Assembly: GCA_017527065.1 (NCBI GenBank) | Contig: JAFXQO010000047.1 | Location: forward strand, 28,467-92,466 | Length of the DNA stretch: 64,000 bases | Reading direction: 5' to 3' | Source of the DNA: Clostridia bacterium | GTDB lineage: Bacteria > Bacillota > Clostridia > Christensenellales > Aristaeellaceae | Shown here: piece by piece, positions 1-64,000 of the stretch | How the letters are laid out: each line of letters begins with the position of its first letter | How positions within the stretch are numbered: the first letter of the stretch is position 1 | Program-made: the position numbers and the translations under genes | The notes under the pieces: generated by a model | What the model was told of the DNA's origin: nothing | Databases searched by the model: none | The model's input: the letters and a program-made list of their open reading frames with translations, nothing else

Positions 1-386
1 GGGCCAGCGGGCTGGTGATCAGCGCGCTGCCGCAGCTGGCCGAGGGCTTTTCCGGCACGCCCCGCCAGGTGGGCGAGCGGGAGGGGCTCGACCTGAGCTA
101 CTTCCTGATGCTGCTGCGCAAGCTGGATTTCCCCCGCGAGGCCTTTGAGCGCGACATGCGCGGCTTCTCCATGGGCCAGCAGAAGAAGGTGCTCGTGGCG
201 GCCAGCATGGCGCGGCCCGCCCACCTGTACCTCTGGGACGAGCCCCTCAACTACATCGACCTGCCCTCCCGCGAGCAGATCGAGAACATGCTGGCCGGAA
301 CGGCGGCCACGCTGCTGTTCGTGGAGCATGACCGCCGCTTTGAGGAGCGCATCGCCACGCGCCGGATCGAGCTGAAAAGGACTTAG
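1..386 (+). CDS. ABC-F ribosomal protection protein, 3' fragment
   Basis: Only the C-terminal 128 or so residues are inside the window; the reading frame is open to the left edge (first full codon at 3). It shows the second nucleotide-binding domain of an ABC-F ATPase: the signature FSMGQQKKV, the Walker B LYLWDEPLNYID and the switch histidine in VEHD. The NYID after Walker B and the ending IATRRIELK are typical of the Lsa/Vga-like antibiotic-resistance branch, which binds the ribosomal E site and displaces lincosamides, streptogramins A or pleuromutilins. That function is family knowledge; no drug can be named from a fragment. The next gene starts 16 bases downstream, so the two are probably cotranscribed. 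Confidence 0.85.
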   Translation, partial: ASGLVISALPQLAEGFSGTPRQVGEREGLDLSYFLMLLRKLDFPREAFERDMRGFSMGQQKKVLVAASMARPAHLYLWDEPLNYIDLPSREQIENMLAGTAATLLFVEHDRRFEERIATRRIELKRT

Positions 387-402
387 GACGGAGGACGAAG
401 CC

Positions 403-1341
403 ATGGATTACAGCCGGAAAATCTCCGAGCGGCTGTGGAACCAGTCGGACAAGGGCGAGCTGGAAAGTCATCGGGAGGAAACCTACATCGACGACATCAT
501 CCAGAAAAACCACCTGGAGCGCAGGCTCCTTGAAAACCTGGCCGGCGTCGAAACCGTGTTCGACGGCGGGGCGGGATGCGGCCGGTTTTCGATCCTGCTG
601 GCGAAGCGGGGCTGCCGCGTGACGCATTTCGACATCTCCCAGCCCATGATCGACAAGGCGAAGGAACTGGCCGAGGCGGCGGGTGTGGCCGGACAAATCA
701 CCTTCGTCAAAGGCGCGCTGGAAGACCTGAGCGCCTACGCCGACTGCTCCTTCGACCTCGTCATTTCCTTCGACGCGCCCGTGTCCTATACCTGGCCGAA
801 TCAGGAGCGCGTCATCGAGGAGCTCACGCGCATCGCGAAGAAGAAGATCATGCTCAGCGTGACCAGCCGGCTGGGAAGCCTTCCCTACCTCGCCAATCCC
901 ATTCAGAAGAACCAATTCATCCTGGATGAAAACGCGCCCGATTCCTTCGTTCAATGGCTCGTCAAAAACCGGGAGAAAGCCGTCGGCGGATTCGCCTTCA
1001 ACCGGCGGAGCGCCGAAGAACTCCTCGAAGGCGGCCTGATGGGCGGCGAAGCGGCAATCGCCGAATACGAGCGCGGCGGCGCGCCCTGGTGCATCACATA
1101 CGCCTTCATGCCGGACGAACTGGAGGCGATCCTCGCGCGGTGCGGCGTGAAGAGCATAAAAATGGCGGGGCCCGGCGCGTTCGCGCGAACCGTTCCCCGC
1201 GAGATATTGGTGAAAATCATGAATGACCCGCGCCAGAGGGCGGATTTCCTGGCGTTCTGCTATGAATACGACTCGAATCCCTTCGTCTGCGGCATGGGAA
1301 AGGACAATCTTTTCGCGATGGGCGATATCATTCGGGGATAA
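403..1341 (+). CDS. class I SAM-dependent methyltransferase
   Basis: A 312-residue protein with a Rossmann methyltransferase core. Motif I is VFDGGAGCGRFS (residues 52-63), and the acidic residue at the end of strand 2 is D77 in HFDIS. The C-terminal half (from about residue 170) is longer than in minimal family members and probably forms a substrate cap. The start is ATG at 403 behind GGAGG at 393. It sits 16 bases after the ABC-F gene, which suggests a shared transcript and possibly a shared role in resistance or in tailoring a small molecule. The substrate cannot be deduced. No stop-associated terminator is visible downstream. Confidence 0.75.
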   Translation: MDYSRKISERLWNQSDKGELESHREETYIDDIIQKNHLERRLLENLAGVETVFDGGAGCGRFSILLAKRGCRVTHFDISQPMIDKAKELAEAAGVAGQITFVKGALEDLSAYADCSFDLVISFDAPVSYTWPNQERVIEELTRIAKKKIMLSVTSRLGSLPYLANPIQKNQFILDENAPDSFVQWLVKNREKAVGGFAFNRRSAEELLEGGLMGGEAAIAEYERGGAPWCITYAFMPDELEAILARCGVKSIKMAGPGAFARTVPREILVKIMNDPRQRADFLAFCYEYDSNPFVCGMGKDNLFAMGDIIRG

Positions 1342-1379
1342 ATGCCGGAGCAGGCTTCCAGGCGCCCGCGTCCTTTGCA

Positions 1380-1632
1380 TCACTCGATAACGCCCATATC
1401 CCGCATTTTCTTAAGCGCCGCGTCCGACAGGCTGTGGGCCAACCGGATGGTCTCAAACACATCCTCGCCCAGATGGCCGTTGGGCGTAATGCTGACGGAC
1501 AGGGCCAGCCCCGCCGCCCGCACCCGGCTCAGATGTTCCCACACGGTATGGAACACGCGGCGCAACCCGTGACCCGCTCGTAGGCCTCCTCGTTGGGGCC
1601 GTACAGCCTGGCCCATCTTAACATAAATACAG
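1380..1632 (-). pseudogene. radical SAM/SPASM-type protein remnant, frameshifted
   Basis: On the minus strand one frame reads YGPNEEAYERVTG (about 1606-1568) and continues in another frame as RRVFHTVWEHLSRV, AGLALSVSITPNGHLGED and VFETIRLAHSLS before a stop at 1380. Joined, this resembles the middle of radical SAM/SPASM proteins, where a SLYG..EE.YERVTG segment leads to an AGL.LS..VTPN.YLGE..FETIRLA segment. A one-base frameshift near 1570 breaks the frame. The N-terminal CxxxCxxC region and the SPASM region are absent, and there is no start or ribosome site. It is therefore decayed. The match is from memory of the family; a profile search would settle it. Confidence 0.5.
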
Positions 1633-1708
1633 CGATAAGGCACAATCCGCATGGCGGACGACGCCATCCAGGGCTGTGTAATAAGTGGGTAAAAACAAGG
1701 AATTTCCA

Positions 1709-1737
1709 TTGACAACGGAAAAAAAGTACGGTATAAG
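1709..1737 (+). promoter_or_regulatory. sigma-A promoter of the lysine-riboswitch operon
   Basis: TTGACA (1709-1714) and TATAAG (1732-1737) are separated by exactly 17 bases and lie just before the riboswitch. The run of A residues in the spacer marks it off from the GC-rich surroundings. Confidence 0.85.
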
Positions 1738-1748
1738 AAAAGAAGCAG

Positions 1749-1918
1749 CCGATAGAGGCGCGGCGCTCATGACGAGCGCGGGGGATGCCGTTCAGAAGGC
1801 AATGATCCCGCGGGAAAGGGTGCGCCGCCGAAATGCGGGCCGTTCTGGAGCGGCCTGCGTTGGGGGCCAGCAGAATATGCGGGTCACTGTCACATGGCGA
1901 CATGTGGAGCGCTATCGC
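1749..1918 (+). promoter_or_regulatory. lysine riboswitch (L box)
   Basis: The leader carries the conserved L-box blocks in order: GATAGAGGCGCG (1751-1762), GAAAGGG followed by CGCCGCCGAA, a TTGGGGGCC segment, the core TCACTGTCA (1883-1891) and the closing GGAGCGCTATC (1906-1916). P1 forms between CGATAG (1750-1755) and CTATCG (1912-1917). Lysine binding is expected to favour the terminator at 1956-1990 and shut off the transporter genes downstream. Confidence 0.93.
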
Positions 1919-1955
1919 ACAAGGCTGGCCTTTCCGCGATCTATCGCGGTGTCCG

Positions 1956-1990
1956 GGCGGTCGAGGCGATTCGCTTCGACCGCCTTTTTT
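1956..1990 (+). terminator. riboswitch-controlled intrinsic terminator
   Basis: GGCGGTCGA pairs with TCGACCGCC (1956-1964 with 1976-1984), with further pairing of GCGA/TCGC inside, followed by six T (1985-1990). It lies between the lysine riboswitch and the first transporter gene, so it is the expression platform's off-state hairpin. A separate palindrome CCGCGAT/ATCGCGG at about 1934-1949 may take part in the alternative fold. Confidence 0.88.
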
Positions 1991-2034
1991 CGGTGAGAGA
2001 AGTGAAACGGGATATCTGAAAGGAGCAAGCGACA

Positions 2035-2835
2035 ATGAAGAAGATTCTGGCACTGGTTCTGGCAATGACGATGGTTTTCAGCGCGGCGGCGCTGGCCGAA
2101 GGCACCCTGCGCGTGGGCATGGAATGCGACTACGCGCCGTTCAACTGGACGCAGACCGAAGAGAGCGAAACCGCCGTGGCCCTGCCGGACGGCACCTGGG
2201 CGGATGGCTACGACGTGCAGATCGCGATGAAGATCGCCGAGGGACTGGGCATGGAGCTTGAAGTGGTCAAGATTGCCTGGGAAGGCCTGCCGATGGCCGT
2301 GATGAGCGGCAAGATCGACGCCATCATCGCCGGCATGAGCGCCACCGAGGAGCGCAAGGTCACCCTCGACTTCACCGACAACTACTATGAGAGCGACCTG
2401 GTCATCGTGGTGCGCGCGGACGGCGCGTATACTGAGGCCGCGTCCCTTTCCGACTTCGCCGGCGCGCGGCTGACCGCCCAGCTGGGCACCTTCCACTACG
2501 ACGTGCTGCCCCAGGTCGAGGGCGCGCTGATCCAGACCGCCATGGAGAGCTTCCCGACGATGATCACCGCGCTGGAAGCCGGCGCGATCGACGGCTACGT
2601 GTCCGAGCGGCCCGGCGCGGTGAGCGCCGTAGCGTCCAATCCGGAGCTGACGTTCGTCGAGTTCGCCGAGGGCCAGGGCTTCACCGCCTCGCTTGACGAC
2701 ACCGCCGTGGCCGTGGCGCTCCAGAAGGGCAGCCCGCTGGTGGATAAGATCAACGAGATCCTGGCGACCATCACGCCCGAGCAGCGCGAAGAGCTGATGC
2801 AGTGGGCGGTCGACAACCAGCCTCTGGCTGAATAA
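2035..2835 (+). CDS. amino-acid ABC transporter substrate-binding protein (probable lysine)
   Basis: A 266-residue family-3 periplasmic-type binding protein. The N terminus is a signal peptide with cleavage expected after ALA (residue 21); there is no lipobox cysteine, which is unusual for a Gram-positive binding protein. The mature start GTLRVGMECDYAPFNW and the later GKIDAIIAGMSATEERK are standard for polar amino-acid binders. It is the first gene after the lysine riboswitch, which makes lysine the likely ligand (inference). AAGGAG lies about 10 bases before the ATG. The permease follows after 28 bases. Confidence 0.9.
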   Translation: MKKILALVLAMTMVFSAAALAEGTLRVGMECDYAPFNWTQTEESETAVALPDGTWADGYDVQIAMKIAEGLGMELEVVKIAWEGLPMAVMSGKIDAIIAGMSATEERKVTLDFTDNYYESDLVIVVRADGAYTEAASLSDFAGARLTAQLGTFHYDVLPQVEGALIQTAMESFPTMITALEAGAIDGYVSERPGAVSAVASNPELTFVEFAEGQGFTASLDDTAVAVALQKGSPLVDKINEILATITPEQREELMQWAVDNQPLAE

Positions 2836-2863
2836 CAGGCCGCGGGCTTGAGGGGGAAAGGGC

Positions 2864-3652
2864 ATGAGTTTTCCATCCACGTTCTTCGGATGGGTTGCGT
2901 TTCTGCTGGATAAGTACGGCATGGTGTTCCTGCGCGGCACGGGTACGACGCTGCTCATCGCGCTCACGGGCACGGTGTTCGGCTTTATCATCGGCCTTCT
3001 GGTCGCCATCGCCCGAACGATCGAACTGAGAGATCGCGCGCCGCGCTGGCGCAAGGGCCTTATGTCGTTCGTCAAGGGCCTGCTGGCCGCGTATATCGAG
3101 GTGTTCCGCGGCACGCCCATGATGGTTCAGGCCATGGTCATTTATTACGGCGGCATGCAGTACCTGCACATCGACATGCCCGTGATGGTGTCGGCCATAC
3201 TGATCGTGTCCATCAACACCGGCGCGTACATGGCGGAGATCATCCGCGGCGGCATCATCTCGGTGGACAAGGGCCAGGTGGAGGCCGCGAAATCCATCGG
3301 CATGACCCACTGGCAGACCATGTGCTCCATCGTGCTGCCCCAGGCGGTGCGCAACATCATGCCCTCCATCGGCAACGAGTTCGTCGTCAACATCAAGGAC
3401 TCCAGCGTGCTGAACGTGATTTCCGTGTCGGAGCTGTTCTTCATGTCCAAGTCCGCCGCGGGCACGTACTATCGCTATTTCGAGGTATTTTTCATCACCA
3501 GCCTGATCTACCTCGCGCTGACCTTCTCCATCACGCGCCTGCTGCGGTTCATCGAGAAGAAGATGGACGGGAACAGCTCGTACACCATCTGCGGTTCGCA
3601 GACGGACAGCCGCTCGGCCATATCCGTGCCGGTCGAGAAGAAGGAGGCGTGA
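2864..3652 (+). CDS. amino-acid ABC transporter permease (probable lysine)
   Basis: A 262-residue HisM/GlnP-type inner-membrane permease. Hydrophobic segments begin around residues 27-50, and the EAA loop that docks the ATPase is at about 140-163 ([13 protein letters not shown], then LPQA). The family forms a dimer in the membrane and passes the amino acid delivered by the binding protein. The C-terminal 30 residues are polar and probably cytoplasmic. It sits between the binding protein and the ATPase gene in one operon, under the lysine riboswitch. Confidence 0.92.
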
Positions 3653-3654
3653 GC

Positions 3655-4389
3655 ATGGCGATCATCGAAGTCAGCCACCTGGAAAAGCGCTTCGGCGACA
3701 ACACCGTGCTGAAGGACATCAACTTCAGCGTGAGCAAGGGCGAGGTCGTGAGCATCATCGGTTCGTCCGGCTCGGGCAAATCGACGCTGCTTCGCTGCAT
3801 CAACCTGCTCGAGACCCCCACCAGCGGCACGATCCGCTACCATGGCCGCGACATCCAGGACGGCGCTCTCCCTCAGGGCGAGTTCCATTCCAAGGTGGGC
3901 ATGGTGTTCCAGTCGTTCAACCTGTTCAACAACCTCACCGTGCTGGACAACTGCGTGGTGGGCCAGATGAAGGTCCTGAAGCGCTCCCGCCGGGAGAGCG
4001 AGGAGAACGCGCGCAAATATCTCGAGCGCGTGGGCATGCTCCCCTACCAGAACGCGCGCCCGGCCCAGATTTCCGGCGGCCAGAAGCAGCGCGCGGCCAT
4101 CGCGCGGGCGCTGGCCATGGATCCCGAGGCGCTGCTCTTCGACGAGCCCACCTCGGCGCTGGACCCGGAAATGGTGGGCGAGGTGCTGGGAACCATGAAG
4201 AGCCTGGCGCAGAGCGGCCTGACCATGCTCGTGGTGACCCACGAGATGGCCTTCGCGCGCGACGTATCCGACCGGGTGGTGTTCATGGACAGCGGCGTCA
4301 TCGTGGAGGACGCGCCGCCGAAGGAGCTTTTCGCCAATCCGAAACACCCCAGGACCCGCGAGTTTCTCTCGCGGTTCATGCAGGGATAA
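3655..4389 (+). CDS. amino-acid ABC transporter ATP-binding protein (probable lysine)
   Basis: A 244-residue GlnQ/HisP-type ATPase. Walker A is GSSGSGKST (residues 36-44), the signature is ISGGQKQR, Walker B is [12 protein letters not shown] and the switch histidine is in VTHEM. The chosen ATG at 3655 lies two bases after the permease stop, inside a GGAGGCGTGAGC context where AGGAGG provides the ribosome site; a longer upstream reading of the frame only overlaps the permease in a shadow frame. It powers the importer formed with the two genes before it. Confidence 0.93.
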
Positions 4390-4404
4390 TACAAGACGCC
4401 ACAT

Positions 4405-4445
4405 CCCGCGGCCCGACGCAAGACAAGCGGCGGGCCGCGGGCTTT
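4405..4445 (+). terminator. terminator of the lysine transporter operon
   Basis: A perfect 11-base inverted repeat, CCCGCGGCCCG and CGGGCCGCGGG, closes a 15-base loop and is followed by CTTTTA. It ends the three-gene transporter unit before the large glucan synthase gene. Confidence 0.85.
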
Positions 4446-4524
4446 TACGTTTCAGCATAAAAGAAATGAAAGGGGGAAAAATACAGGCACAATCAAATCA
4501 CCGGTGAACAAGGAGCGTAAACGC

Positions 4525-7500
4525 ATGCGACCGACGACGTGGGAATATCAATCCTGGGACAGGCGCGAAGCGCCGCTGGACGACAGGGCCATGCAGCAGC
4601 ACGTGCGCGCGCTGGCCGTTTCGATGAACGCGCCGCGCCGCGCGCCGCTATGCGTCTGTCCGGAGGAGGCGTTCCGCACCGCCCTGGAGACGGCCCGCGC
4701 CTTGGCCGGGGAAACCGAAACGCTGGCCGCGCCGCTCCAATGGCTCTGCGAAAATGGACGCCCGGCCGAGGCGCTCTTCGCCGCCCTCGCCCCGCGCCGC
4801 AGGGAAGCGCGGCGGTTTTCCCTGCCCGCGCTGCCGGACGGCAAGCCCCGCGTCCAGGCGGCGCTGGAGGAAACCGTGAAGCACGGCGACGCCCCGCTGA
4901 CCGAAAAGCGCCTGACCGACTGCCTTTGCGCCTTCGACGAAGTGCGCGCGCTGGAAATGGCGGAGCTGTGGGCCGTGCCGGCGGCGCTGGCCTGCGCGCT
5001 GAAATGGGCCTTCGCGGCGGCGGCCAGGCGCGCGGCGGCGGCCCAGCGCGAGCGCATCGCGGCGGAAAAATGGGCGGCCTCCGGCGCGGTGATCGGGCCC
5101 GCGCGCCGCGGCGGGGCGTTTCTCGAGCATGCGCTTCAAAAGCTGCACGAGCGGGACGACGCCACCCGGCGGGCCGAACTCGAAAAATGGCTCGCCGACC
5201 ACGACTGCCCCGCCGAACAGGTCATCGCGACGGAGCATGAAAGACAGGCGCTCGAACGGCTGCAGCTGGATCACATGCTGGCGGCGCTGCGCCTGCTGAA
5301 CGGCCTCGACTGGAGCGCCTGCTTCGCGCGGGTCAGCCGCGTGGAGCGGACCCTCATGAAGGACCCGGCGGGCACCTATCCCCGCATGGAAAACGACTCG
5401 CGGGACCTGGCGCGCGGGCGCATCGCCGATCTGGCCGCCCGCTGCGACGTGGGCGAGGCCACCTTCGCCGCGGCCGCGCTGAGGGCCGCGGAAAGGAGCG
5501 AGGGCATCCGGCGCGAGGTATGCTGGTGGCTCATGACAGACGAGGGGACCCGGGCGCTGCTGGATGGCATGGGCGTGAAGGCGCGGGGCGTTCCCAAAAT
5601 ACACCCCGATCCCGGCGCGCGGGCTTACCGCGCGGGCGCGCTGCTGCTCGCCGCCGCCGTCATGGGACCCCTCGCCGCACGCCACGGCTGGTTGGCGCTG
5701 GCCGCGCTGCCGGCGGCGCTGTGCGCGGCGGAACAGGCGATGAACCGCGCGCTGGCCCGCGTGAAGCCCCGCCGCCTGCTCAAATTGGAACTCGATCCCC
5801 TGCCGGACGACTGCCGCACGGCGGTGGTCATGCCGGCGCTGCTGTCCTCGCCGGAGCAGGCGGCGGAGTTGGCCTTCCAGCTCGAAACGCTGGGCTGCCT
5901 CGAAAAGGACCCGGGCTTTACCTTCATCCTGCTGGGCGACCTGCCGGACGCGGATCAGGCCGTCATGCCGGAGGATGAAGCGATCCTTGCCGCCGCCCGG
6001 GAAGCAATCGACGGCGCGAACCGGCGCGCGGACCGGCCGGACAAATACATCCTGCTCACGCGAAAGCGCGAATACGCCCGGTGCATGCGCCGCTGCATCG
6101 CCCCCGAGCGCAAGCGCGGCGCGCTGAACGCCCTGGCCGCGCTTCTCACGGGCGGCGGAAATCCGTTCGACCAACCTGAAGCCGAAGCGCTGGCCGGGCG
6201 GGGCTTTGCCTTTTTCATTACGCTGGACGCCGGAACGAAGATGCTCCCCGGTACGTCGGCGCGGCTGGTTGGCGCGCTTGCGCATCCGCTGAACCGGGCG
6301 CGCTACGCCATGCTCGCGCCCCGCATGACGCTGCCCGCCGAGGCGGTGACGAACCGCTTCGTGCGCCTGCTGGGCGGCGAGGGCGGGCTGGACGCCTACC
6401 CGACGGCGGTGTCGGATATATGGCAGGACCTGGCGGGCGAAGGCAATTTCGGCGGCAAGGGCATCGTGGATATAGCGGCGTTCCGCCGCGCCATGGAGGA
6501 GGCGCGCCTGCCGGAGGGACAGATCCTGAGCCACGACCTGCTGGAAGGCCTGATCGCGAAGGCGGGCTTTATCGACGACGTGACGCTCTTCGAGGGGCAT
6601 CCGCGCCGCGCTCAGGCGTGGTTTGCCCGGCTGCACCGTTGGACGCGGGGCGACTGGCAGCTGGTCGGCTTCCTGTTCCGCGAAGGTTTCAGCGGGCTCG
6701 ACCGCTGGAAAATAGGCGGCAACCTCTTCCGTTCCCTCGCGCCGGCGAGCGCTTTTCTGAGCCTGGCGCTGGGCTTTTTCACGGGCCGCGGCCTGCTGAT
6801 CGCCGCAGGGCTCATCAGCGCCGCGCTGCCCCTGTTGCTGCGCCCGACGCTGAAAAAGGAAGATTGGGAACGGCTGCTCCTGCGCTTCTCGCTGCTGCCC
6901 CATGAGGCGTGGGTGACGGCCGACGCCGCCCTTCGCGCGCTGTTCCGCCTCCTCGTGACGAAGCGGCGCCTGCTGGAGTGGGTCACGGCGGACGACGCAG
7001 AGCGGCGCGGCGGCGCGCTCTCCCCCTGGCCGAGCCGCATGGGCGCGCTGATCCTGCTCGCCTCGATCCCCTTCCAGCCCACGCTCGTTCTCCCGGCGGC
7101 GCTGATCGCGGCCCTGTGGGCCAGCGCGCCGGCCCGCGTGAGAGAACTCGAAGCGCCGGAGGAAAAGGAGTCCTTCGACGAGGCGCAGCGCGCGCTGATG
7201 ACCGGCCTGGCGAAGAGGACATGGCGGTTCTTCGCCGAGAACACGCTGCAAAGCGGCCTCACGCCGGACAACGTGCAGCTCGACCCGCCCCGGGGCGCGG
7301 CCCTGCGCACCTCCCCCACCAACATCGGCCTGTACATGACCGGCTGCGCGGCCGCCTGCCTCCTGGGCCTGATCGACGCGGCGGAACGCGACGAGCGCCT
7401 GCGCCGCACGGCGGAAACGCTGGAACGGCTCGAAAAGTGGCGCGGACACCTGTACAACTGGTACGACATCGCCGCGGAGAGGCCGCTTTCGCCGCGCTAT

Positions 7501-10500
7501 GTGTCCTCCGTCGACTCGGGCAACCTGGCCGCGTCGCTGCTGCTCTCAGCGCGGGTGACGGACGACCGCGCCCTTGGCGCGCGCCTGGAGGCGCTGGCCC
7601 GGGGCATGGATTTCACGGCGCTCTACGACGCGCGGCGCAAGCTCTTTCACGTCGGTATGGACATGGAAAACGGCCGCCTGAGCGAATCGCACTACGACCT
7701 GCTGGCCTCTGAATCGCGCATCCTGAGCTTCACGGCGATGGCGCTGGGGCAGGTTCCCTGCGCGCATTACGCCCGGCTGGGCCGCGCCTGCGCCCGCGTG
7801 GACGGCGGGGCGGCGCTCATCTCATGGAGCGGAACGCTTTTTGAGTATCTTATGCCTTGCATCTTCCTGCCCTCATGGGAGGACACCCTCATCGGCCGGA
7901 GCAACCGGCGCGTCGTTTCGGCGCAGCAAGCGCGCGCCGGGGAGGGCTTTCCCTGGGGCGTGTCCGAATCGGGATACTATGCCTTCGATTTGCAGATGAA
8001 CTATCAATACCGCGCCTTCGGCCTGAGCGAGGCGGCGCTTCGTGGGGAAAGGCAGGAATCCGTCGTGTCGCCTTACGCCTCGGCGCTGGCGCTGTCCGTC
8101 GACGGGCAGGCGGCCCTTGTGAACCTTCAGCGCATGCTGGACATGGGCTGGGCGGACGAGCAGGGCTTTTTCGAGGCGGCCGATTTCGACCCCGCGCGCA
8201 TTCCGGACGGCGCGCCCTACCGCCTGGTCAAGAGCCATATGGCGCATCACCAGGGCATGATCCTGGCCGCCCTCTGCAACGCCCTCACAGGCGACGCCCT
8301 CGTGAAGCTGTTCTGCTCGCGAACCGAAGCGGCGGCGCTGACGCTGCTCCTGCAGGAACGCGGCGAGCCGAAGGCGACGTTTGCGCCCCGGCGTGAGAGA
8401 CGGGAAGCGCCCCGTCGCGCCCCGCAGCCCCAGGGCCGCGACGCGCGTTTGGCAGAATGCGACGCGCATCCCCTCTGCGGCGCGGGCATGCTGCTGGCCT
8501 GCGTCCCCCAGGGCGCGCTGTTTGCCCGCGGCAAGGACGGCATTCTCGTCAATCCCAGGCCGTGGCGCGCGGACGAGCCCTTCGACGGGCTCTCGGTTCA
8601 TGTGCGGGCGGACGGGGAGGACATGGCGCTGACCGGCTGCGAGGCGCAAGCGGGCTGGACGCGCGCGGTGCGCTTCGAGCCCGGCAGGGCGGTCTACAGC
8701 CTGGAGAGCGGCCGCGCCGAGCTGCGCTGCATCCTGTGCGTTTCGCCGGAAGACGGCGCGATACTTCAGCGCGTGACACTGGAAAACAAATCGGACAGGC
8801 CGATCGACATGGCCGTGACGAGCTGCTTCCGCGTGGCGCTGGCCCGGGAAGCCGATTACGAGGCGCATCCGGCGTTTCATGAGCTGTTTATCGAGAGCGA
8901 ATCGCCTGAGCCGGGCGCGCTGATCTTCCGGCGTCGGCCCCGGTCCCGGGGCGAACGATGGCCGGCGCTGATCCACATGCTGCAGGAGGCGCGGAACGCC
9001 GAGATCACCTGGGAAACCGACCTAAACGCGCTCATCCCGCGGGGCCGGCGTTTGAATGAAGGCGGCGCTCTGGCGGACAGGCTGGCCTGCGGGCTGGGGC
9101 ACGCGCTCCAGCCCTGCTCGGCGCTGCGCTGCGCCTTCCGCCTGAATCCGGGAGAAAAGCGGGAGGCCGGCTTTGCCATCGGCCTGGTCGACAGGGACGA
9201 ACGCGCCTTCATGACGCGCCGCGCCGCCCTGTCCGGCGACCGCCGCGCGGAGGAGCTCGCGGAAACGCAATCCCGGGAACTTACACGCTATCTGGCCCTC
9301 GAGCCGGCCGAGGCGAGCCTGATCGACCGCGCCGCCGCGCTGCTTCTGCTGCCGCTCCCCGGCCCGGAGCGCGAGACGGCCGTCCCGCCAGATCGCGATT
9401 TGCCCGCCCGGCTCCTGTGGCCGCTGGGCGTTTCCGGCGAACGCGCGATGATGACCGTGCGCTGCCGCGGCGTCGAGGGCATGCCGCTCATCCGCGCGGC
9501 GGCCCGGGCGCATGAATACTACAGAAGCCGCGGCATGCTCTGCGAGCTGCTTTTTATCAACGACAGCGCGGGCGGCTACGATCAGCCCCTGCGCGAGCGG
9601 CTCGCGTCGCTTTCGGGCGGCGAGGGCGTCCATGTCGTCGACGGCGAAACGCTGACAAAGGAGCAGCGCGCCCTGCTGCGGGCGGCGTCGGCCCTCTGGC
9701 TGGACAGCGCGGCGGGCGGCTTTCGCGCGCAGGTGAAGGCGATTCTGGCCTCGCGGCGAAGGGCGCGGCCCGCTCTTCCGCCCGTTAAGGCGGCGGCAAA
9801 CCGCCGGGACACGACGCTCGCGGGCTTCAACGGCTGGGGCGGCTTCTCCGGAGACCGCTATGTCATTGAGTACACGGACACGCCCGCCCCATGGTGCAAC
9901 ATTCTCTGCAACCGGAACTTCGGCAGCATGGTCTCGGAGCGGGGCGACAGCTTCACCTGGCTTGGCAACAGCCGCAGCGGGCGGCTCACGCCCTTCGACA
10001 ACGACCCGCACGGCGGCAGCCGGGGCGAGCGGCTTCGCGTTACCTGCGCGGGCGAGGCGCGCGACGTCGAAGGCGCGGCTTCCCGCGCGACGCACGCTCA
10101 GGGCGAGAGCGTCTATGAAGGAACGCTGGAATCACTGGCGTGGACCAGCCATGTGTTCGTCGACTGCGAGCTGCCGGTGAAATGCCATTGCCTGACGTTG
10201 AAAAACGAGGGCGGCGCGGCCCTGAATGTGCGGCTGGACGCGGAAATCGAATGGATCATGGGCGTGAGCCGGCGCGACGCGCGCTTTGCGCGCACCTGCG
10301 CCCGGGGCGGCCTTCTGTTCGCGCGCGGCCAGATCGGCGGCGCGGCGTTCATGGCGCTGACCGGCGCGGAGGCGCGGGCGCATGAAGGCGGCCTGACAGG
10401 ACAGATCGCGCTGGAAGCGGGCGAAAAAAGGACGGTCGGCCTGCTGCTCGGCTGCGGCGACACGCCCGAAGAAATCGAAGCCCTCGTATCGGGCTGGCAG

Positions 10501-12030
10501 GGAGAAGCGCGGCTCCGGCGCACCTTGGAATACTGGCGTGAGCGCCTCTCCCGGGCCGAGATCCTCACGCCTGACGCGCTTCTCAACGCGCAGCTGAACC
10601 GCTTCCTGCCATACCAGGTTATCTGCGCGCGGCTGTACGGCCGGGCCGGCTGGTATCAGCCCGGCGGAGCCTACGGCTTTCGCGACCAGCTGCAGGACAC
10701 CTTAAGCCTGCTCTTCACCGCGCCGGAGGAAGCGAGGGAGCACATTTTGCGCTGCGCGGCGCACCAGTTCGAGAGCGGCGACGTGCAGCACTGGTGGCAC
10801 GGCGAACGCACGGGCGTGCGCACGCGCATATCGGACGACATGCTCTTCCTGCCCTATGTGACGGGCTGCTATGTCGCCGAGACGGGCGACGGGGAGATTC
10901 TGAATGAAAACGTTCCCTTCCTGAAGGACGTCGCCATTCCCGACGGGCGCGGCGACTGGTACGGCGAGGCCGAGGTGAGCGAATCCCGCGCGACGCTGCG
11001 CGAGCACTGCCTGCGCGCCATCGACCGGGCCAGCCGCGCCGGCGCGCACGGCCTGCTGCTGATGGGCGCGGGCGATTGGAACGACGGCATGAACCGCGTC
11101 GGCGCGCGGGGCCGCGGCGAGAGCGTATGGCTGACGGAGTTCATGATCGCGACGATTCGCCGGTACAGTCCCTGCTGCTCCGAAGAGGAAAGCGCGCGGC
11201 TGCGGGCGCTGGCCGGCGGGCTTGCTGAAGCGCTGGAGCGCGAAGCCTGGGACGGCCGGTGGTATCTGCGCGCCTTCGACGACGAGGGCGCGCCCCTCGG
11301 CGGCCATGAAAACGCAGAATGTCGGATCGACTCGCTGCCCCAGAGCTGGGCGGTTCTGGCGGGGCTGGACGGCGCGCGCTGCGAGCAGGCCATGGACGCC
11401 GTGGGCGAGCAGCTGACGGACCGCGAGCACGGCCTGATCCGCCTGCTGACGCCGCCCTTCGACGGCGAACGCGACGCGGGCTACATCGGCGGCTATCCGC
11501 CGGGCATCCGGGAGAACGGCGGCCAGTACACCCACGCGGCCTGCTGGGTCGTTCTCGCCCTGGCGGCGCTGGGCCGCGCCGACGAAGCCTGGGAGACGTT
11601 TCAAACGCTGCTGCTCGCCTCCCACGGCGATACGCGGGAGAAGGAGAAAGTCTATTGCGTGGAGCCCTATGTCATGGCGGGCGACATATACGACGGCGCC
11701 CACGCCGGGCGCGGGGGCTGGACATGGTACACCGGCGCGGCGGGCTGGATGCTCCGGGCCGCGTGGACGGGGCTGTTGGGCGTCGAGAAGCGCGGCGATA
11801 CGGTGCGCATGAACGCGCTGCTGCCGAAGGGCTGGCGCGAGGTATCCGCCATGCTGCGCGTGGGCGGGGCGCGGTATACGCTCACGTCCTCCCGGGACTG
11901 CGCAATGGCCTGCCTGGACGGCATGCCCTGCCCGGACGGCGTCGTCCGCCTGGTCGACGACGGCAGGGCGCACCGCGCGCTCTTTCCGGCGCGCGGCGCG
12001 CAGCGCGATGAAAACGGCGCGGAAGGTTGA
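4525..12030 (+). CDS. cyclic beta-1,2-glucan synthase-like protein (GT84 + GH94)
   Basis: A 2501-residue membrane protein of the NdvB/Cgs type. ATG 4525 is preferred over an in-frame GTG at 4504 because AAGGAG (4510-4515) lies nine bases before it. Membrane segments occur near residues 370-400, 740-785 and 830-860. A GT84-like glycosyltransferase lies between them: FFITLDAGT (about 560), the SHDLLEG segment (about 670) and RLHRWTRGDWQ (about 702). A middle region carries SHMAHHQGM (about 1236). The C-terminal third is a GH94 phosphorylase-like domain with GAGDWNDGMNRVG (about 2181). Known relatives of 2800 residues or so build cyclic beta-1,2-glucan from UDP-glucose. The expected second Asp of the DxD pair is Gly here, so synthase activity is uncertain; a 1,2-glucan processing role is the alternative. 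Confidence 0.8.
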   Translation: MRPTTWEYQSWDRREAPLDDRAMQQHVRALAVSMNAPRRAPLCVCPEEAFRTALETARALAGETETLAAPLQWLCENGRPAEALFAALAPRRREARRFSLPALPDGKPRVQAALEETVKHGDAPLTEKRLTDCLCAFDEVRALEMAELWAVPAALACALKWAFAAAARRAAAAQRERIAAEKWAASGAVIGPARRGGAFLEHALQKLHERDDATRRAELEKWLADHDCPAEQVIATEHERQALERLQLDHMLAALRLLNGLDWSACFARVSRVERTLMKDPAGTYPRMENDSRDLARGRIADLAARCDVGEATFAAAALRAAERSEGIRREVCWWLMTDEGTRALLDGMGVKARGVPKIHPDPGARAYRAGALLLAAAVMGPLAARHGWLALAALPAALCAAEQAMNRALARVKPRRLLKLELDPLPDDCRTAVVMPALLSSPEQAAELAFQLETLGCLEKDPGFTFILLGDLPDADQAVMPEDEAILAAAREAIDGANRRADRPDKYILLTRKREYARCMRRCIAPERKRGALNALAALLTGGGNPFDQPEAEALAGRGFAFFITLDAGTKMLPGTSARLVGALAHPLNRARYAMLAPRMTLPAEAVTNRFVRLLGGEGGLDAYPTAVSDIWQDLAGEGNFGGKGIVDIAAFRRAMEEARLPEGQILSHDLLEGLIAKAGFIDDVTLFEGHPRRAQAWFARLHRWTRGDWQLVGFLFREGFSGLDRWKIGGNLFRSLAPASAFLSLALGFFTGRGLLIAAGLISAALPLLLRPTLKKEDWERLLLRFSLLPHEAWVTADAALRALFRLLVTKRRLLEWVTADDAERRGGALSPWPSRMGALILLASIPFQPTLVLPAALIAALWASAPARVRELEAPEEKESFDEAQRALMTGLAKRTWRFFAENTLQSGLTPDNVQLDPPRGAALRTSPTNIGLYMTGCAAACLLGLIDAAERDERLRRTAETLERLEKWRGHLYNWYDIAAERPLSPRYVSSVDSGNLAASLLLSARVTDDRALGARLEALARGMDFTALYDARRKLFHVGMDMENGRLSESHYDLLASESRILSFTAMALGQVPCAHYARLGRACARVDGGAALISWSGTLFEYLMPCIFLPSWEDTLIGRSNRRVVSAQQARAGEGFPWGVSESGYYAFDLQMNYQYRAFGLSEAALRGERQESVVSPYASALALSVDGQAALVNLQRMLDMGWADEQGFFEAADFDPARIPDGAPYRLVKSHMAHHQGMILAALCNALTGDALVKLFCSRTEAAALTLLLQERGEPKATFAPRRERREAPRRAPQPQGRDARLAECDAHPLCGAGMLLACVPQGALFARGKDGILVNPRPWRADEPFDGLSVHVRADGEDMALTGCEAQAGWTRAVRFEPGRAVYSLESGRAELRCILCVSPEDGAILQRVTLENKSDRPIDMAVTSCFRVALAREADYEAHPAFHELFIESESPEPGALIFRRRPRSRGERWPALIHMLQEARNAEITWETDLNALIPRGRRLNEGGALADRLACGLGHALQPCSALRCAFRLNPGEKREAGFAIGLVDRDERAFMTRRAALSGDRRAEELAETQSRELTRYLALEPAEASLIDRAAALLLLPLPGPERETAVPPDRDLPARLLWPLGVSGERAMMTVRCRGVEGMPLIRAAARAHEYYRSRGMLCELLFINDSAGGYDQPLRERLASLSGGEGVHVVDGETLTKEQRALLRAASALWLDSAAGGFRAQVKAILASRRRARPALPPVKAAANRRDTTLAGFNGWGGFSGDRYVIEYTDTPAPWCNILCNRNFGSMVSERGDSFTWLGNSRSGRLTPFDNDPHGGSRGERLRVTCAGEARDVEGAASRATHAQGESVYEGTLESLAWTSHVFVDCELPVKCHCLTLKNEGGAALNVRLDAEIEWIMGVSRRDARFARTCARGGLLFARGQIGGAAFMALTGAEARAHEGGLTGQIALEAGEKRTVGLLLGCGDTPEEIEALVSGWQGEARLRRTLEYWRERLSRAEILTPDALLNAQLNRFLPYQVICARLYGRAGWYQPGGAYGFRDQLQDTLSLLFTAPEEAREHILRCAAHQFESGDVQHWWHGERTGVRTRISDDMLFLPYVTGCYVAETGDGEILNENVPFLKDVAIPDGRGDWYGEAEVSESRATLREHCLRAIDRASRAGAHGLLLMGAGDWNDGMNRVGARGRGESVWLTEFMIATIRRYSPCCSEEESARLRALAGGLAEALEREAWDGRWYLRAFDDEGAPLGGHENAECRIDSLPQSWAVLAGLDGARCEQAMDAVGEQLTDREHGLIRLLTPPFDGERDAGYIGGYPPGIRENGGQYTHAACWVVLALAALGRADEAWETFQTLLLASHGDTREKEKVYCVEPYVMAGDIYDGAHAGRGGWTWYTGAAGWMLRAAWTGLLGVEKRGDTVRMNALLPKGWREVSAMLRVGGARYTLTSSRDCAMACLDGMPCPDGVVRLVDDGRAHRALFPARGAQRDENGAEG

Positions 12031-12055
12031 AAAAAGGGGGAAAAGCGTATATAAT
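12027..12055 (+). promoter_or_regulatory. promoter of murQ-murB-whiA
   Basis: TTGAAA (12027-12032) and TATAAT (12050-12055) are spaced by 17 bases. The -35 box overlaps the last codon and stop of the upstream glucan synthase gene, so the cell-wall genes start their own transcript with almost no spacer. Confidence 0.85.
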
Positions 12056-12107
12056 AGAGCATCATGGAAGACAAGCGCCGGTATCGGGCAAAAGGAGAGG
12101 ACGCAGG

Positions 12108-13022
12108 ATGGATACGAAGGCTTTGCTGGCTTCGCTGGGAACGGAACAGGTCAACAGCCGCAGCGAACGGCTCGATCAGATGAACTCACTGGAAATCGCC
12201 ACGCTGATGAACGACGTGACGGCCGACGTGACCGCGGGCATCAATCAGGCCCTGCCGCAGATCGCACAGGCCATCGACGGCATCGTGGCCCGGCTGAGGG
12301 CGGGCGGCCGGCTCATCTACATGGGCGCGGGCACCAGCGGCCGGCTGGGCGTGCTGGACGCTTCCGAGTGCCCGCCCACCTTCGGCGTGTCGCCGGAGCT
12401 GGTGCAGGGCATCATCGCGGGCGGCGACAGGGCGCTGCGCACCGCGGTCGAAGGCGCGGAGGACAGCGAGACGCTGCCCGTCGAGGATCTGAAAGCGCGA
12501 TCTCTCTGCGAAAAGGACGCCGTGGTGGCCATCTCCGCCAGCGGCTACGCGCCCTACTGCGTCGCCGCGCTGAAATACGCCCGCTCCGTGGGCGCGCTGG
12601 CCATTTCATTGAGCTGCAATACCGGCGCGCGCACCTCCCGGGAAGCGGACATCGCCATCGAAGCGCCCACAGGCGGCGAAGTGCTCTCCGGCTCCACGCG
12701 CCTCAAGGCCGGCACAGCCACCAAGCTGATCCTGAACATGCTCTCCACCGGCTCGATGGTTCAGCTGGGCAAGTGCTACAAAAACCTCATGGTGGACGTG
12801 AAGGCCACAAACGTCAAGCTGCGCGACCGTTCGATCCGCATCACCATGAACGCCACGGGTCTCGACCGCGACGCGGCGGAGGCGCTGTACGAGCGCTCCG
12901 GCGGCATCAAACAGGCCATCGTGATGCACGAAACCGGCGCGGCGCGCGAACAGGCCGAAGACGCGCTGAAGGCCTGCGGCGGCTCCGTGCGCGGTGCCAT
13001 CGCGGCCATCAGACGGGGATGA
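12108..13022 (+). CDS. murQ: N-acetylmuramic acid 6-phosphate etherase
   Basis: A 304-residue protein that cleaves the lactyl ether of MurNAc-6-phosphate to give GlcNAc-6-phosphate, a step in peptidoglycan recycling. The SIS-fold sugar-phosphate motif is GAGTSGRLGVLDASECPPTF (residues 73-92). E87 and E118 match, with an offset of four, the two catalytic glutamates of the Escherichia coli enzyme. The ATG at 12108 follows AAAGGAGAGG; upstream in-frame codons would overlap the promoter and are rejected. It is the first gene of a group with murB and whiA. Confidence 0.94.
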   Translation: MDTKALLASLGTEQVNSRSERLDQMNSLEIATLMNDVTADVTAGINQALPQIAQAIDGIVARLRAGGRLIYMGAGTSGRLGVLDASECPPTFGVSPELVQGIIAGGDRALRTAVEGAEDSETLPVEDLKARSLCEKDAVVAISASGYAPYCVAALKYARSVGALAISLSCNTGARTSREADIAIEAPTGGEVLSGSTRLKAGTATKLILNMLSTGSMVQLGKCYKNLMVDVKATNVKLRDRSIRITMNATGLDRDAAEALYERSGGIKQAIVMHETGAAREQAEDALKACGGSVRGAIAAIRRG

Positions 13023-13038
13023 ATGGGGAGAAAAGAGC

Positions 13039-13944
13039 ATGCGAGAACTGACTGAGCGGCTGCTGGCCTTCGCGGAGGAAAGCCGCGTACTCGAAGACGA
13101 GCCCATGAGCCGCCATACCACCTTCCGCGTGGGCGGCCCGGCCGACGCGCTGTTCCTGCCCGCGAACGGCGATGAGATCGTGCGGGCCATGCGCGAGGCG
13201 CGCGATCTGGGCCAGGACTGCTTCGTGATGGGCAACGGCTCGAACCTGCTGGTCAGGGACGGCGGCATACGCGGCCTGGTGATCGTGATCGGCGAGCCCA
13301 TGAGCGGCGTCCGCGTGGAGGGGAATATCCTTCGGGCGCAGGCCGGCGCGCCGCTGACCCGCGCGGCGCGGGAGGCGGCGTCGGCGTCGCTCAAGGGCCT
13401 GGCCTTCGCTTCAGGCATTCCGGGCAGCGTGGGCGGCGCTGTAGCCATGAACGCCGGCGCCTACGGCGGCGAGATCAAAGACGCGCTCGCCCGCGCGCTG
13501 GTGCTGGAGGGCGAAAAGCCCGTGTGGAAGACGCCGGAGGAACTGCGCATGACCTATCGCGATTCGGACGCGCTGCGGCGCGGGCTGATCGTGCTGGAGG
13601 CGGAATTCCGCCTGACGCCCGGCGACAGGGAGGCCATCCTGGCTGAAATGAACGAGCTGGCGCGCCGCCGCCGGGAGAAACAGCCCCTCGCCCTGCCCAG
13701 CGCGGGCTCCACGTTCAAGCGGCCCGAGGGACACTTCGCGGGGGCGCTGATCGAGGCGGCTGGGCTCAAAGGGCTGCGCGTGGGCGGCGCGCAGGTGAGC
13801 GAACTGCACGCCGGATTCATCGTGAACACGGGCGGCGCGACGGCGCGCGACGTGCAGGATCTGATCGCGCTCGTTCAGGCGCGCGTGCTGGCCGCCTCGG
13901 GCGTAGCGCTGGAGCCGGAGGTCCGCATCATAGGCGAGGAGTAG
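13039..13944 (+). CDS. murB: UDP-N-acetylenolpyruvoylglucosamine reductase
   Basis: A 301-residue cytoplasmic flavoenzyme that reduces UDP-GlcNAc-enolpyruvate to UDP-MurNAc in peptidoglycan synthesis. FAD-binding signatures are RHTTFRVGGPAD (25-36), GNGSNLLVRD (65-74) and GIPGSVGGAVAMNAGAYGGE (126-145). The proton-donor serine lies in SAGSTFKRP and a conserved glutamate in LEPEVR near the end. This layout is the short, type II form usual in Gram-positive bacteria. The start at 13039 follows GGGGAGAAAAG. whiA begins three bases after the stop. Confidence 0.95.
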   Translation: MRELTERLLAFAEESRVLEDEPMSRHTTFRVGGPADALFLPANGDEIVRAMREARDLGQDCFVMGNGSNLLVRDGGIRGLVIVIGEPMSGVRVEGNILRAQAGAPLTRAAREAASASLKGLAFASGIPGSVGGAVAMNAGAYGGEIKDALARALVLEGEKPVWKTPEELRMTYRDSDALRRGLIVLEAEFRLTPGDREAILAEMNELARRRREKQPLALPSAGSTFKRPEGHFAGALIEAAGLKGLRVGGAQVSELHAGFIVNTGGATARDVQDLIALVQARVLAASGVALEPEVRIIGEE

Positions 13945-13947
13945 ACG

Positions 13948-14889
13948 ATGTCCTTTTCTACAGACGCAAAATCGGAAATCATGAGGCGGCCGCCGGAGAA
14001 CATGGCCTGCGTGCGCGCCGAGCTGGCCGCGGCGTTCCTGCTGGCGGGCAGCATTTCTTTCAAGGGCGCGGGCCGCTACCTGCTCTCCGTGAGCAGCGAG
14101 AACGCGGCCGTGGCGCGCTATTGCTTCACGCAGGTCAAGAAGCTCGCGCGGGTGACGCCTGAGATCCAGACGGTGCGCTCGAACCAGCTGGGCGACCACG
14201 TGCGCTACCGGCTGGCGCTGTCGGAGGACGACTCCCTGGCCCTTCTGGACGCGCTGGGCCTTCTGGACAGCGCGTCCTTCCTCGGCATACGCCGGGAGCC
14301 GCCGGAGGGCATGCTCGACCGGGAGGACTGCCGCCTGGCCTGGGCGCGCGGGGCGTTCCTGGCCACGGGCTGGGTGAACAGCCCGGATAAGGCGTATCAT
14401 CTGGAATTCGCCATGCCGGACGAAGGCCACGCCCAGGCCCTCGCCCATCTGCTGACGGGCATGGGCTACCACTGCGGCCTGACCGGGCGGAAGAGCCAGT
14501 CGGTGGCGTATGTCAAGGACGCGGAGGGCGTGAGCCGGCTGCTGGCGTCCCTGGGCGCGTTCGGCGCGTACCTGGCCGTCGAGAACGCCCGCATTCTGAA
14601 GCAGATGCGCGGTAGCGTCAACCGGCAGACGAACTGCGACGACTCCAACACGGACAAGACCGTGCGCGCGGCGGAAAAGCAGCTGGCCGACATCGAATAC
14701 CTGCGGCTTCACGGTGGGCTGGACGGCCTGCCCCGGCCGCTTCGGGAGATCGCCGAGGCGCGGCTGAACAATCCGGACGCGAACCTGACCGAGCTGGGGC
14801 AGCTGCTCGACCCGCCCATCGGCAAATCCGGCGTAAACAACCGCCTGCGCCGCCTGAGCGCGCTGGCGGAGGAAAAGCGGGAAAAATGA
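13948..14889 (+). CDS. whiA: DNA-binding protein WhiA
   Basis: A 313-residue protein with the WhiA layout: an N-terminal region beginning SFSTDAKSEI, a degenerate LAGLIDADG-type homing-endonuclease fold in the middle, and a C-terminal helix-turn-helix (about residues 270-305, around LTELGQLLDPPIGKSGVNNR). The segment GSVNRQTNCDDSNTDKT is a hallmark of the family. In Bacillus it affects cell division and chromosome segregation; in Streptomyces it controls sporulation. Most Firmicutes place rapZ and yvcK between murB and whiA; here whiA follows murB directly. It converges on the M48 protease gene with only 16 bases between stops and no clear terminator. Confidence 0.93.
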   Translation: MSFSTDAKSEIMRRPPENMACVRAELAAAFLLAGSISFKGAGRYLLSVSSENAAVARYCFTQVKKLARVTPEIQTVRSNQLGDHVRYRLALSEDDSLALLDALGLLDSASFLGIRREPPEGMLDREDCRLAWARGAFLATGWVNSPDKAYHLEFAMPDEGHAQALAHLLTGMGYHCGLTGRKSQSVAYVKDAEGVSRLLASLGAFGAYLAVENARILKQMRGSVNRQTNCDDSNTDKTVRAAEKQLADIEYLRLHGGLDGLPRPLREIAEARLNNPDANLTELGQLLDPPIGKSGVNNRLRRLSALAEEKREK

Positions 14890-14905
14890 GACGCCTACGG
14901 CCGGG

Positions 14906-16114
14906 TCATTTGCCCCGGATGGCGCTGATGCGGTCGCTCAGCGTGGGATGGGAATAGGAGAGCAGCACCGTGAGCCGCGAGGGCGCGAGGCAGCCCAGGT
15001 CCTCGCGATAGAGCTTCTTGAGGCCGCTGATGAGCGCCTCGCCGCAGCCCTCCCGCACGGCCTGCCGGTCGGCGCGGTATTCCTGCCTGCGTGTGAAGGC
15101 GTTCGTGACCAGGCTGAACAGGGGGCTCAGCAGCGCCAGCTCGACCGCGCTCATAAGGATCAGCGCGAAGCCGTAATTGACGCCGTCGAAGCCGAACGCC
15201 CGGAAGGGCGCCTCGCCGCGCACGGTCAGCCAGAGCAGAAGGGCCATGGCCGCCATGCTGAACAGGCTCATTCCCTGCATTTTCAGCGTGTCTTTGTGGA
15301 GCCCATGGCCCATCTCATGGGCGAAAATGGCGCAGATTTCATCCGTCGTCATGACGGAGAGCAGGTTGTCGTACAGCACGATGGTCTTCATGCGGCCGAA
15401 GCCGGTGAAGTAGGCGTTCGATTTGGTGCTGCGCTTCGAGGCGTCCATCACCTGGATCTCCCTCACGCGGTAGCCGTGCCTGGCCATGAGCTCGGTCAGA
15501 CGCGCGCGCAGTTCACCCTCCTCCAGCGGCGTAAACTTGTTGCGAATGCGGCTGAGGACGGGATACAGGAAGCTGATGCCCAGCCCCAGCGCGAACAGGA
15601 GCGCCGCGAACAGGAGCACGATCCAATCGCCCAGCGCGCGATACAGCGCGATGAACGCCGCCATCAGGCCGACGCTCAGGATGAGCCCGATACAGAAATT
15701 GATGATCTGATCGCGGACGAAGGTGCCCGTCTTCGTGCGGTTGAAGCCGTATCGCGCCTCGATCTTCATGGTGTCGTACCAGTCGAAGGCGACGCCTATG
15801 GCGGTGTCGATCAGCTGCTGGAACACCAGCACGGCGATCATCTGTCCGTAAGCGTTCCAGCCCGCGGGGACGACGGCGGCGTGGGCGTTGAAGAGCAGCA
15901 GGAAGAACATGACCAGCCCGCTCAGGCCGGTCGAGAACATGGCGAGGCGGTTCTTGTCCTTGTTATAGGCCTGCCACTTGGCGTATCGCCCGGCGTCATA
16001 GACGTCGCTGACGTTGGCCGGCATGGGGTTCTTGCCGGAACGATAGGAAAGCAGGTGCAAAAACTCCTGCCACAGCGTGGTGAGGGCGACGACAATCAGA
16101 CACAGTGTTTTCAT
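14906..16114 (-). CDS. M48 family membrane metalloprotease (Ste24-like)
   Basis: A 402-residue integral membrane zinc protease. The zinc-binding helix is HEMGH (residues 266-270), and the third ligand is probably the glutamate of EYRADRQAV. Several hydrophobic segments flank it, as in CAAX-protease/HtpX relatives, which clip prenylated or misfolded membrane proteins. ATG 16114 is chosen because GGAGG lies six bases upstream; a start at 16174 would run through the thioredoxin terminator. The gene lies downstream of trxA on the same strand, separated by that terminator. The bacterial substrate is unknown. Confidence 0.85.
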   Translation of the reverse strand: MKTLCLIVVALTTLWQEFLHLLSYRSGKNPMPANVSDVYDAGRYAKWQAYNKDKNRLAMFSTGLSGLVMFFLLLFNAHAAVVPAGWNAYGQMIAVLVFQQLIDTAIGVAFDWYDTMKIEARYGFNRTKTGTFVRDQIINFCIGLILSVGLMAAFIALYRALGDWIVLLFAALLFALGLGISFLYPVLSRIRNKFTPLEEGELRARLTELMARHGYRVREIQVMDASKRSTKSNAYFTGFGRMKTIVLYDNLLSVMTTDEICAIFAHEMGHGLHKDTLKMQGMSLFSMAAMALLLWLTVRGEAPFRAFGFDGVNYGFALILMSAVELALLSPLFSLVTNAFTRRQEYRADRQAVREGCGEALISGLKKLYREDLGCLAPSRLTVLLSYSHPTLSDRISAIRGK

Positions 16115-16137
16115 GGGAACCTCCTTGCGCGCATGTG

Positions 16138-16173
16138 AAAACCCGCCCGCCGTGACGGCGCGGGCGGGTTTCA
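16138..16173 (-). terminator. terminator after trxA
   Basis: AACCCGCCCG and CGGGCGGGTT form a near-perfect hairpin between the trxA stop and the protease start. On the minus strand it ends in GGGTTTTC, a short T tract, so some read-through into the protease gene is possible. Confidence 0.7.
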
Positions 16174-16185
16174 TGTCGGCGTGGT

Positions 16186-16491
16186 TTATTCGATTTCTGA
16201 AACGATGGCTTCGATGGCTTCGTAATCGTGATAGCCCACGACCGTCTTGGCTATCTTGCCGTTTTTCATGAACACCAGCGTGGGAATGGCGGAAACGCCG
16301 AATTGGCCGGCCAGTTCAGGCTGTTCGTCCACATTCACCTTGCACACCTTCAGCGCCGGGATGGCGCCCTCGATTTCCTCCAGCACCGGCGCCTGCATAC
16401 GGCAGGGGCCGCACCAGGTTGCCCAGAAATCGACGACCACAAGGCCGCTTGCCGTCGCATTTGCAAAATTCTCTTTCGTGAGTTCAGTCAT
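16186..16491 (-). CDS. trxA: thioredoxin
   Basis: A 101-residue cytoplasmic thioredoxin that passes electrons from thioredoxin reductase to protein disulfides. The active site is WCGPC (residues 26-30) and the cis-proline loop is AIPTLVF. Its length is typical (about 105). It has its own strong minus-strand promoter and an AAAAAAGGAGG ribosome site. No thioredoxin reductase gene is in the window. Confidence 0.95.
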
Positions 16492-16576
16492 AAGTCATTC
16501 CTCCTTTTTTAGCGCTTTCGATTGGAAAAAGCGCCGCTATTAGCCTGCGCGTTTTTTCCATCCTTATGATGAGTCT

Positions 16577-16605
16577 ATCATACTGTATCGCCGCGGGCCT
16601 GTCAA
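16577..16605 (-). promoter_or_regulatory. promoter of trxA
   Basis: Read on the minus strand, TTGACA (16605-16600) and TATGAT (16582-16577) are 17 bases apart, about 85 bases before the trxA start. Confidence 0.85.
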
Positions 16606-16693
16606 GGGGAGAAAGGATTTCATTTCCTCTCCGGCCGCTTGGAAGGCGGCTTGTTTGGGAGTGCGGATGAAGGCTGTTTTTTGCGGAGGCATC

Positions 16694-16722
16694 TTGATTT
16701 TGCATGCGATACGGCTTATAAT
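16694..16722 (+). promoter_or_regulatory. promoter of the secreted repeat protein gene
   Basis: TTGATT (16694-16699) and a perfect TATAAT (16717-16722) are 17 bases apart, 61 bases upstream of the ATG at 16783. Confidence 0.75.
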
Positions 16723-16782
16723 AATCATGATCAAATTGAGTCGCGGAATTCTTTCCCCGACGGACAGTTAGGAGGTTTTCCC

Positions 16783-17523
16783 ATGAAGCAATTCATTCGC
16801 ACCATCGCCCTGATTGCGCTCGTCGCGCTGTTCTGCTCCTGCGCCCTGGCCGAAACGACCCCGTTCGAGGCGCTTCTCGCCCAGCGGCAGGAAATCGACC
16901 GCCAGCTGATCGCCGCCGGGGGCTTCGGTCCCTTCCCCATCGCGCAGGGCGATTTCGAGATCGGCGTCGACCTTCCGGCCGGCACCTACGCCGTCGAAAC
17001 CAGCGTTCTGACCGCGATATCCGTCTATGAAACCGCGCCCGCTGAGGGCGTCGAACCCATCTTCGCCTGCACCGTCAAGCAGAAGGAACCCCTGCAGGAG
17101 CTCGTGCTGTCGGAAGGCAATGTGCTCGTCATGAGCGGTTCCCAGACGACCTTTACCCTCGTAGCCGCTGAAAACACGGAAAACGCGCCCACCGAGGCGT
17201 TCTATGAGACGCTCAAGGCCATGCGCCAGGCGATCGACGCGCAGATGACCGCCGACGCGTCCTACGTGGATCTGAAGACGGCGCACGCCACCTATACCGT
17301 CGGCGTCGACCTCCCCGCGGGCGTCTACTGCACGGACAATCCGCCCATGTGCGTCGTGGCCATCTACAACGGCAATCCCAGTCAGGATGAGAACCTGGCC
17401 GTGATGTACACCATAACCAGCCATGAGCCCGTGGAGAAATTTACCCTCGAGGAGGGCCAGACCCTCGTGATCGACGGCATGAAGGAAATCGAGATCAGCA
17501 CCTACATCGGCCTGAAATTCTGA
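16783..17523 (+). CDS. secreted protein with two internal repeats, function unknown
   Basis: A 246-residue protein that I do not recognise. It has a clear signal peptide (charged start MKQFIRT, hydrophobic core, cleavage after ALA at residue 23). The mature part contains two related units of about 100 residues: DFEIGVDLPAGTYAVE (about 58-73) and TYTVGVDLPAGVYCTD (about 169-184), each preceded by a short helical stretch (FEALLAQRQEIDRQL; FYETLKAMRQAIDAQM). Each unit looks like a small beta domain. ATG 16783 follows AGGAGG. It is transcribed alone from its own promoter. A cell-surface or matrix role is possible but unsupported. Confidence 0.75.
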   Translation: MKQFIRTIALIALVALFCSCALAETTPFEALLAQRQEIDRQLIAAGGFGPFPIAQGDFEIGVDLPAGTYAVETSVLTAISVYETAPAEGVEPIFACTVKQKEPLQELVLSEGNVLVMSGSQTTFTLVAAENTENAPTEAFYETLKAMRQAIDAQMTADASYVDLKTAHATYTVGVDLPAGVYCTDNPPMCVVAIYNGNPSQDENLAVMYTITSHEPVEKFTLEEGQTLVIDGMKEIEISTYIGLKF

Positions 17524-17596
17524 TCCCGAATCGCAGCGTCCCCATGCGCACCGCCCGCCGGCGGCGCGCCGTATTACGCGAAAGGACTGTATCGGC

Positions 17597-18643
17597 ATGA
17601 GCATCATCACCATCGTCGGCGCGGGCATGATGGGCACCGCCATCGGCTATCCCGCCGCCGGAAACGGCCATGAGATCCGCCTGGTGGGCACCCCGCTGGA
17701 CGACGCCATCATCGACCACGCCATCGCCACCCACACTCACCTGACGATGAAACGGCCCATTCCCGACGGCTTCAAATTCTATCATTTCTCCGAGCTCAGC
17801 GAGGCCATGGAGGGCGCGGAACTGATCGTAAGCGGCGTTTCGAGCTTCGGGGTCGAGTGGTTTTCGGAGACCATGCTGCCCCTCATCCCGGAGGAGATGC
17901 CCATTCTCGGCGTCACAAAGGGCATGGTCGACCTGCCGGACGGCTCGCTCATCTCCTACCCCGAATACTACCGCACCCGGCACCCGGGCCGCAAGATGCG
18001 CCTGTGCGCCGTGGGCGGCCCCTGCACCAGCTACGAGCTGGCCGACCACGACCCGACCGAGGTCTGCTTCTGCGGCGACGAACCGCAGCTGCTGCGCTGG
18101 ATCAAGAGTCTGTTTGAATGCGACTACTACCACATCAGCCTGTCCACCGACGTGCGCGGCGTGGAATGCGCCGTGGCGATGAAAAACGCCTACGCGCTGG
18201 GCGTGTCGCTGGCCATCGGCCTGTCGGAGCGCATCGAGGGCGTGGGCGGCCGGGAACACTACAACTCGCAGGCCGCGCTGTTCGGCCAGAGCGTGCGCGA
18301 GATGCGCCGCCTGATCCGCCTCTCTGGCAGCGGAGACGACAATATCGTGCTGGGCGCGGGCGACCTGTACGTGACCGTGTTCGGCGGGCGTACCCGCAAG
18401 ATCGGCACGCTGCTGGGCCGCGGGCTGAGCTTCGACGAGGCCATGGCGGCGCTCTCCGGCGTCACGCTGGAATCCATCGTCATCGCCACCCGCACCGCGC
18501 GCGCCGTGCGGCGGCTCATCGAACGCGGCAAAGCGCGCGAGGCTGAATTCCCCCTGCTCATGCACATCGACGACATCATCAACGGCGGCAAGCCCGTGGA
18601 TATTCCCTGGAACAAGTTTGAAACGGAATACGGCATGGACTGA
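17597..18643 (+). CDS. GpsA-like NAD(P)-dependent glycerol-3-phosphate dehydrogenase family protein
   Basis: A 348-residue oxidoreductase with GpsA architecture. The N-terminal Rossmann motif is VGAGMMGTAI (7-16). A middle GVTKGMV and GGPCTSYELA correspond to substrate-site loops. MKNAYALGVSLAIG carries the putative catalytic lysine. GAGDLYVTVFGGRTRKIGTL matches the GDL..T...SRN.. block of GpsA. GpsA makes sn-glycerol-3-phosphate from dihydroxyacetone phosphate for phospholipids. The sequence is divergent at several positions (GMM instead of GSWG, FGGRTRK), so a different 2-hydroxy-acid or sugar-phosphate substrate is possible. It is monocistronic, closed by a strong terminator. Confidence 0.75.
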   Translation: MSIITIVGAGMMGTAIGYPAAGNGHEIRLVGTPLDDAIIDHAIATHTHLTMKRPIPDGFKFYHFSELSEAMEGAELIVSGVSSFGVEWFSETMLPLIPEEMPILGVTKGMVDLPDGSLISYPEYYRTRHPGRKMRLCAVGGPCTSYELADHDPTEVCFCGDEPQLLRWIKSLFECDYYHISLSTDVRGVECAVAMKNAYALGVSLAIGLSERIEGVGGREHYNSQAALFGQSVREMRRLIRLSGSGDDNIVLGAGDLYVTVFGGRTRKIGTLLGRGLSFDEAMAALSGVTLESIVIATRTARAVRRLIERGKAREAEFPLLMHIDDIINGGKPVDIPWNKFETEYGMD

Positions 18644-18658
18644 CCGGCTGCGCGATAA

Positions 18659-18702
18659 AAAAGCGACTCTTCCCTGTTTTCATGGGGAAGAGCCGCTTTT
18701 TT
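18659..18702. terminator. bidirectional terminator
   Basis: AAGCG, then CTCTTCCC, pairs across a short loop with GGGGAAGAG, then CGCTT, flanked by A-rich and T-rich tracts (AAAAAA before, TTTTTT after). It serves the GpsA-like gene on the plus strand and the sialidase-like gene on the minus strand. Confidence 0.9.
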
Positions 18703-18710
18703 AATGCCGT

Positions 18711-19787
18711 CTACCGCCAAGCGGCGAGCCCGATCTTGCGGATGGTGGTCCGCGCGAGGCAGATGCGGTCCGCTTCGCCCCCGCTGCAATAGGAGAGGAG
18801 CAGGCCGCTGTCCTCCGTGAAGAACAGCGCGGGATAGCAGTAGCCGTGGCCCGGCTCGTCCTCGAGAATCACGGGCGGCGACCAGGTCGCGCCGTCGTCG
18901 TCCGAACAGGCCATGACCAGCGGCGTCCGGCCCCAGCCCGCGGGGGTGGTTTCGCGGCCGAAGTAATTCGGGATGGGATTCCACACCGCGTACAGCCGGC
19001 CGCCGGGATGGCGCGCGATCTTCAGCGGCGAGGCGGGCGAGGTAAACACCGAGGGCTGCGCGCCCGTCCAGTGTTCGCCGCCGTCGTAGGAGAACATCTC
19101 ATACTGCGCCATCAGATCCGTGCGGCACCAGGCCCAGAGCGAACCGTCCCGCCGCTCGATCACGCCGGGCTCCTGAAGCCCCGTGCGGGAGCGGGTGAAG
19201 GGCAGGCTCACCGTATCCGCCGCCTCGCTCCAGGTCAGTCCGTCGTCGTCCGAGAGGACGAACACCGCCGTGGCGCGGCCGTCCATATGCGCCTCGCCCG
19301 GCAGGTGATTCGAGCGGTGATACGCCAGCGGCAGCACGATCCGCCCGCTTTTCAGGCGGACGGCGCGGTCGTTGTTGATCACATAGCAGCCCTGCGCCAT
19401 GTCCGCCAGGCAGTCCACCCGGCTGTAGAAGGAGGCGCCCTCGTCCCTCGAACGGCACAGATACACCTGATACACCGCCGCCGACGCCTTCGCAATCAGG
19501 AAAAGACCAAGGTCGCCGTTTTCCATGCGCAGGAGCGACACGCTCATGACGTTGATCGCGCCGAATTCTTCCGGCGTCGTCATCACCCGCGGCTCGCTCC
19601 AGGTCTCCCCCTCGTCCCGGGACAGGCGGCCCACGATCTCCGCGTGGGCGTTGTCGCTGGTCGTGCCGGTGAAGCGGCTGTACGCGAACAGGATCGCCCC
19701 GTCCTTCAGGCGGATGAACGCCCCTTCGCTTTGGCGGGTGTAGGTGGCGTCCGGGCTGAACAAAGCCGTGATATGTCCCCTTTTCAT
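18711..19787 (-). CDS. sialidase-like BNR-repeat protein, cytoplasmic
   Basis: A 358-residue six-bladed beta-propeller protein of the exo-alpha-sialidase (neuraminidase-like) superfamily. Asp-box repeats are visible: SRDEGETWS, SRDEGASFY, SDDDGLTWS, SYDGGEHWT and SDDDGATWS. There is no signal peptide, so it would act on imported sugars inside the cell. An EPGVIERRDG segment in the middle resembles the catalytic-glutamate region of the superfamily. Several members use other substrates, so sialic acid is not proven, and no sialic-acid catabolic genes are nearby. Its ATG overlaps the stop of the upstream methyltransferase by four bases (ATGA), implying translational coupling. Confidence 0.8.
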   Translation of the reverse strand: MKRGHITALFSPDATYTRQSEGAFIRLKDGAILFAYSRFTGTTSDNAHAEIVGRLSRDEGETWSEPRVMTTPEEFGAINVMSVSLLRMENGDLGLFLIAKASAAVYQVYLCRSRDEGASFYSRVDCLADMAQGCYVINNDRAVRLKSGRIVLPLAYHRSNHLPGEAHMDGRATAVFVLSDDDGLTWSEAADTVSLPFTRSRTGLQEPGVIERRDGSLWAWCRTDLMAQYEMFSYDGGEHWTGAQPSVFTSPASPLKIARHPGGRLYAVWNPIPNYFGRETTPAGWGRTPLVMACSDDDGATWSPPVILEDEPGHGYCYPALFFTEDSGLLLSYCSGGEADRICLARTTIRKIGLAAWR

Positions 19788-20788
19788 CGGTCTTCTCCCC
19801 TTTTATTCATGAGATACACGGCGGCCTTTTTCCCGTTCACCAGCGTATCGTAACGTTTTCGGAGGACAAAATCCGTGCGCCGCACGGCGGCTTCATACTC
19901 CGCCTTCCGCGCGGAAAGCAGTATGACGGAGCCGTCCGGCTTGAGGACCCTGTCAAATTCTCCCAGCATCGCCCGGTAAAACGCCTCAATATCTTCTATG
20001 TCCTCATAAAAACCCCAGGGGGGATCCGTAATGATCGCGTCGATCGTTCCGTCCGGAATATCCGCCATGTTCAGCGCGTCCCGGCGGGCGACGGACACGC
20101 CGGGCGCGTCTTTGAACCGCCGCCGCAGATCGGACACGCGCTCGGGGTCACTGTCGGACGCCATGATCCTCGCGCAGGAAAAACGGCTGGCCAGCTGCTG
20201 CGGGATCGCGCCGTAGCCGGCGAAGGGATCAAGCACGGTAACATCTCCCTCGACGCCGCCCAGCGCGCACATGAAATAAGCAAATTCCGGCCTCAGCTCA
20301 CCCTTATGGAGGTTCTTCTCCGTGCTCTTCCGCTTTGCCAGCAGCCGGCAGAAAAAGCCGACCCGCTCGCTCCGCTGGAGAAACCAGTATTCCGTCTGGG
20401 GAGAAACGCGGTCGACGCGGTTCCGTGTCAGCCGGCATATCTTCTCCTCGATCTGGGCCGTAACCCTCTTGTCAGCCCCCACAAACTGATTGTTCACGGA
20501 ATAGCGGATGCGGAACGTTCCCCTGGCCGCGCCCGGAAACGCGTCCGCCGAAAGGACGTCGCGGGCCATTCTGGCGATTTCGCAGTTCGCGCCCGCATAC
20601 TTCCGGATCACCAGAAAGGAATTGTTGAATACGAATACGTTTTCGATCTGGCTTTCCCTGCCGCTGTAGACATAATCGACCAGCCCGTCGTATACGCGCA
20701 GTATCCTTGCCCCCGGCAGAAGCCGCTTCATCATGGCGGGGATCGCGTCGGAAAACCCCGTGGTAAAGCTGGAAATGTACTCCCCCAT
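19784..20788 (-). CDS. THUMP/UPF0020-type RNA N2-guanine methyltransferase family protein
   Basis: A 334-residue protein. The N-terminal 150 residues look like a THUMP-containing RNA-binding region, and the C-terminal half is a Rossmann methyltransferase with motif I LDPFAGYGAIP (186-196), an acidic SDSDP at strand 2, and the catalytic motif TDPPWGF (254-260). TDPPWG with this layout is typical of Trm11/Trm14/RlmL-like guanine-N2 methyltransferases acting on tRNA or rRNA. The target is not known. It starts three bases after the serine dehydratase remnant and overlaps the sialidase-like gene by four bases. Confidence 0.75.
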   Translation of the reverse strand: MGEYISSFTTGFSDAIPAMMKRLLPGARILRVYDGLVDYVYSGRESQIENVFVFNNSFLVIRKYAGANCEIARMARDVLSADAFPGAARGTFRIRYSVNNQFVGADKRVTAQIEEKICRLTRNRVDRVSPQTEYWFLQRSERVGFFCRLLAKRKSTEKNLHKGELRPEFAYFMCALGGVEGDVTVLDPFAGYGAIPQQLASRFSCARIMASDSDPERVSDLRRRFKDAPGVSVARRDALNMADIPDGTIDAIITDPPWGFYEDIEDIEAFYRAMLGEFDRVLKPDGSVILLSARKAEYEAAVRRTDFVLRKRYDTLVNGKKAAVYLMNKRGEDR

Positions 20789-20791
20789 ACG

Positions 20792-21034
20792 CTACACCAC
20801 GCCCCGGTAAATGCTCGCCAGTCCGCCGTGGGAGGTTTCGCGGTATTTCTCGTCCATATCCTTGCCCGTGCCGTGTCCCTCGCCGGCAAAGGCCAGCGAG
20901 CCGAAAAGCGTCATCCGGTAGGCGTCCGCCTCCGGGTAACGCTCGCCGAACAGGCGCGCGGCGCGATAAGGGCCGACCGTATGGAAACTGGACGGCCCGT
21001 TGCCGTTTTTATAAACGCCCCTGATGCTCTTCAT
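20792..21034 (-). pseudogene. L-serine dehydratase remnant with internal deletion
   Basis: An 80-residue frame. Residues 1-57 match the start of iron-sulfur L-serine dehydratase (SIRGVYKNGNGPSSFHTVGP, then EADAYRMTLFGSLA). The last 22 residues (GKDMDEKYRETSHGGLAS) match the extreme C terminus of the same enzyme (TG.DM..KY.ETS.GGLA). About 300-400 residues, including all cluster-binding cysteines, are missing, with a clean in-frame join near residue 58. It cannot be an active dehydratase. A start (ATG 21034) and frame remain, so a short protein may still be made. It lies two bases after the aminotransferase stop. Confidence 0.7.
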
Positions 21035-21036
21035 TT

Positions 21037-22227
21037 TTACTTCACAACTTCCCCGAAGATCGCGCCCAGCCGCTTCACGCCTTCCACGATACGCTCGTCG
21101 CTCATGGTGGAGTAGTTCAGGCGCAGCGCGCTGCAGGGCTTGTCCATATCCACCATGAAGGTGTTGCCCGGCACGTAGACCACCTTGTTCGCCGCGCAGG
21201 TCGGGGCCAGCGCCAGCGTGTCGATGCCGTGGCCCAGATCGCACCACACGAACAGGCCGCCCTTCGGCGTGGTGTGGGTGACGCCCTTGGGGAAATAGGT
21301 CTCGATGGCGTCCAGCATGGTGGCGCACTTGTGGGCGTAGTTGGCGCGCATCTTCACGATCAGCGCGTCGATGTCGTAGCGTTTCATGAATTCATAGGCC
21401 AGCAGCTGGGGCAGCATGGCGGTGTGCACGTCGGAAACCTGCTTCGCCACGACGACCTTCTGCACGATGGCCTTGTCCGCGCACATGAAGCCCACCCGCA
21501 GGCCGGGGGCCAGGATCTTCGAGAAGGAGCCGCAGTAGATCACCAGGCCCTCCGTGTCCATGGATTTGATCGTGGGCAGCTTCGTGCCGTCAAAGGTCAG
21601 CTCGCCGTAGGGATTGTCCTCGATGATCACCACGCCGTGCTTCTTCGCCACCTCGTACAGCGACCTGCGCTTTTCGACGCTCATCGTCGCGCCCATGGGG
21701 TTCTGGAAGGTGGGAATGGTGTAGATCAGGCGCACGTTGTCATTCCGCTCGATGGCCTTTTCCAGCGCCTCGATGTTCATGCCGTCCTCGTCCATGGGCA
21801 CGCCCACCAGATGCGCGCCGTAGGAGCGGAAGGCGTTCGTCGCGCCGATGAAGCTGGGCTCCTCCACGATGACCGTGTCGCCCTCGTTCACCAGCGCCTT
21901 GGTGGACAGCTCGATGCCCTGCTGGCCGCCGGAGACGATGATCACGTCGTCGCCCTCGCGGTCGATACGCTCCTTTTCCTTCAGGCGCGCCTTCACGGCC
22001 TCGCGCAGGGGATTGTAGCCCTCCGTCACGCCGTACTGCAGCGACAGCACCGGCTGGTTTTTCAGGAGATCCTGCGCGATTTCGGCCAGCTGCTCGTTCG
22101 GGAACAGCTCCGGCGCGGGATTGCCGCCCGCCAGGGAAATGACCGAGGGATCCGCGGCGAATTTGAAGATTTCGCGGATGGCGGAGCCGCGAATCGCGCT
22201 CATCCGGTTGGAAATTTGAAACTCCAT
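21037..22227 (-). CDS. PLP-dependent aminotransferase, class I/II (aromatic/2-aminoadipate type)
   Basis: A 396-residue fold-type I aminotransferase close to the LysN/ARO8 group. The PLP lysine is K237 in YCGSFSKILAPGLRVGF, the aspartate for the pyridine nitrogen is in IIEDNPYGEL (D204), and the phosphate-binding start is SGGQQGI. The N terminus (ISLAGGNPAPELFP) is typical of the group, which transaminates aromatic amino acids, 2-aminoadipate or branched-chain amino acids. It follows iorB by 22 bases in the T-box operon, which suggests it turns arylpyruvates into aromatic amino acids (inference). Confidence 0.9.
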   Translation of the reverse strand: MEFQISNRMSAIRGSAIREIFKFAADPSVISLAGGNPAPELFPNEQLAEIAQDLLKNQPVLSLQYGVTEGYNPLREAVKARLKEKERIDREGDDVIIVSGGQQGIELSTKALVNEGDTVIVEEPSFIGATNAFRSYGAHLVGVPMDEDGMNIEALEKAIERNDNVRLIYTIPTFQNPMGATMSVEKRRSLYEVAKKHGVVIIEDNPYGELTFDGTKLPTIKSMDTEGLVIYCGSFSKILAPGLRVGFMCADKAIVQKVVVAKQVSDVHTAMLPQLLAYEFMKRYDIDALIVKMRANYAHKCATMLDAIETYFPKGVTHTTPKGGLFVWCDLGHGIDTLALAPTCAANKVVYVPGNTFMVDMDKPCSALRLNYSTMSDERIVEGVKRLGAIFGEVVK

Positions 22228-22249
22228 TGTTCTCCTGCCTCCCGCAATA

Positions 22250-22819
22250 TCAGTGGTTGTAGCCCAGGTCGAAGGCCTTCAGGTTCACGTCCAGGAACTT
22301 CGGCGGCACGGTGGCCTTGAGCGTTTCGATCCAGCGCTCGTAGGGAATCTGGGTGTTCTTCGCCATCAGGCCGATCAGCACCACGTTCACCGCGCGGCTG
22401 TTGCCGGCCTGCTTCGTCAGGGCCAGCGCGTCGATGGCGGTCACATTGGCCTTTTCGCCCAGCTTCTTCGCGATGTCAGCGGGATACGCCGCCGCGCCGG
22501 TGATGACCGGCATCGGATCGATGGACTGCCCGTTCACGATGATTCGTCCGCCTTTTTTCAGATAGGGCAGCGCGCGGTAGGCCTCCAGCAGCTCGAAGGC
22601 CAGTATGATGTCCGCTTCCCCCTGGCCGATGATGGGCGAATACACTTTATCGCCGAATTTCACATACGTCACGACGCTGCCGCCGCGCTGGCTCATGCCG
22701 TGCACTTCGGATACCTTCACGTCGTAGCCCTCGCCGATGACGGCGTTGCCCAGGATGCGGCTGGCCAAAAGCGTTCCCTGGCCGCCCACGCCCACGATCA
22801 TGATATTGGTCGTCATCAC
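22250..22819 (-). CDS. iorB: indolepyruvate:ferredoxin oxidoreductase beta subunit
   Basis: A 189-residue gamma-domain subunit of a 2-oxoacid:ferredoxin oxidoreductase. The start NIMIVGVGGQGTLLASRILG and the VHGMSQRGGSV segment are diagnostic. With IorA it interconverts arylpyruvates (indole-, phenyl-, 4-hydroxyphenylpyruvate) with aryl-acetyl-CoA, CO2 and reduced ferredoxin. Its ATG overlaps the iorA stop by four bases, so the two subunits are translationally coupled. Confidence 0.93.
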   Translation of the reverse strand: MMTTNIMIVGVGGQGTLLASRILGNAVIGEGYDVKVSEVHGMSQRGGSVVTYVKFGDKVYSPIIGQGEADIILAFELLEAYRALPYLKKGGRIIVNGQSIDPMPVITGAAAYPADIAKKLGEKANVTAIDALALTKQAGNSRAVNVVLIGLMAKNTQIPYERWIETLKATVPPKFLDVNLKAFDLGYNH

Positions 22820-24555
22820 GCCTCCGCCTCCTTCTCAATCGCGCCGAAGGGACACACGTTCACGCACAGGCCGCAGCCGTTGCACTGGTTCGGGTCGATT
22901 TTCACCGCGCCATCCTTCAGCGAGATGGCCGGGCAGCCCAGCTTCATGCACATCTTGCACTTTTTGCAGCGGTCGGTGACGGCGGCGCGGCCGGTGTACT
23001 TCACGTATTTCAGCAGCGCACAGGGCCGCTGGGCGATGATCACGGAGGGCTCGTCCCGCTCCACTTCCTCCCGCACGACCTGCTCGAATTTCTTCACGTC
23101 GAAGGGATCGGCCACCACCACGTGCTCCACGCCCACCGCCCGGGCCAGCAGCTCAAGGTCGACCTGCTTCGTGGCCTCGCCGCGAATGGTCTTGCCGGTG
23201 GTGGGATTGTCCTGATGTCCGGTCATGCCGGTGATGGAGTTGTCCAGTATGATGACCGTGTTCGCGCCCTTGTTGTACACGATGTCGATCAGGCCGGTGA
23301 TGCCTGAATGGATGAAGGTGGAATCGCCGATGACGGACACCAGCTTCCTGTTGAACTCCGGGCCCCGCGCCTTGGCCATGCCCAGCGCCGCGCTCACCGA
23401 AGCGCCCATGCAGATGGTGCTGTCCACCGCCGCGAGGGGCTGCGCCGCGCCCAGCGTGTAGCAGCCGATGTCGCCGGACACCGTGAGGCCCAGCTTTTTG
23501 AGCACGTAGAAGGTGCCCCTGTGCGGGCAGCCGGGACACATGACCGGCGGGCGCACGGGGATGGGCTCCTCCGCCTGCAGCGATGCCTCAGGCTCCTTGC
23601 CCAGCACGGCCTTCGCGATCATCGCGGGGGTGTATTCGCCCAGCAGCGTGAACGCGCTCTTGCCGGTTACTTCGATGCCCAGCGCCCTGCAGTGCTCCTC
23701 GATGAAGGGATCGAGCTCCTCGATCACGAACACCTTGTCGCACTTCGCGGCGAAGGCCTTGATCTTTTCCTCCGGCATGGGATAGGCCATGCCGAGCTTG
23801 AAGTAGTTGACGCTGTCGCCCAGCGCCTCACGGGCATACATATAGGAAATGCCCGAGGTGATGACGCCGATTTTGCTGCCGTTGTCCTCGACGCGGTTGA
23901 GTCCGGTCGTCTCGGCGAAGGCGGCCAGCGCCTTCGCGCGCTCCTCGACGGCGACGTGCCGCTTGATGGCCATGGCGGGCATCATCACGTTTTTGGCGAT
24001 GTTCTTTTCGTAGGGTTTGAGCTCCGCCTCCTGCCGCGGCCCGGTCTCAACCAGGCTCTGGGAATGGGACACGCGCGTGGAGAGGCGGATGACGAAGGGC
24101 ACGTCGAAGCGCTCGCTCAGCTCGAACGCCGCCTTTGTGAAGGCGAGGCACTCGGCGGAATCGGCGGGCTCCAGCATGGCGATCTTGGCGGCCTTGGCGT
24201 AGTGCCGGGAGTCCTGCTCGTTCTGGGAGGAATGCATGCCGGGGTCGTCCGCCACGCAGATGACCATGCCGCCGTTCACGCCGATGTAGCTCACCGTGAA
24301 CACCGGGTCGGCCATGACGTTGAAACCTACTTGCTTGCAGCAGGTCATTGAGCGCGCGCCCGCCATGCTGGCCCCGATGGCGACCTCGCAGGCCACCTTT
24401 TCGTTGGGCGCCCACTCCACGTAGACCTCCGGATACTGAACCATGCTCTCGGTGATCTCCGTGCTGGGCGTGCCGGGATAGGAGGCGACAACGCGGACGC
24501 CGGCCTCATAGGCGCCCTGCGCCACGGCGGCGTTGCCGATCAGAAGTTTAGCCAT
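22816..24555 (-). CDS. iorA: indolepyruvate:ferredoxin oxidoreductase alpha subunit
   Basis: A 579-residue thiamine-diphosphate enzyme. The N-terminal pyrimidine-binding domain begins MAKLLIGNAAVAQGAYEAG and carries SYPGTPSTEI. The diphosphate-binding domain has CPGCPHRG, GDIGCYTLG and GDSTFIHSGI, then LDNSITGMTGHQ. The C terminus (530-579) is a ferredoxin domain with CKKCKMCMKLGCP and CNGCGLCVNVCP for two 4Fe-4S clusters. ATG 24555 has an AGGGG ribosome site at a good distance; the GTG at 24567 lies inside it. It is the second gene of the T-box operon. Confidence 0.94.
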   Translation of the reverse strand: MAKLLIGNAAVAQGAYEAGVRVVASYPGTPSTEITESMVQYPEVYVEWAPNEKVACEVAIGASMAGARSMTCCKQVGFNVMADPVFTVSYIGVNGGMVICVADDPGMHSSQNEQDSRHYAKAAKIAMLEPADSAECLAFTKAAFELSERFDVPFVIRLSTRVSHSQSLVETGPRQEAELKPYEKNIAKNVMMPAMAIKRHVAVEERAKALAAFAETTGLNRVEDNGSKIGVITSGISYMYAREALGDSVNYFKLGMAYPMPEEKIKAFAAKCDKVFVIEELDPFIEEHCRALGIEVTGKSAFTLLGEYTPAMIAKAVLGKEPEASLQAEEPIPVRPPVMCPGCPHRGTFYVLKKLGLTVSGDIGCYTLGAAQPLAAVDSTICMGASVSAALGMAKARGPEFNRKLVSVIGDSTFIHSGITGLIDIVYNKGANTVIILDNSITGMTGHQDNPTTGKTIRGEATKQVDLELLARAVGVEHVVVADPFDVKKFEQVVREEVERDEPSVIIAQRPCALLKYVKYTGRAAVTDRCKKCKMCMKLGCPAISLKDGAVKIDPNQCNGCGLCVNVCPFGAIEKEAEA

Positions 24556-24570
24556 ATTTCTTAACACCCC

Positions 24571-26205
24571 TTACTTTTCGATCTGCTGGGCCACCAGGCT
24601 CTCGCCGCAGTAAATGCTGCGCAGCCTGGGCTTTTCGATCTTGCCGGTGGGATTGCGCGGCACCTCGGCGAAGATGATCCTGCGCGGCCGCTTGTAGCGC
24701 GGCAGGCCCGTGCAGAATTCGTTCAGCTGCTCCTCGGTGAGGGAGAACCCGGGCTTTACCTCCACGATGGCCGCGGCGATCTCGCCCAGCCTCGGATGCG
24801 GCAGGCCGATCACGGCCACGTCCTTCACCGCCTCGTGCCGGCGGATGAAGTCTTCGATCTGCACAGGATACAGGTTTTCGCCGCCGGTGATGATGACGTC
24901 CTTCTTGCGGTCCACCAGGAAGATGAAGCCGTCCTCGTCCTCCATGGCCATGTCGCCGGTGAAGAGCCAATCGCCCTTGAGCACCTCTTCAGTGGCCTTT
25001 TCATCCTTATAATAACACTTCATGACCCCGGGGCCCTTCACGCACAGCTCGCCCACGTCGCCCCGGGCGACCGGCTCGCCGTTTTCGTCCACGATCTTCA
25101 CCGACCAGCCGAAGCCGGCCTTGCCGATGGCGCCCACCTTGTCGATGTTGCCCAGGCCCAGATGCACGCAGCCCGGCCCGATGGACTCGCTCAGGCCGTA
25201 GTTGGTGTCGTAGTCGTGATGCGGGAACACGGACAGCCAGCGCCGGATGAGGGACGGCGGCACGGGCTGCGCGCCGATGTGCATCAGCCGCCACTGATCG
25301 AGGGTGTAATCGGAGAGCTTCACGTCGCCGCGCTCGATGGCGTCCAGTATATCCTGCGCCCAGGGAACCAGCAGCCACACGATGGTGCATTTTTCATCCG
25401 AGGCGGCCTTGAGGATCCACTCGGGCTTCGTGCCCTTCAAAAGCACCGCTTTGCCGCCCACCAGGAAGCTGCCGAACCAGTGCATCTTCGCGCCGGTGTG
25501 GTACAGCGGCGGGATGCACAGGAACACGTCCTCGTGAGTCTGGCCATGGTGGTTCTGCTCGGTCAGGGCCGCGTGCATCAGCGCGCGGTGGGCGTGCAGT
25601 ATGGCCTTGGGGAAGCCCGTGGTGCCGGAGGAGTAGTAGATGGCCCCGTCGTCGTCGTCGGTCAGCGGAATGGCCGGCGAGCGCGAGGAGCAGAAGCCGA
25701 TCATGCGGTCGTAGCTGTCCGCGAAGGAGGGGCAGTCCTCGCCCACATAGAACATGTGGCCGATCTTGGGGATCTTGTCGCAGATCTCCTCCATGCGGCC
25801 CACGAACTCCGGCCCGAAGGCCAGCATCGTGCAGTCCGCCTTGTCAAGGCAGTATTTGATCTCCTCGGCGGTGTAGCGGTAATTGAGCGGCACGGCGATC
25901 GCCCCGGCCTTGAGCACGCCGAAATAGATCGGCAGCCATTCGATGGAATTCATCAGCAGGATGGCCACCTTGTCGCCCTTCCTGCAGCCGCGGGTGAGCA
26001 GCAGGTTGGCGAAGCGATTGGCCTTTTTGTCGAATTCGCTCCAGGTGAGCTCGCGGCGGAACTCCTCGCCGGGCTGCGGCTGCATGAGCGAATACTCGCG
26101 CCAGGTGATGCGGCTCTCCGGCTGGAACTCCGGGTTGATCTCCACCAGCGCCGTCTCGTCTCCATAGAGCTGCGCGTTCTTCTCCAGAATCTCCGTAATT
26201 GGCAT
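24571..26205 (-). CDS. AMP-forming acyl/aryl-CoA ligase
   Basis: A 544-residue ANL-superfamily enzyme. The ATP P-loop is YYSSGTTGFPKAI, the second core motif is TNYGLSESIG, the hinge region is GDWLFTGDMA, then DRKKDVIITGGENLYP, and the C-terminal catalytic lysine is in NPTGKIEK. It activates a carboxylic acid to acyl-AMP and then acyl-CoA. Its place 15 bases before iorA, under a Tyr-type T-box, suggests that arylacetates such as 4-hydroxyphenylacetate are the substrates (inference); medium-chain fatty acids are the main alternative. ATG 26205 follows an AGGAGG/AAAGGGG region; codons further upstream lie in the T-box. Confidence 0.85.
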   Translation of the reverse strand: MPITEILEKNAQLYGDETALVEINPEFQPESRITWREYSLMQPQPGEEFRRELTWSEFDKKANRFANLLLTRGCRKGDKVAILLMNSIEWLPIYFGVLKAGAIAVPLNYRYTAEEIKYCLDKADCTMLAFGPEFVGRMEEICDKIPKIGHMFYVGEDCPSFADSYDRMIGFCSSRSPAIPLTDDDDGAIYYSSGTTGFPKAILHAHRALMHAALTEQNHHGQTHEDVFLCIPPLYHTGAKMHWFGSFLVGGKAVLLKGTKPEWILKAASDEKCTIVWLLVPWAQDILDAIERGDVKLSDYTLDQWRLMHIGAQPVPPSLIRRWLSVFPHHDYDTNYGLSESIGPGCVHLGLGNIDKVGAIGKAGFGWSVKIVDENGEPVARGDVGELCVKGPGVMKCYYKDEKATEEVLKGDWLFTGDMAMEDEDGFIFLVDRKKDVIITGGENLYPVQIEDFIRRHEAVKDVAVIGLPHPRLGEIAAAIVEVKPGFSLTEEQLNEFCTGLPRYKRPRRIIFAEVPRNPTGKIEKPRLRSIYCGESLVAQQIEK

Positions 26206-26245
26206 GTTGAAAACCCCTTTCCTCCTGTTATATTGCAGAAGGCGA

Positions 26246-26281
26246 TAAAAAACGCCCTCTGCAGCCTGGTGCAGAGGACGA
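26246..26281 (-). terminator. T-box terminator hairpin
   Basis: On the minus strand GTCCTCTGCA pairs with TGCAGAGGGC across a six-base loop and runs into TTTTTT (about 26251-26246). It competes with the antiterminator containing the T-box sequence just upstream. Confidence 0.92.
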
Positions 26282-26522
26282 TAAATACTTACCGCGGTAC
26301 CACCTCTATTGCCGGCATAGCCGACCACTCCGGTACGGCGGCGCGAAGCCGCATATACCTTCCCGCTGTGACGGGCGAACCCGGCGCGTCCTACTGGAAA
26401 AATCGTTCAGCGCGCGACTCACAGGATGTATTCCCCGAAGAACCCACGCCGCCTCTCACCGCCCGGCGGCTCTCTTGGGAAGGCCCTCTCCGGCTACTTG
26501 TTCCCGGTCATTGTCTTTATTC
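26246..26522 (-). promoter_or_regulatory. T-box leader, apparent tyrosine specifier
   Basis: On the minus strand the leader has the standard T-box landmarks: AAGAGAG (26476-26470), GGTGAGAGGCGG (the AG-bulge region, 26460-26449), the specifier segment GGGAATACATCCTG, and the conserved T-box AGAGGTGGTACCGCGG (about 26306-26291), followed by the terminator. After the conserved GAA the specifier reads UAC (26430-26428), a tyrosine codon. The UGGU bulge would pair with an ACCA tRNA end, consistent with the A discriminator of tRNA-Tyr. Uncharged tRNA-Tyr should turn the operon on. Confidence 0.88.
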
Positions 26523-26524
26523 AT

Positions 26525-26553
26525 ATTATATTACGCGCGTTCCGATTCGTCAA
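26525..26553 (-). promoter_or_regulatory. promoter of the T-box operon
   Basis: On the minus strand TTGACG (26553-26548) and TATAAT (26530-26525) are 17 bases apart, immediately before stem I of the T-box. Confidence 0.88.
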
Positions 26554-26640
26554 TACCCATTTTGAGCCGTAATCCCTCTTATCAGCGTTTGCCATTTTCT
26601 TAACCCGACCGCCATGTATCCTCGAATTTTTAACAAAGGG

Positions 26641-26669
26641 TTGACAAGGTTCGCCACGTGTGTTATTAT
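26641..26669 (+). promoter_or_regulatory. promoter of the rhamnoside transporter operon
   Basis: TTGACA (26641-26646) and TATTAT (26664-26669) are 17 bases apart. It is divergent from the T-box promoter 88 bases away. The short leader has a hairpin AATCCGC/GCGGATT (26691-26709) and a GGGGGGATTCCCCC palindrome right before the ribosome site, which may influence message stability or translation. Confidence 0.85.
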
Positions 26670-26744
26670 TGCGTTGTGGTTTAGAAAACAATCCGCTATA
26701 TGCGGATTTTGTGGGGGGATTCCCCCGAAGAAAGGAGAAGAACC

Positions 26745-28694
26745 ATGAAGAAACTCGTTTCCCTGATCATCGCCCTGGCGTTGGTTCTGCCCATGGTCAT
26801 GGCGCCGTCCTTCGCGGAAGGCAAGACCTTGACCGAGGCGCCCATGCTGGCCGCCAAGGTCGCTGCCGGCGAGCTGCCCCCCCTTGAGGAGCGCCTGCCC
26901 GAAGAGACCAAGCTGCCCGACGAGATCCTCGCTAAGTACCTCGACTATGAGTGCGGCCAGTACGGCGGCACCATGCGCTTCATCACCTCCATCGTCAACT
27001 GGGACGCTGACGTGTTCGTCGGCAACAACGAAGCCCTGCTGACCATGGAGTCCGCCAGCAGCGACATCATCACCCCGAACATCGTTGCGGGCTTTGAGGC
27101 GAACGAGGACAACACCGAGTTTACCTTCACCCTCCGCAAGGGCCTGAAGTGGTCCGACGGCGAGCCCGTCACCATCGAGGACTTTGAGTTCGCTATCAAC
27201 GATTTCATCTTCAACCAGGAGCTGAACCCCGTTGTCGCCACCTACATGCGCGACGGCGGCGTGCAGGCCGGCCAGCCCTTCACCTATGAGAGGCTCGACG
27301 ACTGGTCCTTCAAGCTCAAGTTCAACGAGCCTTACGGCGGCTTCGCGGTGCATCTGTCCATCGCCGGCTGGAAGGGCTACACGGACTTCCTGAAGCCCGC
27401 GCACTTCCTGAAGAAGTTCCACAAGGCCTACGCCGAAGAGATCCATGGCTCCGAGGATGCTTACTATGAGTTCATCCAGCCCTATGCCAAGGTCATGGGC
27501 TATGAGGATGCCAAGGACGAGAACGTCTGGGTGAACGTGTTCAACCAGGTCGACATGACCAACTGGGAGCTCACCGACCCCAACGACGCGCTGACCAGCG
27601 TGTACTTCGCGGATGCCGGCCAGACCGAGGACTTCCCGGTGCTGTACGCCTGGCACATGGTTTCTTCCGCCGGTGGCCTGACCACCTGGGAGCGCAACCC
27701 CTATTATCACAAGGTTGACGCCAAGGGCCAGCAGCTGCCCTATGTGGACTACCTGACCTCCAAGCTCGTTGAGAACATGGAAATGGTCCAGATGTCCTAC
27801 ATCTCCGGCGAGGCTGACTTCGGCCGTGAGTCCGCCACCATCGACAACATCTCCATGTACAAGGAGAACGCCGAGAAGGCCGGCATCACCGCCTACGTCA
27901 CCACCATGCACAACAACCCCACCGACATCTCCCTGAACGCCAACTACAAGGACGAGGCCTGGCAGGAGGTCATCACGGACATCCGCTTCCGTCAGGCGCT
28001 GGCCCATGCCATCGACGCTGAGGAAATCATCGACGTCGTATACCATGGCTTCGGCGAGGTCAACCCCTACTATCCCTGCGACTACGACATCGAGCTGGCC
28101 AACTCCCTGCTCGACGAGATGGGCATGAAGGACACCGACGGCGACGGCTATCGCGAGACGCCCTCCGGCAAGCCCCTGAGCTGGTCCATCTACAACTACA
28201 ACGAGGCCAACGACATCATCCCCGTGGCTGAGCTGTGCGTTGAATACTGGAAGGAAATCGGCCTGAAGGCTGACATCAAGACCGTCGAGTCCACCCTGCT
28301 GTCCACCATGCAGGAAGGCAACGAGATCCCCTGCCGCGTCGCTTGGGTGCACTCCACGCAGCTGTGGCACTACCTCGACTGGTTCTGCGGCAGCTGGTGC
28401 CCGCTGTGGAACCTGTGGTTCGACCGTGACGGCGCGCAGGGTGAAGAGCCCCCGGCCGATGTCAAGGACTTCCTGGCCAAGATCGACTCTCTGATGACCG
28501 TGTCTCCTGAGGACGCCGTGAACGAAGTGCTGCCCGAGCTGGTCGGCTGGATGGGTGAGAACCTGTACCTCATTGAGCCGCTGATCAACGTCGACCAGTG
28601 CGTCGTCATCAACTCCAAGATCGGCAACGTGCCCACCGGCGGCATCGGCATCTCCTGGAACTTCTCCATCGAGCAGTTCTTCTACAAGGACTAA
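26745..28694 (+). CDS. ABC transporter substrate-binding protein, family 5
   Basis: A 649-residue secreted binding protein of the peptide/nickel/oligosaccharide family. The signal peptide ends at SFAEGK and has no lipobox cysteine. The SBP_bac_5 core shows FTLRKGLKWSDGEPVTIEDF and RQALAHAIDAEEI. Many aromatic residues, for example in LWHYLDWFCGSWCPLWNLW, are more typical of members that bind sugars than of peptide binders (inference). ATG 26745 follows AAAGGAG. A GC-rich hairpin separates it from the permease genes and may keep its message level higher. Operon context with a rhamnosidase suggests plant glycosides as ligands. Confidence 0.85.
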   Translation: MKKLVSLIIALALVLPMVMAPSFAEGKTLTEAPMLAAKVAAGELPPLEERLPEETKLPDEILAKYLDYECGQYGGTMRFITSIVNWDADVFVGNNEALLTMESASSDIITPNIVAGFEANEDNTEFTFTLRKGLKWSDGEPVTIEDFEFAINDFIFNQELNPVVATYMRDGGVQAGQPFTYERLDDWSFKLKFNEPYGGFAVHLSIAGWKGYTDFLKPAHFLKKFHKAYAEEIHGSEDAYYEFIQPYAKVMGYEDAKDENVWVNVFNQVDMTNWELTDPNDALTSVYFADAGQTEDFPVLYAWHMVSSAGGLTTWERNPYYHKVDAKGQQLPYVDYLTSKLVENMEMVQMSYISGEADFGRESATIDNISMYKENAEKAGITAYVTTMHNNPTDISLNANYKDEAWQEVITDIRFRQALAHAIDAEEIIDVVYHGFGEVNPYYPCDYDIELANSLLDEMGMKDTDGDGYRETPSGKPLSWSIYNYNEANDIIPVAELCVEYWKEIGLKADIKTVESTLLSTMQEGNEIPCRVAWVHSTQLWHYLDWFCGSWCPLWNLWFDRDGAQGEEPPADVKDFLAKIDSLMTVSPEDAVNEVLPELVGWMGENLYLIEPLINVDQCVVINSKIGNVPTGGIGISWNFSIEQFFYKD

Positions 28695-28752
28695 GCCTGT
28701 TTGAAAGCGAGCGAGGACGCAACTCCTCCCGCAGACTGATCGGTTCGCTCTT

Positions 28753-28792
28753 GCGGCGGCGCCACCCATGCGGTCGCGCCGCCGCTGTTTTC
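28753..28792 (+). terminator. intra-operon hairpin after the binding-protein gene
   Basis: GCGGCGGCGC pairs perfectly with GCGCCGCCGC (about 28753-28762 and 28776-28785) and is followed by TGTTTTC. The imperfect T tract suggests partial termination or a 3' stabiliser that lets binding protein exceed permease. Confidence 0.65.
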
Positions 28793-28832
28793 AATCCACA
28801 GGAGAAAAACAGGAAGGAAGGGATGAGGCGAT

Positions 28833-29834
28833 ATGCTCGGGAATTACATCCTCAAGCGGTGCCTTCAGCTGATCCCGCTGCTGATTGCCATCAGCATCGT
28901 GATTTTCGTCATCATACAGCTCCCGCCGGGAGATTATCTGACCACTTATATCATTCAGCAGGAGGCGTCGGGCCTGGAGGTCAACCAGTCCAATATCGTG
29001 CTGCTGACCAAGCAGTACGGCCTGGACAAGCCCGTCTATATGCAGTATTTCTATTGGATCCGCAACATCATCACGAAGGGTGATTTCGGGCGATCCTTCC
29101 AATGGTCGGTTCCGGTCTCGCAGCTGCTTTCCGAGCGCCTGCCCGCCACCATCGGCATTTCGCTGCTCTCCCTGATCGTCACCTGGGGCATCGCCATCCC
29201 CATCGGCATTTATTCCGCGACGCACCAGTACTCCGTGTTTGACTATGTGTTCCAGTTCATCGGCTTTATCGGCCTGGCCGTGCCGGGCTTCCTCCTGGCG
29301 ATCATATCCGTCTATTTCCTCTTTACGCTCACAGGCGTCTCGCTGACGGGCCTGCATTCCGCCGCGTTCCTGAACGCGCCGTGGAGCTGGGCGAAGGTCG
29401 TCGATATGCTGCCGCGCCTGGGGCTGGTGGTGTTCATCATCGGCCTCTCCCAGACGGCGGGCATGATCCGTCAGATGCGCGCCATGCTGCTGGACGAGCT
29501 GCAGAAGCAGTACGTCATCACCGCCCGCGCCAAGGGATTGAAAGAGAAGAAGCTGCTGTGGAAATATCCGATCCGCATGGCGGTCAATCCGATGATCTCC
29601 ACCATCGGCTGGACGCTGCCCGGCCTGATCTCCGGTGAGATGATTGTCTCCATCATCCTCTCGATGCCGACGATGGGACCGATCGTCAGGCGCGCGATGA
29701 TCACGCAGGATATGTACCTTGCCGGTTCGTTCCTGCTCATCGTCAGCTGCCTGACCGTCATCGGCACGCTGATTTCGGATATTCTGCTGGCGATTGTCGA
29801 CCCGCGTATCAGATTTGGGGGCGTGGCCGAATGA
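28833..29834 (+). CDS. ABC transporter permease, DppB/OppB type
   Basis: A 333-residue inner-membrane permease. It starts with the family's typical YILKRCLQLIPLLIAISIVIF segment at the first helix, and later has the conserved MIRQMRAMLLDEL, then YVITARAKGLKEKK coupling loop that contacts the ATPases. Six membrane segments are expected. ATG 28833 follows GGAAGGGATGAGG. It overlaps the next permease gene by four bases. Confidence 0.92.
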   Translation: MLGNYILKRCLQLIPLLIAISIVIFVIIQLPPGDYLTTYIIQQEASGLEVNQSNIVLLTKQYGLDKPVYMQYFYWIRNIITKGDFGRSFQWSVPVSQLLSERLPATIGISLLSLIVTWGIAIPIGIYSATHQYSVFDYVFQFIGFIGLAVPGFLLAIISVYFLFTLTGVSLTGLHSAAFLNAPWSWAKVVDMLPRLGLVVFIIGLSQTAGMIRQMRAMLLDELQKQYVITARAKGLKEKKLLWKYPIRMAVNPMISTIGWTLPGLISGEMIVSIILSMPTMGPIVRRAMITQDMYLAGSFLLIVSCLTVIGTLISDILLAIVDPRIRFGGVAE

Positions 29835-30943
29835 GTTTGTTTAAGAAAAAGCAAAAAGCCGGCACTTATGAGGTTGCCAGCCAATGGAAGCTCATGTGGT
29901 GGAAGTTCAAGAAGCACAGGCTGGCTTCCATCGCGCTGCCGATTATCTTCATCATGTATCTGCTCACCATGTGCTGTGAGTTCTTTTCCCCTTCCCTCCC
30001 GCTGGAGCGTTACAAGAAGTACGTGGAGTGCCCGCCCACGGCGGTTCATCTGTGGGATCATGAAGGCACGTTCCGCGGGCCCTTCGTGTATGCGAAGGAA
30101 ATCGGGCGCGACCCTGAAACCTACCGAAAGACTTTCGTCGACAGCGAGACCGAGATCGTGGAGCTGGGCTTCTTCGTGCACGGTTCCAAGTACAAGTTCT
30201 GGGGCCTCTGGGAGACGGACATCCACTTCTTTGGCGCCAAGGAACCCGGCGCCGCGTACTTCCTGATGGGCACCGACGACCTGGGGCGCGACCTGTTCAC
30301 CCGCATACTGTACGGCGGCCGCATATCGCTCTCCTTCTGCCTGGTGTCGATCTTCTTCACGTTCCTGATCGGCCTGACGCTGGGCGGATTGTCAGGCTAC
30401 CTGGGCGGCATATTCGACACGATCGTACAGCGCGCGATCGACCTGATCATGTCCATGCCCTCCATCCCGCTGTGGATGGCGCTGGCCGCGGCCATGCCCA
30501 AGGAGATCTCGCAGCTGAAGCAGTACCTGCTGATGTCCATCATCATGTCGCTCATCGGCTGGACAGGCCTTGCCCGCGTGGTGCGCGGCAAGATCCTGTC
30601 GCTGCGTGAGGAGGACTTCGTGACGGCCGCCCGGCTTTCCGGCGCGGGCCACGGGCGCATCATCGCCAAGCACATGCTGCCCTCCTTCCTGAGCTACATC
30701 ATCGTGTCGATCACCGGCTCGATCCCCGCGACGATCCTGGGCGAGACGGCGCTGTCCTTCCTCGGCCTCGGCCTGCAGGCGCCCACCATCTCCTGGGGCA
30801 CCCTGCTGCAGGACTGCCAGACGGTCGAAACCGTCGCCGCCAAGCCCTGGCTGATGTTCCCCGCCGTCTTCATCGTCATTTCCGTTCTGATGTTCAATTT
30901 CGCGGGCGATGGTCTGCGCGACGCGGCCGACCCGTACAAGTAA
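29831..30943 (+). CDS. ABC transporter permease, DppC/OppC type
   Basis: A 370-residue partner permease. After the first membrane helix (about residues 30-52) comes an extracytoplasmic insert of roughly 100 residues, ending at YFLMGTDDLGRDLFTRILYG, which is the conserved family block. The coupling loop reads LREEDFVTAARLSGAGHGRI, and the C terminus ends GDGLRDAADPYK, the classic OppC ending. Members with long inserts are common among oligosaccharide-type systems. It starts with an ATGA overlap with the upstream permease. Confidence 0.92.
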   Translation: MSLFKKKQKAGTYEVASQWKLMWWKFKKHRLASIALPIIFIMYLLTMCCEFFSPSLPLERYKKYVECPPTAVHLWDHEGTFRGPFVYAKEIGRDPETYRKTFVDSETEIVELGFFVHGSKYKFWGLWETDIHFFGAKEPGAAYFLMGTDDLGRDLFTRILYGGRISLSFCLVSIFFTFLIGLTLGGLSGYLGGIFDTIVQRAIDLIMSMPSIPLWMALAAAMPKEISQLKQYLLMSIIMSLIGWTGLARVVRGKILSLREEDFVTAARLSGAGHGRIIAKHMLPSFLSYIIVSITGSIPATILGETALSFLGLGLQAPTISWGTLLQDCQTVETVAAKPWLMFPAVFIVISVLMFNFAGDGLRDAADPYK

Positions 30944-30956
30944 GGAGGGGAGTTCT

Positions 30957-31990
30957 TTGGAGAAGCAGAGAAAAGACGACATCATCCTTGAACTGAAAGA
31001 TGTCAAAGTGCATTTCAAGCTGGACGAAGGACTCCTGAAGGCGGTCGACGGCGTTTCCTTTGCCATTCATAAGGGCAGAACGCTGGGCATCGTCGGCGAA
31101 TCCGGATGCGGCAAATCCGTCACGTCCAACGCCATCTTCAAGATCCTGCCCAAATACGGCCTGATCGGCGGCGATATCCTCCTCTATGAGAAGGATCACA
31201 AGCGGCTCGAAACGCCCATCAACATCGCCAAGCTGAACCCGACGGGGCCGGAGATCCGCTCGATCCGCGGCGGCAATATCTCCATGATCTTCCAGGAGCC
31301 CATGAAGGCCTTCTCGCCGCTGCACACCATCGGCAATCAGATCATCGAAGCCATCCAGCTGCACATCGAGCCGGATCCCGCCAAAGCCCGCGCCATCGCC
31401 ATCGAGGCGCTGCGCTCGGTGGACATCTCCAACCCCGAGCAGCGCATCGACGAATATCCCCACCAGCTCTCCGGCGGCATGCGCCAGCGCGCGATGATCG
31501 CCATGGCGCTGTCCTGCAAGCCGTCCATCCTGATCGCGGACGAGCCCACGACCGCCCTGGACGTGACCGTGCAGGCGCAGGTGCTGGATCTGATCAACAA
31601 CCTGAAGCGGGAAAACGACACGTCCGTCATCTTCATCACCCACGACCTGGGCGTCATCGCCGAGATGAGCGACGACGTGGTGGTCATGTACCTGGGCAAG
31701 GTGGTGGAATACTGCGACGTGGATACGCTGTTCTACCACCCGATGCATCCCTACACGCGCGCGCTGCTCAAATCCATCCCCACGGAGGACAAGATCCACA
31801 AGGGACGCTTTGAGTCCATCCGGGGCACCGTCCCCTACCCCATCAACCTGCCGGTGGAGTGCGGCTTCTGCTCCCGCTGCGACGAAGCGGAAAAGGGCGT
31901 CTGCGACAAGGGCGAGCCGCCGATGGTCGAGGTTGAGCCCGGACACTTTGTGAGATGCTTTCATGCAGGGAAAGGAAAGGAGGCACAGGC

Positions 31991-31994
<4 letters not shown>
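30957..31994 (+). CDS. ABC transporter ATP-binding protein, DppD/OppD type
   Basis: A 345-residue ATPase. TTG 30957 is taken as the start because AAGGAGGGG lies at 30942-30950 and no in-frame ATG fits; a codon upstream would overlap the permease. Walker A is GESGCGKSVTS, the signature is LSGGMRQRAMI, Walker B is ILIADEPTTALD and the switch is ITHDLGV. The oligopeptide-type C-terminal extension has LPVECGFCSRCDEAEKGVC, the cysteine-rich segment that often holds an iron-sulfur cluster in this family. It overlaps the next ATPase gene by four bases. Confidence 0.9.
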
Positions 31995-33028
<1,034 letters not shown>

Positions 33029-33034
33029 CGTATC

Positions 33035-33098
33035 GCCGCACGGTACGGTGTCCGGAACGCCCGAACAGGCGGACGCCGTACCTGTGCGGCTCCCTTTT
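33035..33098 (+). terminator. long imperfect hairpin between oppF-type and small membrane genes
   Basis: GCCGCAC, then GGTACGG, pairs across about 35 bases with CCGTACC, then GTGCGGC, and a TTTT follows a few bases later. It may weaken transcription into the small membrane protein genes; it is not a consensus terminator. Confidence 0.4.
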
Positions 33099-33135
33099 GA
33101 CTGTACGCCAAGCTGGAACCGCGGAGGCCTGTGTC

Positions 33136-33510
33136 ATGAATATTGGTTTGACTCTTTTGCTTGCGGTCGTTTTCCTCGCGCTGATCATGGTGGGCTCCTG
33201 CTTTTACTTCATGTTCTGGATGAACAAATCGACGTTCAGCAAGGTCAACGACCTCGATGAGATCCGATCGACGGGGCGGCCGCCGGAGGACTGGCAGAAA
33301 AGCTACCTCAGGAAGTGCAGAAAGCTCGGCCGGATCCCGCCCGAACTCTTTGAAAAGCAGAAGAAGCGCAACCTCCGGCGCCTGAAGGGCATCGTGCGCT
33401 TCTGCCGCACCACAAAGCTCATGGAGAGCGAGGACGTGCGCCAGGGCGTGCTACAGGAGCTGAGCCTGGTGAGGCAGGAATGGCAGGCGGAAGAGCCGCA
33501 GGACGAATGA
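33136..33510 (+). CDS. small membrane-anchored protein, function unknown
   Basis: A 124-residue protein with one N-terminal membrane helix (about residues 4-29, rich in L, A, V, F) and a very basic cytoplasmic part (KSYLRKCRKLGRI, then KQKKRNLRRLKGIVR). ATG 33136 is chosen because it opens directly into the helix; an upstream frame from 32905 overlaps the ATPase gene. It lies between the importer and the rhamnosidase genes, 15 bases before another small membrane gene, so it may be an accessory of transport. I recognise no family. Confidence 0.65.
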   Translation: MNIGLTLLLAVVFLALIMVGSCFYFMFWMNKSTFSKVNDLDEIRSTGRPPEDWQKSYLRKCRKLGRIPPELFEKQKKRNLRRLKGIVRFCRTTKLMESEDVRQGVLQELSLVRQEWQAEEPQDE

Positions 33511-33525
33511 AAGGAAACAAATCTT

Positions 33526-33915
33526 ATGGCAAAAACCCCGAAATTTGAGCGGATGGCGGAAGTTGACGGCTACACGCCCGTCCGGGTCATGCTGTTCTCG
33601 TTCCTGTACGCGCTGGTGTTCGGCGCCTGCAGCGTCTTTCCCTGGATGACGCTGAAGGACCTGATGCCGGACGTCGCCCTGGCGATGGGCATGCCCAACG
33701 CGCGCGCCACCGGCGCCATCTATATCTCCTCGATTCTCGTGTTTGGCATCGTCGCGTTCTCGCTGTTCTGCATCCTCTGGCACAAGCTGGAGAAAAATTT
33801 CAGCCACAAGCGGAGCTTCATCATAACGCTGAAATGGTGCATCATCGCGATCCTGCTTGGCTTGCTGGCCCTGGTCGCCTATTCCTGGCTGGAATCCATG
33901 AAAGCCGTCGCATGA
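33526..33915 (+). CDS. small three-helix membrane protein, function unknown
   Basis: A 129-residue protein with three hydrophobic segments (about residues 20-42, 62-85 and 102-122). A charged stretch HKLEKNFSHKRSF lies between the second and third. ATG 33526 follows AAAGGAAAC. It sits 18 bases before the rhamnosidase gene and 15 after the other small membrane gene, so all are probably one transcript. No known family is evident. Confidence 0.65.
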   Translation: MAKTPKFERMAEVDGYTPVRVMLFSFLYALVFGACSVFPWMTLKDLMPDVALAMGMPNARATGAIYISSILVFGIVAFSLFCILWHKLEKNFSHKRSFIITLKWCIIAILLGLLALVAYSWLESMKAVA

Positions 33916-33933
33916 CGGAGAAAGGTTGATCGA

Positions 33934-36747
33934 ATGCGTATTTTTGATTTGAAGGTTTGCGGGCTCAGCGAGCCTGTAGGTTTTGCCGTGAAGCCTCCGG
34001 TGCTGAGCTGGAAGGTCGACGGGACGGAAGGAAAGAAGCAGGCCGGCGCGCGCGTCGTCATCGGCACTTGCCCCTGCCTGTCCGCTCTGGAATACGATTC
34101 CGGGATGCGCGAGGATATCGACTCGCTCTGCTTCATGCCCGATCTCGCGCTCAAGCCCCGCACGCGCTACTACTGGAAGGTCTGCGTCACGGCGGACAAC
34201 GGCGATACCGCGGAGGCGTCCAGCTTCTTTGAAACCGGCAAGATGGGAGAGGCGTGGGAAGCCCAGTGGATTTCCAGCGCGCTTCGCGAGAACATGCGCC
34301 TGGGAAAGACGTTCACCATCGACAAGCCCGTGAAAGCCGCCCGCCTGTACGCCACGGCGCTGGGTGTATACGAGCTGACCGTCAACGGCGAGAAGGCCGG
34401 CGACGAATTCCTCACCCCCTATTACAACGGCTACGATTCCTGGCAGCAGATCACCACGTTCGACGTCGCCGCTTCCCTTCGCGAGGGCGAAAACGAGCTT
34501 ATGTTCATGCTGGGCGGCGGCTGGGCCGTCTCCCGCTTCGGTCTGGGATCGGGCGGCAAGAACGGCACGAAGGGCCTGTACGCGGAGCACGAGGCGCTGC
34601 TGGCCGAGCTTCGCATCGAATTTGAGGACGGCTCGACGCAGGTCGTCGGCACGGATGAAACCTGGTTCGCCACCGAGAGCAAGGTGCGCGATTCTTCCAT
34701 CTACGACGGCGAGACCTACGACGCCACCTACGACGATTCCGTCCGCCATCCCGTGACGCTGGACAACCAGGCGGACTACTCGAAGCTGGAGGACCGCTAC
34801 AGCCCGCCCCTGCGCATCACCGAGCGCATCAAGCCCGTCGAAATTATCAAGACGCCGAAGAACGAGCTGGTCATCGACCTGGGCCAGGAGATCACCGGAT
34901 GGATCGAATTCACCTGCCGCGCCCCGAAGGGCACGACCGTGAAGCTGTCCTATTCCGAAATCATGCAGCAGGGCTGCTTCTATCGCGACAACCTGCGCAC
35001 CGCCAAGGAGGAATATATTTACATCTCGGACGGCGTGGAGCGCGTCGTGCGCCCGTACCACACCTTCTTCGGCTTCCGCCTGTTCAAGGTGGAGGGCATT
35101 CCCGAGGCCGAGCTGAAGCTGGAGGATTTCACCGGCTGCGTCGTCCATTCGGATATCCCGCGCATGGGCTTCGTGGAGAGCGGCAACCCGAAGGTCGACC
35201 GTTTCTTCAAGAACGTGCTCTGGGGTCAGCGCGGCAACTTCCTGGATACGCCCACCGACTGCCCGCAGCGCGACGAGCGCCTCGGCTGGACGGGCGACGC
35301 CCAGGCCTTCTCCGGCACCGCCTGCTTCAACATGGACTGCGAGGCCTTCTTCCGCAAATACCTGCACGACATGCTGTATGAGCAGAACAAGGCCGGCGGC
35401 AGCTGCCCGCACGTCATTCCCATCTGCGGCATGCGCAACGACGGCGGCTCCTGCGCATGGGGCGACGCCGCCACGGTGATCCCCTGGAACGTCTACATGT
35501 TCTACGGCAACAAGGAATTGCTCCGCGAAACCTATCCCAACATGAAGGGCTGGGTGGAATGGATCAAGGCCACCGAGGAAAAGAACGGCTGCGGCAGGCT
35601 GTGGAAGGTGGGCTTCCACTTCGCGGACTGGCTGGCGCTGGATACCAAGAACAATTCCGTCATGGGCGCGACGGACGCCTTCTTCATCGCCTCCGCCTAC
35701 TACTATTATTCCACCACCCTCCTGTGGAAGGCCGCAAAGGCCCTGGGCTACGCGGAGGACGAGAAGAAATACGCCCAGCTGCGGGATGAAATCTTCGACG
35801 CCATCCAGAACGAGTACTTCACGCCCAACGGCCTCATGGCCCAGACCACGCAGACCGCCTACATCTGCGCGCTGTTCATGAACTTCGCGCCGGAGAAGCA
35901 CCGCGAGAAGCTGGCGGCGCTGCTCGGCAAGGAGTTCCGCGAGACCAACGGGCAGCTGCGCACCGGCTTTGTCGGCACGGCTTACCTGAACCGCGTGCTC
36001 TCCAACAACGGCATGAACTGGCGCGCGTACCGCCTGTTCCTGAACGAGGAGTATCCCGGCTGGCTGTACGAGGTGAACATGGGCGCGACGACCGTGTGGG
36101 AGCGCTGGAACTCCGTGCTGCCGGACGGCTCAATCTCCGACACCGGCATGAACAGCCTCAACCACTACGCCTACGGCGCGGTCATGGAGTGGGTCTACCG
36201 CGACGTGGCCGGCCTCAATCCCGTGGAGGAAGCCCCGGGCTTCCGCAAGGCGTGGATCGAGCCCAAGCCCCTCTACCTGCTGCCCAGGATCAGCGCGCGC
36301 TACAATTCCGCCGTCGGCTGGTATGAGAGCAGCTGGGAGATCAAAAAGGACCTGTTCGTGTGGGACGTCGAGGTGCCCTTCGGCGCGGAGGCCACGCTGG
36401 TGTTCCCCTATGGCGACCGTGAGGCCATCGCGAAGGCGCATCCCGAGCTGACCGTGATGGGCGGCGACAAGGTGACGGCGGTGGTTCCCGCCGGCAAGTA
36501 CCACTTCGAGTACAAGCCCACGCAGCGCATGCATCGCTGCATCTCCGTGGATATGCCCGTCGCCGATCTCATGCAGATTCCCGAAGCCGTGAAGATAGTG
36601 AAGGAGACGCTCGGCGGAGGCGGACGCTTCTTTAACGCCGACGAGCAGACGCTGCGCCAGGTTCTGGAGAACATCCCCTTCTTCGGGCCGACCTTCTCGA
36701 AGGAAACCATCGAAAAGCTCGATGAGAAGCTGCTGAAGCTCAATTAA
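33934..36747 (+). CDS. alpha-L-rhamnosidase, GH78
   Basis: A 937-residue GH78 enzyme that releases terminal alpha-L-rhamnose from plant glycosides or pectic side chains. N-terminal beta domains lead to the (alpha/alpha)6 barrel. The acid-side motif is TDCPQRDERLGWTGDAQ (441-457, candidate acid E448), and the base-side motif is TTVWERW with E723. No signal peptide is seen, so it is probably cytoplasmic and works on imported substrate. After the usual C-terminal beta domain an additional helical tail of roughly 75 residues (from about 865, ending in FFGPTFSKETIEKLDEK) is unlike standard GH78 proteins. It closes the importer operon, before a strong terminator. Confidence 0.93.
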   Translation: MRIFDLKVCGLSEPVGFAVKPPVLSWKVDGTEGKKQAGARVVIGTCPCLSALEYDSGMREDIDSLCFMPDLALKPRTRYYWKVCVTADNGDTAEASSFFETGKMGEAWEAQWISSALRENMRLGKTFTIDKPVKAARLYATALGVYELTVNGEKAGDEFLTPYYNGYDSWQQITTFDVAASLREGENELMFMLGGGWAVSRFGLGSGGKNGTKGLYAEHEALLAELRIEFEDGSTQVVGTDETWFATESKVRDSSIYDGETYDATYDDSVRHPVTLDNQADYSKLEDRYSPPLRITERIKPVEIIKTPKNELVIDLGQEITGWIEFTCRAPKGTTVKLSYSEIMQQGCFYRDNLRTAKEEYIYISDGVERVVRPYHTFFGFRLFKVEGIPEAELKLEDFTGCVVHSDIPRMGFVESGNPKVDRFFKNVLWGQRGNFLDTPTDCPQRDERLGWTGDAQAFSGTACFNMDCEAFFRKYLHDMLYEQNKAGGSCPHVIPICGMRNDGGSCAWGDAATVIPWNVYMFYGNKELLRETYPNMKGWVEWIKATEEKNGCGRLWKVGFHFADWLALDTKNNSVMGATDAFFIASAYYYYSTTLLWKAAKALGYAEDEKKYAQLRDEIFDAIQNEYFTPNGLMAQTTQTAYICALFMNFAPEKHREKLAALLGKEFRETNGQLRTGFVGTAYLNRVLSNNGMNWRAYRLFLNEEYPGWLYEVNMGATTVWERWNSVLPDGSISDTGMNSLNHYAYGAVMEWVYRDVAGLNPVEEAPGFRKAWIEPKPLYLLPRISARYNSAVGWYESSWEIKKDLFVWDVEVPFGAEATLVFPYGDREAIAKAHPELTVMGGDKVTAVVPAGKYHFEYKPTQRMHRCISVDMPVADLMQIPEAVKIVKETLGGGGRFFNADEQTLRQVLENIPFFGPTFSKETIEKLDEKLLKLN

Positions 36748-36764
36748 GACAGGCGCGCATATAG

Positions 36765-36803
36765 AACCGGGCCAGTCTGTCCGCAAACAGACTGGCCCGG
36801 TTT
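36765..36803 (+). terminator. terminator of the rhamnoside operon
   Basis: AACCGGGCCAGTCTGT pairs perfectly with ACAGACTGGCCCGGTT across a short CCGCAA loop and ends in TTTATG. It is the strongest hairpin in this part of the window. Confidence 0.88.
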
Positions 36804-36837
36804 ATGGAAATATAGGAAAAAACAGGAGGAACAGGCC

Positions 36838-37692
36838 ATGAAGATCACGTTTTTAGGCACCGCCGCGGCCACGGCCTGCCCCTTGGTGTTCTGCCGCTGC
36901 CCGGTCTGCCGGCTGGCCTGGAAGACGGGCGGGCCGGATTTTCGACGGCGCTCCAGCGTCCTCATCGGCGACGATCTGCTGATCGACCTGGGCCCCGACC
37001 TGATGGGCTCCGCCTTCGCCTTCGGCGCGGACGTGAGCAAGATCCGCTTCCTGCTGCAGACCCATTCCCACTCAGACCACTTCGACGCCGGGCACCTGAT
37101 CACCCGCCTGCCGGACTACGCCACGGAGGATCCCCTGCCCCTGGAAATCTGCGCCTCGGCGGAGACGCTGCGGCACATGTCGGACGCCCTGGCCCGGGAG
37201 GAGACGGGCGCAACGCTCCTGGCGGAGGACTGGCAGGCCCGCCTGCGGCTTTCCATTCACCCCCTGCGCCACGGCGACAGCGTCACCCTGGGAAACCGCC
37301 GCGTGACCGCGGTGGAGAGCAATCACGACCCGCGGGACGGCTCGGCGCTCTACATCGTTGAGGAGGGCGGCCGCGCCTTTTTCTACGCCACGGACACCAT
37401 GCGCCTCACGGACCGCGCCTGGGCCCTCTTCCTGGAGCGGGGCTTCGCCTTCGACGCCATAGCCATCGACGCCACCTACGGGCCGGGCGCGCAGGGCGGC
37501 GGCCACCTTTCGGCGGACGAAGCCGCGGAGGAAATCGCCCGCATGCGCGCGGAAGGCATCCTCAAACCGGAAGGCCGGGCCTTCATCACCCACATCTCCC
37601 ACGAGGGCACGCCCCCGCACGCGGAGCTGGAGCGGTTCGGCCGCGAGCGCGGATTCGAGGTCGCGCGGGACGGCCTGACGCTGGAATTATAG
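36838..37692 (+). CDS. MBL-fold metallohydrolase, PhnP-like
   Basis: A 284-residue metallo-beta-lactamase-fold protein. Metal ligands are in THSHSDHFDAGH (HxHxDH), ESNHDP and ATDTM. Near the N terminus LVFCRCPVCRLAW carries a CxCxxC zinc-knuckle as in PhnP, a phosphodiesterase for cyclic ribose phosphates, and PqqB-like proteins. No phosphonate genes are nearby, so the substrate is open. ATG 36838 follows AGGAGG. Confidence 0.85.
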   Translation: MKITFLGTAAATACPLVFCRCPVCRLAWKTGGPDFRRRSSVLIGDDLLIDLGPDLMGSAFAFGADVSKIRFLLQTHSHSDHFDAGHLITRLPDYATEDPLPLEICASAETLRHMSDALAREETGATLLAEDWQARLRLSIHPLRHGDSVTLGNRRVTAVESNHDPRDGSALYIVEEGGRAFFYATDTMRLTDRAWALFLERGFAFDAIAIDATYGPGAQGGGHLSADEAAEEIARMRAEGILKPEGRAFITHISHEGTPPHAELERFGRERGFEVARDGLTLEL

Positions 37693-37707
37693 ACGGGCGG
37701 TTCCTCA

Positions 37708-37875
37708 TCATTTCAGCTTGTCAATGAGGAAATTGACGCCGCGCTCCAGCAGGCTGACCGCCGTGCGCAGGCCCGTTTCCAGCCCGCTCAGCACCCGCTC
37801 GTCCTGCAATACGCCGCTCTTCAGGAGCACCAGCAGGATGAGAACCACGATCACCAGCATGCCCAGCTTTTTCAA
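37708..37875 (-). CDS. very small membrane protein, 55 residues
   Basis: A short minus-strand frame: a basic start MKKLG, a strong hydrophobic helix (MLVIVVLILLVLL) and an amphipathic tail (GLRTAVSLLERGVNFLIDKLK). TTG 37875 is preferred because GGGAG lies nine bases before it; GTG 37884 is too close to that site. Codon use matches neighbouring genes. The function is unknown; its form resembles small membrane regulators. It is convergent with the PhnP-like gene. Confidence 0.5.
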   Translation of the reverse strand: MKKLGMLVIVVLILLVLLKSGVLQDERVLSGLETGLRTAVSLLERGVNFLIDKLK

Positions 37876-37946
37876 AGGCGTCACGCTCCCTTCGTAAAAA
37901 AACGATTATTCAAAACCACCGTCTTCTTTAATCCGCGAAAGTGTGT

Positions 37947-37952
37947 TATAAT
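37947..37952 (+). promoter_or_regulatory. -10 box of the 219-residue membrane protein gene
   Basis: A perfect TATAAT 34 bases before the ATG at 37986. A poor -35 candidate (TTCTTT, 37924-37929) is at 17-base spacing. Confidence 0.55.
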
Positions 37953-37985
37953 AGACCCATCATTTTCCACGGAGGTTCCCGAATC

Positions 37986-38645
37986 ATGGACAGACGGCTT
38001 TACAACCCGTATCTCGACGAACGCAAGCCCAGCACGGGGGGCAAGCTGGCCGTGCGCATACTGCTCATCGCCGCGGCGGTCACCGCGCTGCTGGTGGTGG
38101 CGCTCATCGCAATACCCGGCCAAACGCTGCTCGTCTGGTATTGGGTCTACATCGCGGCCATCGGCCTGCCGGTCATTCTCCTGTTGGTTGCCCTCGCCGT
38201 AAAGCTGCATCTGAGCATCCGCAAAAAAGTGCCGCGCATCATCATGACAGCTCTCGCCGCCATGCTCGCGCTTTTCGCCGTCACCACGACCTATACTCTC
38301 TGCATGATCTACGGCGAGATCGGCGCGAATCCCTGCGCCTATTACACCAATCACGACACCGGCAACCGCCTGGTCATCATGAAGGCGCTCGACATGGAAA
38401 ACTCAGACGAATCCAGCTGGGATAAAGTGTATTATTACGGCGCGTATCCCATGCGCAACAAATTCTTCTATTACCCGGGCTACACCGAGATGGTTTCCAC
38501 CGGCACCGGCATCGACTACGTGGAGTGGATCGACGGCGGCAATGGCGCGGCGGTGCACATCACAGACATCCACGGCGCGGAACAGGTGATTACCATCGAC
38601 TTCAACAACCCTTCGCCCGCGCAGGAGAGCGCCGGGGAGGAATAA
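37986..38645 (+). CDS. membrane protein with extracytoplasmic domain, function unknown
   Basis: A 219-residue protein. A short proline-rich cytoplasmic start is followed by three hydrophobic segments (about residues 18-40, 44-68 and 78-103). The remaining 115 residues are polar, with many Tyr and Asn and no cysteine cluster, and should lie outside the cell. ATG 37986 follows GGAGG. Transcribed alone between its promoter and terminator. No family is recognised. Confidence 0.7.
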   Translation: MDRRLYNPYLDERKPSTGGKLAVRILLIAAAVTALLVVALIAIPGQTLLVWYWVYIAAIGLPVILLLVALAVKLHLSIRKKVPRIIMTALAAMLALFAVTTTYTLCMIYGEIGANPCAYYTNHDTGNRLVIMKALDMENSDESSWDKVYYYGAYPMRNKFFYYPGYTEMVSTGTGIDYVEWIDGGNGAAVHITDIHGAEQVITIDFNNPSPAQESAGEE

Positions 38646-38667
38646 TACGTAATCGCAATATGCAAAT

Positions 38668-38700
38668 CGGGAGAAGCCGCGCGGCCTCTCCCGTTTTTTT
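38668..38700 (+). terminator. terminator
   Basis: CGGGAGA with AGCC pairs with GGCC and TCTCCCG, followed by seven T. On the minus strand it also marks the end of the Cys-rich gene that stops at 38700. Confidence 0.88.
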
Positions 38701-39164
38701 CATTCGCAGGGGCACCCCCGCGGCCTCAAATCGGGATACAGCGGCGGACAGGGCGGCGGTATCGGCCGGCAGGGCCGCCGGCGGCAGACAGGTTCCTCCT
38801 CGCAGCAAGCGCCCCGGCAGGGCAGCAGCACGCCCTCGGCCACGCGACCGTCGCATCCGTCGCCCATGCTCAGGAACACACGGCGGCGCACCAGGTTCTC
38901 CGGCGCGAACCCGCCCACAAAGCAGGTCAGCGCGGCTTCGCCCCGCCAGGCGGGCGCTTCGGCCAGCTCCAGTGGCGGGCAGCCGCAGCCGCCCTCCACC
39001 CACAGCCGGTAAAAATCCGGACAGGCGCCGCAGGGCAGGCCATGCACGCGCAGCTGCACCACGACGCCGCCCTCGCAGCATTGCAGCCGGATCTGCCCGT
39101 GCGCGCCGTGGAAGCGCGGCGTGCCCCGCAGCGGGGCCTGCACGCAGGAATCCAAGCCAAACAT
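38700..39164 (-). CDS. cysteine-rich protein, function unknown
   Basis: A 154-residue protein with about 15 cysteines, including CC pairs (LQCCEGG, GACCEEE) and a proline/cysteine/arginine-rich tail (RRRPCRPIPPPCPPLYPD). No signal peptide is present. ATG 39164 follows GGGAGGTGA. The middle part (GQIRLQCCEGGVVVQLRVHG, then FYRLWVEGGC) faintly recalls the Cu/Zn superoxide-dismutase-like proteins of Clostridia, but without the metal-binding histidines. A spore-coat or metal-handling role is possible; neither is shown. Confidence 0.55.
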   Translation of the reverse strand: MFGLDSCVQAPLRGTPRFHGAHGQIRLQCCEGGVVVQLRVHGLPCGACPDFYRLWVEGGCGCPPLELAEAPAWRGEAALTCFVGGFAPENLVRRRVFLSMGDGCDGRVAEGVLLPCRGACCEEEPVCRRRPCRPIPPPCPPLYPDLRPRGCPCE

Positions 39165-39259
39165 TTCATTCACCTCCCGTCCATGCTATGCGGCAGGAGC
39201 CGGAAGGCGTGAAGAAAGAAGGAAGGAAACCGCGACGCCGCGTCCCCTTCCCCGCTCCG

Positions 39260-40153
39260 TTACGCGTTGATCTGGTGGTTGCCCTCGACGCGCTGCATGG
39301 GCACCTCCGTTTTGATGTGATCCGGCGGCGATTCGAGCTGCTGCGGGTCGTTGATGTAGCCCACGACGGTGCTGAACATGCGCGCGAAAACGCCGCCCGA
39401 GGCGATGCGCTCGTCGATGACCACGCCAACGGGCATGATGCGCTTGCTGCGGCAGGTGCCGTCGTTGTTCCGGAACACCTTCTGCTCGGGCCGGCCCATG
39501 GTGACGAACATGCTGTTGGTGCCGAAGTCGTAGATGTGGTGATAGATGTAGTTCATGCCGATGGAGGCCATGTTGCTGATCCAGAGGCTTGTGTGGAAGG
39601 GGCTGGCCTCATGGATGAAGCGGGGCATCAGGCCGTGATTGTCCAAATGCCGCGCGATGAATACCACGAAATTCGGCAGATAGGGCACCTTCATCAGCGC
39701 CCGCGCCAGGGCGTCGGTCTTGTTGACCGCTTCCGGCACGCGGGCCCGCTCGATGGCCTCCTCCAGGCGTTGGCTCACGTCGAAGATGGTGTCGTCCATG
39801 TTAAACTGCACCTTGCACAGCGATTCCTTGACGGAATCGTCGTTTGTCTTGCGCAGCGTGACGAACGACACGCAGAAGTGATTGCGCGCATACAGCTTGC
39901 CGTTCATGATGAAGCGGTTCATCTCCGGATAATCGCACAGCATGCGCACATACGCCGCGATGATCATGCTCATATGGGTCACGTTGTGGCCCTCGCGGCG
40001 CTTCTCGCGGATGTAGCGCGTCATCTGGTCGAAGTCCAGCTCCTCCTTCGTTTGAACCAGCGCGTCGAAACGGCGCGGCATGATATAAGGCGTAAACTGC
40101 ACGATCGGGTCGATGCCCTTCACGAGGCTGCCGTCGGGCCTTTTTCCAAACAT
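39260..40153 (-). CDS. E2-type (2-oxoacid dehydrogenase) acyltransferase-fold protein, altered active site
   Basis: A 297-residue protein with the trimeric CoA-dependent acyltransferase fold and no lipoyl domain or subunit-binding domain. Family landmarks are HMSMIIAAYVRML near residue 80, SFHTS-like SPFHTSLWISNMASIG, and the C-terminal catalytic block. There the canonical HRxxDG reads ERIASG (248-253): the catalytic His is Glu and the Asp is Ser. A clostridial subfamily with Glu at the first position is known to me, but the Ser is further divergence. No dehydrogenase complex genes are adjacent. It may bind an acyl-CoA or be regulatory. Confidence 0.7.
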   Translation of the reverse strand: MFGKRPDGSLVKGIDPIVQFTPYIMPRRFDALVQTKEELDFDQMTRYIREKRREGHNVTHMSMIIAAYVRMLCDYPEMNRFIMNGKLYARNHFCVSFVTLRKTNDDSVKESLCKVQFNMDDTIFDVSQRLEEAIERARVPEAVNKTDALARALMKVPYLPNFVVFIARHLDNHGLMPRFIHEASPFHTSLWISNMASIGMNYIYHHIYDFGTNSMFVTMGRPEQKVFRNNDGTCRSKRIMPVGVVIDERIASGGVFARMFSTVVGYINDPQQLESPPDHIKTEVPMQRVEGNHQINA

Positions 40154-40208
40154 AGCATCATTTCCTTTTCACCAGTGTCAAAAAAGACCATTTTAATGGG
40201 ATGCCATT

Positions 40209-40237
40209 ATTAAATCACAACCGGCGGCTCCCGTCAA
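40209..40237 (-). promoter_or_regulatory. promoter of the E2-type gene
   Basis: On the minus strand TTGACG (40237-40232) and TTTAAT (40214-40209) are 17 bases apart, 56 bases before the start codon. Confidence 0.7.
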
Positions 40238-40398
40238 GAACATGGCTCAAATTTGTCGAAATCGTAAGATGGGCCGCCCGCAGACCGCGATGTGGTTGTA
40301 TGGGCCCGTCCATCTTCCAAAATACGCGCGTCCCGCGCCTCATTCGCCCCATTGTTCACAGTTTGTTAAAAACTTATTCAAACCTGACGGTACTCTAT

Positions 40399-40408
40399 TT
40401 GCTATAAT
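40399..40408 (+). promoter_or_regulatory. extended -10 promoter of the Gld-like operon
   Basis: TTTGCTATAAT includes a TGn extension and a perfect TATAAT (40403-40408), 29 bases before the ATG. No good -35 box is visible, which fits extended -10 promoters. The rest of the 284-base gap (40154-40437) shows only the opposing promoter. Confidence 0.65.
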
Positions 40409-40437
40409 ATTTCGCAGAGAAAGGAGAGACCTGCCCA

Positions 40438-41385
40438 ATGATTGAAATCCAAAACGTATCCAAGCGTTACGGCAATAAGCTCGCCGTGAACGACGTCAGC
40501 TTCACCATCAAAAAGGGTGAGATCCTCGGATTCCTGGGCCGCAACGGCGCCGGCAAGAGCACCACAATGAACATCGTGACCGGCTATATCTCCGCCAGCG
40601 CCGGCCGCGTGCTGCTCGACGGCTACGACATCCTCGAAAACCCGCGCGAATTCAAGCGCCGCATCGGGTACCTCCCCGAGATGCCGCCGCTCTATATGGA
40701 TATGACCGTGGACGAATACCTCAAATTTGTCTGCGCCATCAAGGACGTCAAGAAGAGCTACGTCAAGTCCCACCTGGACGACATCACCGAGCTCATCCGC
40801 ATCACGGACGTGCGCGGACGCCTGATCAAGAACCTCTCCAAGGGCTACAAGCAGCGCGTGGGCATGGCGCAGGCGCTGGTGGGCAACCCCGAGGTCGTCA
40901 TCATGGACGAGCCCACCGTCGGCCTCGACCCGAAGCAGATCATCGAGATCCGCAAGCTCATCAAGCAGCTGGGCGAGGATCACACCATCGTGCTCTCCAG
41001 CCATATCCTGCACGAGGTGGCCGACGTTTGCGAGCGCGTGGTCATCATCAACCAGGGCAAGATCGTGGCGCAGGACACGCTGGATAACCTCACCAAGAAC
41101 ATCTCCGACTCCAGCCGCTTCCGCCTGCGCATCGCCGGCCCCGAACGCGAAGTCCAGAAGATCATCCGCGAGCTGCCCGGCACCCGCACGGTCGACGAGA
41201 TGGGCAGCAAGGAGCCCGATTCCTACGACTTCCTCGTGGAGGCGGACCGCAACGCCGATATCCGCCGTCCCCTGTTCACCCAGATGTCCAAGCTGGGCTA
41301 CCCCATCCTGATGCTGCGCCCGATGGACATCGAACTGGAGGACATCTTCCTGCAGCTGACAACTGACAAAGGGGAGGAGCAGTAA
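40438..41385 (+). CDS. ABC exporter ATP-binding protein, GldA-like
   Basis: A 315-residue ATPase of the ABC-2 exporter type. Walker A is GRNGAGKST (34-42), the signature is LSKGYKQRVGMAQ, Walker B is VVIMDEPTVGLD and the switch is SSHILHEV. A C-terminal domain of about 90 residues follows. Its best context match is GldA of the gliding-motility transporter family, because the next genes look like GldF and GldG. Gliding is not expected in Clostridia; such systems there have no established role. The permease starts two bases after its stop. Confidence 0.85.
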   Translation: MIEIQNVSKRYGNKLAVNDVSFTIKKGEILGFLGRNGAGKSTTMNIVTGYISASAGRVLLDGYDILENPREFKRRIGYLPEMPPLYMDMTVDEYLKFVCAIKDVKKSYVKSHLDDITELIRITDVRGRLIKNLSKGYKQRVGMAQALVGNPEVVIMDEPTVGLDPKQIIEIRKLIKQLGEDHTIVLSSHILHEVADVCERVVIINQGKIVAQDTLDNLTKNISDSSRFRLRIAGPEREVQKIIRELPGTRTVDEMGSKEPDSYDFLVEADRNADIRRPLFTQMSKLGYPILMLRPMDIELEDIFLQLTTDKGEEQ

Positions 41386-41387
41386 CC

Positions 41388-42110
41388 ATGCTTGCGATTT
41401 GGAAACGTGAGATTCAAAACTACTTCCTGACCTCCATCGGCTATGTCTTCATGGGTATCTTTCTGCTGGTGGGCGGCGTTATGTTTTTCCTGAGCAATAT
41501 CTATTACTCCTCCGCCAGCCTCTCCGGCATGCTGGGCAACCTGAACTACCTGTTCATGCTGATCGTACCCATCCTGACGATGAAGCTCCTGAGCGAGGAG
41601 AAGCGCAACAAGTCCGACCAGCTGCTGCTCACCTCGCCCCGCTCCATCTGGGACATCATCCTGGGCAAGTTCCTGGCCGCCTGCACCGTGATCGTCATTT
41701 CCACCGCGGTCACGCTGCTCTACGTGGTCATCCTGGCGGTGTATTGCGACAAGACCTACCCCGCCCTGATCGCCACCAATTACCTGGGCTTCCTCCTGCT
41801 GGGCTTCAGCTACGTGGCCATCGGCGTGCTGATGAGCGCCCTGACGGAAAATCAGGTGTCTGCGGCTGTGCTGACCATCGGCGTCAACCTGTTCCTGCAG
41901 ATCCTCGAAAGCGTCGGCTCCTCCATCACCATTCCCGGCCTCTCCTTCCTGAACACCGTGATTTCCTGGCTGAGCCTCTACAAGCGCTACAACGACTTCT
42001 CCGGCGGCATCCTCAGCTTCGCGAACGTGATCTATTACATCTCGTTCTGCGGCGTGATGCTGTTCCTGGCCGTTCGCGTGATCGACAAGAGAAGATGGAG
42101 TGAGGGTTGA
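41388..42110 (+). CDS. ABC-2 type permease, GldF-like
   Basis: A 240-residue six-helix permease beginning IWKREIQNYFLTSIGYVFMG, the typical ABC-2/GldF start, with the ILTMKLLSEEKRNKSDQLLLTSP motif (a conserved exporter block) after the second helix. It is the membrane channel for the GldA-like ATPase. ATG 41388 follows GGGGAGGAGC. Its stop overlaps the TTG codon of the next frame. Confidence 0.87.
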   Translation: MLAIWKREIQNYFLTSIGYVFMGIFLLVGGVMFFLSNIYYSSASLSGMLGNLNYLFMLIVPILTMKLLSEEKRNKSDQLLLTSPRSIWDIILGKFLAACTVIVISTAVTLLYVVILAVYCDKTYPALIATNYLGFLLLGFSYVAIGVLMSALTENQVSAAVLTIGVNLFLQILESVGSSITIPGLSFLNTVISWLSLYKRYNDFSGGILSFANVIYYISFCGVMLFLAVRVIDKRRWSEG

Positions 42111-42115
42111 GCACT

Positions 42116-43588
42116 ATGAGCATGAATAACGAAAAGAAAGCCAAGAGCAAGCTCAGCGCCCTGCTGGGCCAGCGCAAATTCCGCTACGGCGCGTACGCCA
42201 CCATCCTGACCGTCGTCGTCATCGCCGTCGTGATCCTGCTGAACGTGGTCCTCGGCGCCATCGAAACCAACTGGGCGCTGGGCATCGACGTGACCGCCAT
42301 CAACGCGACCGACTTCGACGACGCCACCTACGAGATCCTGAAAGGCGTCACTGAAGACGTGCGCGTCTACACCGTCTACCAGACCAGCACCGCCACCGCG
42401 TCCCGCGTGCAGGTCGACAGCGTGCTGGAGAAATACCACGCGCTGAACAACCATGTCATCCTCGGCAGCATCGACCCCGTGAAGGAACCCACCCGCATCA
42501 ACAAGCTCGCGGGCGACACCAACCTGAGCGAGGGCGCCGTGATCGTGACCAACGCGGATGAGACCCGCGTGAAGCTGATCAACCGCAGCGACTACTCCTA
42601 CAGTCAGACCTTCGCCAACAACACCTACTCCATCTTCGACCTCGAATCCAAGATGACGAGCGCCCTGGTGTATGTGACCAGCACGGCCACGCCCCGCGTG
42701 TTCTTCCTGGCGGGCCATGGCGAGTATGACCGGGAGACCAACTTCCGCTACCTGACCAGCGGCTTGCAGCAGCGCAACTACGACGTGGCCACCCTCAACC
42801 TGCTGACCGACGACGTGACCCTCGCCAGCGGCGACACCGTGGTCATCACCAATCCCTCCCGCGACCTGGACGACAGCGAATACGAAACCCTGCGCGACTG
42901 GCTGATGGACGGCGGCCGCCTGCTGGTGGCCTTCGACTACACGGTCGACACCTCCATCCTGCCCAACTTCAACCGCCTGCTGGATTACTACCAGCTCTCC
43001 TTCGGCGACGGCGTCATCAACGAGAATGAATCCGCCACCGGCAACTACGTCAGCTACGGCACGCTGTACCTGCGCCCGAACATGGACGCCGAACACCAGA
43101 TCACCTCCAGCATGGCTGAAACCCGCCAGCTGATCATCCCGCAGGTGCGCCCGATCAACGAGGTCGCCGTGCCTGAGTCCGGCTTCCTGTACACCAAGCT
43201 GCTCACCACCTCGAACGGCGCGGTGGTCGTGAACAGCGACAGCACCAGCACGCCCGGCACCCAGACCGTGGCCATGTCCGCCGTCAGATACGACAACAAC
43301 GACGGCTCCAAGGACATCCGCATCATCCTGCTGGGCAGCAACTACCTGATGCTCGACACGCAGCTGCTGTATTCTACCGACAACATCTACTTCACCATCA
43401 ACGCCTTCGACTGGCTGGTCAACAGCGACAGCACCGTGAAGATCACCTCCAAGTACGCGGCCGACAGCGTGCTGCGCATTCCTGACGCCACCACAGCCTG
43501 GGTGCTGGCCGCCATCGTGGTGGTCGCCATCCCGCTGATTGTGCTGGTGGTCGGCATCGTGGTGTGGATCAAGAGGAGGCGCCTGTAA
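42116..43588 (+). CDS. GldG-like membrane protein of an ABC exporter
   Basis: A 490-residue protein with an N-terminal helix (about residues 27-47), a large extracytoplasmic region and a C-terminal helix (WVLAAIVVVAIPLIVLVVG) followed by KRRRL. The core resembles GldG/ABC-type uncharacterised transport proteins: VTEDVRVYTVYQTST, FFLAGHGEYDRET, and VVITNPSRDLDDSEYETLRDW, an ItrA/Rossmann-like layout. ATG 42116 fits the GAGGG site nine bases before it better than TTG 42107. It overlaps the next gene by one base. It probably works with the two preceding proteins, possibly binding the exported substrate. Confidence 0.82.
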   Translation: MSMNNEKKAKSKLSALLGQRKFRYGAYATILTVVVIAVVILLNVVLGAIETNWALGIDVTAINATDFDDATYEILKGVTEDVRVYTVYQTSTATASRVQVDSVLEKYHALNNHVILGSIDPVKEPTRINKLAGDTNLSEGAVIVTNADETRVKLINRSDYSYSQTFANNTYSIFDLESKMTSALVYVTSTATPRVFFLAGHGEYDRETNFRYLTSGLQQRNYDVATLNLLTDDVTLASGDTVVITNPSRDLDDSEYETLRDWLMDGGRLLVAFDYTVDTSILPNFNRLLDYYQLSFGDGVINENESATGNYVSYGTLYLRPNMDAEHQITSSMAETRQLIIPQVRPINEVAVPESGFLYTKLLTTSNGAVVVNSDSTSTPGTQTVAMSAVRYDNNDGSKDIRIILLGSNYLMLDTQLLYSTDNIYFTINAFDWLVNSDSTVKITSKYAADSVLRIPDATTAWVLAAIVVVAIPLIVLVVGIVVWIKRRRL

Positions 43589-45168
43589 TGGAGCGGAACG
43601 ACAAGAACGAAGCCCCGCTGAAAAAGCTGGCCTCCGCGCAGGACCTGCGCGGCAGCAAGAGCGGCACGGGGCCGGAGGGCAAGGGCCAAAAGCGCAAGCT
43701 GCTCCTGCCCATCCTGGCCGCCGTGGTGGTGCTGGGGCTGGCCGTGGGCGCGTATTTCGCCGCGCAGAACATGATACCCGCCGAAGACCCCAACGCCGAA
43801 CCCACCGCCGCCCCCTACACGAATGAAACGGTGAAGCTGATCGCCGACTCCCGCAGCAACGTCGCTTCCGTCACCGTCGCGCTGGCGGACGGCGAAACCT
43901 ACACCATCCTGAACAACAACAAGTACAACGAGGACGGCTCCCGCATTGATCTGGCTGAGGGCGAAAAGAGTTACGCCATCAAGGACCTGGAGACCTTCGA
44001 CCTCAACCAGACCACGGCGGATACCATCATCGGCTACGCGGCCAACCTGACCGCCAGCAAGATGGTCGCCGACAACGCGGAAAACCTGGCCGACTACGGC
44101 CTCGACAAGCCGCGTTCCACCGTGACCATGACCTATAAGGACGGCAAAACCACCACCTGGATCATCGGCGGCCAGGCTCCCACCAGCACCGGCTCTTACT
44201 TCGCCGAAAAGGGCAGCAAGGCCGTGTTCCTGGTCTACTCCTCCGCCGTGACCAACCTCACCTCCACCCGCAACGCGCTGCACACGGTCAACATGCCCTG
44301 GACCATCGCCGACACGACCGCGATCCAGAAGCTGCTGGTCGAGGCCGAGGGCCGCGAGACCATCGAGCTGGGCTACGCCGAAAGCAGCGAAACCAACCTG
44401 AGCATCTCCACCCTGCGCCTGCTGCAGCCCTTCGAGTACGGCGCGCACATGGATCGCGCGGACGAGATGTTCCAGGGCGCCGCGGCGCTCACCATCAGCG
44501 GCTACGCGGGCGAGCTGGGCGAGCTTGAGAACACCGGCCTGGAGGACGGCGGCGCGCAGGTCAGGGTGACGGTGACCGTCGCCCTGGACAGCGAGAACAC
44601 CGCCGAGTACGTCTACCGCCTCGGCGGGTTCGCCAGCGCCACCCAGCGCTACGTCCAGATCGACGATACCGACGCCGTGTACCTCACCGACACCTCCAAC
44701 GTGGCCTTCCTCGACAACGCCACGCCCGGCTACCTGGTCGACCTGTTTGCCAATCTGGTCTATGTCGACCGCGTGGATTCCCTCGACGTCACCACCGCGA
44801 CCGACAGCTGGAACATCAGCATCGAGCGCGAGGAGGTCGAAGGCAAGACCAAGCCGCAGGATCACTTCTTCTTCGACGGCAAGCCCGCCGACGAGAGCCT
44901 GTCGCGCAAGCTATACCAGGTCATCATCGGCACCATGAACAGCAAGCTCTCCGAAGACTACCACATCGACGGCGACGTCTACTGCACCGTGAAGTACACG
45001 CTGAACGTGGAGCCCGGCGAGATGGTCATCGAGTACCTTGAGTACGACAACGACTACCTCGCCCTGCGGCGCGACGGCCTCACGCTCTTCCTCATCAAGC
45101 GGGAGAACGTGGACGCCATGATCACCGCGCTGAACCAGTTCCGCGACGGAACCTTCAATCCCTCCTGA
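43588..45168 (+). CDS. DUF4340-like membrane-anchored protein
   Basis: A 526-residue protein: a basic cytoplasmic start, one membrane helix (about residues 39-60, LLLPILAAVVVLGLAVGAYF) and a long extracytoplasmic part made of repeating beta-rich units. DUF4340 hallmarks are LADYGLDKPRSTVTMTYKDG, IGGQAPTSTGSYFA and the valine/leucine-rich LHTVNMPW region. DUF4340 proteins regularly accompany GldF/GldG-like transporters; their function is unknown. ATG 43588 shares one base with the upstream stop (TAATG) behind AGGAGG. Confidence 0.82.
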   Translation: MERNDKNEAPLKKLASAQDLRGSKSGTGPEGKGQKRKLLLPILAAVVVLGLAVGAYFAAQNMIPAEDPNAEPTAAPYTNETVKLIADSRSNVASVTVALADGETYTILNNNKYNEDGSRIDLAEGEKSYAIKDLETFDLNQTTADTIIGYAANLTASKMVADNAENLADYGLDKPRSTVTMTYKDGKTTTWIIGGQAPTSTGSYFAEKGSKAVFLVYSSAVTNLTSTRNALHTVNMPWTIADTTAIQKLLVEAEGRETIELGYAESSETNLSISTLRLLQPFEYGAHMDRADEMFQGAAALTISGYAGELGELENTGLEDGGAQVRVTVTVALDSENTAEYVYRLGGFASATQRYVQIDDTDAVYLTDTSNVAFLDNATPGYLVDLFANLVYVDRVDSLDVTTATDSWNISIEREEVEGKTKPQDHFFFDGKPADESLSRKLYQVIIGTMNSKLSEDYHIDGDVYCTVKYTLNVEPGEMVIEYLEYDNDYLALRRDGLTLFLIKRENVDAMITALNQFRDGTFNPS

Positions 45169-45182
45169 TGATCCAAAACGCG

Positions 45183-45218
45183 CGAAACGCGGCGAGCCAA
45201 ACGGCTCGCCGCGTTTCG
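45183..45218. terminator. bidirectional terminator between Gld-like and uxu operons
   Basis: CGAAACGCGGCGAGCC pairs with GGCTCGCCGCGTTTCG across AAAC, a perfect 16-base stem. Flanking AAAAC and GTTATG sequences allow use from both sides. Confidence 0.88.
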
Positions 45219-45237
45219 TTATGCGTTTATTCGTTTA

Positions 45238-46842
45238 TCAGAGGTACTTTTTGAGCGTCGCGCGCACCGCCCCCGGCCCGGCGAGCAGCTCCCGGAAGTA
45301 GCCCTCCACCTTGCCGGCCAGGCCGACCTCAGCGAGATTCACGCCGAACAGGTTGGGATTGGTCAGTATGGCGTCCAGCTTGCCGTCGGCGCTGTCCGGC
45401 TCGCCCAGCTTCACGCCCTCGAGGCTGCCCTGCAGCGCCGCGAGCATCGGGTCGGGGCTCACGGGCATCTCGTTGCCCCTGTCATCCACGCCCAGCAGGT
45501 AACGCAGCCACCCGGCCAGCGCCAGCGGAATGGCGACCAGCGAGGCGGGGTCGCGCTGCGGGTCGGCGGCGTAGCTCTTGATGGTCTCGCCAAAGCGGAT
45601 GGGCACCTTCTGGCTGGTGTCGCAGGCGATGCGCTGCGGCGTGTCCGGCATGAAGGGGTTGGGCAGGCGCTGCTCCACCACCTCGTCGATGAACGCCTTC
45701 GGGCTAAGGATGCCCGGGTCAGTGACGACCGGCAGGCCCTCGGTGTAGCCGATGCGCCGCACCAGCTTCACCAGGTCCTCGTCCTTCATTTCGTCGCAGA
45801 TCTTCTCGTAGCCCAGCAGGCAGCCGTACACCGCCAGCGCCGTGTGCAGCGGGTTCAGGCAGGTGGTGACCTTCATGCGCTCGGTCATGTTCACCGTGTC
45901 CCGGTCTGTCAGATACACGCCGGCCTTCTCCAGCGGGGGACGGCCGTTCGGGAAGCGGTCCTCGATCACCAGATACTGCGGAATCTCGGCGTTGACGAAG
46001 GGCGCGATGTAAGTGCGCTTCGCGGTGACGATGGGCGCCATGTCCTCGATGCCCAGCGCGGCAAGGCGGCGCTCCACGTCCTCGGCGGGGCGGGGCGTGA
46101 TCTTGTCGATCATGCTCCAGGGGAAGGAGACCTTCGTCTCGTCCTCCAGCCAGGCGATGTACGCCGCGGGCACAAAGCCCTTCCCGGCCCAGGCCCGGGC
46201 GATCTCCGTCACGCCGGCGCGCAGCTTCTCGCCGTTGTGAGAGCAGTTGTCCATGGAGACCACGGCGATGGGCGTCGCGCCGCTGTTGAAGTGCTCCAGC
46301 AGCAGCGAGGCCACCACGCCCATGGCGTGCCTCGGCGCGGCGGGGCCGGCCTCGATGTCGGCCGCGGCGACGGGCGTCAGCTCGCCCTTCATGTCGCGCA
46401 GGGCGTAGCCCTTCTCGGTGATGGTGAAGGAGATGAGCTGCAGGCTAGGCTTGCGGAAGATGGCCTTCAGCTCCGCCCATCCCTCGGGGGAAGAGGCCAC
46501 GATGCCCTTGGCGATAGAGGCGTTGACCGCCTTGTCGACGCCGCCGTCGGGCCGCAGGCTGACCGCCAGGGTCATGCTGTCGTGCGGCTCGTAGACGCGC
46601 TCCACGACCTCGGGGTCGAAGGTCTCCACGGCGATGATGCCGCCCTTGACCTCGCCCGCGTCCAGCAGGCGCTGCTGCAGCCCCGCGATGAAAATGCGGA
46701 AGATGTTGCCCGCGCCGAAATGCACCCAGGTGGGATTCTGTTCGGTTTCGGCGCGCATGGCCTGCCAGTCGTGCTTCGGCAGCTGGACGCCGGCCTTTTC
46801 CCACGCCGCGCGATCCTTGAGCCCGTTGTAATTCAGTTTCAT
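45238..46842 (-). CDS. uxuB: fructuronate reductase (mannitol dehydrogenase family)
   Basis: A 534-residue NAD-dependent polyol dehydrogenase. The N-terminal cofactor region is VHFGAGNIFRIFIAG, and catalytic residues lie in VVSMDNCSHNGEKLR and the helix TCLNPLHTALAVYG, where the conserved Asn and His of the family sit. UxuB reduces D-fructuronate to D-mannonate. Placement 18 bases after uxuA fixes the role in glucuronate breakdown. The end of the protein meets a bidirectional terminator. Confidence 0.88.
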   Translation of the reverse strand: MKLNYNGLKDRAAWEKAGVQLPKHDWQAMRAETEQNPTWVHFGAGNIFRIFIAGLQQRLLDAGEVKGGIIAVETFDPEVVERVYEPHDSMTLAVSLRPDGGVDKAVNASIAKGIVASSPEGWAELKAIFRKPSLQLISFTITEKGYALRDMKGELTPVAAADIEAGPAAPRHAMGVVASLLLEHFNSGATPIAVVSMDNCSHNGEKLRAGVTEIARAWAGKGFVPAAYIAWLEDETKVSFPWSMIDKITPRPAEDVERRLAALGIEDMAPIVTAKRTYIAPFVNAEIPQYLVIEDRFPNGRPPLEKAGVYLTDRDTVNMTERMKVTTCLNPLHTALAVYGCLLGYEKICDEMKDEDLVKLVRRIGYTEGLPVVTDPGILSPKAFIDEVVEQRLPNPFMPDTPQRIACDTSQKVPIRFGETIKSYAADPQRDPASLVAIPLALAGWLRYLLGVDDRGNEMPVSPDPMLAALQGSLEGVKLGEPDSADGKLDAILTNPNLFGVNLAEVGLAGKVEGYFRELLAGPGAVRATLKKYL

Positions 46843-46860
46843 GCTCTTTACCTCCCCGTA

Positions 46861-47934
46861 TTACTTTGCGTTCTTCTCGATGGCTTCCCACAGTCCGGTC
46901 AGGTAGGCGACGCCGAGCGCGCGGTCGTACAGCCCGTAGCCCGGGCGGCCGGTCTCGTCCCAGATCATGCGCCCGTGGTCGGGGCGGATGTAGGTGTCCG
47001 GGCATGTGTCGTAGATCGCCTTCATCACGGCGTACATGTCCAGATCGCCGACGGAGGACAGGTGGGCCGACTCCCGGAAATGCCGCTCGCCCAGGAATTT
47101 GAGGTTGCGCACGTGCATCGCGCCGATGCGGTTCATTTCGCCGAAATGGCGTATCGCCTGCACGACGTCGTTTTCGGGATTCGAGCCCAGGCTGCCGGTG
47201 CACAGGCACACGGTGTTGGCCGGGCTGTCGCGCAGGGATATGATCTTATCGAAATCCTCCTGGCTGTGAGCGATGCGCGGCAGGCCGAAGATGGGCCAGG
47301 CCGGATCGTCCGGATGACAGGCCATGCGCACGCCCACATCCTCGCACACAGGGATCACGGCGTCCAGGAAATACCTGTAGTTGGCGCGCAGGCCGTCGCC
47401 GGTCATGCCCTCGTACTGCCTGAGCGTCTTTTCCAGCAGCGCCAGGCGCTCCGGCTCCCAGCCCGGCAGCGAGAAGCCGCCGCTCTCCTCGCCCATCCGG
47501 CGCACGATGTCCAGCGGCCCCAATCCGCTGATCTCGCGCTCGTCGTAGTACATGCTGTTGCTGCCGTCCTCGGGGATCACCCGGGCCAGGTCGGTGCGCA
47601 GCCAGTCGAATACGGGCATGAAGTTGTAGATGACCACCTTCACCCCGTGGCGCGCCAGCATTTTGACGGTGGAAATGTAGTTGTCGATGTATTCGTCCCG
47701 GCTGGGAACGCCCATCTTGATGTCCTCATGCACGTTCACGCTCTCGACGACCTCGAGCTCGAGCCCCGCCTCGTGAACCTCCTCCACCAGCGCCTTGAAC
47801 TCGTCCTCCGGCCAGTCGACGCCGGCGGGCTTGTCCAGCAGCCCCATGAGGCCGGTCATGCCCGGAATCTGCCGGATGTATTTCAGCGGAACCGGGTCTG
47901 AGCCGCTGCCGAACCAGCGGAATGTCATCTTCAT
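46861..47934 (-). CDS. uxuA: D-mannonate dehydratase
   Basis: A 357-residue TIM-barrel enzyme that dehydrates D-mannonate to 2-keto-3-deoxygluconate. Family blocks are [39 protein letters not shown] and [18 protein letters not shown]; metal-site residues include the Cys and His in [11 protein letters not shown] and RPDHGR. ATG 47934 follows AGGAGGGG; longer readings run into the promoter region. It is divergent from an araC-type gene, its probable regulator. Confidence 0.93.
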
Positions 47935-48023
47935 AATCTCGCCCCTCCTGCCTTTCTTCCTGCTTTCGCGACCATTTAAACATAACAAATGTCCCGCATA
48001 CATGGATTTTACGCTTAATTATA

Positions 48024-48052
48024 TTGCAAATAGGCTCAAACAGTTCTATAAT
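48024..48052 (+). promoter_or_regulatory. promoter of the AraC-type regulator
   Basis: TTGCAA (48024-48029) and TATAAT (48047-48052) are 17 bases apart. The 150-base uxuA/araC gap must also contain the uxu promoter; TTGTTATGTT on the minus strand near 47977 is a weak extended -10 candidate. Confidence 0.8.
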
Positions 48053-48084
48053 GGAGGCATATTCATCGAGCGGAGGCAACGCCC

Positions 48085-48981
48085 ATGACGCCGCATACCA
48101 TCAATCCCTTCAATTACCGCCAGGTGATGCAGAAGGACGATTTCGAGATCTTCCACTACAACAACTCGGCGACCTTCTCCTGCCCGCCGCACCAGCACGA
48201 CTTTTTCGAGCTGTTCTACCTGGTGGACGACAGCCTGGAATACATCGTCGAGGGCCTGCGGTACAGCATCACCGCCGGATCGGCCCTGTTGATCGCGCCG
48301 GGTCAGATTCACCGGGCGGACGTGTGCGGCTCCGTGCGCAACCTCGACCGCTTCATTCTCTGGATAAACGCGGACTATGTAAAAAAGCTCACGGAAACGA
48401 TGCCCCACGTCCGCTTCACGCTGCTGGGCAGCATGGAAGGGCGAAATCTCATCCCCCTGGACAGTGAAACCTCGCTGCTCATCCGGCAGCTTTTGTTCGC
48501 GCTGCACCGCGAATCCGGCGAACCGGCCATCGACAGCGCGCTACTGAACCGGTTCATCATCTCGCAGCTGCTCATCTACTGCGGCCGCCGCATCGTGAAA
48601 GCGCCCAGCACGCTGACCCCCAAGGCGGCGCTGCGCTATCGCGAGATCATTCAGGTCTACGAGTACATCGTCACCCACCTCAAGGAGGACATGAGCATCC
48701 CCGACCTGGCCGACCGCTTCTTCATGGACAGGAATACCCTCATGCGCCATTTCCGCCACGAGGTCGGCATGACGCCGGGCGAGTGCATCCGCTGGCACCG
48801 GCTGGAATCGGCGCGCGTGATGCTGCAGGGCGGCGCGCCGGCCCAGGAAGCCTGCGCCGAAAGCGGCTTTTCCGACTACAGCTCCTTCTACCGCGCCTTC
48901 AAACAATCCTACGGCATGAGCCCCCGCGATTACGTCTCCCAGCACCTGAACGCCTCCCGCGACGAAAACGGCATTATCTGA
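48085..48981 (+). CDS. AraC-family transcriptional regulator
   Basis: A 298-residue regulator. The N-terminal cupin sensor has PPHQHDFFELFYLVD and GSALLIAPGQIHRAD. The C-terminal DNA-binding part holds two helix-turn-helix motifs: IPDLADRFFMDRNTLMRHFR (about 210-230) and the CAESGFSDYSSFYRAFKQSY block (about 253-272). Divergent arrangement with uxuA suggests that it senses a hexuronate and activates uxuAB (inference). Confidence 0.9.
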   Translation: MTPHTINPFNYRQVMQKDDFEIFHYNNSATFSCPPHQHDFFELFYLVDDSLEYIVEGLRYSITAGSALLIAPGQIHRADVCGSVRNLDRFILWINADYVKKLTETMPHVRFTLLGSMEGRNLIPLDSETSLLIRQLLFALHRESGEPAIDSALLNRFIISQLLIYCGRRIVKAPSTLTPKAALRYREIIQVYEYIVTHLKEDMSIPDLADRFFMDRNTLMRHFRHEVGMTPGECIRWHRLESARVMLQGGAPAQEACAESGFSDYSSFYRAFKQSYGMSPRDYVSQHLNASRDENGII

Positions 48982-48994
48982 ACAACCCATCCCC

Positions 48995-49230
48995 CATCTC
49001 CCTCGGGGTCAAGGGGCCGCAGCCCCTTAATCCCCCGGGGTTGTCAGGGGCCGAAGCCCCTGACTTCTAATCCGCAGCGGCGGCGTGTACGCCGCGAGGA
49101 TGAATTTTTGTCGGAGGCGAGCTTGCCCGGCGGAGCAAAAATTCTTTCCTTGCGGATTTTCCGCCCGGAAACCGCCGCAGCGGTTTCAGGAAAATCCGAG
49201 GGGGTGTTTGCGGAGCAAAAAAAGCACCCC
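48995..49230. repeat. cluster of GC-rich palindromes between araC-type gene and 5S rRNA
   Basis: No gene is seen here. At least five hairpins follow each other: AAGGGGC/GCCCCTT (49011-49028), TCAGGGGC/GCCCCTGA (49044-49063), GCGGCGT/ACGCCGC (49080-49095), GAATTTTTG/CAAAAATTC (49102-49144), and a nested pair GGATTTTCC/GGAAAATCC around GAAACCGC/GCGGTTTC (49154-49197). AATCCGC near 49069 and GCGGATT near 49152 could join the middle part into one large arm. A decamer CGGAGCAAAA occurs twice. This looks like a family of palindromic intergenic elements rather than a single terminator. Confidence 0.7.
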
Positions 49231-49258
49231 GCCGTGTAATCACAACAGAATGCTTTTG
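49218..49258 (-). terminator. possible terminator of the 5S rRNA gene
   Basis: On the minus strand AAAAGCA pairs with TGCTTTT over a long loop, with seven T in a row. It is a weak hairpin but sits directly after the 5S sequence. Confidence 0.4.
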
Positions 49259-49261
49259 GGA

Positions 49262-49377
49262 TCCGGCGATGTCCTACTCTCCCGGGCCGTTGCCAGCCAA
49301 GTACCATCAGCGCTCAGAGGCTTAACTTCTGTGTTCGGTATGGGAACAGGTGGAACCCTCTTGCTATAATCACCGGA
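49262..49377 (-). rRNA. rrf: 5S ribosomal RNA
   Basis: On the minus strand the sequence starts CCGGTGATTATAGCAAGAGG and contains the universally conserved blocks TTCCACCTGTTCCCATACCG, GAACACAGAAGTTAAGC and GGGAGAGTAGG, ending in ATCGCCGG. The ends CCGGTGAT and ATCGCCGG form helix I. Length is about 116 bases. No 16S or 23S gene is adjacent, so it is a solitary copy. Confidence 0.95.
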
Positions 49378-49409
49378 AAACGAATGTCTTTTCCTCAACT
49401 ACGGCCACA

Positions 49410-49438
49410 ATTTTATCACATTTGACCGGGCCTGTCAA
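49410..49438 (-). promoter_or_regulatory. dedicated promoter of the 5S rRNA gene
   Basis: On the minus strand TTGACA (49438-49433) and TAAAAT (49415-49410) are 17 bases apart, about 30 bases before the 5S start. The upstream protein gene ends at 49496. Confidence 0.85.
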
Positions 49439-49495
49439 TGCGGACGATTGTTATTCTTTCTTTCAAATTGTTCGGTAATTCTGTTACCCCCGGCT

Positions 49496-50551
49496 TTACA
49501 CTTTCTCCCAAATGTAGCGCGCCGTCTCCAGCCCATAGGTCGTTCCGGCGACGCAGTCCTCCATGCCCTCGAATTCCAGCGAGATTTCCTTCTCGTATCC
49601 GGAATGCTTGATGATGGAGATGATCTTCCACATGTCCATGTCGCCCTGGCCGATGATCGCGCCCCGCAGGATGGTGTTTCCGGCCGCGGTGCCCACGTAG
49701 CCGAAGCTCGGGATCATGGAGGCCCATTCCTCGGGCGTGGTGGGACGCTTGCGCGGCTTCACGTTCGGCATCTCCGGGAAGTTGACGTACATGCCGTTCT
49801 GCGGATACATCCTGTCGATGGAGCGGATGTAGAAGTCTTTCAGGTGGATCATGTCGGCGTATTTGATCGCCTTGGACACGGAAACGACGGGATCCTCGTC
49901 CACGCAGAGATAGTTGCCCACGTCCACCGTCAGGCCCACGTTCTCCTTGCCAGCCGCCCGCAGGATGCGGATGACGCGCTCCGCGCCGTTCACATACAGG
50001 CCGTGGTTCTCCAGGGTGAGGCCCAGGCCGAGGGAGGCGGCGTAGTCTGCCAGCTCTTTGACCGCGCGCACGAAGGTGGGGAAATCCTCCTCGAACTGCT
50101 CGGGCGTGTTGACGCGCAGAGGATGCGCGCCGGAGCAAACGTCGCTGCGGAATTTCCTGATGCCCATGGCCTTCGCCATGTTCATGATGGTCTCGATGCG
50201 GGCGATCTCCTGGTGATACTTGTCCTCCCGCGTGCCGTGGTACTGAACGGTCACGTTCCGCTCGCGGGAGGAGGAACCCTGCTCCTCGTCGTCGCCGGGG
50301 CGGATGACGAAGGCGTTCAGCGAGAACGCGGACAGCGGCAGGCCGATCTTATCTGCGTGTTCGCCGATGCGCGCCGCAAAGTCCATGTCAGCGGTTCCGT
50401 CCTCCCTGAACAGCGGCAGGCCGAAGGGAACGACCTCCATGTGCGCGCACTCGTGCTCCTTGGCCCAGTCCATGATGTCGAACAGGGTCCACTCCTTGGA
50501 ATACAGCTTGCGGGAAAGGCAGTAGCTGCTGATGCCCAGATTCATGGCCAT
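49496..50551 (-). CDS. sugar phosphate isomerase/epimerase family TIM-barrel protein
   Basis: A 351-residue AP-endonuclease-2/xylose-isomerase-like TIM barrel. Metal-site segments are MEVVPFG, LTLENHGLY, GLTVDVGNY and HLKDFY, with the final glutamate in ISLEFEG, in the usual order. Relatives epimerise or isomerise sugars or inositols (IolE/IolI, tagatose epimerases). The exact substrate is unknown. ATG 50551 follows AAAGGAGG. A probable promoter, TTGCGT and TAGACT at 17 bases, lies near 50585-50613. It stands alone, upstream of the 5S gene. Confidence 0.8.
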   Translation of the reverse strand: MAMNLGISSYCLSRKLYSKEWTLFDIMDWAKEHECAHMEVVPFGLPLFREDGTADMDFAARIGEHADKIGLPLSAFSLNAFVIRPGDDEEQGSSSRERNVTVQYHGTREDKYHQEIARIETIMNMAKAMGIRKFRSDVCSGAHPLRVNTPEQFEEDFPTFVRAVKELADYAASLGLGLTLENHGLYVNGAERVIRILRAAGKENVGLTVDVGNYLCVDEDPVVSVSKAIKYADMIHLKDFYIRSIDRMYPQNGMYVNFPEMPNVKPRKRPTTPEEWASMIPSFGYVGTAAGNTILRGAIIGQGDMDMWKIISIIKHSGYEKEISLEFEGMEDCVAGTTYGLETARYIWEKV

Positions 50552-50721
50552 TGGAAAACCTCCTTTTGATTCGGTTGTTGTTTCCCTTTCAGTCTACATC
50601 AAATTGTCGCGAAACGCAATACCAGCGCGTCGTTGACCGCGGCAAAGCACAGCCAGAGCGGAAAAAGATCGATGAGATGTCTACTTTTCAGAGAGTTTTA
50701 GTATGAGTGAAAGAATTACGC

Positions 50722-52092
50722 TCATGCCGCCTTGATGCGCTTCATCCACTTCCGGCTGCGCAGCCGGAACACGCACCACACGCACTTGATCACCTGGTCG
50801 ATCTTGAGCATGGCGTAGATCCAGAAGGGCGGCCAGTGGAATACGAACGCGGCCAGAATGCCCAGGGGGATCGACGCCACCCACAGGAACAGGATGTCGC
50901 CCGCCATGAGGAAGCGGGTATCTCCCCCGGCCCGCAGCACGCCCTTGGTGAGAATGGAATTCATAGCCTGAAAGATCACGATGAAGCCTATGGCGTCCAT
51001 AAGCTGCCAGGCGATGAGCCGCGCCTCGTCCGACACCTTGTAGTAGTTGATGATCGGGCCGCGCACCAGCATGATCACCCCCGCGGCGAAACAGCCCAGC
51101 GCCAGGCCCAGGCCGAGGAAGGTATAGCCCTGCCGCTGCGCCCGCTCCAGGTCGCCCTCGCCCATGGTGTGGCCGGTGATGATGCCGCTGGCGTTGGCGA
51201 TGCCCTGAGTGAGCACCGAGCTGAGCTGCTGCACGATGGTGGTCACCGAATTCGCCGCCACGAAGGACTCGCCGATGCGCCCCATCACCATGGCCACGGC
51301 ATTGTTGCCCAGCGCCAGCAGGCCGTCGCTGATGAGCACCGGAATGCACACGCGGACGTACTCCCGCAGCAGGTCGCCGCATTTCATGGCCAGCATGGCG
51401 ATGCGGTAGCCGATGCGCCGGTCCTTGAAGAAGAAATAGCCGCAGATGAAAACCAGCTCGAACACGCGGGCAATGAGCGTGCCCAGCGCCGCGCCGGCGA
51501 TCTCCATCCTCGGCATGCCGAGGCGGCCGAAGATGAACACCCAGTTGAAGAACACATTGACGAAGAAGGCGAAAATCGAGCTGAGCAGCGGGATCTTCAC
51601 CTGCCCCACGCTGCGCAGCACGATGGTGCAGGTGAGGGAGAGGCCTATGCAGAAGTACGTGGGAATGAGCCAGCGCAGGTAGATCGCGCCGAAGGAGATG
51701 ATCTCCGGGCCGGGCGTGTAGATGCGCATGACGGCTTCGGGCGCCACGATGGTCGCCAGGGTGAACAGGCTCGCCAGCGCCAGCACGAAGCGGAGCATGA
51801 TCGTGACCGCCTTGCGCAGCGAGGGCAGCTCCTTCATGCCCCAGTAGCGCGCCGTGAGCACGGACGCGCCCATGCCGATGCCCATGCAGAAGATCTGGAA
51901 CAGGTTGATGAACTGCCCGCCCAACGCCGAGGCCGAGAGCTGCGCGTCGCCCATGCTGCTGAGCATGACCGTGTCCATCAGGTTCACGCCCACGGTGATC
52001 AGCTGCTGCGCGGAGATGGGCAGCGCGATGCGCAGTATCTTTTTATAAAACGCCTTATTGCCGAGATAATCCTTCCACGATGACATGCCCAT
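50722..52092 (-). CDS. MATE family multidrug/cation antiporter
   Basis: A 456-residue protein with about 12 hydrophobic segments. Typical MATE features are LRIALPISAQQLITVGVNLMDTVMLSSMGD at the first helix pair and NASGIITGHTMGEGD between helices 7 and 8. MATE proteins expel drugs or metabolites using a sodium or proton gradient. Two starts are close: ATG 52092 and ATG 52086; the GGGGA upstream fits 52086 slightly better. A strong promoter lies 36 bases upstream. The 170-base gap after the gene has no function I can assign. Confidence 0.9.
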   Translation of the reverse strand: MGMSSWKDYLGNKAFYKKILRIALPISAQQLITVGVNLMDTVMLSSMGDAQLSASALGGQFINLFQIFCMGIGMGASVLTARYWGMKELPSLRKAVTIMLRFVLALASLFTLATIVAPEAVMRIYTPGPEIISFGAIYLRWLIPTYFCIGLSLTCTIVLRSVGQVKIPLLSSIFAFFVNVFFNWVFIFGRLGMPRMEIAGAALGTLIARVFELVFICGYFFFKDRRIGYRIAMLAMKCGDLLREYVRVCIPVLISDGLLALGNNAVAMVMGRIGESFVAANSVTTIVQQLSSVLTQGIANASGIITGHTMGEGDLERAQRQGYTFLGLGLALGCFAAGVIMLVRGPIINYYKVSDEARLIAWQLMDAIGFIVIFQAMNSILTKGVLRAGGDTRFLMAGDILFLWVASIPLGILAAFVFHWPPFWIYAMLKIDQVIKCVWCVFRLRSRKWMKRIKAA

Positions 52093-52127
52093 TCCCCATT
52101 CCGCTTCCGTCTTTATGATGCAAATCC

Positions 52128-52156
52128 ATTATAACCGCGGTTTTTTGCCGTGTAAA
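52128..52156 (-). promoter_or_regulatory. promoter of the MATE gene
   Basis: On the minus strand TTTACA (52156-52151) and TATAAT (52133-52128) are 17 bases apart. Confidence 0.82.
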
Positions 52157-52199
52157 GCGCCGCGCGGCGATTAACACGATTTTCGCAGCGCTTTCGCCG

Positions 52200-52228
52200 T
52201 TGCAGGATGGGATGAAATCATGTATAAT
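52200..52228 (+). promoter_or_regulatory. promoter of the CDF-fRMsr-MsrA operon
   Basis: TTGCAG (52200-52205) and TATAAT (52223-52228) are 17 bases apart, 49 bases before the ATG at 52277; divergent from the MATE promoter. Confidence 0.8.
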
Positions 52229-52276
52229 ACTGTCTGTCATCCGGCGAAAGCCATAGGAACATGCGGAGGCGCGATT

Positions 52277-53422
52277 ATGAACTTCAAACAAATGTTGGCC
52301 GGCGCGGAAAACCAGAACCGCGACAGGATCATCGTGCGCACCAGCGTGATCGGTATTCTGGCGAACACTTTCCTGGCGGGCTTCAAGGCAGCGGTCGGGC
52401 TGCTTTCGCACTCCATCGCCGTGGTGCTGGACGCGGTGAACAACCTCTCCGACGCCACCAGCTCTGTCATCACCATCATCGGCGTGAAGCTGGCCGGGCG
52501 CGACGCCGACAAAAAGCATCCCTTCGGCTACGGGCGCATCGAATACCTCACCGCCCTCATCATTTCGGCGATCGTGCTGTACGCGGGCGCCACCTCGTTC
52601 GTCGAATCGGTCAGGAAGATCATCACCCCCGAGACGCCGGAGTACGGCCCCGTCGCGCTGGTGATCATCGCCGTGGGCGTGGCGGTCAAGATCCTGCTGG
52701 GGCGCTACGTGAAGGGCGTGGGCGAAAAGGTCAATTCGGATTCGCTGGTCAATTCCGGCGAGGATGCGCGGCTCGACGCCGTCATCTCCGCCTCCACGCT
52801 GGTCGCCGCCGTGATCTACATGATTTCCGGGGTGTCGCTCGAGGCGTGGCTGGGCGCGATCATCTCGCTGGTGATCGTCAAGAGCGGCGTCGGCATGCTG
52901 CGAGACACCCTCTCCCGCATCCTCGGCGAACGCGCCGACGCGGAGCTGGCCCGCGCCATCAAGGCGACGGTCATGGCCTGCGGCGGAGTGGAAGGCGTGT
53001 ACGACCTGGTGCTGAACGACTACGGCCCGGACACGATCCACGGCTCGCTGCACGTCGAGGTGCCTGACACGCGCACCGCCGACGAGCTGGACGAACTGCT
53101 GCGCCGCATTCAAAACACAGTGTTCGCGGAGCATCATGTGATCCTGACCGCCATCGGCATATACTCCATGAACACACGGGATGAAAACGCCATCGCCGCC
53201 CGCCGGCGCGTGGGCGAAATCGCGCTCTCCCAGCAGTATGTGAAGCAGATGCACGGCTTCTACATAAACGAGGCGCAGAAGACGATCCGCTTCGACCTCG
53301 TGGTGAGTTTCGACGCGCCGAACCGCCGCGCGGCTTACAACGAGGCCGTCGCCAAGGTGCAGGCGGCCTATCCCGGCTATCAGATCATCGGCGCGATGGA
53401 TACCGATTTCAGCGAAATATAA
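52277..53422 (+). CDS. cation diffusion facilitator (metal exporter)
   Basis: A 381-residue CDF protein with six membrane helices and a C-terminal cytoplasmic metal-binding domain followed by an extension of about 80 residues. The helix 2 metal site is VVLDAVNNLSDATSSVITIIG, followed by KKHPFGYGRIEYL. The NLSD pattern is more like manganese/iron exporters than classic zinc ones, but the metal is not certain. ATG 52277 follows a GGAGG-like site. It is cotranscribed with two methionine-sulfoxide reductase genes, which would fit a manganese/iron redox role. Confidence 0.88.
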   Translation: MNFKQMLAGAENQNRDRIIVRTSVIGILANTFLAGFKAAVGLLSHSIAVVLDAVNNLSDATSSVITIIGVKLAGRDADKKHPFGYGRIEYLTALIISAIVLYAGATSFVESVRKIITPETPEYGPVALVIIAVGVAVKILLGRYVKGVGEKVNSDSLVNSGEDARLDAVISASTLVAAVIYMISGVSLEAWLGAIISLVIVKSGVGMLRDTLSRILGERADAELARAIKATVMACGGVEGVYDLVLNDYGPDTIHGSLHVEVPDTRTADELDELLRRIQNTVFAEHHVILTAIGIYSMNTRDENAIAARRRVGEIALSQQYVKQMHGFYINEAQKTIRFDLVVSFDAPNRRAAYNEAVAKVQAAYPGYQIIGAMDTDFSEI

Positions 53423-53437
53423 GCGAGGTGACGCACG

Positions 53438-53896
53438 GTGACGGATTACACGCTCCTGACGGCCCAGCTGCGCGCCTTCGCGGAGGAAGACGGCTGGTAC
53501 CTGCCGCTCCTTTCAAACGCCTCGGCGCTCCTTTGGGAGGCTTTGCCCTCGATCAACTGGGCGGGATTCTACGTGCTGAAAGGCGGCCGGCTGACGCTGG
53601 GGCCCTTCCAGGGAAAGACGGCCTGCATCCACATCGCGCCGGGCAAGGGCGTTTGCGGCACGGCGCTTGCGAAGGATGAAACGCTGCTCGTGCCCAACGT
53701 GCACGAGTTCCCCGGTCACATCGCCTGCGACAGCGCCTCCAATTCGGAGATCGTGGTGCCCCTGCACGCGGGCGGCAAAGCTGTCGCCGTGCTGGATATC
53801 GACAGTCCGCTCCTGAACCGCTTCGATGAAGCGGACAGGGCCGGCCTGGAGGCGTTCGCGAAGGCGATCGAGGAAACGATTCAATTCGACCTGTGA
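53438..53896 (+). CDS. free methionine (R)-sulfoxide reductase, GAF type
   Basis: A 152-residue GAF-domain enzyme that reduces free methionine-R-sulfoxide. Three cysteines, C63 (TACIHI), C73 (GVCGTA) and C97 (HIACDS), have the same spacing (10 and 24) as the catalytic set of the Escherichia coli enzyme. NWAGFYVLKGG and SEIVVPL are family signatures. GTG 53438 is the start behind GAGG. It lies 15 bases after the CDF gene and 13 before msrA. Confidence 0.92.
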   Translation: MTDYTLLTAQLRAFAEEDGWYLPLLSNASALLWEALPSINWAGFYVLKGGRLTLGPFQGKTACIHIAPGKGVCGTALAKDETLLVPNVHEFPGHIACDSASNSEIVVPLHAGGKAVAVLDIDSPLLNRFDEADRAGLEAFAKAIEETIQFDL

Positions 53897-53909
53897 GGAG
53901 AAAAAGCTT

Positions 53910-54386
53910 ATGAGCAAACTGATTTATCTGGCGGGCGGCTGCTTCTGGGGCTGCCAGAAGTACTTCGACCTGACGAAGGGCGTGCTGTCCACCGAAGTGG
54001 GCTACGCCAACGGCCCCACGGCCAACCCCACCTACGAACAGGTGAAGCGCGAGCATACCGGCCACGCCGAGACGGTGAAGGTGGAGTACGACCCCGCCGT
54101 GATCCCGCTGGAAACGCTGCTGAAAAAGTACTTCGCAGTGATCGACCCCACGGCGGTGAATCACCAGGGCGAGGACTTCGGCGTCCAGTACCGCACGGGC
54201 ATTTACTATGTGAACGACGAGGACGAGCCCGTGGCGCGGGCGTGCCTGGGCGAGCTGGCGAAGAAATACGACAAGCCGCTGGCCGTGGAGCTCAAGCCCC
54301 TAGAGAACTACTACCCCGCTGAAGAATACCACCAGAAGTACCTCGAAAAGAATCCGAACGGCTATTGCCACATCCATTTCGACTGA
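53910..54386 (+). CDS. msrA: peptide methionine (S)-sulfoxide reductase
   Basis: A 158-residue MsrA. The catalytic cysteine is C11 in GGCFWGC, and GYANG, HAETVKVEYDP and DFGVQYRTGIYY are present. A late cysteine (GYCHIHFD) may act as resolving residue. It repairs oxidised methionine in proteins using thioredoxin. ATG 53910 follows GAGGAG. Pairing with fRMsr covers free and protein-bound sulfoxide; no MsrB is seen. Confidence 0.95.
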   Translation: MSKLIYLAGGCFWGCQKYFDLTKGVLSTEVGYANGPTANPTYEQVKREHTGHAETVKVEYDPAVIPLETLLKKYFAVIDPTAVNHQGEDFGVQYRTGIYYVNDEDEPVARACLGELAKKYDKPLAVELKPLENYYPAEEYHQKYLEKNPNGYCHIHFD

Positions 54387-54416
54387 CGGGATCAACGCCG
54401 CCGGCCATATGGGCAT

Positions 54417-54468
54417 AAAAGACAGCCTGCGCAGGGAGGCACAGCGCCTCGCGCAGGCTGTCTTTTTG
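54417..54468. terminator. bidirectional terminator
   Basis: AAAAGACAGCCTGCGC pairs with GCGCAGGCTGTCTTTT around a loop of about 16 bases, and continues into TTTTTG. It closes msrA and, on the other strand, the C39-like gene. Confidence 0.9.
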
Positions 54469-54485
54469 TTCTTCACGCGTGCCCT

Positions 54486-55271
54486 TTATTCCGCGTCGTC
54501 AGGCATGGCGACGACAAAGCACATGTCGTTCAGCTCGCCGGATTCCTCGCTGAAGAAGTTATAGAAGGTGAAGTTGTACAGGAAGCGCTCGGCGGGATAC
54601 ACGCCGTAGCCGTCCTGGTTGTGGTCGGTGGTGTCGTAGGGATCGGCCACGATGAGGACGTCGTCCTGTTCGATTTCCGTGCCCATGTCGTCATAGCCGA
54701 TGATGACCTGCCAGTGGCCGCCCCAGTCGTTCCAGCCGATCAGGATGGGACAGCCGGCCGCCAGGGTCTCCCGGATGAACTCAAAGGTAAAGACGTCGTA
54801 TACGTCCTCGCCCGCGTCGATGGCGGAATAGCAGGTGAATCCGCCAACACCGTCGAACATGGCGACCTCCTCCGACAGGCTGGTGGCGCCGGGCTCGTCG
54901 CCCTGCGGCCGCAGCTGGGATAAGGTCTCCTCGTCGTAGTCGCCGCGCAGGCCGTACCATTCGAGCACCATCAGCGCGCTGGCCACGCCGCAGCTCCATT
55001 CGCTGGACTGCTGGATGGTCTTGAAATGCGTCAGGATGGTCAGCGTGTCGGTGGATTCCATGTTGTAGAAGTCCAGGCGGTTGAAATACGGCGAATCGGG
55101 ATGATCGCCCAGGCGCTCCACGCTGTCCGCGCCGTCCTCTTCGCTGAGGTCGCAGCCGTCGTCAAACTTCATCTCATCGGTGTAGTTTCCGCCCTCATCC
55201 GCCAGCGCGGCGAAGGGAAAAGCGATCAGGCAAAGCGCGATGAGCCAGACGAGAATCTTCTTCAATTTCAT
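54486..55271 (-). CDS. secreted C39-like cysteine peptidase domain protein
   Basis: A 261-residue exported protein with a signal peptide cut after ALA (residue 24). The papain-like C39_2 fold is indicated by the Cys in QSSEWSCGVASALMVLEWYG (C94), the His in GGHWQVIIGYDD (H186) and the Asp in IVADPYD (D210). The region from 25 to 75 is acidic. Such proteins act outside the cell as peptidases or binding proteins; the substrate is unknown. AAGGAGTG precedes ATG 55271. Confidence 0.82.
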   Translation of the reverse strand: MKLKKILVWLIALCLIAFPFAALADEGGNYTDEMKFDDGCDLSEEDGADSVERLGDHPDSPYFNRLDFYNMESTDTLTILTHFKTIQQSSEWSCGVASALMVLEWYGLRGDYDEETLSQLRPQGDEPGATSLSEEVAMFDGVGGFTCYSAIDAGEDVYDVFTFEFIRETLAAGCPILIGWNDWGGHWQVIIGYDDMGTEIEQDDVLIVADPYDTTDHNQDGYGVYPAERFLYNFTFYNFFSEESGELNDMCFVVAMPDDAE

Positions 55272-55296
55272 TCACTCCTTGTGTATATGATCTCAC

Positions 55297-55324
55297 ATTA
55301 TACACGAAATGCCGTAAATTGCAA
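55297..55324 (-). promoter_or_regulatory. promoter of the C39-like gene
   Basis: On the minus strand TTGCAA (55324-55319) and TATAAT (55302-55297) are 16 bases apart. Confidence 0.75.
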
Positions 55325-55366
55325 CGCATCGTCGGCTAAACTTCTGTTGAATCATTGTGCGGTTCA

Positions 55367-55397
55367 AACGCAAATTGGAAACGCAAATTGGAAACGC
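55367..55397. repeat. 13-base tandem repeat upstream of the G1P dehydrogenase gene
   Basis: AACGCAAATTGGA occurs twice head to tail (55367-55379 and 55380-55392) followed by AACGC. It lies just before a TTGACT (55409-55414) / TACGCT (55432-55437) promoter pair at 17 bases, so it could be an operator. Confidence 0.7.
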
Positions 55398-55480
55398 CTA
55401 TCTTTTTCTTGACTTTCCAGCCCTCTTTTGGTACGCTGTATTCGTCTTAATTCGCCCCGACGCGAGAGGAGGAAAATCCT

Positions 55481-56848
55481 TTGAGCTATCAGCTTTCATA
55501 CGATGAGGACAGCCGCCTGATCATCTCCGGCCTGGAGTGCGACTGCCCCTGCGAGCACAACCTGCCCGAGCAGGACATCTACGTCGGCAACGGCATCCTG
55601 AACAACATCGCCCGCTATGTCAGACGCCGCAAGCTGGGCACGCACTGCGTGCTCGTGGCCGACAACATCACCTGGGAGGTGGCCGGGCGGCGCGTCTGCG
55701 AGCTCCTGCGCGCGGACGGCGTCGAGGTGACGCCCTGCGTCATCCGGCGCGACGGCCCCATGGAGCCGGACGAGCGCGCCGTGGGTGAAGTCTTCCTGGC
55801 CCTGCAGCCGGACACGGAGTTCCTCGTCTCGGTCGGCTCCGGTTCCATCACGGATACCACCCGCGTGAACGCCAAGCGCTGCGGCCTGCCGATGGTCTGC
55901 GTCGGCACCGCGCCCTCCATGGACGGCTACACCTCCGTGGTCTGCCCGCTGACCTACCGCGGCCTCAAGATCCACCGCCCCGGCAACTGCCCGGACATCA
56001 TCGTCTGCGACATCGACGTGCTCAAGACCGCGCCGCTGGAGATGGTGTGCTCCGGCGTGGGTGACGTGCTGGGCAAGTACATCGCCAAGGCCGACTGGAT
56101 CATCGGCAGCATCATCAACGACGAAGCCTACTGCCCCACCTGCGGCCAGATCGTGACCGACGCGGTGAACAAGCTGGTGGACAACGTGGACGAGATCAGG
56201 ACGAAATCCGACAAGGGCATCCGCATCCTCATCGAGGCGCTGCTGCTCTCCGGCATGACCATCATGATCATCGGCCACACCCGCGCCGTGGCCTCCATCG
56301 AGCACAACATCGCTCATTACTGGGAAATGATGCAGATGATGCGCGGCAAGAAGCCCCCGCAGCACGGCGCGTCCGTGGGCGTGACAACGCTGATGGTATG
56401 GCCGCTGTTCACCCGCTTCATGACGGAAGACCTCTCCAGGCTGGACCTGGAAAAGATCAAGGCCGGCCGCATCAGCCGGGAGGACCGCGTCAAGTGGATG
56501 CGCTACGCCTACGGCGAAGAGGGCGGCAACACCATCATGAGCGAAAACGAGGGCGACTTCCTCTCCTGGGAGGAGCAGGAGCGCCGCATCCGCCGCGCCC
56601 AGGAGCGCTTCGAGGACATCAGGGCCTGCATCGCGGACATGCCGCCCTTTGAGAAGATTTACGGCGCGATGGAGCGCCTGGGCGCGCAGATGAAGCCCGC
56701 CGACTGCGGCGTGGACGCCGAACTCGTCAACCTCTCCATGCACTGCGCGAAGGACTACCGCACACGCTATACCCTGTTCAAGACGCTGGACGAGTGCGGG
56801 CTGCTGGAAGACTATCTGAAGGATTATCCGTTTGAGTGGAAGCCATGA
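55481..56848 (+). CDS. sn-glycerol-1-phosphate dehydrogenase (AraM/EgsA-like)
   Basis: A 455-residue iron/zinc-type alcohol dehydrogenase of the G1PDH group, which reduces dihydroxyacetone phosphate to sn-glycerol-1-phosphate. The NAD site is VSVGSGSITDTTR, and GTAPSMDGYTSV is diagnostic. Metal ligands are expected in SGVGDVLGKY, the IGHTRAVASIEHNIAHYW segment and PQHGASVGV. TTG 55481 is the start, with AGGAGG at 55468-55473. It is longer than Bacillus AraM (about 394), with an additional C-terminal helical part. G1P is the archaeal-type lipid backbone; in Bacillus it feeds heptaprenylglyceryl phosphate. Confidence 0.87.
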   Translation: MSYQLSYDEDSRLIISGLECDCPCEHNLPEQDIYVGNGILNNIARYVRRRKLGTHCVLVADNITWEVAGRRVCELLRADGVEVTPCVIRRDGPMEPDERAVGEVFLALQPDTEFLVSVGSGSITDTTRVNAKRCGLPMVCVGTAPSMDGYTSVVCPLTYRGLKIHRPGNCPDIIVCDIDVLKTAPLEMVCSGVGDVLGKYIAKADWIIGSIINDEAYCPTCGQIVTDAVNKLVDNVDEIRTKSDKGIRILIEALLLSGMTIMIIGHTRAVASIEHNIAHYWEMMQMMRGKKPPQHGASVGVTTLMVWPLFTRFMTEDLSRLDLEKIKAGRISREDRVKWMRYAYGEEGGNTIMSENEGDFLSWEEQERRIRRAQERFEDIRACIADMPPFEKIYGAMERLGAQMKPADCGVDAELVNLSMHCAKDYRTRYTLFKTLDECGLLEDYLKDYPFEWKP

Positions 56849-56856
56849 CACATGGC

Positions 56857-56892
56857 GCGGGCGGCTTCAGGACCGAAGCCGCCCGCCTTTTA
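56857..56892 (+). terminator. terminator after the G1P dehydrogenase gene
   Basis: GCGGGCGGCTTC pairs with GAAGCCGCCCGC across AGGACC and runs into CTTTTATAT. Confidence 0.88.
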
Positions 56893-56915
56893 TATATATC
56901 ATTTGTTCCGATGGA

Positions 56916-57407
56916 TCAGTCCGCATACAGCGCCCGCGCGCCGGGCTCGTATTCCACGTTCCACCACACGTATTCGGACGCCGCCGTGCCTTCGCTCACC
57001 TCGGCCCAGCTCAGCGCCGCGTAGCCGGTAAAGGTTTCAAAATCCGAGCTCATCAGCACCAGCGCCATGACGTCGTCGCCGGTGGGCTCGCTGATCGGAA
57101 TGGCCAGCAGCCATTGGCTGCTCAGCGCCTCCCAGTAGCAAACGGCCACCTCCCGCTGAACGGTCTGCGCGTTCAGCGCGGGCAGGTAATCCTTCACAAA
57201 CTGCAGAAACGCCTCGTCGGACGCTTCGGGCAGCGCGTAGACGAACGCCAGCTTTTCGAGCGCCTCCCGGCTCTGGCCCTGGGCCAGCAGCGTGAGCGCG
57301 TCCTTGGCGCGCAGGAAAAACTGATCGGAGGGGATTTTCTCCGCGAGGGCCAACGGCGCCGCCGCCAGCATCAGACACAGCGCCAGCGCGCCTATTCTTT
57401 TAAGCAT
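56916..57407 (-). CDS. secreted protein, function unknown
   Basis: A 163-residue exported protein. Signal peptide MLKRIGALALCLMLAAAPLALA, then a mature part that is helical at first (FFLRAKDALTLLAQGQSREAL, then FLQFVKDYLPAL) and beta-rich and acidic at the end (SEYVWWNVEYEPG). ATG 57407 follows GGAGGCGG; an upstream in-frame ATG (57431) lacks a site. I recognise no family. The 190-base gap to the next gene has only a hairpin near 57541-57574. Confidence 0.65.
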   Translation of the reverse strand: MLKRIGALALCLMLAAAPLALAEKIPSDQFFLRAKDALTLLAQGQSREALEKLAFVYALPEASDEAFLQFVKDYLPALNAQTVQREVAVCYWEALSSQWLLAIPISEPTGDDVMALVLMSSDFETFTGYAALSWAEVSEGTAASEYVWWNVEYEPGARALYAD

Positions 57408-57540
57408 CACAGACCGCCTCCGTCGTTTCATTCTTTTTCGTTTGTTTTGACGCGCCCGGGGCGGGATTTGTTGCGGGAAAGGAAGAATTTATTGCCCTTG
57501 GCACTCATTTTCCATTTCTCTTCGCTATTTCGCTTTTATA

Positions 57541-57574
57541 TGGCAAAATCCCGCCGAATGACGGGACTTTGCCG
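57541..57574 (-). terminator. possible terminator of the phosphoribosyltransferase gene
   Basis: On the minus strand GGCAAAGTCCCG and a CGGGATTTTGCC arm form an imperfect hairpin right after the gene. There is no long T tract, so it is uncertain. Confidence 0.45.
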
Positions 57575-57590
57575 GTAATCTGACGAATTC

Positions 57591-58145
57591 TTACGCCTTG
57601 ACCGTGCCGTCCGGGTTGAACAGCGGCAGCGGCTCGAGGTAGATAATGTCCTCGCGGCCCTGGGCGTCACCTTCGGCCAGGATGGCCATTTTGCCCACGA
57701 TGTTGCCGCCCGCCTGGTTGACCAGCGTCTCGATGGCGTTCAGCGACTCGCCGGTGCTGATGACGTCGTCCACGATCAGCACGCGCTTGCCCCGCAGGTA
57801 TTCCGCGTCTTCGCCATCCAGGCACAGCACCTGCACCTTTTCGGTGGTAATGGACTTGACCTCTGTCTTGAACACATTCTTCATATACAGCTTCGGGGCC
57901 TTGCGGGCGATGATGTAGCGGTTCACGCCCTCCTGCCGCGCCATCTCATAGGCGATCGGTATGCCCTTGGACTCCGCCGTGACGATCACGTCGTGCTCCG
58001 GGGCCTTCTCAAGAAGCGCCTGGGCCGTTCGCACCGTCAGCTCCACGTCTCCGAAAATGACGAACGCGCCAATGTACAGCGTATCTGTCACCTTGCACAG
58101 GGGAAGCTGGCGCGTGAGCCCGGCAATTTGCATCTCGTAAAACAT
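57591..58145 (-). CDS. purine phosphoribosyltransferase (adenine/xanthine type)
   Basis: A 184-residue type I phosphoribosyltransferase that joins a purine base to PRPP. The PRPP loop is VLIVDDVISTGES (122-134), and the pyrophosphate loop is TAESKGIPIAYEMA (about 56-69). The KAPKLYMKN flexible-loop region and the start resemble Apt/Xpt-like proteins, but the base cannot be chosen from sequence alone. ATG 58145 fits AAGGAG nine bases upstream. Monocistronic, with its own promoter divergent from the GH2 gene. Confidence 0.85.
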   Translation of the reverse strand: MFYEMQIAGLTRQLPLCKVTDTLYIGAFVIFGDVELTVRTAQALLEKAPEHDVIVTAESKGIPIAYEMARQEGVNRYIIARKAPKLYMKNVFKTEVKSITTEKVQVLCLDGEDAEYLRGKRVLIVDDVISTGESLNAIETLVNQAGGNIVGKMAILAEGDAQGREDIIYLEPLPLFNPDGTVKA

Positions 58146-58204
58146 ATCTGTCACTCCTTCGCAATCCGGCCGCGCAGCCGGCTTTGTTTTTTTCTCACAG
58201 GATT

Positions 58205-58233
58205 ATTGTACGGAAAACAAAGGCTTCCGTCAA
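58205..58233 (-). promoter_or_regulatory. promoter of the phosphoribosyltransferase gene
   Basis: On the minus strand TTGACG (58233-58228) and TACAAT (58210-58205) are 17 bases apart. Confidence 0.82.
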
Positions 58234-58260
58234 GGGATTCAGCCGCTTTTTTTACGCATT

Positions 58261-58289
58261 TTGACAGCGGCATGAAATGATGATATAAT
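58261..58289 (+). promoter_or_regulatory. promoter of the GH2 gene
   Basis: TTGACA (58261-58266) and TATAAT (58284-58289) are a full consensus pair at 17 bases, 59 bases before the ATG. Confidence 0.9.
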
Positions 58290-58347
58290 CACATTAAGGC
58301 GGCCTGGCCGCGCATCGGCGAAAAAACGACGGAGGAGGTTCTCATCG

Positions 58348-60861
58348 ATGAGGGAGCTGAACATCAACAAGGGCTGGTTTTTTGAGAACAGGTCGATGGA
58401 CCCGGGCAGGCGCATGTCCGGCGATTGCGACAGGCGCACCGTCGACCTGCCCCACGACTACATGATCGAGACCGACGTCCGCGCGGACGCCCCGTCCGGC
58501 GCGTCAAGCGGATACTACAACGCGGGCGTGGCGTATTACTCGAAATCCGTCTTTATCCCCGCCGAGTGGGCGGAAGAACATGTTTTCCTCCGCTTTGACG
58601 GCGCGATGATGAACGCCACGGTGGAGGTGAACGGCGCGAAGGCGGCGCTGCACCATTACGGCTACGCGCCCTTCGAGGTTGACATCACGCAGCTGGTGTA
58701 TCCCGGCAAAGACAACCGGATCGCCGTGACGCTCAACGCCAGCATGCAGCCCAACTCGCGCTGGTATTCCGGCGCGGGCCTGTTCCGCGGGGTGACGCTG
58801 GTTCACACCCCGGCGGTGCATATTGCCTGCGACGGCATATTCGCCTGGACGAAGGCCATCGACTTCGCTCCGGACGGCGCGCTTGAGAGCGCATACATCG
58901 CGGTACAGGCCGACGTGCGCAACGAAACGGCCGCAAACCGCCTCGCGGAAGTCGAGTGCCGCCTCACCCGTGAGGGCAGCGACGAAACACTGGCCGCGGG
59001 CCGGGCCAAGGTGCAGATTCCGGCGCTGTCGCAAGCGGCGGCCTACATGACCATGACGGTGGACGCGCCTGAACTGTGGAGCGCGGAGACGCCCTCGCTC
59101 TACCGCGTCCATGTGACGGCGAAGAACGCGGGGACCTTCAAGACCCGCCCCGTGCCCTGCGGCGAGGCGACCGAAGACGCGGACAGCGTGCTCTTCGGCA
59201 TCCGCACGGTCACAGCGGACGTTCGCCACGGCCTGCGTGTCAACGGACAGGGCGTGAAGCTGCGCGGCGGCTGCCTGCACCACGATAACGGCGTGATCGG
59301 CGCGGCCAGCCTGTACGACGCGGAATACCGCAAGCTCTCGAAGCTGAAGGAGAGCGGCTTCAACGCCGTTCGCACCACGCACAACCCGCCCTCCGCCGCG
59401 TTCATCGAGGCCTGTGACCGGCTGGGCATTTACGTGTTCGACGAAGCCTTCGACGTCTGGGGCATGGGCAAGGTGCCCGGCGACTACAACCAGTTCTTCG
59501 CCAGCGACTGGCGGGCCGACCTCGCCGCCTTCATGCGGCGCGACCGCAGCCACCCCTGCGTCATACTCTGGTCGACGGGCAACGAGATCACCGAGCGCGG
59601 CGGCCTGGGCGACGGCTACGCGCTTGCCCGGCAGCTGGCCGAGGCCGTTCACGCCCTCGACCCCAGCCGCCCCGTGTCCAACGCCATCTGCTCCTTCTGG
59701 AACGGGCTGGACGACGAGCTGACCGAGGCGCAGATGCGCCGCTGGCGGCAGGCGGCCAACCAGCAGAACGCCGACCTGATCGGCGAGGAGGACTGGAGCT
59801 GGGAGGACTACACCGAGGCGTTCGCCAACGGGCTGGACATCGTGGGCTACAACTACCTCGAGCAGCTCTACGCCCGCGACCACGCGCGCTTCCCCGAGCG
59901 CGTGATGCTCGGCTCGGAAAACTTCCCCAAGGAGATCGGCCGGCATTGGCCCATGATCGAAAAGACGCCCTATGTCATCGGCGATTTCACCTGGACGGCG
60001 TGGGACTACATCGGCGAAGCCGGTATCGGCAAGAGCGCGTTCTTCGCGCCGGACGAGTATGAGGCGAAGAAGGACACGGTCCAATCCCACATGGGCTCCG
60101 ACTTCCCCTGGCGCACCGCCAACGACGCCGACTTCGACATCACCGGCCACATCCTCCCCCAGGGCGTCTACCGACGCGTGGTGTGGCACAGCGGCGAAAC
60201 GGGCCTGTTCTCCTACGATCCCGCCGACTTTGGCAAAGAGGAGATCCTCACCCGCTGGGGCTTCACCGGCGCGCGGGACTCCTGGACCTGGCCGGGCCAT
60301 GAAGGCGCGCCGGTCGGCGTGGTCGTGTTCAGCGAGGCGGAGGAGGTCGCGCTGTACCTGAACGGCCGGCTCGTCGGCCGCCAGAAGGCCGGGGAAAAGA
60401 CCGTGCCGGAACTGCCGCTGAGCTTCCTCTTTGAGACGGTCTATGAACCCGGCGCGCTGGAGGCCGTGAGCTTCGCCGCGGGCCGCGAGGTTTCCCGCGC
60501 GGCGCTTGCGACCGCCGGGCAGCCCGCCCGCGTCAGGCTGATCCCCGAGCGGACGGCGCTGGCCGCGGACGGCTGTTCGCTGGCCTATGTGCGCGTGGAG
60601 ATTCAGGACGAGAACGACCGGGTCGCGCCTCACGCGGCGATCGCGCTGAACGCCGCCGTGAGCGGCGCGGGCAGCCTCATGGGCTTCGGTTCCGGAAACC
60701 CCATCACCGCGGAGAATTACACATCGGGCCGGTTCACGAGCTATCGCGGCCGCGCGCTGGCCGTGGTGCGCGCGGGCTGGGAACAGGGCGAAGCGCGCCT
60801 GTGCGTCGACGCCGGCGAACTGGGCCGCGCGGAAATCGTCATCCCCGTCGAATCCCGCTGA
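58348..60861 (+). CDS. beta-galactosidase family glycoside hydrolase, GH2
   Basis: An 837-residue cytoplasmic GH2 enzyme. The jelly-roll sugar-binding domain begins at WFFENRSMDPG and has VDLPHDY and NSRWYSGAGLFRGV; an immunoglobulin-like domain and the TIM barrel follow, with RGGCLHHDNG and FNAVRTTHNPPS. The acid/base is E413 in STGNEIT and the nucleophile is E524 in MLGSENF. The C-terminal part carries further beta domains typical of the DUF4982-bearing group. No signal peptide is present. Substrate could be a beta-galactoside or another beta-glycoside. It has its own strong promoter and terminator. Confidence 0.92.
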   Translation: MRELNINKGWFFENRSMDPGRRMSGDCDRRTVDLPHDYMIETDVRADAPSGASSGYYNAGVAYYSKSVFIPAEWAEEHVFLRFDGAMMNATVEVNGAKAALHHYGYAPFEVDITQLVYPGKDNRIAVTLNASMQPNSRWYSGAGLFRGVTLVHTPAVHIACDGIFAWTKAIDFAPDGALESAYIAVQADVRNETAANRLAEVECRLTREGSDETLAAGRAKVQIPALSQAAAYMTMTVDAPELWSAETPSLYRVHVTAKNAGTFKTRPVPCGEATEDADSVLFGIRTVTADVRHGLRVNGQGVKLRGGCLHHDNGVIGAASLYDAEYRKLSKLKESGFNAVRTTHNPPSAAFIEACDRLGIYVFDEAFDVWGMGKVPGDYNQFFASDWRADLAAFMRRDRSHPCVILWSTGNEITERGGLGDGYALARQLAEAVHALDPSRPVSNAICSFWNGLDDELTEAQMRRWRQAANQQNADLIGEEDWSWEDYTEAFANGLDIVGYNYLEQLYARDHARFPERVMLGSENFPKEIGRHWPMIEKTPYVIGDFTWTAWDYIGEAGIGKSAFFAPDEYEAKKDTVQSHMGSDFPWRTANDADFDITGHILPQGVYRRVVWHSGETGLFSYDPADFGKEEILTRWGFTGARDSWTWPGHEGAPVGVVVFSEAEEVALYLNGRLVGRQKAGEKTVPELPLSFLFETVYEPGALEAVSFAAGREVSRAALATAGQPARVRLIPERTALAADGCSLAYVRVEIQDENDRVAPHAAIALNAAVSGAGSLMGFGSGNPITAENYTSGRFTSYRGRALAVVRAGWEQGEARLCVDAGELGRAEIVIPVESR

Positions 60862-60904
60862 TCCGCAACGGAACACAGACGGGCTGGCCGCGGGCATATC
60901 ATTT

Positions 60905-60934
60905 CAGGCCGGGCGAACGAATCGCCCGGCCTTC
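60905..60934. terminator. bidirectional terminator between GH2 and mutY
   Basis: AGGCCGGGCGA pairs with TCGCCCGGCCT across ACGAA. It separates two convergent genes. Confidence 0.82.
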
Positions 60935-60941
60935 CGTCTGT

Positions 60942-61994
60942 CTATTCGCTTTCGCTGAGCGCCGTTTGCGCGATATCCCGGAATGCCCGCATGGCCGACG
61001 GCATGGGCAGGGCCAGCAGGCCCGCGGCGTCCACCGCGCGCAGGCCATCTGTTTCCGGCAGCGCGTCCGCGCTGAAGGCAAAGCCCTCCATTTTCCATAC
61101 CAGGTGGGTGAATACGTGCGTGGCCGCGCCGACGCACCTGCCGCCCCGCGCCGCCACGCCCAGTTCGCCGAGGCACTCCGCGAGGGAGGCCGCGTCGCAG
61201 GCGTCCTCGAAATTCGGGAATTCCCAGAGCCCGGCCAGCAGCCCGCCCGCCCCGCGCCGTCTGACCAGCACGCGACCGCCCGAAAAGGCCAGCGCCACGC
61301 CGCGCCGCTCGATTCTCTTCGCGGCCTTCGGCGGCGTCACGGGGAGTTCGCGCTCGACGCCCTTCGCGTGGGCCGCACAGCGGGCCGCCACGGGACATTC
61401 GCCGCATTTCGGATTGCCGGGCAGGCACACCAGCCGCCCCAGCCCCATCATGGCCTGGTTGAAGTCGCCGGGCCTCTCTTTGTCGATCAGCGCCATGCCA
61501 GCGGCCCGCAGCCGCTTTTTCACGGCCGCCTCCCCCACGCAGCCTTCCTCGGCCGTCAGCCGGGCCAGCGCCCGCACGAGGTTGCCGTCCATCGCCAGCT
61601 CGGCCTTGCCGTAGGCCATGGAGGCAATGGCCCCGGCCGTATAGTCGCCAATGCCGGGCAGGACCCTGAGCGCTTCGACTGTGTCCGGCAGGCGGCCGCC
61701 CAACTCCCGCGCGACGATCTTCGCCGCCTTCTGCAGGTTCCGCGCGCGGGAATAATAGCCCAGGCCCTCCCACAGCTTCAAGACCTCCTGCTCCGGCGCC
61801 TCCGCCAGCGCCTGGACGGTGGGAAACGCGCCGATAAAGCGCGCGTAGTAGCCCTTCACCGTCTGCGTCGTGGTTTGCTGGAGCATGATCTCCGATATCC
61901 ATATCCTGTAGGGGTCGGTTTCGCCGCGCCAGGGCAGATCGCGCGCGTGGGCGTCGTGCCAGGCCAGCAGTTCCTCTGAAAACATGCGCGTCAT
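60942..61994 (-). CDS. mutY: A/G-specific adenine glycosylase
   Basis: A 350-residue base-excision repair enzyme that removes adenine opposite 8-oxoguanine. Catalytic residues are E35 (WISEIMLQQT) and D136 (AMDGNLVRAL); the helix-hairpin-helix is LPGIGDYTAGAIASMAYG (112-129). The 4Fe-4S cysteines C190, C197, C200 and C206 have the usual C-6-C-2-C-5-C spacing. The C-terminal Nudix-like domain (from about 240) recognises 8-oxoguanine. ATG 61994 overlaps the upstream stop (ATGA), which decides it over the ATG at 61985. Confidence 0.94.
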   Translation of the reverse strand: MTRMFSEELLAWHDAHARDLPWRGETDPYRIWISEIMLQQTTTQTVKGYYARFIGAFPTVQALAEAPEQEVLKLWEGLGYYSRARNLQKAAKIVARELGGRLPDTVEALRVLPGIGDYTAGAIASMAYGKAELAMDGNLVRALARLTAEEGCVGEAAVKKRLRAAGMALIDKERPGDFNQAMMGLGRLVCLPGNPKCGECPVAARCAAHAKGVERELPVTPPKAAKRIERRGVALAFSGGRVLVRRRGAGGLLAGLWEFPNFEDACDAASLAECLGELGVAARGGRCVGAATHVFTHLVWKMEGFAFSADALPETDGLRAVDAAGLLALPMPSAMRAFRDIAQTALSESE

Positions 61995-62293
61995 TCCGCT
62001 TCTTTCGTCTTTTTCGCTCCGTTCAATCCAAGAAACAGGAGCCGCCCGCCCGCGTCGACGGGCAGCAGGGCCTCCCGCTCCGGCGCGCCGGCCATCCGGT
62101 AAAACGCCTCGCGGGGGCAGGGAAAACCGCCGCCGCACGTTCCCTCCGGCACGAGCACTTCACGGCCCGGCAGCAGCCAGGCCGGGCTGTAGAGGCCGTT
62201 CGCCCGCATCAGCATGCACGCCGGCACGCCCAGCCGCGCCGACAGTCCGCTCAGTTCCTCTCCCGCCAAAACACAATCCGACCGCACAGGCAT
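61991..62293 (-). CDS. small LysM-like domain protein
   Basis: A 100-residue protein. Residues 5-48 fit a LysM repeat (SDCVLAGEELSGLSARLG, then MLMRANGL and LLPGREVLVP). The rest has three further cysteines and no signal peptide. A GGAGGGG directly precedes the ATG, unusually close. It is translationally coupled to mutY and follows the capA-like gene by 48 bases. LysM without export is odd; it may bind something other than peptidoglycan. Confidence 0.6.
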   Translation of the reverse strand: MPVRSDCVLAGEELSGLSARLGVPACMLMRANGLYSPAWLLPGREVLVPEGTCGGGFPCPREAFYRMAGAPEREALLPVDAGGRLLFLGLNGAKKTKEAE

Positions 62294-62341
62294 CCCCTCC
62301 AGACGGTTCAGCCTATGCGGCGGAAAAACGGTCCATGCGCG

Positions 62342-64000
62342 TCACTCGCCCAGTATCTGCAGCACGTTGTTGCCGCCCATGACCTCAAGCGTCTCAAACC
62401 AGCACTCGCGCAGGCGGTTGTGCTGCTCCTCGTCCATGCCCTCGGGAGGCGTCTCCATGTACGGCGCGATGGGGAGGACGCGCACCTCGTAGACGGTGTT
62501 CTTCTTCCGGTCGTCCCGCGCGCTCTTGACCGGATTGCCCTCGTAGTCGGTTACCGGCCATTTCCAGGCGTACACGGGCACATAACCCGGCTGCACGATG
62601 GAGAAGCTGCCGTCCGTGTTCTCCTGGATGGTGAACTCGAACACGATGCCAGAATCGGTGTAGCGCACCTCGTGCTGCGAGAGGAAGTTGCCCAGCGAGT
62701 ACACGCACAGCGCGGTGCGGGTTCGCCCGCTGGCGTCGGTCACGGAGAGATACTCCGCGGGCTGCACCATGTGGGGATGTCCGCCGATGATGACGTCCGC
62801 GCCCGCGGCCACCAGCTCCTTGGCGTAGTTCACCGTGGCCGCCTCCGGCGCGCGCTTGTACTCCTCGCCCCAGTGCGTCACGGCCACGACCACCTCCGCC
62901 CCGGCCGCGCGGGCCGCCGCGATGTCCTCGGCGAACTTTGCCTTCTTGATGTACTTCACCATGAACTTGTAGCGGTCGTCGCAGTGGGTCTCAACGCTGT
63001 TAGTGGTCTGCGTGTAAGTCACGAAGCCCACGCGGATGCCGTTGATCTCGTATATCTCGGGCTCTTTGCTGTCCTCCTCGTCCACGAAGCCGCCGATGTG
63101 ATCCAGCCCGGCCCGTTCGATCAGGCCCACAGCCTCGACCACGCCGTCGCAGTAGCCGTCCAGCATGTGGTTGTTGCACATGGTGATCATGTCCACGCCG
63201 GCGTTCTTCAGCGCCTGCAGGATGACGGGCGGCGTGGTGAACTGCGGATAGCCCGAGTAGCCGTATTTGCCGCGCTTGAGCGAGGCGTCGATGTTGATCA
63301 TGGTGTAGTCCGCGCTGCTGAGAGTGGTGCCGATCATGGACAGATACGGTGAGAAGTCGTAGATATCCATGACCGCGTTGTAGCTGTCCTGCAGCATTTC
63401 CCACTCGATGATCACGTCGCCCGCCATGCGGATGGTGGCTCGGCGCAGGTCGCCCTCCGGAATGACCGGCGCGTTCGTGGCGATCACGCTGTTCCAGTCC
63501 TGGGGCTCGGCGGTGGGATCGGCCGCGCCGACGGTGGATCCCTCCGTCGGGCTGGCTGTCGCGCCGGGGTCTTCGGTCGCGGCGTTCACCGCCACATGCT
63601 GGACGTCGGTTTCGTCCGGCGAGGGCGTCTCCGTGTTGCTTACGATGGGCCGGATGACCGTCCTGTCCTCCCGCGTGCCGGAGGACGTGATGATCTTCAT
63701 CACGCCGCCGAGCAGCACAAGGAACACCAGCGCGACGAGGCCCAGCCGCGCCCATTCGGGCAGAGCGGCGAGCCCGCCCTTCTTCTGCGCGCCGTAAGCC
63801 CTGTCCTCGGCGCGGCGGTTGGCCTCCCGCGCGCCGCCCAGCCGCGATTCGACGCTGCTGGCCGCGGGACGCCGAGCCGGCCGCTCTCCCGCGGGGCTCT
63901 CCGCGGGCTGCGACTTGCGGTTGGGAGCCGCGGCGTCCGGCCGCGGGTTGGCTTTAGCCGTGCGCGCCTGGGAAGCCGCGCCGGCCGGCCGGGCGGTGGA
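62342..64000 (-). CDS. CapA-family protein, membrane-anchored, N terminus outside the window
   Basis: The frame is open to the right edge, so the start is missing; about 552 residues are visible. The N-terminal 90 or so residues are rich in A, P, R and E (cytoplasmic), then comes a membrane helix (LGLVALVFLVLLGGVM, about 63748-63701), a Thr/Pro/Glu linker, and a PGA_cap/CapA metallophosphatase-like domain: MAGDVIIEWEM, CNNHMLDGYCDGV, VTHWGEEYKRA and IGGHPHMVQP. CapA proteins take part in poly-gamma-glutamate or other capsule polymer export and anchoring. No capBC genes are seen here. A GTG at 63727 lies inside the helix and is not the real start. Confidence 0.85.
   Translation of the reverse strand, partial: STARPAGAASQARTAKANPRPDAAAPNRKSQPAESPAGERPARRPAASSVESRLGGAREANRRAEDRAYGAQKKGGLAALPEWARLGLVALVFLVLLGGVMKIITSSGTREDRTVIRPIVSNTETPSPDETDVQHVAVNAATEDPGATASPTEGSTVGAADPTAEPQDWNSVIATNAPVIPEGDLRRATIRMAGDVIIEWEMLQDSYNAVMDIYDFSPYLSMIGTTLSSADYTMINIDASLKRGKYGYSGYPQFTTPPVILQALKNAGVDMITMCNNHMLDGYCDGVVEAVGLIERAGLDHIGGFVDEEDSKEPEIYEINGIRVGFVTYTQTTNSVETHCDDRYKFMVKYIKKAKFAEDIAAARAAGAEVVVAVTHWGEEYKRAPEAATVNYAKELVAAGADVIIGGHPHMVQPAEYLSVTDASGRTRTALCVYSLGNFLSQHEVRYTDSGIVFEFTIQENTDGSFSIVQPGYVPVYAWKWPVTDYEGNPVKSARDDRKKNTVYEVRVLPIAPYMETPPEGMDEEQHNRLRECWFETLEVMGGNNVLQILGE

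Follow-up and report, generated by a model that had tools for sequence, protein, structure and literature searches.

The window, by which we mean the whole 64,000-nucleotide stretch of DNA analysed, carries a four-gene operon that is probably induced by tyrosine starvation and makes tyrosine from imported 4-hydroxyphenylacetate. The biosynthetic direction and the nature of the amino acid, tyrosine, are well supported, and 4-hydroxyphenylacetate is the presumed substrate. In the proposed mechanism, uncharged tRNA-Tyr would steady the antiterminator of a T-box leader and the operon would then be transcribed. The acid, which neighbouring microbes would supply, is likely to be imported by a symporter under its own UAC T-box; the ligase would convert it, with ATP, to 4-hydroxyphenylacetyl-CoA, IorAB would consume reduced ferredoxin and CO2 in carboxylating this ester to 4-hydroxyphenylpyruvate, and the aminotransferase would turn this compound into tyrosine. 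The route would replace a lost prephenate dehydrogenase in the lineage of the window, and might also give phenylalanine from phenylacetate. All of these enzymatic steps, like the RNA switching, are predicted from protein family and gene context. The features concerned are listed in Table 1.

Table 1. Features of the operon and its leader, in window coordinates.
Feature	Position	Strand	Evidence
PLP aminotransferase, KAT II / LysN / PH0207 group, predicted aromatic	21037..22227	-	PDB sequence matches
IorB, beta subunit	22250..22819	-	NF005325, 282.8 against a cut-off of 230
IorA, indolepyruvate:ferredoxin oxidoreductase alpha subunit, C-terminal 4Fe-4S domains	22816..24555	-	TIGR03336, 720.1 against 650.9; Fer4
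AMP-forming acyl-CoA ligase, 544 aa, predicted arylacetate-CoA ligase	24571..26205	-	Pfam PF00501, 250.9 bits; PF13193, 52 bits
Intrinsic terminator of leader	26247..26277 (approx.)	-	CCUCUGC/GCAGAGG stem and U run; direct reading
T-box leader RF00230	26271..26520	-	cmscan 112.6 bits, gathering 93, E 4.4e-24
Specifier codon UAC (Tyr)	26428..26430	-	context GAA-UAC-A; register set by the genome's own tyrS T-box
Sigma-70 type promoter	26525..26553	-	-35 TTGACG 26548-26553, 17-nt spacer, -10 TATAAT 26525-26530; direct reading

The initial annotation had described a complete T-box leader, with promoter, specifier and terminator, ahead of a tight operon encoding the ligase, IorA, IorB and the aminotransferase, and this description holds: every element of the leader is found on the minus strand (Table 1), and the genes are separated by 15 nt (ligase–iorA) and 22 nt (iorB–aminotransferase), with a 4-nt overlap between iorA and iorB. 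A covariance-model scan, suggested at that stage as a check, placed the leader above the gathering score of RF00230, with a UAC specifier. The model is matched over its full length (1–219 of 219), and the window T-box has the top score among the 19 T-boxes of the genome. Competing terminator and antiterminator sequences are both present, the antiterminator being AGGUGGUACCGCGG. The minimum-energy fold of the leader is no better than those of shuffled sequences (z -1.64; 9/100 as good), and, because plain folding is unremarkable, the T-box call is based on the covariance model and the contacts with the tRNA.

Judged from its sequence, the leader has two matches to tRNA-Tyr, UAC:GUA for the specifier and UGGU:ACCA for the acceptor end. 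The specifier register shifts by one base between the T-boxes of this genome; the tyrS leader of the same genome has GAA-UAC-C, in a register equal to that of the window leader. The acceptor-end contact, UGGU, pairs with A73, the base found in tRNA-Tyr (GUA) of this genome. A threonine reading (ACA register) was ruled out, as position 73 of tRNA-Thr is U and the thrS leader of this genome carries UGGA. The original tyrosine call is thus upheld by two tRNA contacts calibrated on the genome's own tyrS leader, and the alignment gives UAC where a non-aromatic codon had been named as the contrary outcome. According to the sections of a T-box survey drawn on here, the specifier agreed with function in all verified cases (PMC2494555).

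Leaders were read before the ligase or symporter operon at 26 loci: the window, 19 of the 80 loci from a search for relatives and 6 of the 30 loci in an order-wide sample. The specifier was UAC in 25 and UUC (Phe) in one, L014, as first read by eye from alignments and later by a scripted pattern that admitted only UAC or UUC; UGGU is present in all 26. The Rfam threshold was passed by 24 of these leaders, and the two below it (L044 and L176) were taken in by motif and by eye. The Rfam scan covered 39 of the 80 loci, the other 41 being checked by sequence motif alone, and all 30 loci of the order-wide sample, which was drawn from 31 carriers minus the window genome. The contig end is too near for a T-box to show at L007, L049 and L058 (ligase) and at L050 (symporter).

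As for the enzymes, both IorAB subunits score above their curated cut-offs, with the expected 4Fe-4S domains in IorA, and the aminotransferase matches 1x0m, 3aov, 1wst and 2egy in the PDB (E 1.1e-92 to 1.6e-84). None of the best 25 NCBIfam matches listed for the ligase reaches its cut-off, and the models matched are of the fatty-acid type; with 18.3 bits against a cut-off of 646.3, the ligase is not a member of PaaK (TIGR02155). Among proteins of solved structure, those nearest to it in sequence are fatty-acyl-, feruloyl- and malonyl-CoA synthetases. The ligase is nevertheless predicted to act on 4-hydroxyphenylacetate; it is encoded together with IorAB and the aminotransferase, as expected of a reductive aryl-acid route.

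IorAB is reversible, and a T-box induces its genes upon scarcity of the cognate amino acid. Placed before degradation genes, it would open the operon without substrate, which argues against the oxidative direction, and an AMP-forming ligase favours CoA-ester synthesis, as has been argued for Bacteroides (PMC13285125). It is very unlikely, then, that the operon is catabolic, with tyrosine transaminated, 4-hydroxyphenylpyruvate oxidised by IorAB, which would reduce ferredoxin and yield a CoA ester to be split for energy. Such a use of reversible IorAB does have precedents in the accounts cited: the enzyme is oxidative in the aminotransferase–iorAB–butyrate kinase operon of C. difficile (PMC7438776), a related oxidoreductase oxidises tyrosine in C. 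scatologenes (PMC13285125) and gut acetogens oxidise aromatic 2-oxoacids (PMC13290082). The induction expected upon amino-acid scarcity and a specifier common to tyrS and the symporter speak against it here, as do the AMP-forming ligase and the absence of any kinase, phosphotransacylase or ADP-forming ligase among the four genes of the operon. The biosynthetic direction, already proposed in the initial annotation, is backed by the T-box logic, by the symporter with the same specifier and by the lack of prephenate dehydrogenase and dehydratase genes in the lineage, and also by the PaaK-type ligases that related operons contain and, in one relative, by a leader peptide with Tyr and Phe in place of the T-box.

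The tRNA-Tyr regulon of the window genome consists of three of its 19 T-boxes, the UAC specifier being found before tyrS, before a sodium:solute symporter on contig C17 and before the window operon. The best families for the symporter are PutP and PanF, with scores under both cut-offs. Its relatives, with 61–74% identity and one at 41%, adjoin the ligase in 14 of the 80 loci (two divergent) and in 6 of the 30 sampled loci (one divergent). The phenylalanine T-box of the genome precedes pheS, and tryptophan is more likely served by separate T-box genes here (one TrpB-like; one LDH-like with a TrpX-type transporter). Contig C29 carries a PaaK-like gene (547.2 bits against 646.3) together with an ACT gene. 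The symporter might take up tyrosine itself, with the ligase using an unrelated fatty acid and the T-box serving mainly for uptake, as its proximity to PutP and PanF (below cut-offs) and the fatty-acid type of the ligase models could suggest; the chance of this is slighter still than that of a catabolic operon. The window T-box drives ligase, iorAB and aminotransferase in an operon with no transporter, a UAC T-box at L080 precedes the ligase and then an MFS carrier nearest the L-lactate (monocarboxylate-type) family (below cut-off), and PaaK-type genes join related operons.

In relatives, the T-box is followed by ligase and symporter at L073, and by symporter, ligase and iorA at L032, L054 and L063. 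Among the 80 loci, iorA lies downstream of the ligase in 44, in 18 the gene after iorB encodes a PaaK-type ligase (two of these ligases scored 529 and 555 bits against 646 for PaaK) and an aminotransferase like that of the window is found in 6. Importer, ligases, IorAB and sometimes an aminotransferase are thus joined, which amounts to a parts list for a route from arylacetate to amino acid. No downstream iorA on the same strand was seen in the other 36 loci (some at contig ends; three with divergent iorAB), suggesting that the ligase is also used in other settings. Among 111 ligases placed in a quick tree, the 26 rows with a T-box need 16 state changes, five of them forced by well-supported branches; shuffled T-box states gave a mean of 23.5 changes, and 1 of 500 shuffles was as low as 16. 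The leader is, therefore, somewhat clustered yet has been repeatedly gained or lost. The tyrosine specifier, on the other hand, is conserved with the single exception of L014. One clade of 12 ligase rows, ten of them labelled Lentisphaerota, has no T-box motif upstream. A palindrome was noted in operons without a T-box.

One relative may have rebuilt the control by other means. The L016 operon consists of ligase, iorA, iorB and aminotransferase; neither the motif search nor the Rfam scan gave a T-box at this locus. Between its promoter and the ligase, behind a Shine–Dalgarno-like GGGAG, lies a short ORF (MKLSAKVFGYYYFSGVYAPLLCMNF) encoding a leader peptide with YYYF, and after it a terminator of great stability (fold z −8.1). 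With a ribosome at the tyrosine codons, the RNA through the 5' arm of the terminator folds as an antiterminator (duplex −13.3 kcal/mol), and the free leader folds differently from the ribosome-held form. In all cases the complete terminator wins on stability, and switching could therefore only work kinetically. Of randomised leaders, 0.4% contain a YYY ORF, from which about 0.3 would be expected among the 80 loci; one was observed. These features are suggestive of a Tyr/Phe leader peptide that may replace T-box control at L016. Leader peptides were rejected as a general alternative: 14 of the 80 loci have short upstream ORFs with runs of at least three Y/F/W residues, where about 10 would be expected (0.129 per locus); the L016 case alone was retained, for its position and its terminator.

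The ability of these organisms to make tyrosine from prephenate was assessed in 40 genomes with the ligase, with positive controls matched in 14/14 known genomes for each search. No prephenate dehydrogenase (TyrA; PF02153) or prephenate dehydratase (PDT; PF00800) was found in the draft genomes of the window organism (G000; 89.3% complete) and its two nearest relatives (G001 and G002), all of which have chorismate synthase (AroC), split over two frames in G002. TyrA, PDT and chorismate synthase were all not found in G003, the genome of locus L003. The shikimate operon is intact in G010 (AspAT, CM-PDT, AroC, AroE/K, AroQ, AroA, TyrA and DAHP synthase); the equivalent neighbourhood of G000 has the chorismate mutase part alone of CM-PDT, then AroC/AroK and AroA, and in G001 DAHP synthase directly follows AroA, with no TyrA between. 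G000 thus retains a chorismate mutase without any visible use for prephenate.

Across the 40 genomes, TyrA is absent from 7 of the 17 with a T-box and from 5 of the 23 others (p 0.30, uncorrected for kinship; G006, with a TyrA match of 19 bits, scored as missing), and there is no link. For PDT the figures are 7/17 and 2/23 (p 0.023), a weak link, and for the absence of both 6/17 and 2/23 (p 0.053), again uncorrected for kinship and with a group of 23 that includes L007, L050 and loci checked by motif only. The genomes lacking both enzymes are G000–G003, G007 and G016 among those with a T-box, and G025 (that of L016) and G027 among the others. TyrA is retained in 10 of the 17 T-box genomes, where the operon is, therefore, an addition and not a replacement; only certain lineages seem to depend on it exclusively. 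A general link between the ligase and TyrA loss was rejected, as TyrA scores over the cut-off in 24 of the 31 carriers (including a short 28-bit match in G229) and in 133 of the 198 genomes of the order. Missing TrpA was set aside as uninformative (29/198 for the order; 3/31 with the ligase against 26/167 without, p 0.58); TrpA over the cut-off was not found in 38 of the 40 ligase genomes, among which G009 has a sub-cut-off match. A second IorA (417 bits) lies on the 4.8-kb contig C41, with a CarboxypepD_reg gene and a G+C content of 65%, near that of the window. This contig, the gene content of which we take to be Bacteroidota-like, may be a contaminant.

These losses bear on the possibility that phenylalanine made from phenylacetate, or all the aromatic amino acids, is the main product, with tRNA-Tyr a mere gauge of aromatic supply. 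PDT is missing as well as TyrA, the single UUC specifier belongs to a genome without either enzyme (G007), phenylalanine stands beside the tyrosine codons in the L016 leader peptide, and synthesis of phenylalanine from phenylacetate has long been known in rumen bacteria (work from 1965 on, as cited in PMC7356843). This alternative is unlikely, though less so than the two considered above, given the tyrosine specifier in all leaders except one and a phenylalanine T-box that belongs to pheS and not to the window operon. A broader scenario can be drawn for this rumen lineage, and we consider it evenly balanced between right and wrong: the prephenate branch would be gone, tyrosine (and perhaps phenylalanine) would come only from reductive carboxylation of aryl acids released by amino-acid fermenters, importer, ligase, IorAB and aminotransferase would form a single tRNA-Tyr regulon, and a relative would have rebuilt the control with a tyrosine-rich leader peptide.

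Gene content alone cannot separate degradation from synthesis, as IorAB runs both ways. A tyrosine T-box that recurs in distant relatives, together with an apparent tyrosine leader peptide in one of them, gives the direction from sequence. With this operon, the study of aryl-acid salvage in gut and rumen bacteria gains candidate genes and a regulon that can be tested. Genomes without tyrA that are scored as tyrosine auxotrophs may live on the 4-hydroxyphenylacetate of their neighbours, in competition with p-cresol producers. If aryl acids are truly the sole source of tyrosine, the operon would supply an obligate cross-feeding, hinted at since the 1960s in rumen microbiology, with its genes and with a readout of its regulation.

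Several known systems resemble that of the window in part. In the aryl-acid route to aromatic amino acids of the methanogen Methanococcus maripaludis, arylacetyl-CoA is reductively carboxylated by IorAB (MMP0713/0714) and the product is transaminated (work cited in PMC4162585), whereas the window system is bacterial, unites the ligase and aminotransferase genes in a single operon and is preceded by a tyrosine T-box. In Bacteroides, an IOR is paired with an AMP-forming arylacetate-CoA ligase, and aromatic amino acid biosynthesis has been suggested by the authors (PMC13285125); a T-box is nowhere mentioned in that article. The tyrosine T-boxes of Firmicutes, found before tyrS and, in the B. cereus group, before a tyrosine synthesis operon and phenylalanine hydroxylase, share the mechanism and the specifier logic, but those described in the sections cited drive a shikimate-derived route, phenylalanine hydroxylation, tyrS or NhaC-type carriers, and the main text of that survey makes no mention of indolepyruvate or phenylacetate (PMC2494555). 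Geobacter has iorAB with an arylacetate-CoA ligase gene and a listed upstream element; in the part of the source cited, this entry stands under tryptophan, the T-box is named only for leuA and the ligase is of the PaaK type (PMC2700814). No description of a T-box driving a ligase–iorAB type of operon was found in the open-licence literature. The chemistry is, thus, known in archaea and has recently been suggested for Bacteroides (PMC13285125), and the part that may be new is its control by a T-box.

Seven ligase or symporter operons showed no T-box (loci in the table), the symporter gene of L050 starting too near a contig end for any T-box to show. Reading by eye shows that the promoters of these seven operons share a palindrome-like stretch similar to CTTTAACGCGTTAAAA, perhaps the operator of a repressor. 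The leader of a further ligase locus, L004, contains GGTATCGCG and a terminator ahead of the operon; stem I was not seen in this leader, which looks like a worn T-box remnant.

Neither prephenate dehydratase nor prephenate dehydrogenase was found in the genome of the window (G000), though a stand-alone chorismate mutase domain has been retained. A second IorA, 40% identical to that of the window, lies on C41 (L117), a short and possibly contaminant contig that also bears a CarboxypepD_reg gene. Within the window, an oligopeptide-type ABC transporter operon (identified by reading only) is divergent from the main operon and begins just past the T-box promoter.

Two T-boxes of the Trp type occur elsewhere in G000. 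On C84, the T-box is followed by the dehydrogenase-family gene and then by genes for a TrpX-like binding protein, whose score falls short of the TrpX cut-off, and for a permease and ATPase, an arrangement that perhaps serves the salvage of indolelactate to Trp. The T-box on C24 precedes a TrpB-like gene of which only the start is present, cut by the contig end. A genome search found no TrpA in G000, and Trp could possibly be made from scavenged indole.

Positions of the features (C, contig of G000; L, locus)
Feature	Position	Context
CTTTAACGCGTTAAAA-like stretch	L018, L021, L027, L050, L056, L079	5' of symporter
CTTTAACGCGTTAAAA-like stretch	L020	5' of ligase
GGTATCGCG and terminator	L004, about 6400-6500	5' of ligase
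Trp-type T-box, UGG + UGGC	G000:C84:13317-13566 (L094, L115)	upstream of L-lactate/malate dehydrogenase-family gene
Trp-type T-box, UGG; sub-threshold at 37 bits	G000:C24:388-667 (L099)	upstream of TrpB-like gene
Chorismate mutase domain	G000:C72:76781-77014	adjoins AroC
Lysine riboswitch, 113.5 bits	window 1745-1922 (+)	
ABC transporter operon	window 26745-31994 (+)
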